Shown here piece after piece: positions 1 to 64,000 of a DNA stretch of 64,000 nt. Origin of the DNA: Caldimonas thermodepolymerans (GTDB lineage: Bacteria; Pseudomonadota; Gammaproteobacteria; Burkholderiales; Burkholderiaceae_C); contig NZ_CP064338.1 of assembly GCF_015476235.1 (NCBI RefSeq), positions 2,852,001 through 2,916,000 of the forward strand, in the 5' to 3' direction. The translations under genes were made by a program, and so were the position numbers. Position 1 is the first letter of the stretch. Every line of letters begins with the position of its first letter. The notes beneath the pieces are model-generated. The model ran no database searches and was not told the DNA's origin. It saw only the letters and a list, made by a program, of their open reading frames with translations.

Positions 1-1751
1 TCCAGCCGCTCGCCCGGGCGGTAGACCGTTACGCCGGCCGAAAAGGTCACGAACACCTTGCGCTCTTCCTGCATGAAGAAGCTGGCCGACAGCGTGCGCT
101 GCAGGCGGGTCAGCACCACCTGTGCCTCCTCGGCGCTGGTCTCGGGCAGCAGCACGACGAATTCCTCGCCGCCGTAGCGCGCCACCGTGTCCATCGGGCG
201 CAGCGCCTGCTTGACGTGCTGCGCGAGGAAGCGCAGCGCCTGGTCGCCGGTCTGGTGGCCCAGCGTGTCGTTGAGCTTCTTGAAGTTGTCGATGTCCAGC
301 AGTCCGACGGCCAGCTCGCGGCCGCTGCGTTCGGCGCGCGCGTGCTCGGCCTCGAAGGCCTGGATCAGCCCGCGCCGGTTGGCGATCTCGGTGAGCTGGT
401 CGGTGGACACCTCGGCCGACAGGCGCTGCAGCTCGTCCTCCAGCTGCCTGACGCGCTGCTGCAGCTGCTCGGCCTCGGCCTGCCCGGCTTGCAGGCGCTG
501 CTGCGTCTGCCCGACCTGCTGCTGCACCGACTTGGTCTCCTCGACCAGCTCCTTGACCATGCCGGCCAGGCTCTCGAGCGAGTCGGCCTGCTCGATCGCG
601 CTGGCGTAGCGGCCCATGTTGTCGTGGAAGCGCCCGGTCTGCGCGCCCAGCTCGCCGATGTCGCGCAGCATCGCGTTGATCGCCTGCTTGAGCAGGTCGC
701 GCGCGTGGTTGCGCTGCGCCTTCAGCTCGACCTGCTGCATGCGCGTGGAGTGCAGCATGTGGCTGACCGCCCGCACGGTGCGCGCGCTCAGGCCCTCCTG
801 CAGCTTGCTGCGCATCGCCTCGCACTGGCCCTGCACCCAGGAGTCGTCCTCGGACAGGTCCGCCAGGCCCGCGGTCAGCTCCTCGCACAGCCCGCGCAGC
901 TGGTCGGTCAGGTGCTGGCGATGCTCGAGCAGGCGCCGCGCGTCGGCGGCCCAGCCGCACCAGTCCTCGGCCAGCTCGTCGTCGGCCGCCGTGGCCAGCG
1001 GCCGGCGCAGTTCCTCCAGGCGCGCGCCGAGCCGGGCGCAACGCGGGTCGTCGGCCGGCAGCGCCGGCTCGATCGCATTGGCAAGTCCACCGACCACCGC
1101 CTGCCAGGCCGGCGGCAGCAGCGCCTCGTCCGCGGCAGCCGGTGCCAGCTCGCCCGGCACGGTGGCCGGCCCGGAAGCTGCCGCGGCCGCCTCGGCCAGC
1201 AGGGCATCGCCCCAGGCCGCGGCATCGGGCGCGGTGTCGGTTTCCCAGCTCGCGACCAGCTGGGTCAGGCGCTGCTGCAGGCGTGCGAGGTCGCTGCGGC
1301 TGCCGGCGAGCACCCGTTGCAGGCTTTCCTTCTTGCGCCCGCTGGTCCACTGGCGGCCGCCGCGCTCGATGGCCTTGACCAGGCGCCCGATCAGCGCGGC
1401 CCAGGAGGGCGCAGGACCCGTGCCGCTGTCGTCGGCCGCATCGAGCAGGCGTTCGGCCGCGTCCCAGCGGCCCTGCTGCAATGCTTCGGCCAGGCCCGGC
1501 ACGCTCGCCCCGGCCTGCATGCCCAGGCGCTCCAGCAGCCGGCGCACCGCAGGCGGCAGCGGGGTGTCGGCCTCCGGCGGGTCGCCGGCTTCGGCACGAT
1601 AGGCGCGGCGGTAGTTCTCGGGCGTCGGCTCGAGCCGGTCCTGGGCCAGCCGCAACAGCGCGGCCTTGGCGAGTTGGGCGGGCGTGGCCGCAGGGCCTCC
1701 GTGCGGCGCCGGCGAAGTGGCGCGGCCGAGGGCACCAGGCTTGGATTCCAT
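1..1751 (-). CDS. GGDEF diguanylate cyclase, 3' end cut by window edge
   Basis: Makes c-di-GMP from two GTP. The GGDEF domain carries the active-site motif RYGGEEFVVLLPET around residue 525, preceded five residues earlier by RPMD, an intact RxxD inhibitory site, so catalysis and product inhibition both look preserved. The first ~400 residues match no sensor I recognise; they are mostly helical and end in a Gln/Glu-rich coiled coil just before the GGDEF domain. No signal peptide or membrane segment is seen, so it is probably cytosolic. About 583 codons are visible and only the tail is missing. The ATG at 1751 lies 15 nt after the stop of the REC-PAS-GGDEF-EAL gene, so the two are probably cotranscribed. 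Confidence 0.88.
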   Translation of the reverse strand, partial: MESKPGALGRATSPAPHGGPAATPAQLAKAALLRLAQDRLEPTPENYRRAYRAEAGDPPEADTPLPPAVRRLLERLGMQAGASVPGLAEALQQGRWDAAERLLDAADDSGTGPAPSWAALIGRLVKAIERGGRQWTSGRKKESLQRVLAGSRSDLARLQQRLTQLVASWETDTAPDAAAWGDALLAEAAAAASGPATVPGELAPAAADEALLPPAWQAVVGGLANAIEPALPADDPRCARLGARLEELRRPLATAADDELAEDWCGWAADARRLLEHRQHLTDQLRGLCEELTAGLADLSEDDSWVQGQCEAMRSKLQEGLSARTVRAVSHMLHSTRMQQVELKAQRNHARDLLKQAINAMLRDIGELGAQTGRFHDNMGRYASAIEQADSLESLAGMVKELVEETKSVQQQVGQTQQRLQAGQAEAEQLQQRVRQLEDELQRLSAEVSTDQLTEIANRRGLIQAFEAEHARAERSGRELAVGLLDIDNFKKLNDTLGHQTGDQALRFLAQHVKQALRPMDTVARYGGEEFVVLLPETSAEEAQVVLTRLQRTLSASFFMQEERKVFVTFSAGVTVYRPGERL

Positions 1752-1766
1752 GACGGTGAGGATCGG

Positions 1767-4019
1767 TCAGTACAGGGGCTTGGCGGACGCCGCCCCGGGG
1801 GTGTGTTCCTGCGCCGGGTCGCCGGCCCCCTGGCGGGCGGCACCGGCGTGCATCCAGTGCGCCTTGCGGGGCAGCACGGTGTCGCGCAGCCATTGTTCGA
1901 GGTCGGGCCCGCGCAGCGGCTTGCTGAACAGGTAGCCCTGCATGATGCCGCAGCCCAGGCGGTCCAGCACGTCCATCTGCAACGGCGTCTCGACGCCCTC
2001 GGCGACCACGCGCAGGCCCAGCGAGCGCGCCAGCGCCAGGATCGCGGTGACCACCGCGGTGCTCTCGCGCCGGTGGCCCAGCTCGCGCACGAAGGAGCGG
2101 TCGATCTTGAGCTCGCTGATCGGCAGCGTCGTCAGGTAGGCCAGCGACGAGTAGCCGGTGCCGAAGTCGTCGATCGAGATCTCCACGCCCAGCGCGTTGA
2201 GCTGCCGCAGCGCCGGGATCACGTTCTGCAGGTCCTTCATCAGGCCGGTCTCGGTGATCTCCAGCTCGAGGCAGCCGGGAGCGGCATGCTGCTCGGCCAG
2301 CGCCGACTGGATGCTCTCGATCAGGTCGGTGCGCAGGAACATGCGGCTGGGCATGTTGACCGCGATCGACACCTCGATGCCGAAGGCCTGCTGCCAGGCG
2401 CGCGCCTGGCGGATCGCCTCGCGGATCGCCCAGTGGCTCATCGGGATGATGAGCCCGGTTTCCTCGGCCAGCGGGATGAACTCCGCCGGCGGCACGATCT
2501 GGTCGTTGCGCTGCCAGCGCATCAGCGCCTCGGCACCGATGAAGCGGCCGCTGCGCACGTCGACCTTGGGCTGGTAGTGCAACACCAGCTCCTCGCGTTC
2601 GAGCGCCTTGTGCAGCGCGGTCTCCAGCGCCAGCTTCTCGCGCCCCTTGCCGGCCAGCTGCGGCGTGTAGATCGCCGCGGCATTGCGCCCCTGGGCCTTG
2701 ACCGAGTACATCGCCACGTCGGAGTTGCGCAGCAGGTCGGCCACGGTGGTGCCGTCACGCGGGTACAGCGCGATGCCGACGCTGGCGGTGACGAAGCATT
2801 CCTGCCCGCCCACCAGCACCGGATCGCGCAGCGCCTCCAGGATGCGCTGCGCGACCCGCACCGCGTCGCGCTCGTCGCCGACCTCGGACAGCAGCGCGAC
2901 GAACTCGTCGCCGCCCAGGCGTCCCACCGCCTCCAGGGTGCGGTGCGCGCGCGAGCCGGGCGTGTCCGGCGCCGCGTCGATGACCTGGTCGGAATGGCGC
3001 ACGCAGGCGCGCAGCCGGTGCGCCACCTCGACCAGCAGCTCGTCGCCGGCGGCATGGCCCAGCGTGTCGTTGATGATCTTGAAGCGGTCCAGGTCGATCA
3101 GCAGCAGCCCGACCTGGTGGCCCATGTGGCGCGCATGCTCGATCGCGCGCTCGGCACGCCAGATCAGCTGGCGCCGGTTGGGCAGCCCGGTCAGCGAATC
3201 GAAGTTGGCCAGGTGCTTGATCTTGTCCTCGGCCGCACGGCGGTCGGTGACGTCCTGCACGATGCCGGTGTAGCCGGAGATCGCGCCGTGCTCGTCGAAC
3301 TCGGGCTCGGCTTCCAGGTGCAGCACGCGCTGGCGGCCGTCACGCAGCCGCACCGGCACGTCGGTGCACAGCACGGTGTAGTGCGCCAGCACATCGCGCA
3401 GGATCGCGAAGAAGTTGTTGCGCTCGTCGCGCGGCACCATGCGCAGCGCCTCGCGCAGCGAGAGATGGTCGCGCGGGCTGAGGCCGAAGACGCGCAGGCC
3501 CTCGACCGAGAACACCAGCCCGCTGCCGTCGGGGCGCCAGTCGAAGCTGCCCATGCGCGCCAGGTCCTGGGCACGCGCGAGCTGGGCCTTGCTGCGCTCC
3601 AGCTCGAGCCGGGTGCGCGAGGAGCGCAGCAGGTAGCGCAGCCGACCGGCCAGCAGGCTCCACTGGTGCGACTTGACGAAGAAGTCGGTGGCGCCGGCCT
3701 CGTAGGCCCGGTTGATCGAGGCCTCGTCGTCCAGCCCGGTGAGCATCAGCACCGGGATGGACTGGAAGCCCGGCATCGCGCGCAGCTCGCGGCAGCAGTC
3801 GAAGCCGTCCATGCCCGGCATGATCGCGTCGAGCACGATGACGTCGGGCGACCAGTCGGCCAGCAGGGCCAGCGCCCGCTCGGCGCTGGAGGCTTCGGTG
3901 ATCGCGAAGCCGCGCTCGCGCAGCGCCATCGACGTCAGCAGCAGGTTCACCTCGTCGTCGTCGACCAGCAGCACGGTCGGCTGCTTCAGGTCGGCATCGT
4001 CGGCGAGCGCAGAGGTCAT
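1767..4019 (-). CDS. Response regulator with REC-PAS-GGDEF-EAL domains (c-di-GMP metabolism)
   Basis: 750 aa. An N-terminal receiver (LLVDDDEVN; phospho-Asp about D64 in VLDAIMPG) is followed by a PAS domain (about 155-265), GGDEF (about 280-430, motif LGGDEF near 369) and EAL (about 475-735, motif GAEALMRW near 497). Both catalytic signatures are intact, so it could make and degrade c-di-GMP. The GGDEF domain has a ~17-residue insertion just before the active-site loop, and the nearby RTLE does not match an RxxD inhibitory site. I chose the ATG at 4019 because it overlaps the stop of the upstream hybrid kinase gene (ATGA) and sits just before the receiver; an in-frame extension to 4145 exists but would add non-domain sequence. 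The overlap makes that kinase the likely phosphodonor. Confidence 0.92.
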
Positions 4020-7000
4020 CGGTCGGATCCCAGCAGGGTACGCAAACTGCCCAGCACGCGGTCGGCCTCCTGCCGGATCGTCTCCATCAGCCGGTCGTAC
4101 GGACCCGGCTGCCCGGAGCGGATCAGGGACTCGATCTCGGCACACAGCGCCGACAGCCTCATGGCCCCCACGCTGGCCGAGGACGACTTGAGCGTGTGGG
4201 CCGCCAGCCGGATTGTGGCGAGATCGTTGAGCTCGTGCGCCTCCTCCATTTGGGGGACCAGACGGTGCAAGGATGTGTGAAATGTCCGGAAAAGCCGCAA
4301 AAGCAGCTGGTTCTCGCCCTGCGGGTCGAGCTCGCGCAGGCGCGCGACGGCGTCGGCATCGAAAACCTGCGGGTCGGGTTCAATCATCTTCGGCTCCCTA
4401 TCGTCGGTTCGCGCGGCGGTCGTTCCGACCGCAGTCATCGTGGGCTGGGCATCTGGCGCTCCCGCGCGACCGTCGGCATCCTCCATGGCCGGTTTCAGCC
4501 AGTGCGTCAGGACGGCCAGCAGCTGGCTCTGGCGGAAGGGCTTCGACAGGTAGTCGTTGAACCCGTGGGCGAGGAAACGCTCCTCGTCGCCGCCCAGTGC
4601 ATTGGCCGTCACGGCCAGCACCGGGGTGTCCGGCGGGGTGCGGAATTCGAACCGCCCTCCCGACCCGCGGCGGAACCAGCGCAGCGTCTCGACGCCGTCC
4701 ATGCCCGGCATCTGGATGTCCATCAGCACCAAATCAAACCGATGTTCGCACAAGGCGCGCAAGCCCTCCAGACCGGAATGCGCGAGATGCGTGCGGCAGC
4801 CCAGCCGGCGCAGCATCTGGTGGATGACTTCCTGGTTGACCGGGTTGTCCTCGATCACCAGCACGTGCCGGTCCAGGCGCGGCAGCGGCTGTTCGCGCTG
4901 GCGCGCCGGCGGCGCGGACAGCCCGAGGATGGCCTGGCGCAGCTCCACCTTGCGCACCGGCTTGGCGACGAAGCGCTGGAAGCCCACATCGTGCGCCACG
5001 CGCACATCGTCGGGGCTGGACACCGAGGACAGCAGCATCAGCTTCAGGTGGCGCCAGTGCGGCTGCTCGCGCACCGCCCGGGCGAACTGCACCCCGTTCA
5101 TGCGCGGCATGGACATGTCCACCAGCGCCAGGTCGAACTGCCCGCCCAGCTCGCGCTCGCGTTCGAGCAGCTCCAGCGCGTCGACGCCGTCGCGCGCCAG
5201 CGCCACCCGCATGCCCCAGGCGCCCAGCATGTTCTCGAGCACGGTGCGGTTGGTCTCGTTGTCCTCCACCACCAGCACGCGCAGCGCAGGCATCTGCTGC
5301 GCGTCTTCCTCGACCAGGCCTTCGCCGGCACCGGCCACGATGCCCAGCGGCACCCGGAAGGTGAACCGCGAACCTTGCCCGGGCATGCTGGTGACGCCGA
5401 TCTCCCCGCCCATCATCTCGACCAGCTGCTTGGAAATCGCCAGCCCGAGCCCGGTGCCGCCGTAGCGACGCGCCATGCCGCCATGGGCCTGCGTGAAGGC
5501 GCTGAACAGGCGCGGCAGCACCTCGGGCGCGATGCCGATGCCGGTGTCGCGCACGGTGAACTCCAGCATCACCTGCCCGGGCGGCACCGGCACGCCGGGC
5601 ACCTGCTGCACGTCGACCACCACCTCGCCGCGCTCGGTGAACTTGATCGCGTTGGCCACCAGGTTGGTCAGCACCTGGCGCAGCCGCAGCGGATCGCCGT
5701 GCAGCACCGGGGGCAGGCCGGGCTGCTCGCGGAAGTTCAGCTCCAGCGCCTTCTCGTGCGCGCGCGGGGCCATCAGCTCCAGGGTGTCCTCCACCACCGC
5801 GCGCAGCGAGAAGGCCGTGGGCGCCAGCTCGAGCTTGCCGGCCTCGATCTTGGAGAAGTCCAGGATGTCGTTGATGATCTCCAGCAGGCTCTCGCCCGAG
5901 CGGTACACCGCCTGCGCGAAGCGGCGCTGCTTCTCGCTCAGCGCCGTGCCGAGCAGCAGCTCGGTCATGCCGAGGATGCCGTTCATCGGCGTGCGGATCT
6001 CATGGCTCATGTTGGCCAGGAACTGGCTCTTGGCCCGGCTGGCCGCCTCGGCCGCGTCGCGGGCGCGCTGCAGCTCCTCCTCGCGCTCGTGCTCCTCGGT
6101 GATGTCGGTGCACAGGCCGTAGACCCGGATCCCGCCGCCGGGCAGCTGGCGCGCGCGGGTGCGCGTGCGCAGCCAGCGCAGGCCGCGCGTCGGATGGCGC
6201 AGGCGGTGCACGAAGTCCACCGGCAGCAGCTGGCGCTCGCGCTGCTCGCACTCGTCCAGCAGCGGCCGGTCCTCGGGCGGGACATGCTCCAGGTAGGCGC
6301 GCGGGTTGCGCGCGTGCTCGTCGGGCGTGACGCCCCAGAACGCCTGCAGCCGGTCGCTCACGTAGAGGAAACTGGAGCGGTCCGGCGTGGTGATGAACAG
6401 GTGGTCGTCCACCGCGTCGGCGAACTCGCGGAAGCGCGCCTCCGATTCCATCAGCGCGCCTTCGGCGCGGCGGCGTTCGGTCAGGTCGCGCGCGATGACG
6501 ATCACCGCGCGCGGCGTGCCGTCGGGATGGCGCAGCGCGATGCAGCGGGCGTTGAGCACCCGCTCGCCGCGCTGCCGGGTCGTCCAGACGAACTCATCCT
6601 CGATCGGCTCGCCGCCGTCCAATGCATGGCGGATCGCCGGCAGGATCAGCGCGGTGAGCTTGCGCCCCAGCGCCTGCTCGGCCGGCAGCCCGAGCAGCGC
6701 CTCGCGCTGGACGGCGAACTCGCGCTCGGCGTGCTGGTTGACCGCCAGCAGCCGCAGCTGCCCGGGTTCCATCACGTAGAGGCTCACCGGCAGGTGCTCG
6801 ATCAGCTCGTCCAGGTGGGCGCGCTCGGCCTCGAGCTGCTCGGCCTTGAGCTGGCGCTCGGTGACGTCGCTCAGCACGGCGAGGTAGACGAAGCGTGCCT
6901 CCTGCTCGTCGAGCACGTAGGCCACGTCGATCTCGGCCCAGTACGGCGCGACGGTCCCGTCGTCGAGCAGCCGCCGGCCCTGGAACTCGAGCCGGAAGTC

Positions 7001-7900
7001 CTTGGCCTCGGCGATCGCCCCGCGCAGCGCCTGCGCGGTCTGCGGGTCGGACATCAGCGCCCAGCACTCGCGGCCGATCAGCTGTTCGGCCGGCAGCCCG
7101 GTGATGCTGCTGCAGGCTTCGTTGACCCATTCGATGCGCCCCCGCTCGTCGGCGATGATCACGCCGCTGGGCACGCGCGCGGCGACCATCGCGATGCGCC
7201 GCAGGCGCTCCTGGTGCAGCACCATGCCCGAGCGCGCCACCTCCCGCCGTGCCAGCACCGACAGCTGCCCCATCGCGGTGGCCAGCAGCTGCTGCAGGTC
7301 GACGTCGTCCGTCGACCGCTGCAGCCCGTACCACTCGACCACGGCCACCGGCTCGTCGTCGGACCACACCGGCACCGCGACCCCGCCGCACGCACCGGGC
7401 GCACGCCACGGGTGCCCGGGCAACGGCCCGGGACTGGCCGCCACCGCATGGCGCGCGATCGCGCTGCCGGCCAGGCCGTCGTCGGCGCGCACCACGGCCA
7501 GGCGCTCCAGGTCGAGATGGCTTTCGTGGCCGTTGCCCCGCTCGTCCCAGGGGAACACCACGCCGGTCTGGCCGTTCCAGTCGGCCACCTGCAGCACCGC
7601 GTGCCCCTGGGCGCCCATGTAGCGCGCGAGCGCCTGGCCCACCGCCTCCAGCGCCGCGCCGAGCGTGCGCGCCTGGTTGACCGCCTCGACCACCGCCTCC
7701 AGGGCCGCATGGCGGGCCGCCAGGGCGGGCGGCGGGGCCGGCGACGTGCGCACGCGCCACGCCCACGCCGCCGCGGCGACGAGCAGCGGCAGCGAGCCGG
7801 CGGCAGGCAGCCCCTGCCCGCGCCAGGCCCACAGCCAGCCGGCCGCAGCCAGCAGACCGGCGGCGATGAGCTGCAATGTGGCGTGTCGGTTCCTCGGCAT
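4016..7900 (-). CDS. Membrane hybrid histidine kinase with PAS repeats, two receivers and HPt
   Basis: 1294 aa. Two hydrophobic helices near the N-terminus (about 8-24 and 32-48) suggest membrane anchoring. A GAF-like region (about 60-200), three PAS domains (about 215-600), HisKA ([15 protein letters not shown], His near 632), HATPase (motif GGTGLGLAI), two receivers ([10 protein letters not shown] near 873; [11 protein letters not shown] near 1010) and a C-terminal HPt ([12 protein letters not shown], near 1234) follow. This is a complete BarA/ArcB-style phosphorelay in one chain. I chose the ATG at 7900 because it directly precedes the hydrophobic segment; the frame stays open to 8524 but overlaps the divergent kinase gene. 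The stop overlaps the REC-GGDEF-EAL start, suggesting the HPt passes phosphate to that protein. The signal sensed is unknown. Confidence 0.9.
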
Positions 7901-8068
7901 CCTTCTTCCAGGCGGGAGGCAGGGCACACCCTGCCGGGGGCTGGTTCTTCGTCGTTTTCGCCCGTTTCCGGCCGAACTTGAGCGTCCGCCTGGCGCACGC
8001 GCGTGCGGTCGTCCTCGGGCCGGGCCGGCGGCAGGGGCCGACCGCCCGAGGAACCCGGTCGGGAAACT

Positions 8069-8081
8069 TAAAATGCCCCGA
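8069..8081 (+). promoter_or_regulatory. Possible -10 element directly at a start codon (leaderless transcript)
   Basis: TAAAAT at 8069-8074 lies 6 nt before the ATG at 8081, and no Shine-Dalgarno sequence precedes that ATG. If TAAAAT is a -10 hexamer, transcription would begin at or next to the start codon. No convincing -35 is visible, so this is tentative. Confidence 0.3.
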
Positions 8082-9778
8082 TGCCTCGCGCCCCCGCCCC
8101 AGCCGACGCCGTTCGCGGCAAGCCCGCCCGCTTCGTCGCGGGCGTCGGGGCCACCGTCGCGATCGCCTGGTTCTGCGTCAGCCTGGCCGGTGCCGCCTGG
8201 CTGGACGCCGGCTCCCCTGCCGCCTTCCGCGCCGGCTGGCTGCTGCTCGCGCTGGCCTCGGGCCTGCTGCTGATGCTCGGCATGGCCTGGTGGTTCGCCG
8301 GCCGGCTGCAGGCACTGGAGACCCAGCGCCGGCAGGCGCTGGCCCGCGAGCACGGCCTGCAGCAGCTGCTGTCGGACTGGTACTGGGAAACGGACGAACG
8401 CCACCGCCTGACCCTGCTGCTGCCGCCGCGCGGCGCCCCTGCGGCCGACTGGCAGGTCGGCGATCGCCTGGGCCGCGCGCTGTGGGAGGTGTACGACAGC
8501 GACCCGCAGCTGTGGCATGGCCACCGCCAGGCGCTGGATGCACTACGCGGCTTCGAGGCGCTGCCGGCGTGGCGCGGCGAGGCGGACGGGCGCACCACGC
8601 TGTGGCTGCTGCACGGCGTGCCGCGTTTCGATGCCGAGGGCCGCTTCGCGGGCTACCAGGGCACGGCACGCGACGTGACCGACGACGGCGAGCTGCGCTT
8701 TTCCCGCCGGATCGGGCAGCAGCTGCTCGATGCGCTGCCCAGCGCCGTGATCGTGGCGGAATCCCCCGCCGCCGCACCGGGGCGCTGCGTGATCCGGCAC
8801 TGCAACGAGACCGCGGCGCGCCGCCTGGGCGAGCCGGCGGCAAAGCTCGTCGGGCGCGAGCTGACGGGCGAGCTGGCGCGCGTGGCCGAGTGGCCGCTGG
8901 CCGCGGTGTGCGAAGCGCTGGGCGCCCCCGTGCCGCCGCGCGACGCACCTCCCGCCGGGACGCGGCCCTGGCAGGCCCGGGTCGACCGCTTCACGTTCGA
9001 GCACGGCGGCCTGCAACGCCACACGGTGCTGGTGCTGCTGACACCGCCGGTGACGCCGACCGACGAAGCGGTGCAGCTGGAGCGCCAGGCCGCCGCGCGC
9101 GAGCTGGAGTCGTTCAGCTACACCGTCTCGCACGACCTGCGCGCGCCGATCCGGGTGGTCGAGGGCTTCACGAAGATCCTCAAGGAAGACTACGGCCGCG
9201 TGCTGGACCGCATCGGCAACGACCACCTAGACCGGGTGCTCGGCGCCACCGCGCGCATGAACCGCATGATCGACGCGCTGCTCGCGCTGTCGCAGCTGTC
9301 GGCCAAGCCGGTGCAGCAGCAGCCGGTCAACCTGACGCAGCTGGCCACCTACATCGTCGACGACCTGCGCCGGCAGTCGCCCGAACGCCAGGCGGACATC
9401 CACATCCAGGACGGCATGACCACGGAGGGCGACCCGACGCTGCTGCGCATCGCGCTGGAGAACCTGCTCGGCAACGCCTGGAAGTACAGCAGCAAGCGCG
9501 AGCGCACGCAGATCGAGTTCGCCTGCGAAGCGCAGGGCGGACGGCTGGTCTACCGGGTGCGCGACAACGGCGCGGGCTTCGACATGCGCTTTGCCGACCG
9601 GCTGTTCGGCGTGTTCCAGCGCCTGCACAGTGCCAACGACTTCCAGGGCACCGGCATCGGGCTGGCCACCGTGCAGCGCATCGTGCGCCGCCATGGCGGC
9701 CAGATCTGGGCCGAATCGGAAGTCGACCAGGGCGCGACGTTCTACTTCACGCTGGGCGACGGCAGTCGCGCGGCGTGA
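8081..9778 (+). CDS. Membrane sensor histidine kinase
   Basis: 565 aa. Two membrane helices (about 18-41 and 50-73) are followed by two PAS-like regions (about 95-205 and 215-325), a HisKA domain ([13 protein letters not shown], His 351) and an HATPase domain (N-box [13 protein letters not shown]-box [12 protein letters not shown]). The C-terminal half resembles the kinase modules found in many bacteriophytochrome-like proteins. There is no receiver, so it needs a partner regulator. It is divergent from the hybrid kinase across 180 bp and convergent with the REC-ANTAR gene, whose stop is only 7 nt beyond this gene's end. The cognate regulator cannot be told from position alone. Confidence 0.87.
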
Positions 9779-9784
9779 ACTGCA

Positions 9785-10390
9785 TCACGCCTTTCGCTGG
9801 CCCGGTGCGCTGAGCGTCTCGAGCGCGGCGACGAAGCGCCAGCTCTGCTCCTCCAGCGTGAGCTGCTCCTGCTCGGCCTGGCGCTTCAGGCGCTCGAGCG
9901 CCTGCGCGCGGTTGAGCGAGAAGCGGTGCATCGCGATGCCCACCGCGATGGCCGTGACCTGCTCCAGCACCTGGGCATGCTCGGCCGCGGCCGGGCGCGG
10001 CGCGGCAGCCGCCGGCGCGCGGGCGCTGCTGGCGAAGGCCGCCTCGACAGCCGGCACGATCTGGCGGATGTCCAGGGGCTTGACGAGGTATGCCACCGCG
10101 CCCAGCTGCTTGACCTGCTCCAGCGTCTCGCTGTCGGAGAAGGCCGACAGGAACATGAACGGGATCTGCAGGTAGTCGCGCAGGTAGGCCGCGACGTCGA
10201 AGCCGCTCTTGCCTTCCATGCGGATGTCCAGCAGCGCCAGGGCGGGCCGGTGCTCGCGTGCAAGCAGGATCGCATCGTCGCCATTGTCGGCGTCGATGAC
10301 CTCGTAGCCTGCCTGTGACAGGCCATGCGTCAGGGTGGCGAGGACCAGCCGGTCGTCGTCCACCACCAGGATCTTGCCTTTGCCGGACAC
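9785..10390 (-). CDS. REC-ANTAR response regulator (putative transcription antiterminator)
   Basis: 201 aa. A receiver domain (ILVVDDDRLVL; phospho-Asp in ALLDIRMEGKSGF near residue 55) is joined by an Ala/Pro-rich linker to a C-terminal ANTAR region (about 140-195) with the expected pattern AVGIAMHRFS and a helix rich in Gln/Glu. ANTAR proteins such as AmiR, NasR, EutV and PdtaR bind paired RNA hairpins and prevent termination. The start is GTG at 10390, placed five residues before the receiver strand; no ATG fits. The gene upstream on the same strand is the large HisKA_2-type kinase, and pairing of such a kinase with an ANTAR regulator is known (EutW/EutV, PdtaS/PdtaR). RNA targets are not identified. 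Confidence 0.85.
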   Translation of the reverse strand: MSGKGKILVVDDDRLVLATLTHGLSQAGYEVIDADNGDDAILLAREHRPALALLDIRMEGKSGFDVAAYLRDYLQIPFMFLSAFSDSETLEQVKQLGAVAYLVKPLDIRQIVPAVEAAFASSARAPAAAAPRPAAAEHAQVLEQVTAIAVGIAMHRFSLNRAQALERLKRQAEQEQLTLEEQSWRFVAALETLSAPGQRKA

Positions 10391-10444
10391 GTTCTCGATT
10401 TCTGGCTATGCGCGGGTACAAGCGCCGATGAGCGATTGTGGCGC

Positions 10445-10464
10445 AAAACCCCGCCCGCAGGGCG
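10445..10464 (-). terminator. Weak hairpin plus T-run between the multi-PAS kinase and the ANTAR gene
   Basis: On the minus strand a 5-bp stem CGCCC/GGGCG (10464-10452) is followed by a GG and TTTT run (10445-10448). It lies 18 nt after the kinase stop and before the ANTAR regulator start, and a second small stem (CCGC/GCGG) precedes it. The stem is short, so this may be an attenuator or nothing; it is of interest only because the next gene encodes an RNA-binding antiterminator. Confidence 0.3.
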
Positions 10465-10481
10465 CGACGCCGCACCGGCGG

Positions 10482-13400
10482 TCAGGCGTGGGGCAGGCGC
10501 GTCACGCCGGGCGGGGTCAGGCGCACCACCGCAAGCACCCGGTCGCCATCGTTCTCCAGCGTCAGGCGCGCGCTGCGGCGCGGCAGCAGTGCGCGGATCA
10601 GCCCGAGCCCCGAGACGCCGCCCGGGATCTGGGCCAGCGTGAAGCCCGCCGGCAGCCGGCCGGGGTTGGACACCTCGATCTGCACCGCATCGGGCTCGCA
10701 TGCCAGCCGGCAGCCCACCTCGCCGGAGGCGCTGTGCTTGATCGCGTTGGTCAGCAGCTCGTTGAGGGTCAGCGCGATCGGGATCGATTCGGCCTCGGGC
10801 AGCACCCAGGCCTGGGCGTCCTCGCCTTCGATGCGCAGTGCGATCGGCCGGTCGAAGGTCTTCTGCACCGAGCCGGTGATCGCCTCGACCACGCGGGTCA
10901 GGCGCAGCGGCCCGACCGAGCCCACCTGCAGGCCGTAGACATGCGCGATGGCCTGCACCTGGCCGGCCACCTCGCTGATCGGCCCGGCCATCTCGGGCTT
11001 GCGCATCGCGATCTGCTGCAGCAGGCCGGCCACGCCCTGCAGGTTGTTCTTGATGCGGTGGTGCACCTCCTTGACCAGCAGCTCGCGCTGGGCGATGGCC
11101 GCTTCCAGCCGGGCCTCCTGCGCGGCGCGCTGCTCGGTGACGTTGGTGGCCACCAGCAGCAGCTGGTCGGGCGGCTGGCCCGGGCGCGCCAGGGGCAGGT
11201 AGCGCGCGTCCCACACCGTGGTGCTGCCGTCGCCGGCATCGAAGCGGTACTCGCGCTGCGTCACGCCGTCGCTGGCCAGCGCCGCGGCCATGTCGGCGCG
11301 CATCAGCGCGGCCTCGCGCGGCGGGTAGCTGTCTTCCAGCGTGCGGCCGACCAAGGCGCCGACCTCGCGGCGCGCCAGCTCGGCGGCCACCGGGTTGACC
11401 TGCAGGATGCGCAGCGTGCGGGCGTCGAACAGCGTGATCGCCATCGGCGCCAGGTCGATCAGGCGCTGCAGCGAGGCCTGCGCCTCGGCGATGCGCTGCT
11501 CGGCCTGGCGGCGGCTGTCGATGTCCAGCAGCGCGTACGTGATCTCGCGGCCGTGCGGGCCGCTGCCGGTGACCACCGCGTTGCCGACCACCCAGAAGTT
11601 GCGCCCGTCGCGCGCGCGCAGCTCGCACTCGAAGTTCTGCGTCTGGCCCAGTTCGAGGTGCGCCACCGCGGCCTGCTGCAGCGGATGGTCCGGGTCGTCG
11701 GTGGCGACCACGCTGATCGGCTGCCCGGAAAAGTCGGCCAGGTCGCCGCCGAACATGCGGCGCGCCGAGCGGTTCATCCACTCGATGCCCTGCGGCCCGA
11801 CGGTGACGATGCCCACCAGCACCGAATCGAGGATGGCGCGCGTGCGTTCGGCCTGGATCGCCAGCGCCTGCTCGGCCAGCCGGCGCGCGTCGACATTGAC
11901 GTAGGAGGCGATCATCCCGCCGTCCGGGTCGCCTTCGTGCACCAGGCGCTTGTGCACCTGGACCCAGCACAGCACGCCGTCCTTGCGACGCAGCAGCCGC
12001 TCGCCGGTCCAGCGCCCGGTGCGCAGCAGCGCCTCGCTCTGCTCGGCGTACAGCCGCGCGTGGTCGTCCGGGTCGGCGAACAGGGCGCGCTGCTCCAGCT
12101 GTTCCAGCTCCCAGGGAGCGTAGCCGCTGAGCAGGCTGAAGCCTTCGTTGGCGCGCTGGATGCGGCCGTGGCGCAGGAACACGATGCCGACGTCGGACAG
12201 GCTGAACATCAGCTCGCGGTCGCGCGCCACCGCCTCCAGCTCGGCCTGCTGCAGCTTCAGGCGCGTGACGTCGGACAGCACGACGATGGATTCGATCTCG
12301 GGGCCGCTCGCGTCCATGCGCCGCATCGACAGCGCGCACCAGCGCGTCGGCTGGCCGGGCCGCGCGATCTCGATCTCGGTCTCGTACAGCAGCGTCTGCG
12401 ACAGCACGTGCATCGCTTCGCCGATCAGGCGCGCCGCATCGACGCTGGAGGGCAGCAGGTCGGCGAAGCGCTGCTCGCGCGCCGCGTCCGGGGCCAGCCC
12501 GAGCAGCCGCTCGAACTGGCGGTTGTAGCGCAGCAGGGTCTGGCCGCGCAGGTAGGCAATGCCGGCGGTGACGCTGTCGAGGATGGAGGTCAGCTCGCGC
12601 AGCAGCCGCTCGCTGCGCTGCTGCATCAGGTGCTGCTCGGTGACGTCGAGCGTGACCACCGCCATGCTGCGCTTGCCCGAGCGCAGCAGGCGCGGCTCGA
12701 CCCGGGTGTGCAGCCAGCGGGTGCCGAGCTCGGGGTGCTGGATCGCATAGCGCGCCTCGGCGCGGCCGCCCTCGCGCAGCGCCTGCTGCACGCGGTCGAA
12801 TTCGGGCAGGGTGTCCGGGCGCACGCGCTCGCGCTGGATGGCCCGGAACTCGTTGTCCATCACCCCGCCGCCCTCGCCGGCCACCGCGCGGCCCAGCTGC
12901 AGCACGCCGGTGTCCTCGTCGAAGGTGGCCAGCTCGGCCTGCGCGGTCTCGGCCAGCGCGCCGAGCTGCGATTCGGCCATGTCGAGCCGCTCCTCGGCGG
13001 TGCGGTCCTCGATCACCACCATGTAGCGCCGCTGGCCGTTGCGCACCTCCAGGCAGCGCACCACGGCGTGCAGCACGCGCTCGTCGCCCAGGTGGTCGAC
13101 CAGGGCATCGCGGTGCAGCGGCTCGCTGCCCGGGTACAGCGAGGCCAGCGGCCCGCCCACGTACCAGCCGAGCAGGTCCTGCAGGCGCGGATGGGCCTGC
13201 GACAGCGACAGCGGCACCTCGCCGATCAGCTGGTGCAGCGCGCGGTTGGAGCGCACGATCAGGCCGTCCTCGTCAAACAGCATCATGCCCACCGGCGACA
13301 GGTCGAACCACTGGTCCAGCTCGTGCACCGAGCGCTCGGCGCGTTCGCGCGCCTGGTGTTCGGCGGTGCAGTCGTACAGCACCGACAGCAGCAGCACCCG

Positions 13401-14132
13401 GCCGCGCGCATCGCGCACCTGGCGGTGGGCGGCGCGGTACCAGCGGGTGCGGCCGCTGGCGTCGATGAAGCGCTGCTCACCCATCACCGACGTGCCGGCG
13501 CGCTCCAGCTCCTGGTCGAGCCGGTGCCGCAGTGCCTCGCGCTGTTCACGGTCCTCGGGATGGAACAGCACCGCCGGGTCCAGCCCGAGCAGGTCCTCGC
13601 GGGCATAGCCGCTGTAGTCGAGCAGGGCCTGGTTGACGTCGACGATGCGGTGCTCCGCGTCCTGCAGCACCACCGGAAACGGCGAATGCCAGAACATGCA
13701 ACGCAGCTCGCGCAGGGCGGTGCCGTCGTCGGGTTCCGCCGCGGGGCCGGGCTCCGGGTCCTCCGGCAGCACCGGCACGACCGGCTCGAAGCGCAGCAGC
13801 CAGCCCTCGCGTGCATCGCCGACCAGGCGCAGCCGCGCGGGCAGGCCGCCCGGCAGGGTCACCTCCGGCCCGACCAGCGACACCGGCGCGAACCCCGATT
13901 CGCGCGCGGCCTGGCGCAGCTGGTGGATCACCCACTGCACCGCCGGCAGCCCGAGCGGCGAGACCAGCGACGACAGCATCGCGTTGGCCGGCAGCTTGAG
14001 GCGGGCATGCAGCGCGGCGTTGGCGCCGGCGATCGCGCCGGTGGGCGTCAGCCGCAGCGCCGGCACGTCGGAGCGCTCGAACGCCCCGGCGCGGCGCTCG
14101 CCCGGACGACCGGCCTCGGGCTGCGCGCTCAT
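10482..14132 (-). CDS. Soluble multi-PAS sensor histidine kinase (HisKA_2/HWE-like)
   Basis: 1216 aa with no membrane segment seen. I count about eight PAS/PAC units before the catalytic part, for example HSPFPVVLQDAEHRIVDVN, LSPVGMMLFDEDGLIVRSN, LDSVTAGIAYL, LSDVGIVFLRHGRI, LDSVLVGIVTV and LAPMAITLFDA. The H-box is EVHHRIKNNLQ near residue 1024, the signature of HisKA_2-type kinases, followed by a C-terminal HATPase (N-box NELLTNAIKHS). There is no receiver domain. The ATG at 14132 has a strong GGGGGAGG ribosome site; a longer frame to 14264 is not needed. It lies upstream of, and in the same direction as, the REC-ANTAR gene, its most likely partner. With so many PAS domains it could integrate several cytoplasmic signals; ligands are unknown. 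Confidence 0.87.
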   Translation of the reverse strand: MSAQPEAGRPGERRAGAFERSDVPALRLTPTGAIAGANAALHARLKLPANAMLSSLVSPLGLPAVQWVIHQLRQAARESGFAPVSLVGPEVTLPGGLPARLRLVGDAREGWLLRFEPVVPVLPEDPEPGPAAEPDDGTALRELRCMFWHSPFPVVLQDAEHRIVDVNQALLDYSGYAREDLLGLDPAVLFHPEDREQREALRHRLDQELERAGTSVMGEQRFIDASGRTRWYRAAHRQVRDARGRVLLLSVLYDCTAEHQARERAERSVHELDQWFDLSPVGMMLFDEDGLIVRSNRALHQLIGEVPLSLSQAHPRLQDLLGWYVGGPLASLYPGSEPLHRDALVDHLGDERVLHAVVRCLEVRNGQRRYMVVIEDRTAEERLDMAESQLGALAETAQAELATFDEDTGVLQLGRAVAGEGGGVMDNEFRAIQRERVRPDTLPEFDRVQQALREGGRAEARYAIQHPELGTRWLHTRVEPRLLRSGKRSMAVVTLDVTEQHLMQQRSERLLRELTSILDSVTAGIAYLRGQTLLRYNRQFERLLGLAPDAAREQRFADLLPSSVDAARLIGEAMHVLSQTLLYETEIEIARPGQPTRWCALSMRRMDASGPEIESIVVLSDVTRLKLQQAELEAVARDRELMFSLSDVGIVFLRHGRIQRANEGFSLLSGYAPWELEQLEQRALFADPDDHARLYAEQSEALLRTGRWTGERLLRRKDGVLCWVQVHKRLVHEGDPDGGMIASYVNVDARRLAEQALAIQAERTRAILDSVLVGIVTVGPQGIEWMNRSARRMFGGDLADFSGQPISVVATDDPDHPLQQAAVAHLELGQTQNFECELRARDGRNFWVVGNAVVTGSGPHGREITYALLDIDSRRQAEQRIAEAQASLQRLIDLAPMAITLFDARTLRILQVNPVAAELARREVGALVGRTLEDSYPPREAALMRADMAAALASDGVTQREYRFDAGDGSTTVWDARYLPLARPGQPPDQLLLVATNVTEQRAAQEARLEAAIAQRELLVKEVHHRIKNNLQGVAGLLQQIAMRKPEMAGPISEVAGQVQAIAHVYGLQVGSVGPLRLTRVVEAITGSVQKTFDRPIALRIEGEDAQAWVLPEAESIPIALTLNELLTNAIKHSASGEVGCRLACEPDAVQIEVSNPGRLPAGFTLAQIPGGVSGLGLIRALLPRRSARLTLENDGDRVLAVVRLTPPGVTRLPHA

Positions 14133-14316
14133 GGCCTCCCCCGCGTGTCGACGCACCGCCGCGGCGCGACCACGCGCCGGCCGCGACGGGGCGGGCGCGG
14201 GATCCCGGATGCAAGGCCGAGGGAAAGACTGCTCATCGGGCCACCATGGTCTGACTGGCCCCAAGTGTAGAGGCAGCCGCGACCCGGCAACCGGCCGTGC
14301 CGCGACCGCGGCCGGA

Positions 14317-15507
14317 TCACTCCAGCTGCGCGGCCATCGTCAGGGTGCCCAGCACCGCACGGTTGACTTCCAGCAGGCTCATCAGCAGGCCTTCGGCCAG
14401 CTCGTTGATGACCGGAGCGGTTTCGGTCTCGACCGCCTTGGTCAGCTCCAGGTACGGGTGGTACGGCCCGGTGCCTTCGACCAGGGCCTGGTACACCCGC
14501 TCGGGCACGGGGATGGTCTGCAGCAGCTCGTGGAACGGCTTGTTGAACAGCCGGTCCAGCAGCGAGAACACGCCGCAGATGAACACCTCGCCGCGGATCT
14601 CCTCGTCGCCGGTGTTGGCGATCAGCTGCTCCATCAGCAGGCCGCGGCGCACCGAGGCGTACATCACCGGACGCATGTTGACGTCCTTGCTCGCGGTGGC
14701 CAGCAGCAGCGCCAGCCAGCGCTTGAGCCGTTTGTAGCCGAGCAGCATGATGGCATGGCGGAACGAGCTGATCTCGACCGACAGGCCGAAGGCCGGCGAG
14801 TTGATGTAGCGCATCAGCTGGAAAGCCAGCGCCGGGTCGCGCTTGAGCACGGCGTCGAGCTTGTCGACGTCGTCGCCGTCGTCGACGCGGCGGATCAGCT
14901 CCACCAGCACCGCGAGGTCAGGCTGGCCGGCGCGGCTGCCCGACTGGGTGACCACGTCCTCGATCGGCCAGCCCAGGATGGCGACCGCCCCGCGCGCGAA
15001 GCTCGCCTCCATCTCGCTGACGGTGCGCACCCCGCTCTGGATGAAGCCCACCGAACGCGCCGGGCGCGTGGCGGCCTGGCCTGGCACCTCGTTGCGGCGC
15101 CGGTCGTCGGCCAGGTCGATGATCGAGTACTTGAAGCAGGGCAGCAGCTCGCGCGGCAGCGTGGACGTCGGCCGGCCGTGCAGCAGCAGCGTGGTGCCGC
15201 GCAGCGACAGCAGGGCCTGGGTGTTGGCCGGGTCGCAGGCGATGAACGAGGGAATCTCGATCATCACGTTGGACAGCGGCGTGGCCCGCAGCAGGTCGTT
15301 GAGCAGCGTCTCGCTCATGATGTTGAGCGACACCCGCGCCCCGCCCTCGGGCCACACCTCGGCGATCGCCGCGAGCAGCTGGTCGGCCTGCATCGGCACG
15401 CCGGTGCGCAGCGCGGACACGGTCAAGCGGGTGGCCACCACCGAACGCTGGCGATCGATCATCGGCGAGTAGCTCAACGCAATGTTGCGAAGAACGTTGT
15501 TGTCCAT
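14317..15507 (-). CDS. EAL-like/HDOD domain signalling protein
   Basis: 396 aa, YuxH-like architecture. The N-terminal half (about 1-190) resembles an EAL domain in layout but shows no EAL motif, so phosphodiesterase activity is unlikely. The C-terminal half (about 195-390) is an HDOD domain (for example AVLKRDPALAFQLMRYINS and HAIMLLGYKRLKRWLALLL), a module related to HD hydrolases that usually lacks metal ligands and acts in signalling. The gene starts 51 nt after flgL on the same strand behind a purine-rich AAGAAGAG stretch, so it may be the last cistron of the flg operon. A role in linking c-di-GMP or growth signals to motility is inference. Confidence 0.85.
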   Translation of the reverse strand: MDNNVLRNIALSYSPMIDRQRSVVATRLTVSALRTGVPMQADQLLAAIAEVWPEGGARVSLNIMSETLLNDLLRATPLSNVMIEIPSFIACDPANTQALLSLRGTTLLLHGRPTSTLPRELLPCFKYSIIDLADDRRRNEVPGQAATRPARSVGFIQSGVRTVSEMEASFARGAVAILGWPIEDVVTQSGSRAGQPDLAVLVELIRRVDDGDDVDKLDAVLKRDPALAFQLMRYINSPAFGLSVEISSFRHAIMLLGYKRLKRWLALLLATASKDVNMRPVMYASVRRGLLMEQLIANTGDEEIRGEVFICGVFSLLDRLFNKPFHELLQTIPVPERVYQALVEGTGPYHPYLELTKAVETETAPVINELAEGLLMSLLEVNRAVLGTLTMAAQLE

Positions 15508-15557
15508 GCGGCTTTCTTCTCTTCTTGTGCAGGCCTGACGGGACCCTGTCCGTCAAA

Positions 15558-16763
15558 TCAACCGAGATACTGGAACAGCGACAGGCGCTGCACCTGGGCG
15601 TAGGTTTTCAGGGCCGCATCGTAGCCGGTTTGCCTGGTCTGGAAGTCGCTGATGCCCTCGACAAGGTCCAAATCTTCCGCATTCGAGCGCTCGGTCTTGG
15701 CCTGCAGCTCGGTTTCACCCAGGCGGTCGGACACCGCGTCGGCCCGGTTCAGGGTGTCGCCGACCGCACTGCGCACCGACTGCATGCGCACCAGCAGCGA
15801 GTCGACGTCGCGCAGCCCGTCGTTGACCGTCTGCGTCACCTGGCCGCTGCCCGCGCCGGGCTGCTTCAGGCCGGCAATCACCCGGTCGAGCACGTCGAAG
15901 ACCGACAGCGACCCGGTGCTGGGCTCGATGCTGAACCGGTCGCCGTCGGCCGGCGCCCCGCTGATCGTGAACGACATGCCGTCGATCTCGATGGCCTTGC
16001 CGCTTTCGTAGGTGCCGGTCACCGGCGCCCCGTCGGGCGTGCCGTCGGGGTTGCGGCGCTGGATCGACCAGGTGGTGGTCCCGCCGGTGACGCTGAAGTC
16101 GATGTCGTAGCCGCGGTCCAGGATCGCGGCCGGGTCGGTGACGCGGCCGGCGTCGATCCACGCCGAGCCCAGGGAGGTGACGGCGCGCGTCTCGAACACG
16201 CCGTTGCCGCTCGGCGCGGTCATCCAGGCGTAGTGGCCGTCCACCGTCATCGGCAGGGCCTCGTCGGAGGCCACCGAGGCTGCGCCGCCGACGCCGCGGT
16301 ACTGCACGCCGCCGGGCGCATCGACGAAGGGCTGGCCCAGCGTGCCCTGCCCCGAGAACAGGTAGGTGCCGGCGCCGTCGCTGCGGTTGGCGATCGACAG
16401 CAGCTGGTCGCGGTACTGCTGCAGCTGCTCGGCGATGCTCTTGCGCTCGGCGTCGGTGTAGGTCGCGTTGCCGGCGGCCACGAGGCTGTCGCGCACCGCC
16501 TGCAGCATGTCCACCGCGTCGCCGAGCGCGCTTTCGGCCAGCGTCATCGCGTTGCGGCTGGCATCCACCGCGCGCTGCGAGACCTGCGCGCGCTGCGCCG
16601 CGGCCAGCGCCCGCTCGGCGCGTGCGGCAGCCGTCGGGTCGTCGCTGGCGCGCAGCACGCGCTTGTTGCTGGTGAGGCGTACCTGCGACTCGGCCAGCTC
16701 CTGCTGGCGCTTCTGCAGGTGGGCGATGGTGTTGTCGTAGGCGTTGGCGGTGGCGATACGCAT
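15558..16763 (-). CDS. flgL: Hook-filament junction protein FlgL (HAP3)
   Basis: 401 aa. Second hook-associated protein at the hook-filament junction, exported by the flagellar type III system. The N-terminal helix region (MRIATANAYDNTIAHLQKR, then SNKRVLRASDDPTAAARAE) and the C-terminal helix (AEDLDLVEGISDFQTRQTGY ending in RLSLFQYLG) are the flagellin-like D0/D1 segments that pack in the junction; the centre is variable. A ribosome site AAGGA precedes the ATG at 16763. It follows flgK by 18 nt at the end of the flg operon. FlgL normally needs the chaperone FlgN, which is encoded at 27.3 kb. Confidence 0.95.
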   Translation of the reverse strand: MRIATANAYDNTIAHLQKRQQELAESQVRLTSNKRVLRASDDPTAAARAERALAAAQRAQVSQRAVDASRNAMTLAESALGDAVDMLQAVRDSLVAAGNATYTDAERKSIAEQLQQYRDQLLSIANRSDGAGTYLFSGQGTLGQPFVDAPGGVQYRGVGGAASVASDEALPMTVDGHYAWMTAPSGNGVFETRAVTSLGSAWIDAGRVTDPAAILDRGYDIDFSVTGGTTTWSIQRRNPDGTPDGAPVTGTYESGKAIEIDGMSFTISGAPADGDRFSIEPSTGSLSVFDVLDRVIAGLKQPGAGSGQVTQTVNDGLRDVDSLLVRMQSVRSAVGDTLNRADAVSDRLGETELQAKTERSNAEDLDLVEGISDFQTRQTGYDAALKTYAQVQRLSLFQYLG

Positions 16764-16781
16764 GGTTCAGGTCCTTGTGCT

Positions 16782-18689
16782 TCAACGTCCGACGGTCTGC
16801 AGCAGGCTGTCGAACACCGTCTGCGCGATCTGCAGCACCTTGGCGGCGGCCTGGTAGCTTTGCTGGAACTGGATCAGGCGCGCGGCTTCCTCGTCCAGGT
16901 TGACGCCGGCGACGCTGGTGCGCGCCTGCTCGGCCTCGCGGGCGATGGCGTCGGACATCTCGGCCGACGCCTTGGCGCCCTGCACGCGCACGCCCACGGC
17001 CGCCATCACGCTGGCATAGGCGTCGGTGATGGTCTCGCCGCCGGTGGCCACGCCGCCCACCAGCTGCTGGCCGACCAGCGGGGCATCGCGCAGGGCCAGC
17101 AGGCCCAGCGCGTTGCCGTTGTTGGAGGGCGTCACCGTGGCCGGCTGCACCAGGATGCGGTCGCCCGGCTGCGGCGTGCCGGTGAGGGTCAGCTCCCAGC
17201 CGTTGATGCGGATCGGCTCGCCCGGCACCAGCGAAGTCGGCACGGTCCCGCTGACCGTGCCGTTGACGGTGAACGTGGTGGGCGAGGTGAACGTGATCTC
17301 GATCGGCTCGGCCAGGTTGGGGTCGACCTGCGCCGGGATCAGGCCGGACACCGCGACCGTGCCGGTGTTGCCCGGCGGCAGCGTCGCGATCACCGGCGAG
17401 GCGGCCGCGATGCCGCGCGGGTCGCCGAGCAGGCTGCGCATGTCGCCGGCGGCCTGGCGCAGCGGCTGCAGCAGGAAGCGGTCGCCCTCGGCCGGCGTGC
17501 CGGCAGGCACCGTGATCGTCAGCCCGTCGAACTCGGTGCCCGGCGTGTACGGCACGCTGGTGCCGTCGCTCAGGCGCGTGAGCTGCCAGGCCCCGCCCTC
17601 GTAGCGCAGTTCGTAGTCGCTCGCGGCCAGCAGGTGGGCGGAACTGACCGCCACCTCGGGCAGCGCCGAGCCGGTGTTGCGGCTGCTGGGCAGCACCCGG
17701 GGCGCGGCGGTGGACAGCAGTGCGGTGCCCGGCTGGCCGGCCTGGTCCAGCCCGAGCGCATGCTGCGCGTTGAGCGCACTCGAGAATGCCAAGGCCAGGC
17801 GGCCCAGCTGGTTCTGCGCATCGGCCAGGTCGGTGCGCTGGAAGCGCAGCAGGCCGGCCAGCGAACCGCCCGAGAGCGTGTTCTCCGGCAGCAGGCGGTC
17901 GACGTTGCCCTCGTGCACCGCCAGCCGCATCACCGAGGCGTCGTACTCGTCCGGCACGGCGCGCAGCTCCAGCGCGTGGTTGCCCAGCACCAGGCGCTGG
18001 CCGCCGCCGATGAACAGCCCCACCGTGCCGTCGTCGGCCGGGATCTGCGTGACCTGCACGTACTTGTTGATCTCGCGGATCAGCTGGTCGCGCTGGTCGA
18101 GCAGGTCGTTGGGCTCGTGGTCCAGGCCCTGCACGCGGGCGATCTGCTGGTTCAGGTCCGCGACGCGGCGCGCCAGCTCGTTGACGGTGGCGATGCCGGT
18201 CTTGAGCTCCTGCGTCACGCCGGACTGCAGCGTGGCCAGTTCCTGCGCCGCGGAGCGGAAGCGCGAGGCCAGTTCCTCCAGCCGCGACAGCACCACCTGG
18301 CGCGCCGACGAGTCGGTCGGCCGGCTGGCCACGTCGACGAAGGCATTGAGCACCTGGCTGGCCGCATGGCCCAGGCCGGCCTCGCCCATGTCGAACACCT
18401 GCTCGAGGCGCTGCAGCTGGGTCAGCCGCGTGCTGTCCATCGAGGCGATCGACAGCGTCGCGGCGGCCTCGCGGGTCAGGAAGGCGTCGTGCGCGCGGCT
18501 GACGGTGGTGATCGCCACCCCGTAGCCGAAGAAGCCGCGTCCGGTGTACTGGCCGCCGGCGGTCTCGAGCTGGACCGACTGGCGCGAGTACCCCGGCGTG
18601 TTCGCGTTCGAGATGTTGCCGGCGGCGGTGTCGATCTGGGCCTGTGCGGCGAACATCGCCCGCGTGCCGATACTCAGTATCCCTGCCAT
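16782..18689 (-). CDS. flgK: Hook-filament junction protein FlgK (HAP1)
   Basis: 635 aa. First hook-associated protein, joining hook to filament. The N-terminus (MAGILSIGTRAMFAAQAQID, then ISNANTPGYSRQ) has the typical rod/hook-type motif, and the C-terminus (VNLDEEAARLIQFQQSYQAA, KVLQIAQTVFDSLL) is the conserved FlgK end. The centre is long and Gly/Thr/Pro-rich. It lies 7 nt after flgJ and 18 nt before flgL, so these are cotranscribed. FlgK is a substrate of the export system and a client of FlgN. Confidence 0.95.
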   Translation of the reverse strand: MAGILSIGTRAMFAAQAQIDTAAGNISNANTPGYSRQSVQLETAGGQYTGRGFFGYGVAITTVSRAHDAFLTREAAATLSIASMDSTRLTQLQRLEQVFDMGEAGLGHAASQVLNAFVDVASRPTDSSARQVVLSRLEELASRFRSAAQELATLQSGVTQELKTGIATVNELARRVADLNQQIARVQGLDHEPNDLLDQRDQLIREINKYVQVTQIPADDGTVGLFIGGGQRLVLGNHALELRAVPDEYDASVMRLAVHEGNVDRLLPENTLSGGSLAGLLRFQRTDLADAQNQLGRLALAFSSALNAQHALGLDQAGQPGTALLSTAAPRVLPSSRNTGSALPEVAVSSAHLLAASDYELRYEGGAWQLTRLSDGTSVPYTPGTEFDGLTITVPAGTPAEGDRFLLQPLRQAAGDMRSLLGDPRGIAAASPVIATLPPGNTGTVAVSGLIPAQVDPNLAEPIEITFTSPTTFTVNGTVSGTVPTSLVPGEPIRINGWELTLTGTPQPGDRILVQPATVTPSNNGNALGLLALRDAPLVGQQLVGGVATGGETITDAYASVMAAVGVRVQGAKASAEMSDAIAREAEQARTSVAGVNLDEEAARLIQFQQSYQAAAKVLQIAQTVFDSLLQTVGR

Positions 18690-18696
18690 GGAGCCC

Positions 18697-19566
18697 TCAC
18701 ATCAGCGCACGCTGCAGCCGCAGCGTGGTGTTGATGACCTTCTCCAGCTTGTCCGCGTACGCCGGGTCGGTCGCATAGCCGGCCTTCTGCAGTCCCTGCG
18801 CGAAGCCCTCGGCCGTCTGCCCACGGCGCATCACCTCGGCGTAGCGGTCGTTGTGCTTCAGCAGACGCGCGTAATCGCGGAACGCGTCCTCGTAGGAGTC
18901 GTAGGCACGGAAGCGCGCCGTCACCTTGCGCGGCTGGCCGTTGACGTATTCGGTGGTGGTGATCTCGGCGACCTTGCCGGTCCAGCCGGCACCGGCCTTG
19001 ATGCCGAACAGGTTGTGCGAGGGCGAGCCGTCGGGCATGCGGATCTCGCGCCGGCCCCAGGCGGATTCGTGCGCGGCCTGCGCGAGGATGAACTGCGCCG
19101 GGATGCCGGTCTCGCGCGTGGCGACCTGCACCGCATCCCAATGCTGGCGCAGGAAGTCGCCCTGGGCACCGGGCGCGCGCGGCGCCGCGATGTCCTGCGG
19201 CAGCTTCGCAAAGCGCGCCGGCAGCGTGCGGGTCAGCGTGGCGCTGGTGGCCGCCTCGGGGCCGCCGACCTGGCGCGACAGCTGCTGCGCGATGAGGTCG
19301 GCCAGCCCGCCCGGGCGGCCGCTGAGCTGCGAGGCGTACTGCACGTCCAGCATGTCGGTGGCGAGGTCGGAGCCCTCGTTGTCGAACATGCCGGACTTCA
19401 TCGTCGCCTCGCGCATGCTCTTCAGCAGCTCCTGCATGAACACGGCCTCGAACTGCCGCGCGGCCTCCTTGAGCGCCGCCTTCGGGTCCTTGGCCGCGGC
19501 ACCGCGCAGGGCGTCGAGCGACTTCACGTCGCTCGTCAGGCCCTGGGGGGGAAGGCTGACCGCCAT
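18697..19566 (-). CDS. flgJ: Rod-cap / peptidoglycan hydrolase FlgJ
   Basis: 289 aa, dual-domain FlgJ. The N-terminal ~100 residues (KEAARQFEAVFMQELLKSMR; LATDMLDVQYASQLS) form the rod-assembly domain. The C-terminal ~150 residues (FILAQAAHESAWGRREI, NLFGIKAG) are a glucosaminidase-type domain with the expected catalytic Glu in AHESAWG, cutting peptidoglycan so the rod can pass. The start at 19566 shares one base with the flgI stop (TGATG), giving translational coupling; the frame stays open much further upstream within flgI, but that part is a shadow. Confidence 0.95.
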   Translation of the reverse strand: MAVSLPPQGLTSDVKSLDALRGAAAKDPKAALKEAARQFEAVFMQELLKSMREATMKSGMFDNEGSDLATDMLDVQYASQLSGRPGGLADLIAQQLSRQVGGPEAATSATLTRTLPARFAKLPQDIAAPRAPGAQGDFLRQHWDAVQVATRETGIPAQFILAQAAHESAWGRREIRMPDGSPSHNLFGIKAGAGWTGKVAEITTTEYVNGQPRKVTARFRAYDSYEDAFRDYARLLKHNDRYAEVMRRGQTAEGFAQGLQKAGYATDPAYADKLEKVINTTLRLQRALM

Positions 19567-20699
19567 CAGATCACCTCCAGCTCGGCCTGCAGGGCCCCGG
19601 CGGCCTTCATGGCCTGCAGGATGGCCAGCAGGTCCTGCGGCGTGGCGCCCAGCGCGTTGAGCGCCTTGACCACCTCGCTCAGCTGGGTGCCGGCGGGCAT
19701 CTGCACCAGGGTGCCGGCCTGCTGCGAGATCTGGATGTCGGCGCGCTCGGCGACCACGGTCTGGCCGGCCGACAGCGGTCCCGGCTGGCTGATGACCGGC
19801 GTGGAGCTGATGCTCACCGACAGGTTGCCGTGCGCCACCGCGCAGGCGCCCAGCGTCACCGACTGGTTCATCACGATGGAGCCGGTGCGCGCGTTGAGCA
19901 CCACCTTGGCCGCCGGCGCGGCGCGGTCGATCGGCAGGTTCTCGATGTCGGCGAGGAAGGCCACGCGCTCGGTCAGTCCCGCGGGCATGCGCACGCGCAC
20001 CGCGCGGCCGTTGAGCGCCTCGGCCACGCCCTCGCCCTTGGCACGGTTGATGGCCAGCACCACCTGGTGCGCGGTGCTGAAGTCGTCGGCCATCAGGTCG
20101 AGCTGGATGTGGTCGCCGTGCTGCAGCGGCGTGGGCACGCTGCGTTCGACGGTCGCACCGGCAGGGATGCGCCCGGCGCTGAGGTGGTTGATCTGCACCT
20201 TGCTGCCGCCCTGCGCCGCGCCGGCGCCGCCGACCACGACGTTGCCCTGGGCGAGCGCGTAGATCTGCCCGTCGGCACCCTTCAGCGGCGTGGCGATCAG
20301 CGTGCCGCCGCGCAGCGACTTGGCGTTGCCCATCGACGAGACGTTGACGTCGATGGTCTGCCCGGGCTGCGCGAACGGCGGCAGCTGCGCGGTGACCATC
20401 ACCGCCGCGACGTTGCGCAGCTGCATGTTGGTGCCAGGCGGGATGGTCACGCCCATCTGCTGCAGCATCGCGGCGATGCTCTGGGTGGTGAACGGGGTCT
20501 GGGTGGTCTGGTCGCCGGTGCCGTCCAGGCCCACGACCAGGCCGTAGCCGACCAGCTGGTTGCTGCGCACGCCCTGGACGGAGGCGACCTCCTTGATGCG
20601 CAGCGCCTGGGCGGAGGCAGGCCACCACAGGGCGATGCCGGCGACCACCGTCGCGACGACGATGGCCTGGCGCAGGAGCTTGTCGAGGGTGTTCTTCAT
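19566..20699 (-). CDS. flgI: Flagellar P-ring protein FlgI
   Basis: 377 aa. Forms the periplasmic P ring around the rod. A Sec signal peptide is visible at the N-terminus (hydrophobic AIVVATVVAGIALWW, then PASAQA). The mature protein begins with the family motif RIKEVASVQGVRSNQLVGYG and contains GLDGTGDQTTQTPFTTQSI. Length is normal for FlgI. It follows flgH by 40 nt and is coupled to flgJ by a one-base start/stop overlap. Confidence 0.96.
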   Translation of the reverse strand: MKNTLDKLLRQAIVVATVVAGIALWWPASAQALRIKEVASVQGVRSNQLVGYGLVVGLDGTGDQTTQTPFTTQSIAAMLQQMGVTIPPGTNMQLRNVAAVMVTAQLPPFAQPGQTIDVNVSSMGNAKSLRGGTLIATPLKGADGQIYALAQGNVVVGGAGAAQGGSKVQINHLSAGRIPAGATVERSVPTPLQHGDHIQLDLMADDFSTAHQVVLAINRAKGEGVAEALNGRAVRVRMPAGLTERVAFLADIENLPIDRAAPAAKVVLNARTGSIVMNQSVTLGACAVAHGNLSVSISSTPVISQPGPLSAGQTVVAERADIQISQQAGTLVQMPAGTQLSEVVKALNALGATPQDLLAILQAMKAAGALQAELEVI

Positions 20700-20739
20700 C
20701 GGCGGACTTTCCTCAGGCTTGAGGAAAGTGTCGCCCCGA

Positions 20740-21420
20740 TCACATCGGCAGAACGCTCAAAAAGAACCGGGCGAGCCAGCCTATTCCCTGCGCTTCGGCC
20801 TGCTGGCCCTGGCCCTTGTACTGGATGCGCGCATCCGCGATCTGCGAGGAGGCGACCACGTTGCCGGGCTGGATCGCGCGCGGGTCGACGCGTCCGGAGA
20901 AGCGCATGATCTCGACGTTCTTGTTCAGCCCGATCTGCTTCTCGCCGGCGATCACCAGGTGCCCGTTGGGCAGCACCTCGATGACCGTGGCGGTGATCGT
21001 GCCGGTGAAGTTGTTCGAGGCCTCGGTGCCGCCCTTGCCGGAGAAGGTGTTGGACGACGAGCCGGAGGCGCTGGCACGGCCGAACGAGTTGGGATTGACG
21101 AACGGCAGCGCGGTGATGCCTGCCTGCACGCTGCCGGACTTGTCCACCGTGGTGGACGACTTCTGGCTGGCCTGCACGCGCTCGACGATGTTGACCGTCA
21201 GCGTGTCGCCGGGCAGGCGGGCGCGGTGGTCCTCGAACAGCGGCCGGTAGTTGACCGCCTGGAAGATCGCGCCGTTGGTCGACTGCACGTCGGGCACCGG
21301 CTGCGGGCGCATCGTGCGCTGCTCGGCGACCTCGACCTGCGGGTCCAGCGTCGCGCAGCCGGCAGCCAGCAGCACGGCCGGCAGCAGGACCAGGGTGGAC
21401 AGCTTGTGCATCGTGCGCAT
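20740..21420 (-). CDS. flgH: Flagellar L-ring lipoprotein FlgH
   Basis: 226 aa. Forms the outer-membrane L ring. A lipoprotein signal is clear (hydrophobic LSTLVLLPAVL then lipobox LAAGC), and the body has DHRARLPGDTLTVNIVE and NGHLVIAGEKQI, conserved in FlgH. Two starts compete: the ATG at 21420 with GGGAG six bases upstream, and the ATG at 21435 overlapping the flgG stop. I prefer 21420, which gives a normal-length signal peptide. It lies between flgG and flgI in the operon. Confidence 0.94.
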   Translation of the reverse strand: MRTMHKLSTLVLLPAVLLAAGCATLDPQVEVAEQRTMRPQPVPDVQSTNGAIFQAVNYRPLFEDHRARLPGDTLTVNIVERVQASQKSSTTVDKSGSVQAGITALPFVNPNSFGRASASGSSSNTFSGKGGTEASNNFTGTITATVIEVLPNGHLVIAGEKQIGLNKNVEIMRFSGRVDPRAIQPGNVVASSQIADARIQYKGQGQQAEAQGIGWLARFFLSVLPM

Positions 21421-21434
21421 GAGGGGCTCCCGCA

Positions 21435-22217
21435 TCACAGCTGCGTCAGGCGCTGCAGCATCTGGTCGGAGGTCTGGATCGCCTTGGAGTTGAGCTCGTA
21501 GGCGCGCTGGGTCTGGATCATCGTGACGAGCTCCTCGACCACGTTGACGTTGGAGGTCTCGAGCATGCCCTGCTCGATCAGCCCCAGCCCCTCGGTGCCC
21601 GGCACGCCGGCCATCGGCACGCCCGAGGCGGCGGTCTCGACGAACAGGTTCTGCCCGCGCGGCTCCAGGCCGCCCGGGTTGACGAAGCTGACCAGCTGCA
21701 GGTTGCCCAGCACCACCGGCTGGGCCGAGCCGCTGACGACCGCGCTGACCGTGCCGTCCGGCGCGATGGTCAGGCTCTGCGTGTTGGGCGGCACCGTGAT
21801 GCCCGGGGCCAGCAGGTAGCCGTTGTTGGTGACGATCTGGCCGTCGGCGTTGGTCTTGAACGAGCCGTCGCGGGTGTAGGCCGAGGTGCCGTCGGGCATC
21901 TGGATCTCGAAGAATCCGTTGCCGTTGATCGCCACGTCCAGCGTGTTGCCGGTCTGCTGCAGGTTGCCCTGCGAGAAGCTGCGCGCGGTGGCCACGGCGC
22001 GCGTGCCCAGGCCGACCTGCAGTCCGGTCGGCAGGCTGGTCTGCTCGCTGGAGTTGGCCCCGCTCTGGCGCAGGTTCTGGTACATCAGGTCCTCGAACTG
22101 GGCGCTGGCACGCTTGTAGCCGGTGGTGGCGGCGTTGGCCAGGTTGTTCGAGACATGGTCCAGCTGCACCTGCTGGGCTTCCATGCCGGTCTTGGAGATC
22201 CAAAGCGATCGCATCAT
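21435..22217 (-). CDS. flgG: Distal rod protein FlgG
   Basis: 260 aa. Builds the distal rod. N-terminus RSLWISKTGMEAQQVQLDHVS with SNNLANAATTGYKR, middle TLDVAINGNGFFEI, and C-terminus ETSNVNVVEELVTMIQTQRA are characteristic. Two tandem ATG codons (22217 and 22214) are both possible starts. It lies 12 nt after flgF. The signature Q-rich block SFSQGNLQQTGN is present, and the length is standard. Confidence 0.96.
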   Translation of the reverse strand: MMRSLWISKTGMEAQQVQLDHVSNNLANAATTGYKRASAQFEDLMYQNLRQSGANSSEQTSLPTGLQVGLGTRAVATARSFSQGNLQQTGNTLDVAINGNGFFEIQMPDGTSAYTRDGSFKTNADGQIVTNNGYLLAPGITVPPNTQSLTIAPDGTVSAVVSGSAQPVVLGNLQLVSFVNPGGLEPRGQNLFVETAASGVPMAGVPGTEGLGLIEQGMLETSNVNVVEELVTMIQTQRAYELNSKAIQTSDQMLQRLTQL

Positions 22218-22229
22218 GGCGTCGGCTCC

Positions 22230-22964
22230 TTAGCTTGCACTGTTGGACAGCAGCCGGCCGGCCGTCTGCTCGTTGCGTTCGGCGGTCTGCAGCATCTTCA
22301 TCTGGGCCTCGAACTGCCGCGCCGCGGCGATCATCGAAACCATCGTCTCCACCGCGCTGACGTTGGAGCCCTCCAGGGCCCCGTCGACCACGCGCGCGTT
22401 CGGGTCGGCGGGCAGCTCCTCGCCCTGCGCGGTGCGGAACAGCCCGTCGGTGCCGCGCTGCAGCGGCTGCTCGGGCGTGACCAGCTTGAGGCGGCCGAGC
22501 GGCACGATCTGGCCGTCCTGGCCGCGCGCGCTCACGGTGCCGTCCGGTGCGATCGAGACGCCGGCGTTCTCGGGCACCTGGATCGGGCCACCGTCGCCCA
22601 GCACCAGCAGGCCGCCGTGCGTCATCAGCATGCCGTCGGGGCCGACCGTCATCGCGCCGTTGCGCGTGTAGGCCTCGGTACCGTCCAGCGCCTGCACCGC
22701 GAGCCAGGCGTTGCCCTGCATTGCCACGTCGAGCGGGCGACCGGTCTGGGTGATCACGCCGGGCGCGTCGCTGTGGCCGATGGTGGTCTCGAGCGCATAG
22801 ACCCGCGTGCTCGCGCCGTCGCCGCGCACCGGCACGGCGCGGAACGCCTGCAGCTCGGCGCGGAACCCGGTGGTCGAGACGTTGGCCAGGTTGTTCGCCA
22901 GCGACTCCTGCCGCTGCATCATCGCCTTGGCCCCCGACATCGTCAGGTAGATCATGCGGTCCAT
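22230..22964 (-). CDS. flgF: Proximal rod protein FlgF
   Basis: 244 aa. One of the proximal rod subunits. The N-terminus MDRMIYLTMSGAKAMMQRQ with NNLANVSTTGFRAE and the central LDVAMQGNAWLAVQ match the FlgF/FlgG family; the C-terminal block EGSNVSAVETMVSMIAAARQ is the conserved D0 helix. It lies between flgE (26 nt upstream) and flgG in the same operon. It is assigned FlgF rather than FlgG by position and the MDRMIYL start. Confidence 0.95.
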   Translation of the reverse strand: MDRMIYLTMSGAKAMMQRQESLANNLANVSTTGFRAELQAFRAVPVRGDGASTRVYALETTIGHSDAPGVITQTGRPLDVAMQGNAWLAVQALDGTEAYTRNGAMTVGPDGMLMTHGGLLVLGDGGPIQVPENAGVSIAPDGTVSARGQDGQIVPLGRLKLVTPEQPLQRGTDGLFRTAQGEELPADPNARVVDGALEGSNVSAVETMVSMIAAARQFEAQMKMLQTAERNEQTAGRLLSNSAS

Positions 22965-22990
22965 GGACGCCCTCCCGGCTCAGTGCCTCA

Positions 22991-24331
22991 TCAGCGCAGG
23001 TTGACCAGCGTCTGCAGCACCTGGTCCTGCGTGCGGATGGTCTGCGCGTTGGCCTGGTAGTTGCGCTGCGCGGTGATCATGTTCACCAGCTCGGCGGTGA
23101 GGTCGACGTTCGAGTCCTCCAGCGCCCCGGACTGCAGCAGGCCCATGTTGCCCGAGCCCGGCACGCTGCGCGCCGGGTCGCCCGAGGCATGGGTGGCGAT
23201 CCAGGCGTTGCCGCCCGCCGGCTGCAGGCCCTGCGGGTTGCGGAAGGTGGCCAGCTCGACCTGGCCGGTCGCGCGCGACTGGCCGTTGGAGAAGCGCGCC
23301 ACGATCACGCCCTTGTCGTCGATGGTGACGCCCACCAGCTGCCCGGCGGTGTAGCCGTTCTGCGACAGGCTGGTCACGCCGAACGCCGTGCCGTACTGGG
23401 TCGCGCCGCCCAGGTTCATCTCGATGCCGGTGATCGGCTGCGTGGTGCTGCCGTCGGGCCGGGTGGTGGCCGGGATGTCCAGCGGGATCCGGCCGTTGGT
23501 CGAGGTGCCACCGCCGCCCATGTAGTACTGGATCGTGCCGCCGCCCGCGCCGGTCGGGTTGCCCCCGGTGGCCGGGAAGTTGATCGTCGCCACCGGCTGG
23601 GGATCGCCCGCGCCGTTGACGTTCAGCGGCGTGCCGTTCGCGGTGGCGTAGACGTTCCAGGTGTTGTCGGCGGTCTTCTGGAAGTAGTAGGTGACCGCGA
23701 CGTCCTGGCCCAGCGCGTCGTACATCGTCACCGAGGTGGCGTTGTTGTAGGTGGTCGGGTCGTTGAAGTCGATGTTGTTCGCCGTCGGGCCGGTGATGCC
23801 GGCGCGCGAGTCGACGTTGAACTCCAGCTCGACGCGCGAGGTCGCCTGCGGGTTGATGCCGGCCGTGGGCAGCCGGATCGGCTGGGCCTGCTGCGGCGAG
23901 ATCACGCCGTTGGCGTCGGCCACGTAGCCGAGCAGCGCCTGGCCCTGGTTGTTGACGACGTAGCCTTCGCGGTTGACCTTGAACTGGCCGTTGCGGGTGT
24001 ACATCACCGCCCCGTCGATCTGCGGCGTGGCGCCGGTGCCGCTGCGGATGCCCGCGACCTGGAAGAAGCCTTCGCCGTTGATCGCGATGTCCAGCGGGTT
24101 TTCGGTCGGCGTGATGTTGCCCTGCGTGAACTGCTGCGCCACCGTGGCCAGCTTCACGCCGATGCCGATGTTGCTGGCGCCGGTGCCGTTCATCGCCGCG
24201 GCGTAGATGTCGGCGAACTCGGCCCGCGCCGCCTTGGCCCCGTAGGTGCTGGCGTTGGCGACGTTGTTGCCGATGACGTCCAGGTTCTTGCTGGAGGCGT
24301 TCAGTCCGGAGAGGCCTTGTTGGAAACCCAT
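22991..24331 (-). CDS. flgE: Flagellar hook protein FlgE
   Basis: 446 aa. Main subunit of the hook. N-terminus MGFQQGLSGLNASSKNLDVI with NNVANASTYGAK, then NPLDIAINGEGFFQV; C-terminus EDSNVDLTAELVNMITAQRN and the end helix are conserved. The middle (about 100-350) is the variable Gly/Thr-rich hook surface. It follows flgD by 30 nt; flgD supplies the hook cap, and hook length is set by FliK encoded at 53.9 kb. Confidence 0.96.
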   Translation of the reverse strand: MGFQQGLSGLNASSKNLDVIGNNVANASTYGAKAARAEFADIYAAAMNGTGASNIGIGVKLATVAQQFTQGNITPTENPLDIAINGEGFFQVAGIRSGTGATPQIDGAVMYTRNGQFKVNREGYVVNNQGQALLGYVADANGVISPQQAQPIRLPTAGINPQATSRVELEFNVDSRAGITGPTANNIDFNDPTTYNNATSVTMYDALGQDVAVTYYFQKTADNTWNVYATANGTPLNVNGAGDPQPVATINFPATGGNPTGAGGGTIQYYMGGGGTSTNGRIPLDIPATTRPDGSTTQPITGIEMNLGGATQYGTAFGVTSLSQNGYTAGQLVGVTIDDKGVIVARFSNGQSRATGQVELATFRNPQGLQPAGGNAWIATHASGDPARSVPGSGNMGLLQSGALEDSNVDLTAELVNMITAQRNYQANAQTIRTQDQVLQTLVNLR

Positions 24332-24361
24332 GGTGCGAGTCCTTTCAGGTGGGACATGCGG

Positions 24362-25024
24362 TCAGACGACCGCCTTGACCTGGTCGTAGGAGACGGTGCT
24401 GCCGCCATACAGGTCGAGTTCGAGCTTGCTGCCGTTGGCGCTGACCGCGCCCACGGTGTCGCGCGTGTAGGTGCTGACCGGGACGCCGTTGCCGCCCGAG
24501 GTCGCGGTGATGCGGTAGCTCACCACGGCGGGGACCTGGTCGACGTCCTCGGCCTGCCACTGGAAGTGGTGGCGCCCGCCCTCCAGCGCGCCCAGCTCGA
24601 CGGTGTCGAGCACCTTGCCGCTGGCATCGAGCACCTCGACGGTGACCTTGTCGGCCTTGCCCGACAGCTCGAAGGCGCCGTTGCCCCGGCCTTCGATCAT
24701 GTAGATGGAGTTGCCCGGCACCAGCACGTCGCGCCCGACCAGCGCCGCCCCCTGCATGGTCTGTGCCTGCAGCAGCTGCGTGATCATCGTGGAGATGCCG
24801 GCGTTGAGCTTCTCGATGCCGGTCACCGTGTTGATCTGCGCCATCTGGCTGGTGACCTCGGCGTTGTCCATCGGGTTGAGCGGATCCTGGTTCTGCATCT
24901 GCGCGACCAGCATCTTCAGGAAGCGGTCCTGCGCGGATTCGTCGGTCTTCGCCGCGGCGGTGCCGCCGGTGTACTCGGGGCCCAGGCCGGAGGTGGTGGT
25001 GCTGGCAGTGCCGGTGACGCTCAT
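24362..25024 (-). CDS. flgD: Hook-cap (scaffold) protein FlgD
   Basis: 220 aa. Caps the growing hook. The conserved block FLKMLVAQMQNQDPLNPMDN and AEVTSQMAQINTVTGIEKL near the N-terminus is diagnostic; a beta-rich FlgD Ig-like/Tudor region follows (TVEVLDASGKVLDTVELG). I use the ATG at 25024, which has AGGA seven bases upstream. An in-frame GTG at 25045 overlaps the flgC stop and would add seven residues. It sits between flgC and flgE. Confidence 0.95.
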   Translation of the reverse strand: MSVTGTASTTTSGLGPEYTGGTAAAKTDESAQDRFLKMLVAQMQNQDPLNPMDNAEVTSQMAQINTVTGIEKLNAGISTMITQLLQAQTMQGAALVGRDVLVPGNSIYMIEGRGNGAFELSGKADKVTVEVLDASGKVLDTVELGALEGGRHHFQWQAEDVDQVPAVVSYRITATSGGNGVPVSTYTRDTVGAVSANGSKLELDLYGGSTVSYDQVKAVV

Positions 25025-25041
25025 GGTGGTTCCTCGGTCGA

Positions 25042-25446
25042 TCACTGGCCCATCTGCAGCGTCTTGAGCAGCAGCGACTTGGCCGTGTTCATCACTTCGA
25101 TGTTGTTCTGGTACGAACGCGAGGCCGAGATCATGTTGACCATCTCCTCGACCGCGTTGACGTTGCTGTAGGTGACGTAGCCCTCGGCGTCGGCCTGCGG
25201 GTGCTGCGGATCGTGCACGCGGCGCCCCGGGGTGTCGTCCTCGACGATCTGGTTGACCTTGACGCCGGCGGCGCCCTGCTCGCCCATCAGCACGGTCTGG
25301 AACACCACCTGGCGCGCCTTGTAGGCCTGCCCGTCCGGGCCGGCCACGGTGTCGGCGTTGGCCAGGTTGCTCGCGACCACGTTGAGCCGCTGCGACTGCG
25401 CGCTGACGGCGCTGCCGGAGATGTTGAAGATCTTGAACATCGACAT
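25042..25446 (-). CDS. flgC: Proximal rod protein FlgC
   Basis: 134 aa, standard length. N-terminus MSMFKIFNISGSAVSAQSQR with ASNLANADT, and C-terminus SNVNAVEEMVNMISASRSYQ, are the FlgC rod signatures. The ATG at 25446 has GGGAG six bases upstream; the frame remains open into flgB but that extension is a shadow. It follows flgB by 14 nt and precedes flgD. Confidence 0.96.
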   Translation of the reverse strand: MSMFKIFNISGSAVSAQSQRLNVVASNLANADTVAGPDGQAYKARQVVFQTVLMGEQGAAGVKVNQIVEDDTPGRRVHDPQHPQADAEGYVTYSNVNAVEEMVNMISASRSYQNNIEVMNTAKSLLLKTLQMGQ

Positions 25447-25460
25447 GGCGGACTCCCGGA

Positions 25461-25880
25461 TCAGGCGGACTGCCCGGTGATGGCGGACAGCATGGTCTTG
25501 ACGCTGCCGTTGATGAAGCGCAGCGTCGCCTCGTAGCGCACCGTGTTGTCGACGAAGTTGGCGCGTTCGCGGTCCATGTCGACCGAGTTGCCGTCCAGGT
25601 TCGTCTGCGCGGGCAGCGCGTAGTTCAGCGTCGCGGTCGCGCGCGCGTCGGCCGGATTCGGCGCGATGTGGCCGGGCGCGGTGGTCGCGAGCGTGGTGCC
25701 GGCGGCCGCCTGGCCCGCCCCGGTGGCCTGGCGCAGCGCGGCGGCGAAGTCCATGTCGCGCGCGACGTAGCCGGGCGTGTCGGCGTTGGCGATGTTGCTG
25801 GCGAGCAGGCGTTGCCGCTCGGCGCGCAGCACGAGCGCTTCCGACTGGAAGTTCAACGTACTGGTGAGGCGGTCGAGCAT
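25461..25880 (-). CDS. flgB: Proximal rod protein FlgB
   Basis: 139 aa. First gene of the flg operon and a proximal rod subunit. The N-terminus MLDRLTSTLNFQSEALVLRA, the block ASNIANADTPGYVARDMDF and the C-terminus NTVRYEATLRFINGSVKTM are characteristic. The true ATG is at 25880; the reading frame upstream to 26921 crosses the divergent flgA and is not coding. An FlhDC-like box and an ACAAT -10 sit 78-140 nt upstream. Confidence 0.96.
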   Translation of the reverse strand: MLDRLTSTLNFQSEALVLRAERQRLLASNIANADTPGYVARDMDFAAALRQATGAGQAAAGTTLATTAPGHIAPNPADARATATLNYALPAQTNLDGNSVDMDRERANFVDNTVRYEATLRFINGSVKTMLSAITGQSA

Positions 25881-25992
25881 GGTGGGCTTTCCGGTGTCTG
25901 ACACTGCGGGACACGACGCCCGGCATCGCGAGGACGCGCTGGCTCGTGCCGATGTCAGCCATTGTCTGGATCGGCCCGGAAAACATGAGCCC

Positions 25993-26020
25993 GAATAGCG
26001 GGCCAAAACGCGCCCAATTC
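25993..26020. promoter_or_regulatory. FlhDC-like box for divergent flgB and flgA
   Basis: On the plus strand GAATAGCG (25993-26000), a 12-nt spacer and CCCAATTC (26013-26020) resemble the E. coli FlhD4C2 inverted repeat (AAATARCG half-sites, 10-12 nt spacer). On the minus side an ACAAT core (25961-25965) lies 28 nt from the box and could be the flgB -10. On the plus side TAAAGT (26048-26053) lies 28 nt from the other edge and could be the flgA -10. A shared site for divergent flgA and flgB is the arrangement known in enterobacteria. Confidence 0.65.
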
Positions 26021-26081
26021 GGCGCCTGGGACCGACGCCACCGGCCTTAAAGTGCACGGCATCCCATTGGTGGACCGTGCC

Positions 26082-26840
26082 ATGTCCGAGCTTGTGCGCA
26101 CCCTGAAGAAGGCCGTGACGCTGCGCCGCCTCGCCGGCGTCGCGGCGGGGCTGTGCGTGCTCGCTGCGGCACCGGCGCGGGGCCAGGACGTGGCGGTCCT
26201 CGAATCCAGGCTGCACGAACTGGCGCTCGCGCACGCCGGCAGCAGCGGCGCGGCCTCCGGCGCCCACGGCACACCGGTGATCACCCGCGTCGAGGTGCGC
26301 ATCGGCGAGCTGGACCGGCGCGTGCGCCTGTCGCCGTGCGCGCGCATCGAGCCCTACCTGCCGCCCGGCCTCAAGCCCTGGGGGCGCACCCGCATCGGCG
26401 TGCGCTGCAAGGACGGCGAGCGGCGCTGGAACGTGTTCCTGCCCGCCACCGTGAGCGTCTACGCCCAGGCCTGGGTGGCGCGCACCGCCCTGTCCGCCGG
26501 CGAGGTGCTGACCGCCGAGATGGTGCAGCCCGCCGAGGTGGACCTGGCCGCCGCCCCTTCGCCGGCGGTGCTGGACCTGTCGCAGGCCATCGGCCGCCGC
26601 ATCGCCGCCCCCCTGGCTGCGGGGGAAGCCCTCAGGTCCAGCCATTTGCGGCCGAAACAATGGTTTGCCGCCGGAGAAACCGTCAAGGTGGTCGCGCGCG
26701 GGCGCGGTTTTGCGATCAGCAGCGAAGGCCGTGCCCTCGTGGCAGGCCTGGAGGGACAGCCCGTGAAAGTGCGCACCCACAACGGCCGCGTGCTGACGGG
26801 CATCGCCCTGGACCAGCACACCGTCGAGGTGCGGTTGTGA
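26082..26840 (+). CDS. flgA: P-ring assembly chaperone FlgA
   Basis: 252 aa. Periplasmic chaperone needed for FlgI polymerisation. The N-terminus is a Sec signal peptide (RRLAGVAAGLCVLAAAPARG). The C-terminal ~150 residues form the SAF-type domain (RTALSAGEVLTAEMVQPAEV, GEALRSSHLRPKQWF, GETVKVVARGRGFAISSEGRA). I use the ATG at 26082; an in-frame GTG at 26052 would add ten residues before the signal peptide. It is divergent from flgB and followed by flgM. Confidence 0.94.
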   Translation: MSELVRTLKKAVTLRRLAGVAAGLCVLAAAPARGQDVAVLESRLHELALAHAGSSGAASGAHGTPVITRVEVRIGELDRRVRLSPCARIEPYLPPGLKPWGRTRIGVRCKDGERRWNVFLPATVSVYAQAWVARTALSAGEVLTAEMVQPAEVDLAAAPSPAVLDLSQAIGRRIAAPLAAGEALRSSHLRPKQWFAAGETVKVVARGRGFAISSEGRALVAGLEGQPVKVRTHNGRVLTGIALDQHTVEVRL

Positions 26841-26872
26841 GACGGAACTCAAGAAAATTTGCAGGTTGACCC

Positions 26873-26899
26873 TAAAGTCCGGCGCACAGGTGACGAAAT
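26873..26899 (+). promoter_or_regulatory. Sigma-28-like promoter upstream of flgM
   Basis: TAAAG begins at 26873, and after the usual 15-nt spacing (from TAAA) comes GACGAAAT (26892-26899), 5 of 8 to GCCGATAA. It lies 54 nt before the flgM ATG. A class-3 promoter for flgM is expected from enterobacteria, where sigma-28 feeds expression of its own inhibitor. Confidence 0.6.
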
Positions 26900-26953
26900 A
26901 CCGTTCATGGCGGACGGCCACCCGGCTGCCCAGCGCTGCTCAAGGAGAAACAC

Positions 26954-27268
26954 ATGAAGATCGGCAATCCCATCGAGACCCCCGTTGTCGGTGGCACCGG
27001 TGCGGCCACGCCGCGCCCGGGGGTCGGTGAATCCAGCGGCTCGGCCAAGCCGGCGGCTGCGGCCGAGCCGGGCAACGAAAGCGCCACGGTGAAGCTGTCG
27101 AGCACGGCCACCAGCCTCCTGGCCGCCACCCCCGAATTCGACGCCGAGAAGGTCGCCGCCATCCGCCAGGCGATTGCCGACGGCACCTACCGGATCGACC
27201 CGGAAGCGATCGCCGACAAGCTGATCGCCAACGCGCGCGAGCTGCTGAACCGCCCCGGTCCGGTCTGA
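26954..27268 (+). CDS. flgM: Anti-sigma-28 factor FlgM
   Basis: 104 aa. Binds and inhibits sigma-28 (FliA, encoded at 30.4 kb) until the hook is finished, then is exported. The disordered, Ala/Gly/Pro-rich N-terminal half and the C-terminal binding helices (FDAEKVAAIRQAIADGTYRI, then IADKLIANARELL) are typical. AAGGAGAA precedes the ATG at 26954. It sits between flgA and flgN, the usual order. Confidence 0.95.
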   Translation: MKIGNPIETPVVGGTGAATPRPGVGESSGSAKPAAAAEPGNESATVKLSSTATSLLAATPEFDAEKVAAIRQAIADGTYRIDPEAIADKLIANARELLNRPGPV

Positions 27269-27330
27269 CCCGCGCTGCCGGCCTTAATCCGTTCCCCCCG
27301 AGACTTTTCGAACCTCCTGACCGCCCTGCC

Positions 27331-27729
27331 ATGCACGCCCTGAACGCCCCCGCCTCCCGCGACGACAACCTGCTCGAACCGGTCGTGCTGGCGGTGGAGG
27401 CGCGCCTGCAGGCGCTGGGCCAGGCGCTGCAGCAGCGCGACAGCGCGGCCGTCGAGCAGTGCGCCTCGGACCTGCACCGTGCGCTGACCGAGGCGGTGGA
27501 AACCTTCCGTCACGCCGCCCGCTCCGGCGGCATCACGCCCGCCCTGCGCCAGCGCCTGGTGCGCGCCACTGGCCAGGTGGCCGCCCAGCGCGAAAGCCTG
27601 GCGCGCGCCACCGCCGCGCTGGACCGCGCGATGGACGTGCTGCTGCCGCGCACGCCCGACGTGGTCTACAGCCCGGGCCTGGCGGCCTACGGCAGCGGCG
27701 CTCGCAGCCAGCACAGCGCCAGCGCCTGA
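27331..27729 (+). CDS. flgN: FlgN-like export chaperone for FlgK/FlgL
   Basis: 132 aa, almost all helix. Sequence identity to FlgN is not obvious, but the length, the helical pattern (residues 15-110), the conserved-looking LVRATGQVAAQRESLARATAALDRA segment shape, and the position right after flgM support an FlgN role: a cytoplasmic chaperone holding the hook-associated proteins FlgK and FlgL. The start ATG at 27331 lies 62 nt after flgM. The C-terminal tail (Ser/Gly/Ala-rich) is likely flexible. Confidence 0.78.
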   Translation: MHALNAPASRDDNLLEPVVLAVEARLQALGQALQQRDSAAVEQCASDLHRALTEAVETFRHAARSGGITPALRQRLVRATGQVAAQRESLARATAALDRAMDVLLPRTPDVVYSPGLAAYGSGARSQHSASA

Positions 27730-27832
27730 GGCACCTTCCTTCCACCGGCCCCGGCCGGTGTCACCCTCCTCGGCACGGCGATTGCTCGTTGCTGCGGCAC
27801 GGCCGCTGCGCCGCCGTATGCCCGAGGACCGC

Positions 27833-28975
27833 ATGACCCCTTCTCCGTCCAACGCCGACGGCTGGTTGACCCGTTCGCGCGTGCAGGTGATCGCCCTGGC
27901 GGCGCTGACGGCCGTCGTGCTGTACCTGTGCTACCTGATCGCCCTGCCCTTCCTGCCGGCGCTGACCTGGGCGCTGGTGCTGGCGGTGATCGCCAACCCG
28001 CTGCACGAACGCATCCGCGAGAAGGTGCACGGCAAGTCCGTCGTCGCGGCGCTGGCCGTGCTGGCCGTGACGGTGGTGCTGGCCGTGCCGACCGTGTTCG
28101 TCGCGCACGAGGTGGCCCAGCAGGCGAGCGAGCGGGTGGCCAAGCTGCGCGGCGACCCCGCGGAGAAGCTCTGGCAGCAGACCAAGGAACGCTACCCGCG
28201 GGTGGCGCCATTGATGCGCTGGGCCGAGCGCGAGGCCAACGTGCGCGAGCAGATGAGCCGCTTCTCCGAGTTCGTGCTCGAGAGCGCACGCCGCTTCGTC
28301 TCGAGCTCGGTGTACGCGGTCGTGGGCGGGCTGATCACGCTGTACCTGCTGTTCTATTTCTTCCGCGACAAGGAGAAGACGCTCGGCGCACTGCGGCGCC
28401 TGGTGCCGTTGTCGGCCCCGGAGAGCGAGCTGGTGTTCCGCCGCGTGCACGACACGATCCACGCGATCGTCTACGGCACGCTGGTGGTCGCGCTGGTGCA
28501 GGGCACGCTCGGCGGCCTGATGTTCTGGTGGCTGGGCCTGCCCGCACCGTTGATGTGGGGCGCGGTGATGGCCTTCCTGGCCATCCTGCCGATGCTGGGG
28601 GCGGCCATCGTGTGGATGCCCGCCGCGCTGATGCTGGCCTTCGACGGACAGTGGGACAAGGCCCTGCTGCTCGTGATCTGGGGCAGCGTGGTGGTCGGCC
28701 TGGTCGACAACCTGCTCTACCCGCTGCTGGTGAAGAACCGGCTGCGCCTGCACACGGTGCCGGTGTTCATGTCGGTGGTCGGCGGCCTGCTCGTGTTCGG
28801 TGCTGCCGGCGTGGTGCTGGGGCCGGTGGTGCTGGCGGTCGCGCTCGGGCTGCTGGAGGTGTGGCGCCAGCGGCTGGCGCGCACCGAGCTGCCCGCAGCG
28901 CTCCAGGCATCGCCCGCGGCGCCGCCCCAGCCCACCGCCGCCGCGACGCCGTCGCCCGAGCGCGTCGACGCCTGA
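27833..28975 (+). CDS. AI-2E family transporter (PerM/YdiK-like permease)
   Basis: 380 aa polytopic membrane protein. Hydrophobic helices near 17-35 and 40-58, a soluble periplasmic-type segment (about 60-160), then a helix bundle (about 165-350) fit the UPF0118/AI-2E family. Members have been linked to export of small molecules or ions; the substrate here is unknown and quorum-sensing roles should not be assumed. The ATG at 27833 has GAGG five bases upstream; GTG 27758 and ATG 27818 in frame are weaker. The Pro/Ala-rich C-tail is unusual. It has no clear link to flagella and ends 22 bp before the convergent chemoreceptor gene. Confidence 0.85.
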   Translation: MTPSPSNADGWLTRSRVQVIALAALTAVVLYLCYLIALPFLPALTWALVLAVIANPLHERIREKVHGKSVVAALAVLAVTVVLAVPTVFVAHEVAQQASERVAKLRGDPAEKLWQQTKERYPRVAPLMRWAEREANVREQMSRFSEFVLESARRFVSSSVYAVVGGLITLYLLFYFFRDKEKTLGALRRLVPLSAPESELVFRRVHDTIHAIVYGTLVVALVQGTLGGLMFWWLGLPAPLMWGAVMAFLAILPMLGAAIVWMPAALMLAFDGQWDKALLLVIWGSVVVGLVDNLLYPLLVKNRLRLHTVPVFMSVVGGLLVFGAAGVVLGPVVLAVALGLLEVWRQRLARTELPAALQASPAAPPQPTAAATPSPERVDA

Positions 28976-28997
28976 GCCCGCGGCGGCGGCCTGCGGG

Positions 28998-30356
28998 TCA
29001 GAACGCGTAGGCGAAGCGCAACCCGCCCCAATGCCGGCCCTGCACGACGATGGGCGCGGCCACCTCCTTCATCAGCACGAACTGGCCACCGCCCATGTCG
29101 CGGCGATAGGTCTGCAGCAGGAAGGGCTTGCGGTTGCGTGCCGAGGCCAGCGCGGTGCGGTCGTTGAAGATGCGCCGGTTGCGGCTGTTGACCGTGTTCC
29201 AGGCCGTGTCGCCACGCCGCTGCGGGTGGCTGTACTTGCGGTTGTGCGTGGGCAGGTAGCCGTTGCGGTCCACCGCGGCGCAGAACACCACGCGCTCGGA
29301 CAGGCCCAGCAGCCGCTCCTGCACCGGCGGGAACAGGCGGTCGGTCAGCTCGACGAAGCGGGTCAGGTGCTGCTGCGGGTCGGTGCCCTCGACCGGCACG
29401 TAACGTTCGTCGAACAGGTCCTCCAGCGCGATCGTGCCGTCGCGCACCGCCTCCTCGAGCAGGCGGCTCAGCTGCGCGGCGCCCTCCTGGGCCGCGCGGA
29501 TGAAGGGCGTGTCCTCGGTCTCGATGCCGCAGGCGGCGATCACTTCCATCAGGTGCTCGCTGACCTTCAGGAAGGCCTCGCTGCGCCCCATCGCGGCGTG
29601 CAGCGCCTCGGTGGCCTGGCGCACCTCGCGGTCGATCACGTCCATCTGCGCACCCATGGTGTCGGTCACCGCGCGGCTTTCGCAGGCGGCATCGCTGATG
29701 CGGTGCACGTCGGCCTCCACCGCCGCGACCGCGCGGTGGAACGCGCCCTGCTGCCTGCCGCTGGCGTCGTGGCTGATCTCGCGCGACAACGCGGCGATGC
29801 GCGTGTCCAGCGCGCCCACCGTGCTCATGATGTCCTTGGAGGAGCCCTCGACCTTGGCGGCCAGGTCCTTCACGGCATCGGCGACCACGCCGAAGCCCCG
29901 GCCGGCCTCGCCGGCGCGCTTGGCCTCGACCGAGGCGTTGAACGCCACCAGGCGGGTCTGCATCGCGATCTGGGTGATCTGCTGGGCGGCGCCGGCCACC
30001 TCGCGCAGGGTGTCGACGATGGCGGCCACTTCCTTGCTGACGGCCTCGACCACGCTGCGCGCCTGGCCCACCGACTGCAGGCTCTGCGCCGTGAAGTTGC
30101 CGATCGCGGCCTGCGACTGCTGGATCCCCTGCAGCTGCTGCGCCAGCGAGGCGATCGCCTCGGTCTGGCGCGAGGAGAAGCGGATCGTGTCGTCGAGCAC
30201 GCCGCGCACCTCGGCAGCCTCGCGGCCGAGCCGGGCAGCCTCCTTCTGCAGCGACTGCACCAGGCTGCGCACGTCGATGTCCCTGGTTCCGCCCGCTTCC
30301 TGAGTCGCGGGAGCAGGAACAGGGGCCTCGGCCTTTCTCCTCAGTACTGACAACAT
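28998..30356 (-). CDS. Soluble methyl-accepting chemotaxis protein with C-terminal sensor region
   Basis: 452 aa. No membrane helix is visible. The signalling hairpin lies in the N-terminal half (about 85-200) with the tip-like sequence IAMQTRLVAFNASVEAKRAG, EAGRGFGVVADAVKDLA, close to the consensus for the CheA/CheW contact. The last ~150 residues (about 300-452) form a separate domain (FDERYVPVEG, FCAAVDRNGYLPTHNRKY, GRHWGGLRFAYAF) that resembles a Cache/PAS-like sensor placed after, not before, the signalling part. The ATG at 30356 has AGGAGG six bases upstream. It sits just downstream of fliA and convergent with the permease gene. Confidence 0.85.
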   Translation of the reverse strand: MLSVLRRKAEAPVPAPATQEAGGTRDIDVRSLVQSLQKEAARLGREAAEVRGVLDDTIRFSSRQTEAIASLAQQLQGIQQSQAAIGNFTAQSLQSVGQARSVVEAVSKEVAAIVDTLREVAGAAQQITQIAMQTRLVAFNASVEAKRAGEAGRGFGVVADAVKDLAAKVEGSSKDIMSTVGALDTRIAALSREISHDASGRQQGAFHRAVAAVEADVHRISDAACESRAVTDTMGAQMDVIDREVRQATEALHAAMGRSEAFLKVSEHLMEVIAACGIETEDTPFIRAAQEGAAQLSRLLEEAVRDGTIALEDLFDERYVPVEGTDPQQHLTRFVELTDRLFPPVQERLLGLSERVVFCAAVDRNGYLPTHNRKYSHPQRRGDTAWNTVNSRNRRIFNDRTALASARNRKPFLLQTYRRDMGGGQFVLMKEVAAPIVVQGRHWGGLRFAYAF

Positions 30357-30423
30357 CTCTGCCTCCTGGCATCCGACACGGCTCTGGCGTCCGCTGGCTT
30401 CCACCCCCTTGGTGAAACTTCGG

Positions 30424-31137
30424 TCACCACTCGCGCAGCTTGACCCTCAGGCGCGCGATCGACTGGCTGTGCAGCTGGCAGACCCGGGATTCCGTCACGC
30501 CCAGCACCGCGGCGATCTCCTTGAGGTTCATGTCGCGCTCGTAGTACATGCTCATCACGAACTGCTCGCGTTCGGGCAGCGTCTTGATCGCCTCGACCAG
30601 CGCCTGGCGCAGGCGGTAGTCGTTGAGCTGGTGCAGCGGGTCGGCGTCGTTGTCGGCCACGTGGCGGTCGAGGTAATCGTCCTCGCCGTTGTCGCCGTTC
30701 ATGTCCTCCAGGTAGACCAGCTGCGTGCCGCGCACCTTGTTCAGCAGGTCCTGGTACTCGGCCAGGCTGATGCCCATCTCCTTGGCGATCTCGCTTTCGT
30801 GCGGCGCGCGGCCGAGCCGCTGCTCGAGGCGGTGCACGGCCGCCTCGATCTCGCGCTGCTGCTTGCGCGTGCCACGGCTCATCCAGTCGGCGCCACGCAG
30901 TTCGTCGAGCATCGCGCCGCGGATGCGCTGGGTCGCGAAGGTCTCGAACTGCACGCCCTGGGTCGCGTCGTAGCGGCTGAGCGCGTCGTTCAGGCCGATC
31001 ATGCCCACCTGGATCAGGTCATCGATCTCGACGTTGGCCGGCAGCTTCGCGATCATCTGATGCGCCAGGCGCCGCACCAGCGGGCTGTACTGCTGCAGCA
31101 TCGAGTTGATGTCGAGGCGGCCTTTGGCGGTGTACAT
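30424..31137 (-). CDS. fliA: RNA polymerase sigma factor FliA (sigma-28)
   Basis: 237 aa. Directs transcription of late flagellar genes. Region 2 (LVRRLAHQMIAKLPANVEID, DLIQVGMIGLNDALSRYD, FETFATQRIRGAMLDELR), region 3 and region 4 (LKEIAAVLGVTESRVCQLHS) are all present and the length is normal. FlgM (26.9 kb) is its antagonist. The ATG at 31137 is chosen at the conserved start; the open frame runs further upstream into the FlhG-like gene in a shadow frame. It is the last gene of the flhB/flhA/flhF series before the chemoreceptor. Confidence 0.96.
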   Translation of the reverse strand: MYTAKGRLDINSMLQQYSPLVRRLAHQMIAKLPANVEIDDLIQVGMIGLNDALSRYDATQGVQFETFATQRIRGAMLDELRGADWMSRGTRKQQREIEAAVHRLEQRLGRAPHESEIAKEMGISLAEYQDLLNKVRGTQLVYLEDMNGDNGEDDYLDRHVADNDADPLHQLNDYRLRQALVEAIKTLPEREQFVMSMYYERDMNLKEIAAVLGVTESRVCQLHSQSIARLRVKLREW

Positions 31138-31157
31138 GTCGTTGGCACTCCGATGGA

Positions 31158-31961
31158 TCAGTTGAACGCCTGGTGGGCAGCGACGTGGGCGGCCTGGAAC
31201 GTGGCCAGGCCGTCCCACGCGCAGCCTTCGCCGTCCTGCATCGAGAACGGCAGCGCGCAATGCAGCAGGTTGTTCGACAGCTCGCGCAGCGTGCGCTCCA
31301 GCGCCGCTTCGTCGTCGCGGGCCGTGCAGGTGACGGCCTCGATCCGGGCCTCGCCGTCGAGGAAGTCGCGCACGCAGCGCACGAGGCTGGTCGCGGCCGG
31401 GCAGGTCCCGGACACCGGGGCGCCCGTGTCGAGCACGACCGCATGGCGGCGCAGCCCGGCCGACAGCGCGAGGATCTTGATCGACGCATAGGCGTGCGTC
31501 AGCGCCTGCGGGTCGTCTCCGGCCAGCACCAGCGGACGCACGCGACGCGCGCGGAACAGGCCGGCGAGCGTGTTCGCGTCGGCATGGAACATCACGACGT
31601 CGGCCGAGGGCACGGCCTCGCGCAGCGATTCGAACAGCAGCGAAGGCGCGCCTTCGACCTGGCCGAACGAGGCCAGCGTCGGGCCGACCGCGAGCACCGA
31701 GGTCAGCGCGTCGGCATCGACGATCCACTGCCCCAGGTCGAGGTCGCGCGTCAGCGCATCGGCGATGTCCAGCCCGCCGCCGGGCACGGCGTCGACCACC
31801 AGGGTGTGCAGCCCCTGGGCGGCCAGGCCCTGGCACAGCCCCTCGAGCAGCGCCGGGCTGCCGGGCAGGCAGGGGTTGGCGACCACCGGCAGCAGGTGCA
31901 CCGCGTGGTACGAGAACAGCCGCCGCAGCCCGTGCGCCTGGTCGAAGCCCCGCTCAAGCAT
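31158..31961 (-). CDS. FlhG-like protein lacking the Walker A motif
   Basis: 267 aa, in the position of flhG/fleN between flhF and fliA. FlhG is normally a MinD-family ATPase that limits flagellar number and stimulates the FlhF GTPase. Here the N-terminal helix (FDQAHGLRRLF, residues 6-16) matches the FlhF-activating motif, and the strand LVVDAVPGG (about 54-62) matches the MinD-type region. The expected GKGGVGKT is replaced by NPCLPGSPAL (29-38) with no lysine, so ATP binding and hydrolysis look lost. The start overlaps the flhF stop by 8 bp. Either a diverged regulator or a decayed one; the intact frame argues for function. Assignment rests on position and these motifs. Confidence 0.72.
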   Translation of the reverse strand: MLERGFDQAHGLRRLFSYHAVHLLPVVANPCLPGSPALLEGLCQGLAAQGLHTLVVDAVPGGGLDIADALTRDLDLGQWIVDADALTSVLAVGPTLASFGQVEGAPSLLFESLREAVPSADVVMFHADANTLAGLFRARRVRPLVLAGDDPQALTHAYASIKILALSAGLRRHAVVLDTGAPVSGTCPAATSLVRCVRDFLDGEARIEAVTCTARDDEAALERTLRELSNNLLHCALPFSMQDGEGCAWDGLATFQAAHVAAHQAFN

Positions 31962-33417
31962 GCAGGCCCCCCGCGATCAGGCTGGCGCGCGCCGGCGGCG
32001 CGGTGAACACCAGGTTGACGTCGTCGCTGGCCAGGCGGTAGGCCGCGCTGCCGCCGCCGCGCAGCGCACGGTGCACCAGCGCGTGCGCCGACATGCGGTG
32101 CCAGTCCTCCGGCACGCGCTGGCCGTTGGCCACGCCGACGACCTTGAGTTTGTGGCGGATCATCGCGTCCAGCGCCGGGCCCAGCTTGACGGCCTCGTCC
32201 AGCTTGGACAGCACCACGCCCTTGCACTGGGCGGCGCGGTAGGACACGAGCACGTCCTCGATGGTCTCGCCCTGCGAGGCGGCGTTGACGACCAGCAGGC
32301 GCTGGATGCTGCGGTGGCCGACCATCTCGAGCAGTTCCTGGGTGCGGCTGTCGCGCTGGCCGATGCCGGCGGTGTCGATCAGCACCATCTTCTTGCCCGA
32401 CAGCAGGTCCAGCAGGTCTTCCAGCGCGGTGCGGTCGTGCGCGGTATGCACCGCCACGCCGATGATGCGGCCGTAGGCGCGCAGCTGTTCGTGGGCGCCG
32501 ACGCGGTAGGCATCCAGCGTGATCAGCCCCAGGTTGGACGGGCCGTACTTGGCCGCGAACGCGGCGGCGAGCTTGGCCGTCGTGGTGGTCTTGCCCACGC
32601 CGGTGGAGCCAACCAGCGCATAGACGCCGCCCTGGTCCTCCAGCGCCGGCTCGGCCTCGCCGGTCAGCAGGTTGCGCTCCAGCACGCCGGCGACCCAGGC
32701 CTCCAGGTCGGCCACGTCGGCCGGCGTGTTGGCCGCGAGCTTGCGGATCAGCGCCGGCGAGAACCCGCAGTCGAGCAGCTTCTGCGTCAGCTTGGCCTGG
32801 TGCGGGTTGCGCTGCATCTTCTCCATGAAGGCCAGCGCGCCGAAGCGTTCCTCGATCAGGCCCTTCATCTCGCGCAGCTCCTGCAGCATCGCGCGCTGCT
32901 CGGCATCGGCGGCCTGCGCCAGCGACGGCGTCGCGGACCAGGCCGGGGCATCATGCAGCGGCGGCACCGGCGCGGCCGGGGCACGCGGCAGTTCGGGCGC
33001 GGCCGGCACGGCCACCGGCTCGGGCTGGCGCCACGCGGGCTGCTGCGGCGCGGCCGCCGGCGCAGGCGCGGGGGCCGGGGCGTTCGCCGCGGCAGCGGCC
33101 TGCAGGGCGGCCTGGCGGCGCTTGAGCATGCGCTCGCGCACGTAGTCCTGGAACGACAGCGTGCTCATCGCCAGGCGCTCGACGTCCTGCTCCACCGGGC
33201 TGGCCTTCGGCGCCGGCTTGGCGGGACGCGCCGGCGCGGGGGCCGGGGCGCTGGCGAACTTCTCGATCGCCGCGACGCTTTCGGGCTCCATCGCCAGCAC
33301 CTCGACGCCTTCCTTGCAGGGCCGGGTGGAGAGGATCACGGCATCCTCGCCGAAGGCCTGGCGCACCTGCACCAGGGCCTCGCGCGAGGTGCGGGCGACG
33401 AAACGCTTCACGTTCAT
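31954..33417 (-). CDS. flhF: Flagellar placement GTPase FlhF
   Basis: 487 aa. SRP-family GTPase that sets flagellum position and number at the pole in many polar flagellates. Order: a basic N-terminal region (MNVKRFVARTSREALVQV), a long Ala/Pro-rich linker (about 55-165), an N domain, and the G domain with P-loop GSTGVGKTTTT at 270-280, then LITLDAYRVGAHEQL and VLIDTAGIGQRD. It overlaps flhA upstream (ATGA) and the FlhG-like gene downstream (8 bp). Presence of FlhF suggests polar flagellation. Confidence 0.95.
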   Translation of the reverse strand: MNVKRFVARTSREALVQVRQAFGEDAVILSTRPCKEGVEVLAMEPESVAAIEKFASAPAPAPARPAKPAPKASPVEQDVERLAMSTLSFQDYVRERMLKRRQAALQAAAAANAPAPAPAPAAAPQQPAWRQPEPVAVPAAPELPRAPAAPVPPLHDAPAWSATPSLAQAADAEQRAMLQELREMKGLIEERFGALAFMEKMQRNPHQAKLTQKLLDCGFSPALIRKLAANTPADVADLEAWVAGVLERNLLTGEAEPALEDQGGVYALVGSTGVGKTTTTAKLAAAFAAKYGPSNLGLITLDAYRVGAHEQLRAYGRIIGVAVHTAHDRTALEDLLDLLSGKKMVLIDTAGIGQRDSRTQELLEMVGHRSIQRLLVVNAASQGETIEDVLVSYRAAQCKGVVLSKLDEAVKLGPALDAMIRHKLKVVGVANGQRVPEDWHRMSAHALVHRALRGGGSAAYRLASDDVNLVFTAPPARASLIAGGLHA

Positions 33418-35495
33418 GCTGTTCCTCCGATGATCGAGCCGATCCGGATGGTGTGGGTGTCAGGGATCTCGCTGTGGCCCAGCACCGCCAGGCGCGGGGC
33501 GGCGCGGCGCAACAGGCGCGCGATCGGCGCGCGGATCACGTCGGGCACCAGCAGGCAGGCAGGCACGCCCACGTCCTCCTGCTTCTTCGACGCGTCGGCG
33601 ACCTGCCGGGTCAACGTCTCGGCGACGCCGGGGTCCAGCGCCGCGCCGTGCGGCGAGGTCAGCGCCTGGGTCACGAGGCGTTCCAGCTCCGGCTCGATCG
33701 CGATGACGTTGAGTTCCTTCACCGGACCGTAGATCTGCTGCACGATGGCCGGCGCCAGGGCGACGCGCACGCGGCGCGCCAGCTCGGCCGGGTCGGTGAC
33801 GTTGCCGTGCTCGGCCAGGCATTCGACGATGGTTCGCATGTCGCGGATGTGGACCGACTCTTCCAGCAGCAGCTGCAGCACCTTCTGGAGCGTGGCGACG
33901 CTCACCATCTTGGGCACCACGTCTTCCATCAGTTTCGGCGCGAGCTTCGTCACGTGTTCCACCAGTTGCTGCGTCTCGGCACGCCCCAGCAGGCGGGCGG
34001 CGTGCACCTGCATCAAGTGTGAAAGATGGGTCGCCACCACGGTCGAGGAATCAACGACCGTAAATCCGGCCATTTGGGCGCTTTCCTTCTGGCGCTCCTC
34101 GATCCACACCGCAGGCAGCCCGAAGGCCGGGTCGGTGGTCTGCGTGCCGATCAGCGGCGTGCTCACGTGGCCGGGGTTGATGGCGAGGTACATGCCCGGG
34201 AAGCACTCGCCTTCGCCGATCACCGCGCCGCGCAGCGTGATGCGGTAGACGCTGGGCTTGAGCTCGAGGTTGTCGCGGATGTGCACCGCCGGCGGCAGGA
34301 AGCCGACCTCCTGCGCGAACTTGCGCCGCACGCCCTTGATGCGCGCGAGCAGATCGCCCTTGCGCTCCTTGTCGACCAGCTGGATCAGGCGGTAGCCGAC
34401 CTCCAGGCCCAGGATGTCCACCGGCTGCAGGTCGTCCCAGGTGGCTTCCGCGTCCGGGTTCGGCTGCGCCGGCGCGGCGGGCACCTCGGTCTGGCGCCTG
34501 GCCTGCTCCTGGCGTTGGCGCATCCACCAGGCCGCGTAGCCCAGGCCGCCGGCGATCGCGATGAACGTGATGTGCGGCATGCCCGGGATCACGCCCATGA
34601 AGCCGATCACCGCGCCGGTCAGCGCCAGCGAGCGCGGCGAGCTGAACACCTGCTTGAGGATCTGGCTGCCGACGTCGTGCTCCTTGCCGACGCGCGAGAC
34701 CACCATCGCCGCGGCGATCGAGATCAGCAGCGCCGGGATCTGTGCGACCAGCGCATCGCCGACGGCCAGCAGGATGTAGCTGTTGGCCGCCTGCCCGAGC
34801 GACAGCCCGTGCTGCGCGACGCCGACGATCAGGCCGCCGACGATGTTGATGACCAGGATCAGGATGCCGGCGACCGCGTCGCCGCGCACGAATTTCGAGG
34901 CGCCGTCCATGGAGCCGAAGAACTCGGCCTCGTCGCCCACTTCGGCACGGCGGCGCTTGGCTTCCTTCTCGTCGATCAGGCCGGCGTTGAGGTCGGCGTC
35001 GATCGCCATCTGCTTGCCGGGCATCGCGTCCAGCGTGAAGCGCGCGCTCACCTCGGCGATGCGTTCGGCACCCTTGGTGACGACGATGAAGTTGATCACC
35101 ACCAGGATCGCGAACACGATCAGGCCGACGGCGAAGTTGCCGCCGATCAGGAAGTGGCCGAACGACTCGATCACCTGTCCGGCCGCGCCGGTGCCGGTGT
35201 GGCCGTGCAGCAGCACCACGCGCGTGGAGGCCACGTTCAGCGACAGGCGCAGCATGGTGGTCAGCAGCAGCACCGCCGGGAAGGCCGCGAAGTCCAGCGG
35301 CCGCACCATGTAGGCCGAGACCATCATCACCATCAGCGCCAGCGCGATGTTGAAGGTGAACAGCAGGTCCAGCGCGAACGGCGGCAGCGGCAGCACCATC
35401 ATCGTGAGGATCATCACGACGACCAGCGGCGCGGCCAGCGCCTTCAGCGGCAGGCCGCCGAGCATGGGCTGCATGCGTTGCAGGACGGCATTCAT
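33414..35495 (-). CDS. flhA: Flagellar export gate protein FlhA
   Basis: 693 aa. Largest integral membrane subunit of the flagellar type III export gate. The N-terminal ~330 residues hold about eight membrane helices with conserved segments (PLPPFALDLLFTFNIALALM, RFTLDAMPGKQMAIDADLNA, LIDEKEAKRRRAEV). The cytosolic C-terminal half binds export chaperones and substrates. The ATG at 35495 has GGGGAGG eight bases upstream; the frame extends to 35522 but that start lacks support. It overlaps flhF by four bases. Confidence 0.96.
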   Translation of the reverse strand: MNAVLQRMQPMLGGLPLKALAAPLVVVMILTMMVLPLPPFALDLLFTFNIALALMVMMVSAYMVRPLDFAAFPAVLLLTTMLRLSLNVASTRVVLLHGHTGTGAAGQVIESFGHFLIGGNFAVGLIVFAILVVINFIVVTKGAERIAEVSARFTLDAMPGKQMAIDADLNAGLIDEKEAKRRRAEVGDEAEFFGSMDGASKFVRGDAVAGILILVINIVGGLIVGVAQHGLSLGQAANSYILLAVGDALVAQIPALLISIAAAMVVSRVGKEHDVGSQILKQVFSSPRSLALTGAVIGFMGVIPGMPHITFIAIAGGLGYAAWWMRQRQEQARRQTEVPAAPAQPNPDAEATWDDLQPVDILGLEVGYRLIQLVDKERKGDLLARIKGVRRKFAQEVGFLPPAVHIRDNLELKPSVYRITLRGAVIGEGECFPGMYLAINPGHVSTPLIGTQTTDPAFGLPAVWIEERQKESAQMAGFTVVDSSTVVATHLSHLMQVHAARLLGRAETQQLVEHVTKLAPKLMEDVVPKMVSVATLQKVLQLLLEESVHIRDMRTIVECLAEHGNVTDPAELARRVRVALAPAIVQQIYGPVKELNVIAIEPELERLVTQALTSPHGAALDPGVAETLTRQVADASKKQEDVGVPACLLVPDVIRAPIARLLRRAAPRLAVLGHSEIPDTHTIRIGSIIGGTA

Positions 35496-35607
35496 CGGGA
35501 CAGCCTCCCCGGCGCCGTGCACGCCGCGGAAGCCGGCGCGGACGGCGGCTCGGACGGACGGACGGCAAAGATGCGGAGCTTGGACATGGCGCGTTCAGTT
35601 ACACGCC

Positions 35608-35667
35608 ATTGTCTGGGTCCGCCTCGCGGGCTTGAGGCCGAAAAAAAGGGGTTCGGGCGTCCTATTC
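35608..35667 (-). promoter_or_regulatory. FlhDC-like box and -10 for flhA
   Basis: Reading the minus strand, GAATAGGA (35660-35667), a 12-nt spacer and TTTTTTTC (35640-35647) form an imperfect FlhDC-like repeat. ACAAT (35608-35612) follows 28 nt later, 113 nt before the flhA ATG. A 36-nt block (35605-35640) matches the block upstream of flgB (25958-25993) at 26 of 36 positions. The right half-site is degenerate, so confidence is lower than at flhB. Confidence 0.55.
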
Positions 35668-35710
35668 CGGCGATGGCGCAGCAGCGTCCACCCTCGTGGC
35701 GCCGGCGGCC

Positions 35711-36865
35711 TCAGGCCGGCTCGGCGGCCTTGCCGTGATGGGGATCCAGCTCGGCCGGCACGTCCAGCGGCGGCAGCTCGCCCGGCATCGGGGCCTGCCC
35801 AATCATGGCCGCGCGCAGCTGGTAGACGTAGGCCAGCACCTGCGCGACCGCGCCGTACAGCGGCAACGGGATCTCGCGGTCGAGCTCGGCGTGCGCGTAC
35901 AGCGCACGCGCCAGCACCGGCGCCTGCAGCACCGGCACCTCGTGCTCGCGCGCGATGTCGCGGATCTGCAGCGCCAGCAGGTCGGCGCCCTTGGCGACCA
36001 CGCGCGGTGCCGCCATGGTCGCCTCGTCGTACTTCAGCGCCACCGCGTAGTGGGTCGGGTTCATCACGACCAGGTCGGCGCGCGGCACCGCAGCCATCAT
36101 GCGGCGCTTGACCATCTCGCGCATGCGCGCCTTCATCTTGACCTTGACTTCCTGGTTGCCCTCGAGCTCCTTGTGCTCCTGCTTGGCCTCCTGGTGCGAC
36201 ATCTTCAGCCGCTTGGCGAGCAGGTGCCGTTGCAGCGGCACGTCCACGGTCGCCGAGACCGCCAGCACCAGCAGCATCAGCGCCAGGCCGTTGAGCAGGG
36301 TCTGGCCGACCTGGCCGATCCCCGCAGGCAAGGCCATGCCCAGGGCAGCGACGAAGGCATCGAGCTGGGCATACAGGTAGACCCCGCCGACGGTGCCGAT
36401 GACCAGCGCGAAGCCGCTCGCCTTGGCCGCCTCCAGCAGCTGCTCCTTGGAGACCAGCCGCCCGAGTCCGGTGACCGGGTTGAGCTTGGAGAACTTGGGC
36501 TGCAGCGGCTTGAGGGTCCAGTTCCAGCCGCCCGAGGCGATGTTGGACACCACCACGCCGGTGCCGATCACCGCACCGAGCGGCACCGTCACGAGCAGGA
36601 ACTTGAGCACCAGCGCGGCCAGCCGCTCGGTCATCTGCTGGGGCGAGCGCAGGTCGGCAGCGCGGAACGTCAGCTCGTGGGCAAGCAGGTCCTGCAGCCA
36701 GGCGGCCAGCCACGGGGAGCCGACCGCCAGGGCGGCGACGCCGGCGCCGACGATGATGAAGTGCCCGAGGTGCCGCGAACGCGCGACCTGACCTTCCTCC
36801 CGCGCCTTCTTGATCTTGCGCGGGGAAGCAGGCAGGTTGCGGTCCTGCTGGTCTTGTTCGGCCAT
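35711..36865 (-). CDS. flhB: Flagellar export switch protein FlhB
   Basis: 384 aa. Export gate subunit that switches substrate specificity from rod/hook to filament type. Four membrane helices in the N-terminal ~210 residues, a charged linker, then the autocleavage motif NPTH at 269-272 (VVMNPTHYAVALKY), intact. The ATG at 36865 starts MAEQDQQDRN, and the length is standard. An FlhDC-like box lies about 60-90 nt upstream. It is separate from flhA by 215 nt, each with its own promoter. Confidence 0.96.
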   Translation of the reverse strand: MAEQDQQDRNLPASPRKIKKAREEGQVARSRHLGHFIIVGAGVAALAVGSPWLAAWLQDLLAHELTFRAADLRSPQQMTERLAALVLKFLLVTVPLGAVIGTGVVVSNIASGGWNWTLKPLQPKFSKLNPVTGLGRLVSKEQLLEAAKASGFALVIGTVGGVYLYAQLDAFVAALGMALPAGIGQVGQTLLNGLALMLLVLAVSATVDVPLQRHLLAKRLKMSHQEAKQEHKELEGNQEVKVKMKARMREMVKRRMMAAVPRADLVVMNPTHYAVALKYDEATMAAPRVVAKGADLLALQIRDIAREHEVPVLQAPVLARALYAHAELDREIPLPLYGAVAQVLAYVYQLRAAMIGQAPMPGELPPLDVPAELDPHHGKAAEPA

Positions 36866-36891
36866 GGCGGTGCGTGGGGGATTGCACCGCC

Positions 36892-36951
36892 ATTGTGGAA
36901 AGTTCCCCGCCGCCCGTCAGGGGGAATAACGGGGCAGGAACGGCGCTATTG
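36892..36951 (-). promoter_or_regulatory. FlhDC-like box and -10 for flhB
   Basis: On the minus strand CAATAGCG (36944-36951), a 12-nt spacer and CGTTATTC (36924-36931) form a near-perfect inverted repeat of FlhDC half-sites. ACAAT (36892-36896), 28 nt further, fits a -10 hexamer, 27 nt before the flhB start. This is the best box in the window. Confidence 0.68.
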
Positions 36952-36976
36952 CCGCCACCTGCGGCGGCCGGCCGGC

Positions 36977-37606
36977 TCAGAAGCCGAGGCTGGCAAGCAG
37001 GTCGTCGACCTGCTCCTGGCTGGTCACGACGTCGGTGCGGCCCTCGGGGTTGACCACCGGGCCGTTCAGGAAGGTCTGCTCGACCTTGTGCGCCTGGCCG
37101 GGGGGGGCGGCCTTGAGCAGCAGCGCGACCAGCTGGTCCTCGATGTCGGTGGCCAGCTTGACGACCTTGGCCACCACCTGGCCGGTCAGGTCGTGGAAGT
37201 CCTGCGCGAGCATGATGTCGGTCAGGTACTGGTCGATGCGCGCGGTGGCGGCATCGACGTCGCCGACGAAGTTCATCACGTCGCCGCTGGCCACCGCCTT
37301 GACCGGGTCGGCCACGATGGCCTGGGCGATGTGCCGCGTGCGCGTGGCGATCTGCCCCTGCTCGGCCTTGGCCTGGTCGACCAGGTTCAGCACCTTCTCG
37401 GCCGCCTCGGCGGTCTTGTTCGCGATGTAGTTCAGGCGGCTGCGCGCATCGGGCAGGCTGTCGGTGATTTCGCCCAGCCGCGGCATGAAGCCCAGCTGGG
37501 TCAGCGTGTCGTGCAGCTGGCGCGTCATCTCGCCCAGCTGCTGGAAGACTTCCGGCGAGGTGACACCGCCGGCAGTGCCGTCCGGCATGGAATCGTCGCG
37601 CTTCAT
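36977..37606 (-). CDS. cheZ: CheY-P phosphatase CheZ
   Basis: 209 aa. Dephosphorylates CheY-P to end the tumble or reversal signal. The long helical hairpin contains the catalytic motif AQDFHDLTGQVV, with Asp139 and Gln143 matching the E. coli D143/Q147 pair. The C-terminal tail QEQVDDLLASLGF is the conserved CheY-binding peptide. The start ATG at 37606 follows cheY by 15 nt. It is in the motA-motB-cheY-cheZ series. Confidence 0.96.
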   Translation of the reverse strand: MKRDDSMPDGTAGGVTSPEVFQQLGEMTRQLHDTLTQLGFMPRLGEITDSLPDARSRLNYIANKTAEAAEKVLNLVDQAKAEQGQIATRTRHIAQAIVADPVKAVASGDVMNFVGDVDAATARIDQYLTDIMLAQDFHDLTGQVVAKVVKLATDIEDQLVALLLKAAPPGQAHKVEQTFLNGPVVNPEGRTDVVTSQEQVDDLLASLGF

Positions 37607-37621
37607 CTCATGCCACCTTTC

Positions 37622-38014
37622 TCACTTGCCCTGCTTCTGGAGGATCTTCAGGACCTTCTCCTCCAGCGTGGCCTTCGTGAACGGCTTCACGATGTAGCCG
37701 GCCGCCCCGCCCTGCGCCGCGCGCACGATGTCTTCCTTGCGCGCCTCGGCCGTGACCATCAGCACCGGCAGGTGCTTGAGCGACTCGTCCTGCTTGATCT
37801 GCTCGAGCAGCTCGAAGCCGTTCATGTTGGGCATGTTGATGTCGCTGACGACGAAGTCGAAGTTGCCGTTGCGCAGCATCTGCAGCGCCGCCACGCCGTC
37901 CTCGGCTTCTTCCGCGTTGTTGTAGCCGATTTCCTTCAGCAGGCCGCGCAGGATGCGACGCATGGTCGAGAAGTCGTCGACGATGAGGAACTTGGTGTCG
38001 GCGGCAGTGCTCAT
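37622..38014 (-). CDS. cheY: Chemotaxis response regulator CheY
   Basis: 130 aa single receiver domain. [13 protein letters not shown] supplies the acidic pair, [15 protein letters not shown] the phospho-Asp (about D58), [10 protein letters not shown] the conserved Thr/Ala, and [14 protein letters not shown] the conserved Lys. This is the enteric-type CheY that binds the motor switch. It is adjacent to cheZ and follows motB. A second CheY is encoded at 62.0 kb. Confidence 0.95.
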
Positions 38015-38050
38015 GGACGGTTTCCTGGATGAAATGGCGAATTGCCGGGG

Positions 38051-39010
38051 TTATCGGCCGACCGGCGCGGGACTTGAGGGACGGATGTCGGGAATGCCGG
38101 GCAGCGGATAGGCGGGCAGGTCCTCGGGGCTGACGTCGCCGCCCTGCGCGTGGCGCTCCTCGGCCTCCTGGTTCATCACGATGATGCTGATGCGCCGGTT
38201 GGCCGGATTCATCGGGTCGTCCTTGTCCAGCAGCGCGCTCGAGGCCAGGCCCAGCACGCGCACCACCTGGTCCTCGCGCAGCCCGCCGGCGATCAGTTCG
38301 CGGCGCGAGGCGTTGGCGCGGTCGGCCGACAGCTCCCAGTTGCTGTAGCCGCGCTCGCCGCTGCTGTACGGCGCCGCGTCGGTGTGGCCGGCCAGCGTGA
38401 CCTTGTTCTCGACCTCCCCGAGCGACTTGCCGACCTCGCGCAGGATCGCGCGCATGTAGTCCTTCACCAGCGCGCTGCCGGTGTCGAACATGGGCCGGTT
38501 CTGGGCATCGAAGATCAGGATGCGCAGGCCGTCGGTCGTGACGTCCAGGCGGATCTGCGACAGGTACGGTCCCAGTTGCGGGTTGCTGCGCAGCGCCTGC
38601 TCGATGCGCAGCTTGAGCTGCTCCATGCGCTGGGCTTCCAGGCGCCGCTGGTGCTCCTTGAGCGCCTGCAGGTTGACCGTCTTGCGACGCGCGTCGATGT
38701 CGCCCATCTTGACCTGGCCGGTGGTGCGCGACAGGTCGGTGCCGCCGCCCTTGATCACGTGCGACGAGTCGCCCGAGCCGCTGCCGCCTCCGAGCAGCGA
38801 CACCTTGAGCGGCGAGTTGAAGTAGTCGGCGATGCCCTTGCGGTCGCCCTCGGTGGTGGAGCCGAGCAGCCACATCAGCAGGAAGAACGCCATCATCGCC
38901 GTCACGAAGTCGGCGTAGGCGATCTTCCAGGCCCCCACGTGGTGGGCCGGGGCTGCCTTGCGCACGCGCTTGACGATGATCGGCTGGAGCTTCTTCGAGT
39001 CGGCGGCCAT
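38051..39010 (-). CDS. motB: Flagellar stator protein MotB
   Basis: 319 aa. Stator subunit anchored to peptidoglycan. A single membrane helix near the N-terminus (YADFVTAMMAFFLLMWLLG) contains the conserved proton-accepting Asp34. The C-terminal OmpA-like domain (LILIFDAQNRPMF region; LAGHTDAAPYSSGERGYSNW; ELSADRANASRREL) binds peptidoglycan. The C-tail is Pro-rich. It follows motA by 16 nt in a motA-motB-cheY-cheZ order. Confidence 0.95.
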   Translation of the reverse strand: MAADSKKLQPIIVKRVRKAAPAHHVGAWKIAYADFVTAMMAFFLLMWLLGSTTEGDRKGIADYFNSPLKVSLLGGGSGSGDSSHVIKGGGTDLSRTTGQVKMGDIDARRKTVNLQALKEHQRRLEAQRMEQLKLRIEQALRSNPQLGPYLSQIRLDVTTDGLRILIFDAQNRPMFDTGSALVKDYMRAILREVGKSLGEVENKVTLAGHTDAAPYSSGERGYSNWELSADRANASRRELIAGGLREDQVVRVLGLASSALLDKDDPMNPANRRISIIVMNQEAEERHAQGGDVSPEDLPAYPLPGIPDIRPSSPAPVGR

Positions 39011-39026
39011 GGTCGTTGCCTTCGGC

Positions 39027-39902
39027 TCAGCGGCGCGCCTCGGCGCGGCGGCCCTTCACGTGGCCCTCCAGCTCGGCAAAGCTGGGCCTTTCGGTGGAGT
39101 ACAGCACCTTGCGCCCGAACTCCACGGCCACCTGCGGCGCGTAGCCCTGCATGCTCGCCAGCAGCGTGGTCTTGATGCACTGCAGTTCCTTGCTGCTTTC
39201 GTCGATCTTCTGCTCCAGCAGCCCGGCGATCGGCTCGACCACCGCATAGGCCAGCAGGATGCCGAGGAAGGTCCCGACCAGCGCCGAGCCGATCATCGCC
39301 CCCAGCACCGCCGGCGGCTGGCCGACCGAGCCCATGGTGTTGACCACGCCCAGCACCGCGGCGACGATGCCGAACGCCGGCAGGCCGCCGGCCACGCGCA
39401 TCAGCGCCGCGGCCGGGGCATGCGCTTCCTGGTGGTGCGTCTCGATCTCGCTGTCCATCAGCGACTCGATCTCGTGGGCATTGAGGTTGCCCGAGACCAT
39501 CATGCGCAGGTAGTCGGTGACGAACTCGACCACCTTGGGGTCGCGTCCCACCGTCGGGTACTTCTGGAACAGCGGCGACTCGTGCGGCGCATCGACGTCC
39601 TTCTCGATCGCCATCAGCCCTTCCTTGCGCGCCTTCTGCAGGATCTCGTACAGCAGCGCCATCAGCTCCATGTAGCGGGCCTTGGTGTACTTGGAGCCCT
39701 TCAGCAGCTTGGGCAGGGCGGCAAAGGTCGCCTTGATGACCTTGGGCTGGTTGCTGACGATGAACGCCCCGAAGGCACCGCCGCCGATGACCAGGATCTC
39801 GGTGGGCAGGGCGGCCAGCACCACCGCCATGTTGCCGCCGTGGATGATGAACCCGCCGAAGATGCAGCCGAGCGCCACGATGTAGCCGAGGATCACTAAC
39901 AT
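39027..39902 (-). CDS. motA: Flagellar stator protein MotA
   Basis: 291 aa. Channel subunit of the proton-driven stator. Four membrane helices: two N-terminal (IVALGCIFGGFIIHGG; MAVVLAALPTEILVIGGGAF) and two later (GLPAFGIVAAVLGVVNTMG; LVGTFLGILLAYAVVEP), with a cytosolic loop between them (about 70-165) that carries charged residues contacting FliG. Length matches the long proteobacterial MotA. A sigma-28-like promoter lies about 80 nt upstream. Confidence 0.95.
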   Translation of the reverse strand: MLVILGYIVALGCIFGGFIIHGGNMAVVLAALPTEILVIGGGAFGAFIVSNQPKVIKATFAALPKLLKGSKYTKARYMELMALLYEILQKARKEGLMAIEKDVDAPHESPLFQKYPTVGRDPKVVEFVTDYLRMMVSGNLNAHEIESLMDSEIETHHQEAHAPAAALMRVAGGLPAFGIVAAVLGVVNTMGSVGQPPAVLGAMIGSALVGTFLGILLAYAVVEPIAGLLEQKIDESSKELQCIKTTLLASMQGYAPQVAVEFGRKVLYSTERPSFAELEGHVKGRRAEARR

Positions 39903-39979
39903 GATCGTTGTTCTTTCCGAGGTGCTTCGTCCCGAACCGGGAGGTGGCCGGTGGCCCCTTGTTGCTTCACATATTCCTT

Positions 39980-40006
39980 ATCGGCGTCCCGGCAGGCATC
40001 TTGAGC
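39980..40006 (-). promoter_or_regulatory. Sigma-28-like promoter for motA
   Basis: On the minus strand TCAA (40003-40006, in context TCAAGATG), a 15-nt spacer and GCCGATAA (39980-39987, perfect -10) match the FliA consensus, with TCAA in place of TAAA. It lies 78 nt before the motA start codon and is likely to drive motA-motB-cheY-cheZ. Confidence 0.75.
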
Positions 40007-40022
40007 AAGCGGCCCGCCGCGC

Positions 40023-40769
40023 TCAGGCGCCGTCGGCCGACATCATCCGGCGTCGCTTCTGCGTCTGGTCGATGTAGCGCTGCAGGGTGCGCAGCGACTC
40101 ACCGTCCATGTTCTCGATCTCGCAGCCCACGCGTACGCCGGCGGCCTGGCCGTTCATCGACGTGACGTGCACGACGCGCAGCATCGCCTTGAGCTGCGTC
40201 TGCGCGTCCAGGCCGATGACCACGCCGTCGATCTGCAACCCCGGCTCCAGCGCCGGCTGGCCGGCCGGCTGGAACAGCGCGATGCCGGTGATGCTGACGT
40301 CGATCACGCGCAGGGTCAGCTCGCCGTCGGCTGCGGCCGGATGGCGCAGCCGCACGTGCGGCGTGGCATTGCGCAGCGGCTGCACGCGGTAGGCGTGGCG
40401 CCGCTGGAAGCGGTACAGCTCGTGGGGATAGCGGCAGTTCAGGGCGCTCGCGCCGTCGCTCGCATGCACGTGCACCAGGCCGGCGACGTCGAACTGGATC
40501 TTGACGTCGTCCAGGTAGCTCACCGCGACCGCGTCCTCCGCGTCCAGCAGCCGGTCGATCTGCGGATCGCGGCTGTCGGCGCCGAAGCGCACGACGCCCT
40601 GGGCCTTGTCGACCTCCCACAGCGTCGTGGTGTAGCTGATGCCGTCGGCGGTGGCGATCGTCACGAGCACGCGCTGCTCGGCCATCTGCCTCAGCAGGGC
40701 ATGCACCTCGTAAGGGTCGAAGACCCGGAAGTCGTCGAGGCCTTCCGGGTCCGGGAACAGCGTGCTCAT
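40023..40769 (-). CDS. ycgR: YcgR-like PilZ flagellar brake protein
   Basis: 248 aa. An N-terminal YcgR domain (about 15-115) precedes a PilZ domain (about 120-235). PilZ c-di-GMP contacts are present: RRHAYR (R124 and R128) and DVSITGIAL. In enterics YcgR-c-di-GMP acts at the motor to slow rotation and bias the switch. The ATG at 40769 follows the fliT-like stop by 27 nt, so this gene is in the fliD-fliS-fliT series. It connects the c-di-GMP enzymes at the left end to motility, by inference. Confidence 0.93.
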   Translation of the reverse strand: MSTLFPDPEGLDDFRVFDPYEVHALLRQMAEQRVLVTIATADGISYTTTLWEVDKAQGVVRFGADSRDPQIDRLLDAEDAVAVSYLDDVKIQFDVAGLVHVHASDGASALNCRYPHELYRFQRRHAYRVQPLRNATPHVRLRHPAAADGELTLRVIDVSITGIALFQPAGQPALEPGLQIDGVVIGLDAQTQLKAMLRVVHVTSMNGQAAGVRVGCEIENMDGESLRTLQRYIDQTQKRRRMMSADGA

Positions 40770-40796
40770 GTCGCGTGGGGGCGGCGCGCGCCCGGA

Positions 40797-41147
40797 TCAG
40801 TGGATGGACTTGGGCGTGCCGGCGAGCAGCCGGTCGAGGTCCTCGAGCCACGGCTCGGCCAGGTAGCGGATCTGCGCGTCGTTGTGCAGGATGCGGCGCA
40901 TGATGCGGCCCTTGACCTTGGCCTCCTCGGGCGCCAGCTCGCGCTGCGACGCGGCATGCTTGAGCTGGGAGATCAGCACGGCACAGGCGCCCTCGAGCTT
41001 GACGACGCGGTCCCAGTCGCCGTTGCGCGCGGCCTGCAGCATGTCTTCGCTCGCCTGCTCCAGAGCTTCGTAGAAGCCCAGCAGCGCCTTCTCTTCCATC
41101 GTCATCTCCAGGTGGGGCGCGGGCGCCACGGTCGTCACTCGTTGCAT
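40797..41147 (-). CDS. fliT: FliT-like export chaperone
   Basis: 116 aa helical protein directly after fliS. FliT is the chaperone for the filament cap FliD and a regulator of FlhDC. The core MEEKALLGFYEALEQASEDM with DWDRVVKLEG resembles the YEALSxxMLxAAxxGxWDxL pattern of FliT. Start choice is uncertain: the ATG at 41147 gives normal length, while the ATG at 41105 has GGAG immediately next to it and would give 102 residues. The frame runs upstream into fliS as a shadow. Confidence 0.78.
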   Translation of the reverse strand: MQRVTTVAPAPHLEMTMEEKALLGFYEALEQASEDMLQAARNGDWDRVVKLEGACAVLISQLKHAASQRELAPEEAKVKGRIMRRILHNDAQIRYLAEPWLEDLDRLLAGTPKSIH

Positions 41148-41161
41148 GGGGGAATCGTCTT

Positions 41162-41575
41162 TCACGCGGCGTGGGGGTGCGGCAGTTTCATGTGGGACCA
41201 GGCATCGAGCAGGCCGGCCAGCAGGTCCTGGCACTCCTTCATCGCCGCCTCGTCGTTGCGCAGGTTGGCGTGGGTCAGCCGCCCGGTGACGTAGACGTAG
41301 AGGCTGTCGAGGTTGCGCGCCAGCTCGCCGCCGTCCTTGTGGTTCAGCGCGGCGCGCAGGCCTTCCTCGACGATGCGCACGGCGCGCCCGATCGCGCGGC
41401 CCTTGGCTTCCACGTCACCACGCTGCAGCGCACCACGGGCCTCGGTGATGGCCGAGACGGCTCCTTCGAACAGCATCGCCACCAGCTTGTGCGGATCGGC
41501 GGTGGTGACGCCGGTTTCCACCTGGATGCGGCCGTATGCAGTCGCCTGGCTTCTGAAGGGTGCGTACATGGTCAT
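41162..41575 (-). CDS. fliS: Flagellin export chaperone FliS
   Basis: 137 aa. Binds newly made flagellin to prevent cytoplasmic polymerisation. A helical bundle with the family start AYGRIQVETGVTTADPHKLV and LFEGAVSAITEARGALQRGD, then SLYVYVTGRLTHANLRND, fits FliS. A second in-frame ATG at 41569 could also start translation. It lies downstream of fliD beyond a terminator-like hairpin, and just before fliT. Confidence 0.93.
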   Translation of the reverse strand: MTMYAPFRSQATAYGRIQVETGVTTADPHKLVAMLFEGAVSAITEARGALQRGDVEAKGRAIGRAVRIVEEGLRAALNHKDGGELARNLDSLYVYVTGRLTHANLRNDEAAMKECQDLLAGLLDAWSHMKLPHPHAA

Positions 41576-41674
41576 TGCTCTCGCGGTTGATCCTCACAGA
41601 TGTGATATCGGTCCGCGCCTGCCCGACTTGAACGAAATCTTTCGCTGCCCTCCATGCCTTCCCCGCAGGGCCCG

Positions 41675-41705
41675 AAAAAGCGAACAGGGCGGAGTTCCGC
41701 CCTGT
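41675..41705 (-). terminator. Rho-independent terminator after fliD
   Basis: On the minus strand a 9-bp stem ACAGGGCGG/CCGCCCTGT with an AACT loop (41705-41684) is followed shortly by TTTTT (41675-41679). It lies 21 nt after the fliD stop, so fliS transcription may depend on readthrough or another promoter. Confidence 0.7.
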
Positions 41706-41726
41706 CTGCCCGATGCCGCAGGCCGC

Positions 41727-43100
41727 TCACTTCGAGTTCGTCTTCGACCAGGCCGTCACCTGCTGCGAGACGTAGTTCGCCAGGCTGTTGAGGCTGCTCA
41801 GGCTTGCGTCCAGGGCCGTGTACTGGCGCAACAGGCGCTGCTGCACCAGCGCCACGCGGTCTTCCAGCCGGTTCTGCTGGTCCTCGTTGCGCTTGATGCT
41901 TTCCTTGAGTCCTTCCGTGCGGGTGCTGATCAGGCCCTCGCTGCTCGTCAGCGCCGCGGCGAGCGAACGGAAACGCTGCGCGAAGCCGTTGTTCTCCGGG
42001 GCCTGTTCGTCCAGGTTGGCGAAGGCCCGGGCCAGCTCGTCGATGTTCTCCAGCGCCTTGGACAGCTTGCTGCTGTTGACGCTGAGCGAGCCGTCGCGCT
42101 GCACCTCCAGCCCCAGGCTGGACAGGTTCGGGAACATCGCCGACGCACCGCTGTCCTGGCGCAGCAGCGTGCGCAGCTGGTTCTGCAGCGTCAGCGTGGC
42201 ACGGTCCCCCTGCAGGGTCCCCGCCGTCTTGGAACCTTCGTCATACTTGGTCTGGGCCGCGATGTAGCTGTTGATGTCGTTGTAGGCTCTGACGAAGCCG
42301 TCGATCGCCTTGCGGATCGATTCGGTATCCAGCGCCACCTTCACCTGCACCGGGCTGCTGGTGACCTGGGTCAGCGTCAGGGTCAGGCCCTCGACCACGT
42401 TGCTCAGCTGGTTCGAAGCCGACTCGATGGCCAGCCCGTTGATGGTGGCCAGGGCGTTCAGCGGCGCCTGGGTCTGCGTCATGCCGCCCGGCACCTGCGG
42501 ATCGTAGGCCAGCGCCTGCAGGCCGGGGTCGCCCGTGGCCTCGATGGTCACGGCATTGGCGACGCCGGTCTCGGTCGCGGTGAACACCAGGCGGGCGCCG
42601 GCCGCGTCCCGCACGATGGACGCGCTGACACCGGCATGGGCCGCGTTGACCTTGTCGCGGATGTCGGCCAGCGTCCCGGCGCCGTCGATCTGCACCTCGA
42701 TGAACGAGCCGTCGCCCTTGGTGAACCTGAGCGTGCCGGTGCCGATCACCGACGAGGTGTCGGCATAGGCCTGGGAGGCCAGCGACTGCGCCTGCGCGAG
42801 CTGCTGGACCTGGATGCTATAGGAGCCGGCAGTCGCCGAGGTGGACGAGGTCACGCCCACCGCGGCATCGCTGCTGGTCGTGGTCGTGCCGCGCCACAGG
42901 CTGAGGTTGGTCAGCTGCGCGGCCGCGTCCCTGAGGTTGGAGGTGTAGCTCTGCAGCAGCCCGAACGACGACAGCTGGGTCGACAGCTTGGACGCCTGCG
43001 ACTTCAGCTGCACGATGGGCTGCCGCTCGAGCGCCACCAGCTGCTCGACGATGCTGGTGACGTCCAGTCCGCTGCCGAGACCGGGAGAAGAGATTGCCAT
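41727..43100 (-). CDS. fliD: Flagellar filament cap protein FliD (HAP2)
   Basis: 457 aa. Caps the filament and guides flagellin insertion. The N-terminus MAISSPGLGSGLDVTSIVEQ, then LVALERQPIVQLKSQASKLS, is diagnostic; the C-terminal coiled coil (QNRLEDRVALVQQRLLRQY, LSSLNSLANYVSQQ) is conserved. The centre is variable. A sigma-28-like promoter lies about 43 nt upstream and a terminator directly downstream. Confidence 0.95.
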   Translation of the reverse strand: MAISSPGLGSGLDVTSIVEQLVALERQPIVQLKSQASKLSTQLSSFGLLQSYTSNLRDAAAQLTNLSLWRGTTTTSSDAAVGVTSSTSATAGSYSIQVQQLAQAQSLASQAYADTSSVIGTGTLRFTKGDGSFIEVQIDGAGTLADIRDKVNAAHAGVSASIVRDAAGARLVFTATETGVANAVTIEATGDPGLQALAYDPQVPGGMTQTQAPLNALATINGLAIESASNQLSNVVEGLTLTLTQVTSSPVQVKVALDTESIRKAIDGFVRAYNDINSYIAAQTKYDEGSKTAGTLQGDRATLTLQNQLRTLLRQDSGASAMFPNLSSLGLEVQRDGSLSVNSSKLSKALENIDELARAFANLDEQAPENNGFAQRFRSLAAALTSSEGLISTRTEGLKESIKRNEDQQNRLEDRVALVQQRLLRQYTALDASLSSLNSLANYVSQQVTAWSKTNSK

Positions 43101-43142
43101 GCGCGCTCCTGGGCAGGTCTTGCTGTGAAGCCTTCCGGGGCC

Positions 43143-43170
43143 TTATCGGCCGCCTGCCGGAAAAACTTGA
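43143..43170 (-). promoter_or_regulatory. Sigma-28-like promoter for fliD
   Basis: On the minus strand TCAA (43167-43170, in context TCAAGTTT, 7 of 8 to the enteric -35), a 16-nt spacer and GCCGATAA (43143-43150, perfect) lie 43 nt before the fliD ATG. The spacer is one base longer than the usual 15. Confidence 0.72.
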
Positions 43171-43229
43171 GGCGGGACGGCCCCGACGACCGGCGCGCGC
43201 GCGCCGACGAGCCTCCCGCCTGTGGAGAA

Positions 43230-44186
43230 TCAGCGCTGCAGCAGCGCCAGCACCTGCTGCGGCAGCTGGTTGGCCTGGGCGACCATCGCGTTGCCGGCCT
43301 GCTGCAGGATCTGGGCACGCGACAGCGCCGCGGTCTCGGCCGCGAAGTCGGCGTCCATGATGCGGCTGCGCGCGGCCGACTGGTTCTCCGCCGCCACCTG
43401 CAGGTTGGCGATCACGTTCTCGAAGCGGTTCTGGATCGCACCGTACTTGGCGCGCTGGTCGTTGACCACGTCCAGCGCCTTGTCGATCACCTTGATGGCG
43501 TTGTCGATTTCTTCACCCACCACCGCGCCGGAAACCGCGGCCGTGTCCGTCCAGCCGCCGATGGCGATGCCGGAGGAGGCGCCGTCCAGGTCGGCGGTGA
43601 AGGCGGTGGCCAGGATCGTGGCCGGGTCGGTGGCGGCGAAGGCACCGGTACCGGTGACCGTGGTAGCGATGCCGTTCAGGTTCTGGCCGGTCAGCACGAT
43701 GTGGTCGGACGCATCGGTGTTGGCGCCCACCTGGTAGACCATCGTCGCCTCGAAGGAGTCCCCGTTCTCGTCGAACAGGCTCTTGCCGTTGAACTTGGAC
43801 GACTCGATGGTGCGCTTGATCTCGTCCTGCAGCTCCCGGAACTCCTTCTGGAGGTTGGCGCGGTCGCCATCGCTGTTGGTCGCGTTGCGCGACTGCACGG
43901 CCAGCTCGCGCATGCGCTGCAGCATGTCGCCGATCTTGCCCAGCGCGCCTTCGGCGGTCTGGGCCAGCGAGATGCCGTCGTTCGCATTGCGAATGGCCAC
44001 GTTCATGCCGCGGATCTGCGCGTTCATGCGCTCGGCGATGGCCAGGCCCGCCGCATCGTCCTTGGCGCTGTTGACGCGCAGGCCCGACGACAGCCGCTGC
44101 ATCGCCGTGCTCAGTGCGGTTTGCGACGAGTTCAGGTTGCGCTGGGCGTTCAGCGAAACGATGTTGGTGTTGATGATCTGAGGCAT
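43230..44186 (-). CDS. fliC: Flagellin (downstream copy)
   Basis: 318 aa. Filament subunit with D0/D1 helices at both ends ([41 protein letters not shown]-terminal [20 protein letters not shown]) and a short central domain, so a small outer surface. It differs from the neighbouring flagellin at many positions in the centre, so it is not an assembly duplicate. Its ribosome site is TAGGAGAG. The upstream region has an FlhDC-like box with an ACAAT -10 and no recognisable sigma-28 promoter, unlike its neighbour. It is separated from the other copy by a terminator. Confidence 0.95.
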   Translation of the reverse strand: MPQIINTNIVSLNAQRNLNSSQTALSTAMQRLSSGLRVNSAKDDAAGLAIAERMNAQIRGMNVAIRNANDGISLAQTAEGALGKIGDMLQRMRELAVQSRNATNSDGDRANLQKEFRELQDEIKRTIESSKFNGKSLFDENGDSFEATMVYQVGANTDASDHIVLTGQNLNGIATTVTGTGAFAATDPATILATAFTADLDGASSGIAIGGWTDTAAVSGAVVGEEIDNAIKVIDKALDVVNDQRAKYGAIQNRFENVIANLQVAAENQSAARSRIMDADFAAETAALSRAQILQQAGNAMVAQANQLPQQVLALLQR

Positions 44187-44256
44187 GGTGGCTCTCCTAC
44201 ACGAATCAAATGCTTGACTCCGGCCTGAGAGCCGGCTCTACCTTCACGGTGGACTC

Positions 44257-44317
44257 ATTGTGGAAGTCTTTCCGTGAGCGATAGGCCTCGATAAGCGATC
44301 CAAACACCCCCCAATTC
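44257..44317 (-). promoter_or_regulatory. FlhDC-like box and -10 upstream of the second flagellin
   Basis: On the plus strand GATAAGCG (44290-44297), a 12-nt spacer and CCCAATTC (44310-44317) match the flgB box, including an identical right half-site. ACAAT (minus strand, 44257-44261) lies 29 nt from the box and 71 nt before the flagellin start. I see no GCCGATAA-type -10 here. Confidence 0.55.
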
Positions 44318-44322
44318 CACGC

Positions 44323-44347
44323 AAAAAAGCCCGGCCAGGGGCCGGGC
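44323..44347 (-). terminator. Rho-independent terminator after the first-transcribed flagellin
   Basis: On the minus strand an 8-bp stem GCCCGGCC/GGCCGGGC with a short CCT loop (44347-44329) is followed by TTTTTT (44323-44328). It lies 45 nt after the stop of the flagellin at 44392, so the second flagellin gene needs its own promoter. Confidence 0.88.
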
Positions 44348-44391
44348 CAGGGGGTTGCCTCCGGCGGGGACGGAGGCACCTGCCGTTGCGA

Positions 44392-45330
44392 TCAGCGCAG
44401 CAGCGCCAGCACCTGCTGAGGCAGCTGGTTGGCCTGCGAGACCATCGCCGTGCCGGCCTGCTGCAGGATCTGGGCTCGCGAGAGGTTGGCCGTCTCGGCG
44501 GCGAAGTCCGCGTCCATGATCCGGCTCTTCGAGGCCGCAGCGTTCTCCACGCTCACCTGCAGCGTCGCGATCACCGCGTCGAAGCGGTTCTGCACGGCAC
44601 CGTACTTGGCACGCTGTTCGTTGACCACGTCCAGCGCCTTGTCGATCACGTCGATCGCGTTGTCGATCTCGTCGCCGGCCGTCGTGGCAGTGTTGCTCCA
44701 GCCACCGATCGCGATGCCGGTCGCGCCCGTGCCGGTCGCGTTGGTCGTGAAGGCGGTCGCCAGGATCTCGGCCGCGTCGGTGCTGGCGGCCGCGGCGCTC
44801 GCGGTGGTGGCCGTGCCCTTCAGGTTCTGCGCCGTCACCTCGATCTTGTCGTAGTCGTTGGTGTTCGCACCGACCTGGAAGGCCATGGTTGCCTCGAACG
44901 TCGAATCGCTCGAGTCGAACAGGCTCTTGCCGTTGAACTTGGACGACTCGATGGTCCGCTGGATTTCAGCTTGAAGTTCTCCAAACTCCTTCTGGAGGTT
45001 GGCACGGTCATCGTCGCTGTTGGTGGCGTTGCGCGACTGCACCGCGAGCTCGCGCATGCGCTGCAGCATGTCGCCGATCTTGCCCAGCGCGCCTTCGGCG
45101 GTCTGGGCCAGCGAGATGCCGTCGTTGGCGTTGCGGATCGCGACGTTCATGCCGCGCACCTGGGCGTTCATGCGCTCGGCGATCGCGAGACCGGCGGCAT
45201 CGTCCTTGGCACTGTTGACGCGCAGGCCCGAAGACAGCCGTTGCATGGCGGTGGCCAGCGAGTTCTGGGTCCCCGACAAGCTCCGCTGCGAGTTCATCGA
45301 GATGATGTTGGTATTGACAGACAAAGCCAT
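44392..45330 (-). CDS. fliC: Flagellin (first-transcribed copy)
   Basis: 312 aa. Filament subunit with conserved D0/D1 helices ([41 protein letters not shown]-terminal [20 protein letters not shown]) and a short variable middle. A strong sigma-28-like promoter lies 153 nt upstream and a terminator 45 nt downstream, so it is monocistronic. It is very close to the neighbouring copy in the D0/D1 parts (for example [17 protein letters not shown] in both) and diverged in the centre. A GT41 glycosyltransferase gene is divergent from it. Confidence 0.95.
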
Positions 45331-45482
45331 GTTCTAGCTCCTAAAACGTGTATGAACAGCGGCGTTGACCGCCGAATGTTCCTCTGCGAAGCTGTCCTTC
45401 AGGAACGTTCCCTCGGACCGATCTCCTGCCCGGGCCTTCCGGCTCCGGCAGCTTCCGGGTCGCAAGCGGCCCGTTGCACTGC

Positions 45483-45509
45483 ATTTCGGCCGGCTGCCGG
45501 GGAACTTTA
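45483..45509 (-). promoter_or_regulatory. Sigma-28-like promoter for the first flagellin gene
   Basis: On the minus strand TAAAGTTC (45502-45509), an 11-nt spacer and GCCGAAAT (45483-45490) match TAAAGTTT-N11-GCCGATAA at 7 of 8 and 6 of 8. It gives a 5' leader of about 145 nt to the ATG at 45330. Confidence 0.85.
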
Positions 45510-45611
45510 GGGACATCGCGACGTTTTTCGATCGATCGACCCGTTGACAGGCCGGCGGCAACGTCGCGAGCCCTTCGGGCCGTTGCACCCAACTGGCCGG
45601 ATTCAGGCGCT

Positions 45612-45619
45612 TTATCGGC
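45612..45619 (-). promoter_or_regulatory. Second possible sigma-28 -10 upstream of the flagellin
   Basis: A perfect GCCGATAA -10 on the minus strand, but the -35 region (AAAAGTCG around 45632-45639) is poor. It would give a ~280-nt leader for the flagellin or an antisense start near the glycosyltransferase gene. Weak. Confidence 0.3.
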
Positions 45620-45687
45620 CGTTTGGCGGCGCGACTTTTGCCTACAGTGCCCTGCATTGCAGCCATTCCACCCGGAACCTCACCGAC

Positions 45688-47625
45688 ATGCGCAATACCG
45701 CACACCTGCCTTCGTCGGCCCCCCGCAAGGGCCTCGCCCCGTACCAGCACCGCGGACACGAGTTCCTGCGGCAGAAGCAGTGGAGCCAGGCCGAACGGGA
45801 ACTGGCGAACGCGGTCCGCTACGGCAGCCGGGAAGCGCTCGACTGGATCGGCCTGTCGATCGCACGCTGGAAGCTCGACGACCTGGACGGCAGCGTGGCT
45901 GCCGGTCGCAAGGCGCTGGAGCTGCAGCCGGGCAACACGACCGCCTGCATGGTGCTGACCCAGGCGCTGATCGCCCAGCAGCGCTTCGCCGAGGCCGCAC
46001 AAGTGTTCGAGGCCCTGCCCGCCGGGGCACCCCGTGACCACGACTTCCACCTCAACTACGGCATCTGCCTGCTACGCACGCAGCGCCCGCAGGAAGCCAT
46101 CGGCGAGTTCCTGCAGGCGCTGCAGTACCGCATGGACGCCGCGCCCACCCACACCCAGCTCGGCCTGGCGTTCCGTGAACTCAAGCTGTATGAAGAAGCG
46201 GTGGAATGCTTCCGCACCGCCGCCGCCCTCGATCCCCACCACGTGGCCGCACGCGCCTTCGTCGCGCACCTGGACCAGTTCGCCTGCCGCTGGACCAGCT
46301 TCACGGCCAACCGGGAGGAATACCTGCGCGCGCTGCACGAAGCCGCCCGTCGCTGCACCGGCCAAGGCGCGGAGAGCACCCCGTTCGCGCTGGTGGCGAT
46401 GCCCCACACCCGCGAGGACTTCCTGGTGGCGGCTCGCCTCGAGTCCCGCCGCCTGGCACGGGGCGTCAAGCCGCTGCCCGCGCGTCCCCTCACCGCGGCG
46501 GATGCGCGCCGGCGGCTGCGTATCGGCTACCTGTCATGCGACTTCCACCAGCACGCGACCGCGCTGCTGATCACCGAGATGTTCGAACGCCACGACCGCG
46601 ATCGCTTCGAGGTGTTCCTCTACTCCCACGGCGTCGACGATGGCTCTCCCGTGCGCGAGCGGCTGCGCCGCGCGGCCGAACACTTCGTCGACGTGGCCCC
46701 ACTGTCACCGGCGGCGATTGCACGACGCGTCCACGACGACGGCATCGACATCCTCGTCGACCTCAAGGGCCACACCACCGACAACCGCTTCACGACGCTG
46801 GCCTACCGGCCCACGCCGGTGCAGGCCTCGTTCCTCGGTTTCCCCGGCACGACGGGTGCCGATTATGTCGACTACTTCATCGGCGACCGCCACGTCACGC
46901 CGCTGGCGCATGCGGACGGCTACAGCGAGAAGATCGCGCAGATGCCGCACTGCTACCAGCCGAACGACCGCCAGCGCCCCAAGCCGGTGCCGAGCACGCG
47001 CGCCCAGTGGGGCCTGCCGGAACAGGCGTTCCTGTTTGCCTGCTTCAACCAATCGTACAAGATCATCCCCGAGACCTTCGAGGCCTGGATGGACATCCTG
47101 CGCGACGTGCCCGGCAGCTGCCTGTGGCTGCTCGATGGCGGCCCGCAGGCCTGTACCAACCTGCGGGCGCAGGCCGAAGCGCGCGGCGTCGATCCGCAAA
47201 GGCTGATCTTCGGGGCGCCGGTGACTCCGGCACACCACCTGTCGCGCCTGGTGCATGCCGACCTGATGCTGGACACCTGGCCCTGCAATGCCCACACCAC
47301 GGCCAGCGACGCGGTGTGGGCCGGCCTGCCGATCGTCACGCTGCCGGGCGAGACCTTCGCCTCGCGCGTGGCCGCAAGCCTGCTCTACACGCTGGACCTG
47401 CCCGAGCTGGTCTGCGCCGATGTCGAGGCCTACAAGCGGACCGCCGTGGCGCTGGCGCGCGACCCCGCCCGGCTGGCGCAGCTGCGCAGCCGCCTGGCGC
47501 ACGGGCGTGACCACGGCCCGCTGTTCGACAGCACGCGCTTTGCCCGCGACATCGAGGCGCTTTACGCGCGGATGTGGGAACGCAGGCTCGCGGGCCTGTC
47601 CCCGGACCACCTGCCGGCCGCATGA
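45688..47625 (+). CDS. GT41 / OGT-type protein O-glycosyltransferase with TPR repeats
   Basis: 645 aa. TPR-like helical repeats (about 15-215, for example SQAERELANAVRYGSREALD and EAIGEFLQALQYRMD) precede a GT41 (O-GlcNAc transferase/SPINDLY) catalytic region (about 270-640): LRIGYLSCDFHQHATALLI, GTTGADYVDYFIGDRHVTP, and FNQSYKIIPETFEAWMDIL, where the Lys corresponds to the UDP-sugar contact in human OGT. Start ATG 45688 precedes MRNTAHL. Lying divergent from a flagellin gene, it is a good candidate for flagellin glycosylation, but the acceptor and sugar donor are inference. A plus-strand terminator lies about 260 nt after the stop. Confidence 0.88.
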   Translation: MRNTAHLPSSAPRKGLAPYQHRGHEFLRQKQWSQAERELANAVRYGSREALDWIGLSIARWKLDDLDGSVAAGRKALELQPGNTTACMVLTQALIAQQRFAEAAQVFEALPAGAPRDHDFHLNYGICLLRTQRPQEAIGEFLQALQYRMDAAPTHTQLGLAFRELKLYEEAVECFRTAAALDPHHVAARAFVAHLDQFACRWTSFTANREEYLRALHEAARRCTGQGAESTPFALVAMPHTREDFLVAARLESRRLARGVKPLPARPLTAADARRRLRIGYLSCDFHQHATALLITEMFERHDRDRFEVFLYSHGVDDGSPVRERLRRAAEHFVDVAPLSPAAIARRVHDDGIDILVDLKGHTTDNRFTTLAYRPTPVQASFLGFPGTTGADYVDYFIGDRHVTPLAHADGYSEKIAQMPHCYQPNDRQRPKPVPSTRAQWGLPEQAFLFACFNQSYKIIPETFEAWMDILRDVPGSCLWLLDGGPQACTNLRAQAEARGVDPQRLIFGAPVTPAHHLSRLVHADLMLDTWPCNAHTTASDAVWAGLPIVTLPGETFASRVAASLLYTLDLPELVCADVEAYKRTAVALARDPARLAQLRSRLAHGRDHGPLFDSTRFARDIEALYARMWERRLAGLSPDHLPAA

Positions 47626-47965
47626 AGCCGCGGCAAGCCGTGCGACACAGCTTGCCGGAGTTTTCCCTACATGGCCCGGGCAAGAGAGGGACACACGGCA
47701 CCGAAGCCGTCCGATACCGCCGGGGCGCTGCGCCGCCCAGAATGGGACACAGCAGTCATGACACGGCCGGACCACGCCCCAGGCTCAGGCGTACCGTTCC
47801 GGCCGGATGACGGACATCAAAGGGACGTTGTTGGGAAGCAAGGCAGTCTCCTCCTGAGGTGGCACGGTTCCCGTGCCGTTGGCGGGTCGCCCGTGTCCGG
47901 GCGGCCCGTTTTTCTTTGCCAGGAGGAAACGATGCGTGGCCCCGGTGCCGGCCGCGCCGCAGGCC
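47626..47965. other. 340-bp intergenic region with hairpins between the glycosyltransferase and fliE
   Basis: No convincing gene. A possible 16-codon ORF (47807-47857, MTDIKGTLLGSKAVSS) is followed by a 7-bp hairpin (GGCACGG/CCGTGCC, 47862-47877) and then a terminator hairpin with a T-run (47884-47913). This leader-like layout is on the plus strand, but the next plus-strand gene (fliF) is 550 nt away with fliE antisense between. I cannot match it to a known riboswitch or small RNA. Confidence 0.4.
47884..47913 (+). terminator. Rho-independent terminator downstream of the glycosyltransferase
   Basis: A 10-bp stem GGGTCGCCCG/CGGGCGGCCC (one G-T pair, TGTC loop, 47884-47907) is followed by TTTTT (47909-47913). 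It ends plus-strand transcripts from the glycosyltransferase or from the leader-like sequence before it. Confidence 0.8.
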
Positions 47966-48298
47966 TCAGACCTGCATGTTCATGATGTCGGAGTATGCCT
48001 GCACCAGGCGGTTGCGCACGTGCAGCGTGGCCTGGAAGCCGATCTGCGCCTTCTGCATCGCGATCATCGTCTCTTCCAGCGAGACGCTGGGGTTGTCCAG
48101 CTGCACCTCGCGCTGCAGCTCCGTGGCCTTGTGCTGCGCCTGGCTCACCGACTTGAGCGCCTGGGTCAGCGCCTGCGAGAACCCGACCTGGGTGCCGGAC
48201 GTCTCGACCCGAGCCGCCGGGCGCTGCTGCGCCGGCAGCACCACGCCGCTGCGGGCGAGCGCCTGCTCGAAGTTGAACGGTTTCAGCCTCACATCCAT
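47966..48298 (-). CDS. fliE: MS-ring / rod junction protein FliE
   Basis: 110 aa. Joins the MS ring to the proximal rod and is the first rod-type export substrate. The C-terminal half has the family pattern VGFSQALTQALKSVSQAQHK, NPSVSLEETMIAMQKAQIGF, HVRNRLVQAYSDIMNMQV. The ATG at 48298 has AGGAGG-type sequence upstream. It is inverted relative to fliF and transcribed away from it, instead of leading fliFGHIJK on one strand. Confidence 0.94.
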   Translation of the reverse strand: MDVRLKPFNFEQALARSGVVLPAQQRPAARVETSGTQVGFSQALTQALKSVSQAQHKATELQREVQLDNPSVSLEETMIAMQKAQIGFQATLHVRNRLVQAYSDIMNMQV

Positions 48299-48409
48299 GA
48301 CACATCCTCCGGCAGGACACACCTCCCCATGAGGTGAGCGGATCTTAGGGCCGGACCGGACCCGGCAATGCATCGAACTGGGACCGGTTTGCCGCCCTCT
48401 TCCAGCCAT

Positions 48410-48436
48410 CTGCGGCGCGCCCGATCCGAATAATCG
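48410..48436 (+). promoter_or_regulatory. Conserved promoter-like block upstream of fliF
   Basis: A 27-nt block ending in GAATAATCG matches the block upstream of fliL (54992-55018) at 22 of 27 positions. AATAAT (48429-48434) could be a -10 hexamer, 33 nt before the fliF ATG. No FlhDC-like or sigma-28 signature is evident, so the class is unknown. Confidence 0.5.
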
Positions 48437-48466
48437 ATCCCAGAAGAAGGACCGCTGGGACTCCCG

Positions 48467-50179
48467 ATGGACAACGCCGTTGCCTTGCAACCCCAACACC
48501 TGCCCGCTGCATCGGACGGCCCCGATGCCGTGCAGCCGGGCCTGCTCGGCCGCCTGAACGCGCTGCCCGCCTCGCGCAAGCTTTCGCTCGGCGCCGGCCT
48601 GGCCGCGCTGCTGGCCATCGTCGTCGCGATGCTGCTGTGGTCCGCGCGCCCTGAATACAAGGTCCTGTACGCCAACCTGTCGGACAAGGACGGCGGCGCG
48701 ATCATCGCGCAGCTGTCGCAGATGAACGTGCCGTACCGCCATGCCGACGGCGGCTCGGCCATCCTGGTGCCGGCCGACAAGGTGCACGACGTGCGCCTGA
48801 AGCTGGCCTCGGCCGGCCTGCCCAAGGGCTCGACCGTCGGCTTCGAGCTGATGGACAACGCCCGCTTCGGGATCACCCAGTTCCAGGAGCGGCTGACCTT
48901 CCAGCGCGGCCTGGAAGGCGAGCTGACGCGCTCGATCAGCGCGCTGTCGGCGGTGCAGAGCGCCCGCGTGCACCTGGCGCTGCCGAACCAGAACGGCTTC
49001 TTCCGCGAGCAGCAGAAACCCTCCGCCTCGGTGCTGGTCACCCTCTACCCGGGGCGCACGCTCGACCGCGCGCAGATCGCCGGCATCGTGCACCTGGTTT
49101 CTTCCAGCGTGCCGGACCTCTCGCCCAAGGCCGTCAGCATCGTCGACCAGACCGGCGCGCTGCTGACCGAGAACCCCGAGGCCCGCCACGGCCTGGGCCT
49201 GGATGCGCAGCAGCTGCAGTACGTCGCGCAGATCGAGGCGTCCTACACCCGGCGCATCATCGACCTGCTCGAGCCGGTGCTCGGCCGCGACAACCTGCGC
49301 GCGCAGGTCACCGCCGAGGTGGACTTCTCGCAGAGCGAATCGACCTCCGAGCAGTTCCGCCCCAACCAGGGCGGCGAGCCGGCCGCGGTGCGCAGCCAGC
49401 AGACCCTGGAATCGACCCAGCCCAACGGCACCACCGCCACCGGCATCCCGGGTGCGGTGAGCAACCAGCCGCCGGTGCCCGCCTCCGCCCCGATCAACGG
49501 CCCGGCGCAGGCCCTGCAGCCGGCCGGGGGCAGCGCGGCCGCCACGGTCAACGTGCGCCGCGAGGCGGTCACCAACTACGAGGTCGACAAGACGGTGCGC
49601 GTGACGCGCAACGCCAGCGGCACGATCAAGCGCGTCAACGCGGCCGTGGTCGTCAACCACCGCACCACCACCGGCCCGAACGGCAAGACCGTCACCGCCC
49701 CGCCGTCGCAGGAGGAACTGGACAAGCTCACCGCGCTGGTGCAGGAGACCATCGGCTACAACCCGGAGCGCGGCGACTCGGTCAAGGTGATCGCCGCCCC
49801 GTTCCACCCCGAGCGCAACGACGAGCCGAGCGACCTGCCGCTGTGGCAGCAGCCCCAGGCGCTGGACCTGCTGCGCGTGGCGGCCATGCCGGCGGCACTG
49901 GCCCTGCTGGCGCTGCTGATCATCTTCGGCGTCGTGCGCCCGGCCCTGAAGGCCGCCGCGCCGCAGCCCGAGCCCGTGCCCGCGCTGGACGCCAAGGTCG
50001 ACGACCCCGAGGTGCTGCCGCCGCTGCCCGACCAGGCCGGCGGCACCAGCAGCGTGCCGATGCTGGCCGCCCCGGTGGCCAGCGACAAGCTGGAAGCCGC
50101 GCGCATGCTCGCGCGCGAGAACCCAGGCGCGGTCGCGAACATCGTGCGCACCTGGGTCAACAAGGACGCCGCGGCCTGA
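48467..50179 (+). CDS. fliF: Flagellar MS-ring protein FliF
   Basis: 570 aa. Forms the membrane ring on which the flagellum is built. Two membrane helices, one near 43-60 (AGLAALLAIVVAMLLW) and one near 460-480 (AAMPAALALLALLIIFGVV), flank the periplasmic ring-building domains (VLYANLSDKDGGAIIAQLSQ; GSTVGFELMDNARFGITQFQ; SARVHLALPNQNGF). The C-terminal cytosolic tail binds FliG. The ATG at 48467 follows a shared promoter-like block. First gene of fliFGHIJK. Confidence 0.96.
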   Translation: MDNAVALQPQHLPAASDGPDAVQPGLLGRLNALPASRKLSLGAGLAALLAIVVAMLLWSARPEYKVLYANLSDKDGGAIIAQLSQMNVPYRHADGGSAILVPADKVHDVRLKLASAGLPKGSTVGFELMDNARFGITQFQERLTFQRGLEGELTRSISALSAVQSARVHLALPNQNGFFREQQKPSASVLVTLYPGRTLDRAQIAGIVHLVSSSVPDLSPKAVSIVDQTGALLTENPEARHGLGLDAQQLQYVAQIEASYTRRIIDLLEPVLGRDNLRAQVTAEVDFSQSESTSEQFRPNQGGEPAAVRSQQTLESTQPNGTTATGIPGAVSNQPPVPASAPINGPAQALQPAGGSAAATVNVRREAVTNYEVDKTVRVTRNASGTIKRVNAAVVVNHRTTTGPNGKTVTAPPSQEELDKLTALVQETIGYNPERGDSVKVIAAPFHPERNDEPSDLPLWQQPQALDLLRVAAMPAALALLALLIIFGVVRPALKAAAPQPEPVPALDAKVDDPEVLPPLPDQAGGTSSVPMLAAPVASDKLEAARMLARENPGAVANIVRTWVNKDAAA

Positions 50180-50210
50180 GAACCCCAGATGAATCCTTCC
50201 CGGACCCGCC

Positions 50211-51206
50211 ATGGATGAACAAGGACTGCAGGACTCGGCCATCTTGCTGATGTCGCTCGGCGAAGAGGACGCGGCCGAGGTGTTCAAGCACCTCTCGCCC
50301 AAGGAGGTGCAGCGCCTGGGCGAGACGATGGCCAGGATGAAGGTCATCCCGCGCGACCGCGTCGAGGCCGTGCTGGAGCGCTTCGCCGCCGACGCGTCCG
50401 AGCAGAGCATGCTGGTCAACGACAGCGACGAATACGTCAAGACCGTGCTGCGCCGCGCGCTCGGCGAGGACAAGGCCAACCTGCTGATCGACCGCATCCT
50501 GCAGGGCAGCGACGTCACCGGCATCGAGAGCCTGAAGTGGATGGACCCGACCTCGGTGGCCGAGCTGCTGCGCAACGAGCACCCGCAGATCGTCGCCGCC
50601 ATCCTGGTGCACCTGGACTTCGAGCAGAGCTCGCAGGTGCTCAAGTGCTTCACCGAGCGCCAGCGCAACGAGGTGATGATCCGCATCGCCACGCTGGACG
50701 GCATCCAGCCGGCCGCCCTCAAGGACCTCAACGAGGTGCTGTCGAAGGTGCTGGCCGGTGGCGACCGGCTGCGCAAGGCCTCGCTGGGCGGCGCCAAGAC
50801 CGCCGCCGAGATCATCAACATGATGGGGTCCTCGGTCGAGAGCTCGGTGCTGGACTACATCCGCCAGAGCGACCCGGAGCTGGCGCAGAAGATCATGGAC
50901 AACATGTTCACCTTCGACGACCTGTTGAAGATGGACGACCGCGGCTTCCAGCTGCTGCTGCGGGAAGTGCAGACCGAATCGCTGGTCATCGCGCTCAAGG
51001 GCGCCAGCCCCGAGCTGCGCGAGCGCGTGTTCGGCAACATGTCCACGCGTGCCGCCGAGGCGCTGCGCGAGGACCTGGAATCGCGCGGCCCGGTGCGCCT
51101 GTCCGAGGTGGAAGCCGAGCAGAAGGAACTGCTGAAGATCGTCCGCCGCCTGGCGGAAGAAGGCCAGATCGTCCTGGGCATGGGTGGCGATGACAGCTTC
51201 GTCTAA
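50211..51206 (+). CDS. fliG: Flagellar motor switch protein FliG
   Basis: 331 aa. Switch subunit that contacts MotA and sets rotation direction. N-terminal FliF-binding part (LQDSAILLMSLGEEDAAEVF), the middle EHPQ motif (LRNEHPQIVAAILVHLDFEQ), and the C-terminal charged helix region (FDDLLKMDDRGFQLLLREVQ; LRERVFGNMSTRAAEALRED) are conserved. It follows fliF by 31 nt and overlaps fliH by 17 nt. Confidence 0.96.
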   Translation: MDEQGLQDSAILLMSLGEEDAAEVFKHLSPKEVQRLGETMARMKVIPRDRVEAVLERFAADASEQSMLVNDSDEYVKTVLRRALGEDKANLLIDRILQGSDVTGIESLKWMDPTSVAELLRNEHPQIVAAILVHLDFEQSSQVLKCFTERQRNEVMIRIATLDGIQPAALKDLNEVLSKVLAGGDRLRKASLGGAKTAAEIINMMGSSVESSVLDYIRQSDPELAQKIMDNMFTFDDLLKMDDRGFQLLLREVQTESLVIALKGASPELRERVFGNMSTRAAEALREDLESRGPVRLSEVEAEQKELLKIVRRLAEEGQIVLGMGGDDSFV

Positions 51207-51936
51207 CAAGCCGGGCCAGCGCCCGCTCTACAGCCGCTTCATCCCGCGCGAGGAGCTGCACTCGTTTTCGGCCTGGAGCCTGGGTTCGCTGGCCGAAGGC
51301 GAAGGCGGCCCGGTGCCGCCCGAGCCGCCCGCCGCACCGGCCGCGGCGCCCGCGCCGGAACCCGAGCCTGAACCGGCCCTCAGCGAGGCCCACCAGGCCG
51401 CGCTGCACGAGGCCCGCCAGGCCGGCTACAAGGACGGCTACCGCGACGGCCTGGTCGCGCTGGAGAACTTCAAGCAAAGCTACGCGGCGCAGATCACCGC
51501 GCAGGTGGGCCAGATCGCGCAGGCCTTCCAGGCCCAGCTCGAGCTGCTGGAACAGCAGCTGGCCGGCGCGCTGGCCGCGGTGGCCTGCGACATCGCCCGC
51601 CAGGTGGTGCGCACCGAGCTGCAGACCCGCCCGGCACTGGTCGAGGCGGTGGCGCAGGAAGCCCTGTCCACGCTGCTGCACTCGGCGCGCCACGTGCAGG
51701 TGCGCGTGCACCCCGAGGACCATGCGCTGCTCGTCGAGCGCGGGCAGCTGGACCTCGAATCGCGCAACGCCCGGCTGGTCGCGGATGCGTCCGTCACGCG
51801 CGGCGGCTGCATCGTCGAGTCCGACATCGGCACGGTCGACGCCGCGATCGAGACCCGCTGGCGCCAGGCCCTGGCCGCGCTCGGCCAGTCCGGGGACTGG
51901 AGCGACGCCGCGCCCGACGCGGGAGACCCGGCATGA
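51190..51936 (+). CDS. fliH: Flagellar export ATPase regulator FliH
   Basis: 248 aa. Stator-like partner that binds and restrains FliI. A Pro/Glu-rich N-terminal part (about 40-65) leads into a coiled coil with the spaced Gly-containing helix [17 protein letters not shown], then a V-type ATPase peripheral-stalk-like domain. The C-terminus ends [15 protein letters not shown] use the ATG at 51190 (GTG 51184 is also in frame), overlapping fliG by 17 nt; it overlaps fliI by four bases. Confidence 0.93.
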
Positions 51937-53381
51937 ACGGCCAGCTGCGCTCGCCCGCCGACAAGCTGCGCGACTGGCAGCAGTACATGCGCGACCTGCG
52001 CGCCTTCGCCTCGGCACCGATGCCGCTGGAAATGCAGGGCACGCTGGTCAAGGTGGCCGGCCTGGTGCTCGAGGCCGCCGGCATCCGCGTGCCGGTCGGC
52101 TCGGTCTGCGAGGTGCGCATGGACGGTCAGCCCCCGGTGCAGGCCGAGGTGGTCGGCTTCGCCGGCGACCGCGCCTACCTGATGCCCACCGGCGAGGTGC
52201 ACGGCCTGGCCAGCGGGGCCCGCGTGGTGCCGCTGGCCAGCCCGATCACCCCGCCGCGGCTCGGCCAGCCCGCCCATCCCTGGCGGCGCAGCGAGGACCG
52301 CAGCCTGCACCTGCCGATGGGCGACGGGCTGCTCGGCCGCGTGGTCGACTCGCACGGCCGCCCGATGGACCGCAAGGGCCCGCTGGAGAACGTGCGCAAC
52401 GAGCCGCTGGTGCGCCGCCCGATCAACGCGATGGACCGCGACCCGGTGCGCGTGCCGCTGGACACCGGCGTGCGCGCGATCAATGCGATGCTCACCGTCG
52501 GCCGGGGCCAGCGCATCGGCCTGTTCGCCGGCTCCGGCGTCGGCAAGTCGGTGCTGCTGGGCATGATGGCGCGCTACACCGCCGCCGACGTGATCGTGGT
52601 CGGCCTGATCGGCGAGCGCGGCCGCGAGGTCAAGGAGTTCATCGAGGACATCCTCGGCGAGGAGGGCCTGGCGCGCTCGGTGGTGATCGCCGCCCCGGCG
52701 GACGCCCCGCCGCTGACGCGCATGCAGGGCGCGAGCTACGCCACTGCCGTGGCCGAGCATTTCCGCGACCGCGGCGCGCACGTGCTGCTGCTGATGGATT
52801 CGCTGACCCGCTACGCGATGGCGCAGCGCGAGATCGCGCTGGCCATCGGCGAGCCACCGGCCACCAAGGGCTACCCGCCCTCGTGCTTCGCCAAGCTGCC
52901 GCAGCTGGTCGAGCGCAGCGGCAACGGCCTCAACGGCGTGGGCTCGATCACCGCGTTCTACACCGTGCTGTCCGAAGGCGACGACCAGCAGGACCCGATC
53001 GCCGACGCCGCGCGGGCCATCCTGGACGGCCACATCGTGCTGACCCGCGAGCTGGCCGAGTCCGGCCACTACCCCGCGATCGACGTCGAGAAGTCCGCCT
53101 CGCGCGTGATGCACAACGTCGCCTCGCCGCAGCACCTCGAGGCCGCGCGGCGCTTCCGCCAGATGTACGCCCGCTACAACCGCAGCCGCGACCTGCTGCA
53201 GATCGGCGCCTACGCGCCCGGGCAGGACCCGGAGCTGGACGCCGCGGTGCGCGCCTTTCCCGCCATGCGTGCCCTGCTGCAGCAGGACATGCACGAACGC
53301 GCCACGCTGGAAGACAGCGTCGCGCAGATGCAGGCCACGGTCTTCGCCACCCACGGCGACCCGGCCGCGGCCGCCCGTTGA
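51933..53381 (+). CDS. fliI: Flagellum-specific export ATPase FliI
   Basis: 482 aa. ATPase that energises type III export. Walker A GSGVGKS at about 200-206 ([15 protein letters not shown]), Walker B region ([20 protein letters not shown]), and the type III signature [20 protein letters not shown] are intact. The start overlaps the fliH stop (ATGA). FliJ follows 20 nt after the stop and completes the ATPase complex. Confidence 0.96.
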
Positions 53382-53401
53382 CCCCCGACCGAGAACCGCC
53401 C

Positions 53402-53860
53402 ATGAGTCGCCTGCATGCCCTGAAGGTTGCCCTCGAACACGCCGAGCAGGAACGCGACGCGGCCCTGCGCGCGATGCAGCGTGCCGCCGCCCAGCTGGAA
53501 GCCGCCGAACGGCAGGCCGCGCAGCTCGAGGACTACCGCACCGACTACCAGAAGCGCTGGAGCCAGCAGTTCCAGCGCGAAGGCACGGTCGACATCCTGC
53601 AGTGCTACCAGAACTTCATGTCGCGCCTGAACGCCGCGATCGAGCAGCAGCAGCGGGTCGTCGCGCAGGCGCGCGCCGGCCGGCAACGCTGCCAGGCCGT
53701 GCTGGTCGAGCGCGAGACGCGCGCCGCCTCCATCCGCAAGCTGATCGAGCGCCGCGAGGCCGAGGAAGCGCTGGCGCAACGGCGCCGCGAGCAGAAGGCC
53801 ACCGACGAGCAGGCCTCGCGCCTGGCATGGGCCGCGCGCGTCCATGTGCTGACCGCCTGA
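53402..53860 (+). CDS. fliJ: Flagellar export protein FliJ
   Basis: 152 aa coiled-coil protein. General chaperone and central stalk of the export ATPase, contacting FlhA. Helices with heptad-like content run along the whole length (LKVALEHAEQERDAALRAMQ, RRREQKATDEQASRLAWAAR). The ATG at 53402 follows fliI by 20 nt and precedes fliK by 10 nt. The upstream open frame is a shadow of fliI. Confidence 0.92.
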   Translation: MSRLHALKVALEHAEQERDAALRAMQRAAAQLEAAERQAAQLEDYRTDYQKRWSQQFQREGTVDILQCYQNFMSRLNAAIEQQQRVVAQARAGRQRCQAVLVERETRAASIRKLIERREAEEALAQRRREQKATDEQASRLAWAARVHVLTA

Positions 53861-53870
53861 ACGGGACGCC

Positions 53871-54947
53871 ATGAGTGCCATCACCTCGCTGTTGCTGTCC
53901 GCCCCGGTCGCGCCGGTCCCACCGCCCGCCCCGGTGACGCCGACCGCGGCATCGCGCGGCTTCTCGCAGCTGCTGCGCCAGGCGCAGCAGCCACCCGCCC
54001 CCGAAGCGCAGCCGCCGCGCGCCGAGGAAGCGCCCGGGCGCGGCGAGGCGCAGCAGCGTCCCGCCGAGGCCGAACCGGCGCGCGAGTCCGCCGACGCCGA
54101 CGAAGCGGACGCCACGCTCCACCCGGACGCTGCCGCGCTGATGGTGGCGCTCGAGGCGGCGCCGCCTCCTCGCGAGGAGGCGGCCGTGGCAGCCGCTGCG
54201 ACCGCCGCCGCCGACGACGTCACGGACGAGGCCGCGGCCGCCACGCCGGGTGCACGCGCCGCCCGGCCAGGGCAAGACGCGGGCACCCCGGACCTCGCGG
54301 CCACGCAGGCCGGGCACGCCCCGGTGGAAGAGGCCGAGGCCGGGGCGGCGGACACGGAGGCAGCTTTCGAGACGCTGATGGCCGCCACGGCCGAGGCCAC
54401 GCAGAGGGCCTCCGGCGCACCCGCAAGGACGGCCGAGCCCCCGCCCGCGCTGGCCGCGGTGCCGGGCACCGCACCGGTCGGCGCCACCTCGGCCACCGGC
54501 GCCGCCCAGGCCCTCGCCAGCCGGCATGTCGACACCCCGGCCGATGCACCGGAGTTCCCGCAGGCCCTGGCCTCGCAGGTGAGCTACCTGGTGCGCGACG
54601 GCGTGCAGCAGGCACGCCTGACGCTGAACCCGGCCGAGATGGGCCCGATCAGCGTGCAGATCGCGGTGCAGGGCCAGCAGGCGCAGGTCGACTTCGCCGC
54701 TGCGTCGGCGGCCACGCGCGCGGCGATCGAGCAGAGCCTGTCGCACCTGGCGGCCGCGCTGCACGAAGCCGGGCTGACCCTGAGCGGCGGCGGCGTGTCG
54801 CAGCAGCACCAGCCGGCACGGCAGGCCGGGCCGGCCTCGACCCCGGGAGGCCGCAGCGGCCGCGGCGACGTGCCGGACGCCGAGCCCGTCGCGCCCGTGA
54901 CGGCCCCGGCGCGCCGCATCGACGGCCGGCTGGACCTGTATGCCTGA
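53871..54947 (+). CDS. fliK: Hook-length control protein FliK
   Basis: 358 aa. Exported ruler that measures hook length and tells FlhB to switch substrate. The first ~230 residues are very Ala/Pro/Glu-rich and low-complexity, typical of FliK. The conserved C-terminal domain is visible (YLVRDGVQQARLTLNPAEMG, PISVQIAVQGQQAQVDFAAA, IEQSLSHLAAALHEAGLTLS). It is last in fliFGHIJK, before a 138-bp gap and fliL. Confidence 0.92.
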   Translation: MSAITSLLLSAPVAPVPPPAPVTPTAASRGFSQLLRQAQQPPAPEAQPPRAEEAPGRGEAQQRPAEAEPARESADADEADATLHPDAAALMVALEAAPPPREEAAVAAAATAAADDVTDEAAAATPGARAARPGQDAGTPDLAATQAGHAPVEEAEAGAADTEAAFETLMAATAEATQRASGAPARTAEPPPALAAVPGTAPVGATSATGAAQALASRHVDTPADAPEFPQALASQVSYLVRDGVQQARLTLNPAEMGPISVQIAVQGQQAQVDFAAASAATRAAIEQSLSHLAAALHEAGLTLSGGGVSQQHQPARQAGPASTPGGRSGRGDVPDAEPVAPVTAPARRIDGRLDLYA

Positions 54948-54991
54948 GCCTGGCGTCGAAAACGACCGATTTCCCTGCCTTTTCCCCGCTT

Positions 54992-55018
54992 CTGAAGCGC
55001 CCCGGATTCGAATAATCG
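54992..55018 (+). promoter_or_regulatory. Conserved promoter-like block upstream of fliL
   Basis: A 27-nt block matching 22 of 27 positions upstream of fliF, ending in GAATAATCG; AATAAT (55011-55016) may be a -10. It lies 68 nt before the fliL ATG within the gap after fliK, so fliL-fliM-fliN probably has its own promoter. Confidence 0.5.
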
Positions 55019-55085
55019 GAACATCGCGGTGAAAGCGGCCCACGCGCTGCGCCACCGCCTCGAAGCACCGAAGGAAACCAAGAAC

Positions 55086-55682
55086 ATGCCCGCTGCCATG
55101 GCCCCAGCCGCCGCAGATGCCGCGCATCCGAACGGCGGCAAGAAGAAGCTGCTGCTGATCGTCCTTGCGGTCCTCGCCCTGCTGGTCGCCGCCGCCGTGG
55201 CCGGCCTGCTGCTGCTCAAGCAGCGCCAGGCCAGCGCGTACTACGACGACGAGATCGACGAGGTGCCGGTCCAGGAAGTGGCGCGGCCGCGCACGGTGCC
55301 GGGCCAGCCGCCGGTGTTCCTGCCGCTGGAGCCCTTCACCTTCAACCTGTCGGACAAGAACGTCGAGCGCTATGCCCAGATCGGCATCACGTTCGAGATG
55401 ACCTCGCCCGAAGCCGCCGAGCGGCTGAAGGCCTACCTGCCGGCGGTGCGCAGCAACATCCTGATGCTGCTGATGCACAAGACCGCCGACGAGCTGCTGG
55501 ATCGCGCCGGCAAGGAACGCCTGGCCGCCGAGATCCTGCGCGAGGCCGTGCGTCCCCTGGGCATGCGCATGCCGCCCGTGGACGCCGAGTTCGCCGACGA
55601 CGACGGCTCGGGCCGCCGGCGTGCGCCGCGCGGCAACGCCGTCATCAAGGCCGTGCACTTCTCCAACTTCATCATCCAGTGA
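55086..55682 (+). CDS. fliL: Flagellar stator-support protein FliL
   Basis: 198 aa. Single-pass membrane protein that supports stator function near MotAB. A Lys-rich segment and membrane helix near residues 20-44 (KKKLLLIVLAVLALLVAAAV) are followed by a periplasmic domain (PLEPFTFNLSDKNVERYAQI; SNILMLLMHKTADELLDRAG). I use the ATG at 55086, with AGGA about ten bases upstream; the frame upstream to 55029 would add 19 residues. Fair length for FliL. It leads fliLMN. Confidence 0.93.
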   Translation: MPAAMAPAAADAAHPNGGKKKLLLIVLAVLALLVAAAVAGLLLLKQRQASAYYDDEIDEVPVQEVARPRTVPGQPPVFLPLEPFTFNLSDKNVERYAQIGITFEMTSPEAAERLKAYLPAVRSNILMLLMHKTADELLDRAGKERLAAEILREAVRPLGMRMPPVDAEFADDDGSGRRRAPRGNAVIKAVHFSNFIIQ

Positions 55683-55716
55683 AGCAGTCGACGGGCACCG
55701 GCGCGGGAACCGCAAC

Positions 55717-56721
55717 ATGAACCAGCAGATCCTCTCCCAGGACGAAGTCGATGCCCTGCTGCAGGGCATCACCGGCGAGAGCCAGAAGCTCGAGCAGACC
55801 GAGGAGCCGGTCGGCGGCATCCGCGAGTACGACATCGCCAGCCAGGAGCGCATCGTCCGCGGGCGCATGCCCACGATGGAGATCATCAACGAGCGCTTCG
55901 CCCGCAACGTCCGCATCGGCCTGTTCAACCTGATCCGCAAGAGCCCCGAGATCTCCGTCGGACCGATCAAGGTGCAGAAGTACAGCGCCTTCCTGCGCGA
56001 GATCGTGGTGCCCACGAACTTCAACATCGTCTCGGTCAAGCCGCTGCGCGGCTCGGGCCTGATCGTCTGCGACCCGACGCTGGTGTTCGCGGTGATCGAT
56101 TCGCTGTTCGGCGGCTCCGGCAAGTTCCACACCCGCATCGAAGGCCGCGACTTCTCGCCGACCGAGCAGCGCATCATCGCCCGCCTGGTCGACGTGATCC
56201 GCGAGGAGTACAAGAAGGCTTGGCAGGGCATCTACCCGCTGGAGCTGGAATACCAGCGCTCGGAGATGCAGCCGCAGTTCGCCAACATCGCCACGCCCAG
56301 CGAGATCGTCGTCGCGACCTCGTTCACCCTGGAGATCGGCGACACCTCCGGCACCATCCACCTGTGCATCCCGTACGCGACGCTGGAGCCGATCCGCGAC
56401 GTGCTCTATTCCACCGTGCAGGGCGACTCGATCGGCACCGACCGCCGCTGGGTCAAGCTGCTGACCCACCAGATCCAGGCGGCCGAGGTCGAGCTGTGCG
56501 TGGAGCTGGGCCACGCGCCGGCCACCGTCGAGCAGCTGCTCGCGCTCAAGCCCGGCGACTTCATCGAGCTGGACCTGTCGCCGCTGGTGCAGGCCAAGGT
56601 CGACGGCGTGCCGGTGTTCGAATGCCACTACGGGACTTCCAACGGGAAGTATGCCATCAAGATCGAGCAAGTGTTGACCGGCCGCGACTTCGGCTGGTTG
56701 GGAGAACCCCATGTCTCATGA
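55717..56721 (+). CDS. fliM: Flagellar motor switch protein FliM
   Basis: 334 aa. C-ring protein that receives CheY-P. The N-terminal CheY-binding peptide is evident (ILSQDEVDALLQGI), followed by the middle domain (MEIINERFARNVRIGLFNLI; GLIVCDPTLVFAVIDSLFGG) and C-terminal SpoA domain. Start ATG 55717 follows the fliL stop by 34 nt, and it overlaps fliN by 11 nt. Confidence 0.96.
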   Translation: MNQQILSQDEVDALLQGITGESQKLEQTEEPVGGIREYDIASQERIVRGRMPTMEIINERFARNVRIGLFNLIRKSPEISVGPIKVQKYSAFLREIVVPTNFNIVSVKPLRGSGLIVCDPTLVFAVIDSLFGGSGKFHTRIEGRDFSPTEQRIIARLVDVIREEYKKAWQGIYPLELEYQRSEMQPQFANIATPSEIVVATSFTLEIGDTSGTIHLCIPYATLEPIRDVLYSTVQGDSIGTDRRWVKLLTHQIQAAEVELCVELGHAPATVEQLLALKPGDFIELDLSPLVQAKVDGVPVFECHYGTSNGKYAIKIEQVLTGRDFGWLGEPHVS

Positions 56722-57169
56722 TGCCTCCAAGCCCCTCGACCCGCAGGAAGCGATGGCTGCCGAGTGGGAAGCCGCGCTGGCCCAGCAGCAACAGGCCGGC
56801 GCCAGCACCTCGTCCATCAACGAGGTGGTGAGCGGCCCGGCCGAACAGGTGTCGACCCCGTCGTTCACCAACTTCTCGTCGACCGGCCCGACCACGGCCG
56901 GCAACGACATCAACATGATCCTCGACATCCCGGTGCAGCTCACCGTGGAGCTCGGGCGCACGCGCATCCCGATCAAGCACATCCTGCAGCTGGCACAGGG
57001 CTCGGTGATCGAGCTGGACGCGCTGGCCGGCGAACCGATGGACGTGCTGGTCAACGGCTACCTGATCGCACAGGGCGAGGTCGTCGTGGTCAACGACAAG
57101 TTCGGCATCCGCCTGACCGACATCGTCACGCCGTCCGAGCGCATGCGCCGCCTCAGCCGCGGATCGTGA
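56711..57169 (+). CDS. fliN: Flagellar motor switch protein FliN
   Basis: 152 aa. C-ring subunit forming the base with FliM. The SpoA domain is in the C-terminal ~80 residues ([60 protein letters not shown]). The N-terminal ~65 residues are Gln/Ser/Thr-rich. It overlaps fliM by 11 nt. A terminator follows it directly. Confidence 0.95.
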
Positions 57170-57194
57170 TCCGCGTCACGGCGCCGGTACGCAC

Positions 57195-57225
57195 AACAAG
57201 GGGGCCTTTGGCCCCCTTGTTTCTT
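57195..57225 (+). terminator. Terminator-like hairpin after fliN
   Basis: A perfect 12-bp stem AACAAGGGGGCC/GGCCCCCTTGTT with a TTT loop (57195-57221), followed by TCTT, 26 nt after the fliN stop. It implies that fliO-fliP-fliQ-fliR is at least partly uncoupled from fliLMN, or that readthrough occurs. Confidence 0.75.
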
Positions 57226-57307
57226 GCATTGCGCGCGGCGCGCTTGCCGAGAATGGACACATGCCACGCCCGCGTGGCGCCACGCGCACCGACACCTGTT
57301 GCCGCCC

Positions 57308-57652
57308 ATGCCGTCCTCCGGAACGTTCGCCCTCTGGTTCCTGTTCATCCTCGCGCTGATCCCGCTGGTGCTGTGGCTGCTCAAGCGCTCGCCGGTGCTC
57401 GGCCTCGGCACCGCCGGCGCGCTGCAGGTCACCCGCATCGTCTCGACCACCGCGCTCGGCCCCGGCCAGCGGCTGGTCACGGTCGAGGTCGGCGAAGGCG
57501 AGGCACGCCAGTGGCTGGTGCTGGGCGTGACCGCCCAGAGCATCACCACCGTGCACACCCTGCCCGCCGGCGCGCTGCCGCCGGACGGCCACACCGTCGG
57601 CCGCGGCGCCTCGTTCCCGTCGCTGCTGGCCCGCGCGAGGAAGGAGCGCTGA
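57308..57652 (+). CDS. fliO: Flagellar export protein FliO
   Basis: 114 aa. Small membrane protein that helps FliP ring assembly. One membrane helix at the N-terminus ([18 protein letters not shown]) and a cytosolic beta-rich domain ([37 protein letters not shown]). The ATG at 57308 starts MPSSG; the frame continues upstream through the terminator and is not coding there. It lies 3 nt before fliP. Confidence 0.9.
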
Positions 57653-57654
57653 AC

Positions 57655-58440
57655 ATGCGCGCCCTGGAGTTCCCGTCGCTGCGCGGCGCCGCCCGGGCCG
57701 GTGCGGGCACCGCCCTCGCGCTGCTTGCCGCCCTGCCGGACACCGCCGCCGCCCAGGCCGCCGCGGGCGGCTCGCTGCCACTGGTCGTCGGCCAGGGTGC
57801 CGGCGGCACCACCTACTCGGTGCCGATCCAGACCCTGCTGTTCTTCACGGCGCTCAGCTTCATCCCGGCCGTGGTGCTGCTGATGACCGGCTTCACGCGC
57901 ATCGTGATCGTGCTGTCGCTGGTGCGCCAGGCGCTGGGTACCCAGGCCGCGCCGCCCAACCAGGTGATCATCGGCCTGGCGCTGTTCCTGACCTTCTTCG
58001 TGATGAGCCCGACCATCGACCGGATCTACAGCGAGGCCTACCAGCCCTACGCCGCGCAGCAGATCCCGTTCGAGCAGGCGCTCGAGCGCGCCGAGGTGCC
58101 GATGCGCGAGTTCATGCTCAAGCAGACCCGCGAATCCGACTTCTCGCTGTTCGCCAAGCTGGCCAAGCTCGATCCCTCGGTCACCGCCGAGAACGCGCCG
58201 TTCCGGGTGCTGGTGCCGGCCTTCGTGACCAGCGAGCTCAAGAGCGCGTTCCAGATCGGCTTCATGATCTTCATCCCGTTCCTGATCATCGACATGATCG
58301 TCGCGAGCGTCCTGATGAGCCTCGGGATGATGATGCTGTCGCCGGTGCTGGTCTCGCTGCCGTTCAAGCTGATGCTGTTCGTGCTGGCCGACGGCTGGAA
58401 CCTGCTGCTCGGCTCGCTCGCCGCCAGCTTCGCCACCTGA
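57655..58440 (+). CDS. fliP: Flagellar export gate protein FliP
   Basis: 261 aa. Core of the export gate, forming the FliPQR pore. A signal-like hydrophobic N-terminus ([14 protein letters not shown]) is followed by four membrane helices ([79 protein letters not shown]). Standard length. It follows fliO by 2 nt and precedes fliQ by 20 nt. Confidence 0.95.
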
Positions 58441-58460
58441 GGTCGGGAAAGAGGAATCCC

Positions 58461-58730
58461 ATGGACGCCCAACAGGTCTTCACGTTCGGGCAGCAGGGCC
58501 TGCACCTGCTGCTGGTCGTCGCCTCGCCGATCCTGGTGGCGGTGCTGGTCGTCGGCGTGCTGGTCAGCGTGATCCAGGCCGCCACGCAGATCCACGAGGC
58601 GACGCTGTCCTTCGTGCCCAAGATGCTCGCCGCCGTCGCGGTGCTGGCGATCGCCGGGCCCTGGATGCTGACCATGCTGGTCGAATACATCCAGCGCACC
58701 CTGCTGGCCATCCCCTCGGTCGTGAGCTGA
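58461..58730 (+). CDS. fliQ: Flagellar export gate protein FliQ
   Basis: 89 aa with two membrane helices (LHLLLVVASPILVAVLVVGV; KMLAAVAVLAIAGPWMLTML) and the motif VSVIQAATQIHEATLSFVPK. Part of the FliPQR export gate. ATG 58461, just after AAAGAGG; normal length for FliQ. Confidence 0.96.
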   Translation: MDAQQVFTFGQQGLHLLLVVASPILVAVLVVGVLVSVIQAATQIHEATLSFVPKMLAAVAVLAIAGPWMLTMLVEYIQRTLLAIPSVVS

Positions 58731-58758
58731 GGCGCCACTGCGCGCCGGAGATCCGCCC

Positions 58759-59520
58759 GTGCTGACCTTCACCGAGCAGCAGCTGATGGCCTGGATCACG
58801 CCGGTCCTGTGGCCCTTCCTGCGCACGCTGGCGCTGTTCAGCAGCGCGCCCGTGCTGTCGGTGCGTTCGATCCCGGTGCGCGCGAAGATCGGGCTGGCCT
58901 TCTTCGTCGCGCTGGCCGCACAGGTGTCGATGCCCGCGCCGCCGGCGATCGGCTTCGAGTCGGCCGGGTTCCTCGCGGCCGTCGTGCAGCAGCTGGTCGT
59001 CGGCCTGGCGATCGGCTTCGCGGTGCGACTGGTGTTCGCCGCGATCGAATACGCGGGCGAACTGATCGGCCTGCAGATGGGCCTGGGCTTTGCCGCCTTC
59101 TTCGACCCGGGCTCGGGCGGGCAGACGAACGCGGTCAGCCGCCTGTTCGGCACCACGGTGTCGCTGCTGTTCGTCGTCATCAACGGCCACCTGGTGCTGA
59201 TCGCCGCGGTGATCGAGAGCTTCCACGCCTTCCCGGTCTCGGCCGAGCCGATGGCCTTCCTGCACGCGGTGCAGCTGCACACGCTGGGTGCCGAGGTGTT
59301 CAGGATCGGCGTGTGGATCGCGCTGCCGATCATGGCGATGCTGCTGTTCATCAACCTGATCCTGGGCGTCATCACCCGGGTGGCACAGCAGATGAACATC
59401 TTCGCGATCGGCTTCCCGATCACGCTGTCGGTGGGGCTGGTGGGCGTGCTGGCGATCCTGCCCCTGCTGGAGCAGCCGTTCACGGTGGCGCTGGAGCAGA
59501 TGCTCTCGCGCTTCCAGTGA
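58759..59520 (+). CDS. fliR: Flagellar export gate protein FliR
   Basis: 253 aa. Gate subunit with about six membrane helices (LAFFVALAAQVSMPA; GLAIGFAVRLVFAAIEYAGE; GLQMGLGFAAFFDPGSGGQT; VSLLFVVINGHLVLIAAVIE). The start is GTG at 58759 with GGAG eight bases upstream; no in-frame ATG lies nearby. It ends the fliOPQR series and is convergent with a NarL-type regulator 12 nt away. Confidence 0.94.
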   Translation: MLTFTEQQLMAWITPVLWPFLRTLALFSSAPVLSVRSIPVRAKIGLAFFVALAAQVSMPAPPAIGFESAGFLAAVVQQLVVGLAIGFAVRLVFAAIEYAGELIGLQMGLGFAAFFDPGSGGQTNAVSRLFGTTVSLLFVVINGHLVLIAAVIESFHAFPVSAEPMAFLHAVQLHTLGAEVFRIGVWIALPIMAMLLFINLILGVITRVAQQMNIFAIGFPITLSVGLVGVLAILPLLEQPFTVALEQMLSRFQ

Positions 59521-59532
59521 GCGCAGCCGGCC

Positions 59533-60162
59533 TCAGACCAGGCCGTTGCGGATCGCGTAGACGGTGAGTTCCGAGTTGTTCGACAGCCCGAGCTTCTCCA
59601 GCACGCGGGCGCGGTAGACGCTGACGGTCTTGGGGCTCAGGGTGAGCTCCTCGGCGATGTCTGACAGGCGCTTGCCCGAGGCGATCATCACCAGGGTCTG
59701 CAGCTCGCGGTCGGACAGGCGCTCGTGCGCGGCCTCGGTGGCCGGCGCGGTCAGGCTCTCGACCAGCATCTGCGCCATCTCGGGCGTGACGTACTTGCGG
59801 CCCTGGGCCACCATGCGCACCGCCGCGACCAGCTGCGCCGGGTCGCCCCCCTTGTTGACGTAGCCGTAGGCGCCGGCCTTGAGTGCGCGGATCGCGTACT
59901 GGTCCTCGGGGTACATCGAGACCACCAGCACCTTGACCGGCGAGCCTTCGTCCTTGAGCACGTGCAGCACGTCCAGGCCGCTGCGTCCGGGCAGGTTGAT
60001 GTCCAGCACCAGCACGTCGCACGGCGTGGTGCGCAGCAGGCTGCGCAGCTCGCCATAGTCGCCGGCCTCGCCCACCACCTCGATGTCGTCCACGTCCGCC
60101 AGGGTGTCGCGGATGCCCCGGCGGATCAGCGCGTGGTCATCGCACAGGATCACCTTGATCAT
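59533..60162 (-). CDS. NarL/LuxR-family response regulator
   Basis: 209 aa. Receiver (VILCDDHALIRRGI; phospho-Asp near residue 54 in VLVLDINLPGRSGL; Lys in GYVNKGG) with a C-terminal LuxR-type helix-turn-helix (LSDRELQTLVMIASGKRLSD; LTLSPKTVSVYRARVLEKLG). DNA-binding transcription regulator. Its start overlaps the stop of the upstream HisKA_3 kinase (ATGA), its probable partner. Located between fliR and the chemotaxis genes; the target genes are unknown. Confidence 0.92.
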   Translation of the reverse strand: MIKVILCDDHALIRRGIRDTLADVDDIEVVGEAGDYGELRSLLRTTPCDVLVLDINLPGRSGLDVLHVLKDEGSPVKVLVVSMYPEDQYAIRALKAGAYGYVNKGGDPAQLVAAVRMVAQGRKYVTPEMAQMLVESLTAPATEAAHERLSDRELQTLVMIASGKRLSDIAEELTLSPKTVSVYRARVLEKLGLSNNSELTVYAIRNGLV

Positions 60163-61337
60163 AGTTCTCCCCAGAACGTCGGGTCGTGTTGTCCCGAGCG
60201 CACGTCCTCGTGCGGCGCATCATCGCTTGGCGGCCCTTCCCCGGTCAACGGCACCAGCAGGATCAGCGTGGTGCCATGGGGGCCGCTGGTCAGGTCCACC
60301 CAGCCGCCCACGGTGCCGGCGCGCTCGTGCAGCCCGCGGATGCCGAACGAGCGGGCCTTGGACAGGTCCGCCGGGCTCAGGCCCCGGCCGTTGTCGCTGA
60401 CCTCCAGCGACAGCACCCCGCCGGCCAACGTCAGGTCGACCTTCACCCGGCTCGCCTGGGCATGCTTGGTGATGTTGGTCAGCGCCTCCTGGGCGGTGCG
60501 GTAGGCCACCAGCGGCACGCCGGCCGGCAATTGCATCTGTTCGTGACTGGAGTGAAAGGTGGTGGCAATGCCCGTGCGCTTCTCGAACCGGGCGGTCATC
60601 CATTGCAGCGCCGCGACCAGGCCCTGCTCCAGGATGGCCGGGCGCAGGTTGTGCATGATGCGCTTGCTGGCCTCCAGCGCGTGGTTGACGGTCTCCAGCG
60701 CCGACTGCGCGCGCTGCCGCACCGCCTCGTCCTGCGCGTGCCGCGCGATCCAGGCGATGTCGAACTTGAGCGCGGTCAACGAGCCGCCCACGTCGTCGTG
60801 GACCTCGCGCGCGATGGCCGCACGCTCGGCCTCGACGCTGGTCTGCAGGTGCTGGGCCAGCTCGCGCAGCCGCTCCTTGGATTGCGCCAGCGCGGCGTCG
60901 GCCACCTGCTTCGCGCGCATGGCCTGCTGGGCATCGATGGCATGCAAGGTCGCAGGCACGAGGCGTGCCAGGTTGTTCTTGAGCAGGTAGTCGCTCGCCC
61001 CGTTGCGCATCGCCTCGACCGCCACGTCCTCGCCGATCTCGCCCGAGACGATGATGAACGGCACCAGGCGCTGGCTGGCGCGCAGCATGTCCAGTGCCAT
61101 CAGCCCGGAGAACCCTGGCAGGTTGTAGTCGGACAGGATGACGTCCCAGTCCTCGCCGCCGCAGCCGTCGCGCAGCGCGGCCTCGAACTCGGCGGCGGTC
61201 TCCACCCGCATCGAGGTCACGTCCAGCCCGGCGCGCCGCATCTGGGTCACCACCAGCTGGTGGTCCAGGTCCGAGTCCTCGATGTGCAGCACGCGCAGGA
61301 GGCGGCGGGGCGGGGTGGCGCTCATGGGTTGCAGCAT
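60159..61337 (-). CDS. Receiver-first HisKA_3 histidine kinase
   Basis: 392 aa. A receiver at the N-terminus (LRVLHIEDSDLDHQLVVTQM, phospho-Asp in VILSDYNLPG) is followed by a coiled coil and HisKA_3 dimerisation/phosphoacceptor domain (AIAREVHDDVGGSLTALKFD, His near 195) and HATPase (YRTAQEALTNITKHAQAS; FGIRGLHERAGTVGGW). NarX/DesK-type kinase without a membrane segment; the N-terminal receiver may regulate its activity. Two starts (61337, 61325) both lack a strong ribosome site. It overlaps the NarL-type regulator gene. Confidence 0.9.
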   Translation of the reverse strand: MLQPMSATPPRRLLRVLHIEDSDLDHQLVVTQMRRAGLDVTSMRVETAAEFEAALRDGCGGEDWDVILSDYNLPGFSGLMALDMLRASQRLVPFIIVSGEIGEDVAVEAMRNGASDYLLKNNLARLVPATLHAIDAQQAMRAKQVADAALAQSKERLRELAQHLQTSVEAERAAIAREVHDDVGGSLTALKFDIAWIARHAQDEAVRQRAQSALETVNHALEASKRIMHNLRPAILEQGLVAALQWMTARFEKRTGIATTFHSSHEQMQLPAGVPLVAYRTAQEALTNITKHAQASRVKVDLTLAGGVLSLEVSDNGRGLSPADLSKARSFGIRGLHERAGTVGGWVDLTSGPHGTTLILLVPLTGEGPPSDDAPHEDVRSGQHDPTFWGEL

Positions 61338-61499
61338 CGCATGCCGGCCCCGAAACGAGAAAAAAGTCCTACAGGATCAGGGCCGCCATGCCGAATAGCC
61401 ATCAGATTCCTTGCCTTGTCGGTCCTTCGACCCCGGCAAGCCGTGACAAAAATTCTACTGGGACGCCTGCAGCCTCAGCCCCCGACGTGGAGACCCCCG

Positions 61500-61958
61500 G
61501 TGACGAATGACACATCCTTGCCCGGCACGACCAGCGCCATCCCCTTGCTGATGGCAGCCGAACTGCAGGACCACCTGATGACCGCCAGCCACGACCTGGA
61601 GCGTCTCGACACCCTGCTCGCCGATGCCAGCGACAGCCTGCTGCAGCGCTTCTCCGCAGCCGTGGCGCAGATGCAGTCGCTGTCGGCCGCTGCCGCCGAG
61701 CGCCGCATCGGCACCGACGAGCTGACGGCGGTGATGCAGCACCTGGGCGCGGCGGTGGTCGCGCTGCAGTTCCAGGACATGGCCTCGCAGCTGATCGCCC
61801 ACACGCACCGGCGCCTGCGCAGCTGCGCGGACCAGCTGGCGCGCGAGGCGATGGGCGACGAGGACGAGGACGGCGAGGCCGTCGTCGAGGTCGCGCCGCT
61901 GCGCCCCAACCCGGTCACCCAGGCCGAGATGGATGCCGGCTCGATCGAGCTGTTCTAA
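61500..61958 (+). CDS. Short CheZ-like protein
   Basis: 152 aa. The start is GTG at 61500 with GGAG seven bases upstream; a downstream ATG at 61551 is weaker. A helical stretch contains ALQFQDMASQLI, where Asp93 and Gln97 have the spacing of the CheZ catalytic pair (compare DFHDLTGQVV in the cheZ at 37.0 kb). The protein ends VTQAEMDAGSIELF, an acidic-hydrophobic tail like the CheZ CheY-binding peptide. It precedes cheY by 44 nt in the same orientation, so it may dephosphorylate that CheY. The family assignment is by motif and context; other helical proteins with a Q-D-x-x-x-Q pattern cannot be excluded. Confidence 0.68.
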   Translation: MTNDTSLPGTTSAIPLLMAAELQDHLMTASHDLERLDTLLADASDSLLQRFSAAVAQMQSLSAAAAERRIGTDELTAVMQHLGAAVVALQFQDMASQLIAHTHRRLRSCADQLAREAMGDEDEDGEAVVEVAPLRPNPVTQAEMDAGSIELF

Positions 61959-61982
61959 AGATCCCCGGGCAACTTCCGATAT
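61956..61982 (+). promoter_or_regulatory. Sigma-28-like promoter for the right-hand cheY
   Basis: TAAA at 61956-61959 (its TAA is the stop of the preceding gene), a 15-nt spacer and TCCGATAT (61975-61982), 6 of 8 to GCCGATAA. It lies 21 nt before the cheY ATG and may express cheY-cheA as a class-3 unit. Confidence 0.65.
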
Positions 61983-62002
61983 AGGCGAAAACGGAGAGCG
62001 CT

Positions 62003-62365
62003 ATGCATTCAATCCTTGCCGTGGATGATTCGGCATCGATGCGCCAGATGGTCTCGTTCACCCTGAAAAGCGCGGGCTATCACGTCGTCGAGGCCGTGGA
62101 TGGTCAGGACGCCTACGAGAAGGCCGGCACGCAGAACTTCGACCTGGTGCTGACCGACCAGAACATGCCCCGCATGGACGGCATCAGCCTCACCCGCAAG
62201 CTGCGCGAGACCCCCCAGTTCAAGACCACGCCCATCCTGATCCTGACCACCGAGTCGAGCGAGCAGATGAAGCAGGCCGGCCGCGCCGCGGGCGCCACCG
62301 GCTGGCTGGTCAAGCCCTTCGATCCCGCCCGGCTGATCGAAGTGATCCGCAAGGTCATCCGTTGA
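62003..62365 (+). CDS. cheY: CheY-like response regulator
   Basis: 120 aa single receiver. ILAVDDSASMRQMVSFTLKS, phospho-Asp in LVLTDQNMPRMDGISL (near D53), Thr in LTTESSEQ and Lys in WLVKPFDPARLIE are intact. It lies directly before cheA and behind a CheZ-like protein. It is distinct from the cheY at 37.6 kb, and may serve as a separate output or a phosphate sink. Confidence 0.94.
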   Translation: MHSILAVDDSASMRQMVSFTLKSAGYHVVEAVDGQDAYEKAGTQNFDLVLTDQNMPRMDGISLTRKLRETPQFKTTPILILTTESSEQMKQAGRAAGATGWLVKPFDPARLIEVIRKVIR

Positions 62366-62412
62366 CCGCCGGGGACGCTGCGCCAACACGACGACAAGAC
62401 CAGGAGTACCCG

Positions 62413-64000
62413 ATGGGCGAGATCACGTCCTCCGCTTCCCAGAGCAATGCAGGCATCGACCTGAGCCAGTTCTACCAGGTCTTCTTCGAGGAAGCGGCCG
62501 AGAACCTCGACCGCATGGAGCAGGAACTGCTCGAGCTGGACATCGAGGCCCCGGACGACGAGGAACTGAACGCCATCTTCCGCTGCGCCCACTCGATCAA
62601 GGGCGGCGCCGCCACGTTCGGCTTTGCCGACGTGGCCGAACTGACGCACCAGATGGAGACGCTGCTGGACAAGCTGCGCCGCCACGAACTGCAGCCCACC
62701 GCCGAGATGGTCGACGTGCTGCTGGCCTCGGGCGATGCGCTGCGCGCCCAGCTCAAGCGCCACCAGACCGGCGTGGGCGAGGAGATCGACACGTCCGAGC
62801 TGCTGTTCAACATCCGCGCGATGGTGGCCGGCGAGGCCCCGGCGCCTGCGGTGGCGGCCCCGGCACCGGCCCCCGCCCCCGTGGCGGCGCCGGCACCTGC
62901 CCCTGCCGCAGCCCCGGCCGCAGCGGGGGGCGTGCGCACGCTCGAGCTGACCGTCGGCCCGCTGCCCGACCCCTCGCAGGCCGACAACCTGCAGGAACTG
63001 TTCCGCGAGATCACCGACCTCGGCACGATCGAGCCCCTGGACGACGGCCAGGCCGTCGACGGCACGCGCCGCTTCAAGGTGGTCACGAGCAGCAGCGAAA
63101 GCGAGCTGCTCGACCTGTTCACCTTCCACGTCTCGCGCGAGCAGGTGCGCTTTGCGCCGATGGAAGCCGCCCCGGCTGCGGCGCCTGAAACCCAGGGAGC
63201 CGCGCCGGCGGCCAGCGCCGACCCGGGCTACGGCTTCTTCGACGATGCCCCCGGCGCACCGGCCGCCGCCCCGGCAGCGCCGGTGGCCGCGCCGGCCCCG
63301 GCAGCCGCTGCCCCGAAGCCTGCCGCAGCCCCCAAGGCGGCTGCCAAGGCCGAAGGCCGCAGCGCCGCCTCGCTGGATGCCGCGACGATCCGCGTCTCGA
63401 TCGAGAAGGTCGACCAGCTGATCAACCTGGTCGGTGAACTGGTCATCACCCAGGCCATGCTGGCGCAGAACAGCCGCACGCTGGACCCGGTGGTGCACCA
63501 GCAGCTGCTGGCCGGCCTGACGGACCTGGACCGCAACACGCGCGACCTGCAGGAAGCCGTGATGTCGATCCGCATGATCCCCATGTCCACGGTGTTCAGC
63601 CGCTTCCCGCGCATGCTGCGCGACCTGGCGCACAAGCTCGGCAAGAAGGTCGAGCTGGTCACGCACGGCGAGGCCACCGAGCTGGACAAGGGCCTGGTCG
63701 AGAAGATCACCGACCCGCTCACCCACCTGGTGCGCAACTCCTGCGACCACGGCATCGAGCTGCCCGAGGAGCGCCTGGCCAGGGGCAAGCCCGAAACCGG
63801 CACGATCACGCTGTCGGCCTCCCACCAGGGGGGCTCCATCGTGATCGAGGTCGCCGACGACGGCCGCGGGCTGAACCGCGAGAAGCTGCTGAAGAAGGCA
63901 CGCGAACGCGGCCTGCACGCACCGGACACGCTGTCCGACCAGGAGGTCTGGAACCTGATCTTCGAACCCGGCTTCTCGACCGCCGAGCAGGTCACCGACG
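62413..64000 (+). CDS. cheA: Chemotaxis histidine kinase CheA (3' end cut by window edge)
   Basis: About 529 codons visible. An N-terminal HPt (AIFRCAHSIKGGAATFGF, His60), a Pro/Ala-rich linker and P2-like region (about 140-310), and the dimerisation/ATPase region (DQLINLVGELVITQAMLAQN; HLVRNSCDHGIELPEER N-box; EVADDGRGLNREK) are present. The G2 box and CheW-like P5 domain lie beyond the right edge. The ATG at 62413 follows a GGAG ribosome site 48 nt after cheY. CheA phosphorylates CheY (and CheB, not in this window) in response to chemoreceptors such as the one at 29-30.4 kb. Confidence 0.94.
   Translation, partial: MGEITSSASQSNAGIDLSQFYQVFFEEAAENLDRMEQELLELDIEAPDDEELNAIFRCAHSIKGGAATFGFADVAELTHQMETLLDKLRRHELQPTAEMVDVLLASGDALRAQLKRHQTGVGEEIDTSELLFNIRAMVAGEAPAPAVAAPAPAPAPVAAPAPAPAAAPAAAGGVRTLELTVGPLPDPSQADNLQELFREITDLGTIEPLDDGQAVDGTRRFKVVTSSSESELLDLFTFHVSREQVRFAPMEAAPAAAPETQGAAPAASADPGYGFFDDAPGAPAAAPAAPVAAPAPAAAAPKPAAAPKAAAKAEGRSAASLDAATIRVSIEKVDQLINLVGELVITQAMLAQNSRTLDPVVHQQLLAGLTDLDRNTRDLQEAVMSIRMIPMSTVFSRFPRMLRDLAHKLGKKVELVTHGEATELDKGLVEKITDPLTHLVRNSCDHGIELPEERLARGKPETGTITLSASHQGGSIVIEVADDGRGLNREKLLKKARERGLHAPDTLSDQEVWNLIFEPGFSTAEQVTD

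Follow-up and report, generated by a model that had tools for sequence, protein, structure and literature searches.

Do the two flagellin genes that stand in tandem ahead of fliD belong to different tiers of the flagellar hierarchy? Textbook FlhDC hierarchies delay flagellin until hook completion; the original prediction for this DNA was that one of the two flagellins is expressed early and the other late, from promoters of different classes. Here, we followed up this idea in the window, i.e. the whole 64-kb stretch of DNA that was analysed, in relatives from the same family and in genomes sampled across the order. About half of the flagellated species have several flagellin genes (PMC6299084), and a class II flagellin bears on why species keep them.

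The tandem flagellin genes and their upstream regions

The genes are encoded on the minus strand in the order flaA, flaB, fliD, fliS and fliT (Table 1). FlaA and FlaB are 78% identical to each other and, together with FlgL, represent the only three matches to Pfam Flagellin_N above the cut-off in the genome; against the NCBIfam flagellin models, both score strongly yet remain below those models' own cut-offs. The genome encodes FlhD, FlhC and FliA, and FlhC is present in all eight same-genus genomes. Divergent from the flagellins (45544-47625, plus strand), and adjoining them in many relatives, is a gene for a glycosyltransferase of family 41 with TPR repeats, a SPINDLY-like O-GlcNAc transferase, which may glycosylate flagellin. 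Downstream of flaB (43143-43229, minus strand), a terminator-like hairpin is followed by a T-run that shares bases with the -35 of the fliD sigma-28 promoter.

Table 1 Features of the flagellin locus and comparison sites, in window coordinates
Feature	Position	Strand	Score or remark
flaA, flagellin A, first of the tandem	44392..45330	-	312 aa
flaB, flagellin B, adjoins fliD	43230..44186	-	318 aa, MPQIINTN...LLQR
fliD, filament cap	41727..43100	-	best FliD model 274.5 bits, below its cut-off of 387
fliS, flagellin chaperone	41162..41575	-	profile match above cut-off
flaA sigma-28 promoter, TAAAGTTC-N11-GCCGAAAT	45483..45509	-	13.5
Intrinsic terminator 3' of flaA	44328..44348	-	9-bp GC-rich stem and T-run, from fold
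flaB FlhDC-type box (predicted), GAATTGGG (44317-44310)-N12-CGCTTATC (44297-44290)	44287..44320	-	
flaB -10, CACAAT	44257..44262	-	class II model
flaB leader to start codon	44187..44256	-	
fliD sigma-28 promoter, TCAAGTTT-N12-GCCGATAA	43143..43170	-	14.5
flgB class II promoter (predicted), comparison site, half-site GAATTGGG	25961..26023	-	31.4
fliF class II promoter (predicted), comparison site, in training set	48372..48434	+	38.4
Class II promoter (predicted) ahead of fliL, comparison site	54954..55016	+	22.9
Class II promoter (predicted) between flhB and flhA, comparison site	35608..35670	-	20.0

Upstream of flaA, the sigma-28 promoter that had been predicted is present; its score exceeds the 99th percentile of shuffled sequences (11.5), and it has the form of a class III flagellin promoter (TAAAGTTT-N11/12-GCCGATAA-like). 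The strong terminator said to follow flaA was found as well. A second sigma-28-like site, AAAAGTCG-N12-GCCGATAA (score 13.0), is located upstream of the flaA promoter at 45639-45612 on the minus strand, in the gap to the glycosyltransferase gene.

The upstream region of flaB does not hold a sigma-28 promoter above chance: the best score of 9.5 equals the shuffle median, which agrees with the earlier remark that no sigma-28 -10 could be found for flaB and speaks against a hidden promoter of this type. The same applies to sigma-54, whose consensus TGGCACG-N4-TTGCW was matched at 8 of 12 positions, with a shuffle median of 8. A generic sigma-70 scan called no promoter in the region, which says little because class II promoters need no good -35. 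Present instead is a predicted FlhDC-type box with a -10, which in the direction of the gene reads GAATTGGG-N12-CGCTTATC-N28-ACAAT with ACAAT at 44261-44257. This box had been noted as GATAAGCG-N12-CCCAATTC, with one half-site the same as in the flgB box, and we recovered it at 44290-44317 on the plus strand; in the direction of the gene, the shared half reads GAATTGGG. ACAAT is likewise present, but the spacing from the box is 28 nt and not the 29 nt given originally. The flgB promoter reads GAATTGGG-N12-CGCTATTC-N27-ACAAT, with a GAATTGGG half-site identical to that of flaB, and the fliF promoter GAACTGGG-N12-CCCTCTTC-N26-AATAAT.

The flaB leader folds much better than its shuffled counterparts (z -3.66), the fold spans the ribosome-binding site, and the sequence is partly conserved among nine related genomes. 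As the alignment of these nine genomes was without covariation, we rejected a conserved RNA element in the leader despite the single-sequence fold.

Scoring of the flaB promoter with a class II model

To score class II promoters, we used a weight model that consists of a 34-column box, a variable gap and a 7-column -10, trained on 48 sequences from upstream of fliF and on none from upstream of a flagellin gene. Five of the 48 training sequences score below 21 (L048, L088, L103, L108, L120); the remaining ones have in common a GAAcTG-...-CTgTTC box, with a distance of 22 or 23 nt from the box model to the -10. Scanning both strands of the window returned fliF, flgB, flaB (25.9), fliL and flhA as the top distinct sites, in this order, so that the flaB promoter is the third-best site in 64 kb. 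Lower sites scored 15.6 (near fliO), 15.0 (61390, plus strand), 14.3 (12498, plus strand), 14.1 (flhB) and 12.4 (the flgB box read towards flgA), followed by two of about 12. The flaB box alone scored 16.6, compared to a shuffle 99th percentile of 11.5. After removal of the window and L035-L054, the model refitted to the 43 remaining sequences gave 23.8 for flaB and 2.8 for flaA; when the flaB upstream region was dinucleotide-shuffled 10,000 times, a score of 23.8 was reached twice.

The model was further tested on three stretches of E. coli K-12 (36 kb in total). Here, matches occurred at flgA/flgB (15.8, the top of its stretch), fliA (19.6, and 17.1 in the opposite direction), fliF (18.3), fliL (17.1) and flhB (12.0, again the top of its stretch), all of which are among the known FlhDC targets (PMC12888815); one match of 17.8 within fliI is presumably false. 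The flaB promoter has the box and -10 architecture of the E. coli FlhDC class II promoters, and one model finds both; in E. coli, the seven canonical class II operons have five FlhDC sites, and an FlhDC motif by itself is no guarantee of binding in vivo (PMC4183435). Across 80 loci of relatives (2.37 million strand-bases), sites of at least 20 preceded fliF in 40 cases, all of them training genes, the last flagellin in 26, and another flagellin and fliE in 1 each. A further 18 were located elsewhere, although in L088 and L108 the site belongs to a fliF whose start had been misplaced.

Conservation of the promoter split within the family

We then compared up to 300 nt upstream of each called flagellin gene in 20 relatives, 80 further contigs and the window. 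Promoters were labelled by the pooled 99th shuffle percentiles (11.64 and 11.5), and 13 flagellin genes were discarded before counting because their start was unclear or because less than 150 nt of upstream sequence was available. Of the last flagellins before fliD (n = 76), 58 had only a class II promoter, 2 only a sigma-28 promoter, 1 both and 15 neither, whereas the other flagellins (n = 109) were class II only in 4 cases, sigma-28 only in 78, both in 4 and neither in 23. The fliD genes (n = 96) were mainly sigma-28 only (72; class II only 2, both 0, neither 22). Flagellins that were single at their locus (n = 15) fell into 7 with only class II, 7 with only sigma-28, none with both and 1 with neither. 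One identical pair of upstream regions is contained in each of the last, other and fliD sets; when the sets were thinned to dissimilar upstream regions, 47 of 60 last flagellins were class II only, compared to 4 of 85 others. Family class II flaB promoters mostly have a gap of 22-23 from box to -10, and on visual inspection, three of the 15 genes labelled neither (L057, L075, L084) have a GAACTG box, but a poor -10. Without the -10, the box exceeded the 99th shuffle percentile in 29/76 last flagellins, 10/109 others, 8/96 fliD genes and 4/15 singles; the box alone is degenerate and discriminates less than the whole promoter.

Within the genus, seven of eight genomes have a pair with a class II last gene. 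Only a lone flagellin is present in the eighth (G007), and its sigma-28 score (11.5) lies right at the threshold. Among the carriers are Rubrivivax, Roseateles, Mitsuaria, Ideonella, Aquabacterium, Rhizobacter, Inhella and Comamonas, the latter being placed in another family by NCBI; the last flagellin is class II, for example, in the culturable Roseateles depolymerans and Rubrivivax benzoatilyticus.

Further flagellins were sought throughout 12 genomes, and flagellin stretches from seven of these were analysed. In six (G040-G045), further flagellins are distant from the fliD-adjacent copy: all eight distant genes have a sigma-28 promoter, with scores of 12.0 to 14.5, and none of them counts as class II, the highest such score being 7.4. 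Five of the six fliD-adjacent copies (L127, L174, L175, L178, L179), in contrast, are class II. In the exception (L181, G045), the separation from other flagellins is not certain because the contig ends 199 nt ahead. The seventh genome (G046) has a lone flagellin with a sigma-28 promoter (14.0). Both in the window and in the family, these data strongly support the original prediction of different promoter classes, and from the upstream sequences we regard it as very probable that flaB has a class II and flaA a sigma-28 promoter.

Tandem flagellins outside the family

For comparison beyond the family, loci were taken from a 200-genome sample of the order. A lone flagellin before fliD scored 11.5 to 15.5 for sigma-28 there. 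Two loci resemble the window (G104 and G224), with a sigma-28 promoter at the first gene (13.5 and 12.5) and a second gene without one, whose class II scores are 12.1 and 5.0, respectively. In another family (f3), the order is reversed: in three genomes, it is the second flagellin that has a sigma-28 promoter (scores of 13.5 to 15.5), and it adjoins fliD in two of them (L189, L190; in L188 the contig ends); the first has no sigma-28 promoter in any of the three. Class II scores of this first flagellin are 15.7 in L189, which is above the threshold, 7.6 in L188 and 0.8 in L190. Five loci with two or more flagellins (G032, G177, G109, G170, G039) have no class II flagellin, and G032 and G039 have FlhC despite this. 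Since tandem flagellins vary in this way outside the family, the class II rule is strong within the family and patchy beyond it. As the split recurs in reversed order in f3, its origin or rearrangement may have happened more than once.

Other explanations for the flaB promoter

In E. coli, the fliDST operon is read by FliA and is also bound by FlhDC. By this model, the class II promoter of flaB might chiefly provide an early fliD-fliS-fliT transcript, with early flagellin as a by-product. The family's class II flagellin does usually adjoin fliD, and in 18/56 loci no hairpin with T-run and an energy of at most -12 kcal/mol was found between flaB and fliD, compared to 4/56 between the flagellins, in counts without a shuffle control. 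However, a strong hairpin separates flaB from fliD in the window, fliD has its own sigma-28 promoter, and the two loci L189 and L190 carry a sigma-28 flagellin next to fliD, which makes this explanation unlikely.

Both flagellins could also be late genes, if flaB transcripts came mainly from the flaA sigma-28 promoter through read-through, or if consensus scans overlook a weak sigma-28 site. Terminators leak, and Stenotrophomonas fliC1-3 are described as one operon. Against this stand the strong terminator between flaA and flaB and a best sigma-28 score for flaB that is no better than the shuffle median. Between the last two flagellins, 52/56 loci have such a hairpin with T-run of at most -12 kcal/mol (again without a shuffle control), and by a stricter terminator rule in 26/58 loci versus 19/1,160 shuffles. 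Moreover, five fliD-adjacent flagellins without a flagellin ahead within the examined stretch still have a class II promoter. Hence, we consider late expression of both genes quite unlikely.

It is very unlikely that another sigma factor reads flaB, be it sigma-54, under which flagellins do exist, as FlaB of Campylobacter and Helicobacter (PMC8306008), or the second FliA-like factor of this genome. A sigma-54 match above the 99th shuffle percentile occurred in 0/296 upstream regions. The genome does encode a second FliA_WhiG-type protein above the cut-off, but four genomes with one such match each (G004, G005, G013, G019) keep the class II flaB, so the second factor is not needed. Its gene (C1:367050-367715, L137; 243.9 bits) is distant from the flagellar cluster, and a second FliA_WhiG-type sigma factor is also present in six of the eight same-genus genomes. 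Finally, that the flaB box is a chance or decayed resemblance, with flaB constitutive or silent, is hardly credible, degenerate as FlhDC boxes are, in view of the 2 in 10,000 shuffles and the conservation in the family with its rather constant gap.

A putative early flagellin at the filament base

Taken together, the box with its spacing, the fact that neither sigma-28 nor sigma-54 motifs exceed chance, the terminator that separates the two genes and the conservation in relatives make it likely that the two flagellins belong to different tiers, with FlaB early and FlaA late, and with FlaB perhaps at the base of the filament. FlhDC would bind the inverted box upstream of flaB and recruit sigma-70 polymerase to the -10 at its fixed distance, as for flgB, fliF, fliL and flhA, and FlaB would be produced alongside hook and basal body. 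flaA would behave as an ordinary late gene that is read by the sigma-28 (FliA) polymerase after completion of the hook and export of FlgM, upon which FliA would yield FlaA, FliD and the chaperones. A pool of FlaB would thus be available by the time the export gate turns to filament proteins and would be used first, giving a hook-proximal segment, and FlaA would form most of the remaining filament. For the basal segment taken by itself, which we propose by analogy, we see about even chances. As FlaB is so similar to FlaA, such a segment might be mechanically trivial. The scan of the 64-kb window gave no class II site with a score of at least 12 before fliS; therefore, unless there is read-through from flaB, FlaB would be produced ahead of its chaperone.

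A close parallel is Shewanella putrefaciens, where the FliA-independent flagellin FlaA is located at the filament base and on average makes up 17% of the filament, an exchange of promoters leads to an exchange of segments, and FliS is made without FliA (PMC6299084). There, as here, neighbouring flagellins of different tiers have individual promoters, one sigma-28-dependent and one independent (PMC6299084); as judged from its sequence, the window likewise holds two separately promoted flagellins, one with and one without a sigma-28 promoter, the arrangement that goes with segmented filaments. By this likeness, we infer an FlhDC route to a basal flagellin. The two systems differ in that both S. 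putrefaciens flagellins need RpoN and FlrA, whereas the early promoter here resembles FlhDC with sigma-70, in that the early gene is upstream there and downstream next to fliD here, and in that flagellin localisation is proven there (PMC6299084). FlaB of Helicobacter and Campylobacter is similarly a minor flagellin, enriched near the hook, that belongs to another tier than the sigma-28 major flagellin, but is under sigma-54 (PMC8306008), for which no motif above chance is present here.

The original prediction further called an early flagellin unusual. This holds for FlhDC-type hierarchies, but not in general, as sigma-28-independent flagellins are known under other regulators, namely S. putrefaciens FlaA and Helicobacter/Campylobacter FlaB (PMC6299084, PMC8306008). 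Unlike flaB here, the E. coli flagellin gene fliC is listed as class 3 only (PMC4183435), and the text on the Acidovorax delafieldii FlhDC box names no flagellin among its matches (PMC12888815). A search in open PubMed Central papers returned no FlhDC-controlled flagellin among the best matches listed. Sigma-28-independent flagellins as such are already known. A class II flagellin throughout a family would break the textbook FlhDC rule, and the FlhDC route would be a second regulatory path to segmented filaments beside that of sigma-54. The split also offers a simple genetic handle in culturable environmental bacteria.

Protein features of class II flagellins

We finally compared 195 flagellin proteins, 69 of which were labelled class II, 84 sigma-28, 37 neither and 5 both. 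On the best tree of the 152 flagellins of the class II and sigma-28 kinds, the promoter label changes 37 times, with at least 21 changes forced by strongly supported branches; shuffled labels gave about 50 changes, and the label was more clustered than in nearly all of 500 shuffles. FlaB as a single ancient separate paralogue was unsupported, as the tree mixes both kinds; with the label scattered over the tree, the class II flagellins do not form a single clean lineage. A mixed tree of this kind would result from gene conversion or repeated duplication. In 28/47 cases, a class II flagellin was closer to a class II copy of another genome than to its own sigma-28 partner; FlaB of the window is closer to its partner FlaA.

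The two kinds differ at their ends. MPQT starts occur in 53/69 class II versus 8/84 sigma-28 flagellins, and residue 19 is N in 51/69 class II and S or A in 59/84 sigma-28 flagellins. At the C-terminus, two or more residues follow the final LL in 59/67 class II flagellins (two of the 69 do not have the motif) compared to 19/84 sigma-28 flagellins. The differing positions belong to the D0 ends of flagellin, from which the core of the filament is built. One tentative reading, which we hold to be possible but somewhat short of an even bet, is that a class II flagellin has been kept apart from its late twin in the family and in some lineages beyond, while gene conversion or repeated duplication has kept the bodies of the two proteins alike within each genome. 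The promoters and extreme D0 ends (MPQT, residue 19, the extra C-terminal residue) would then stay different because the class II flagellin is adapted to initiating the filament on the hook. Within genomes (n = 45), the C-terminal tail of the class II flagellin is longer than that of its partner in 32 cases, equal in 12 and shorter in 1, and the window fits this rule, FlaB ending in LLQR and FlaA in LLR.
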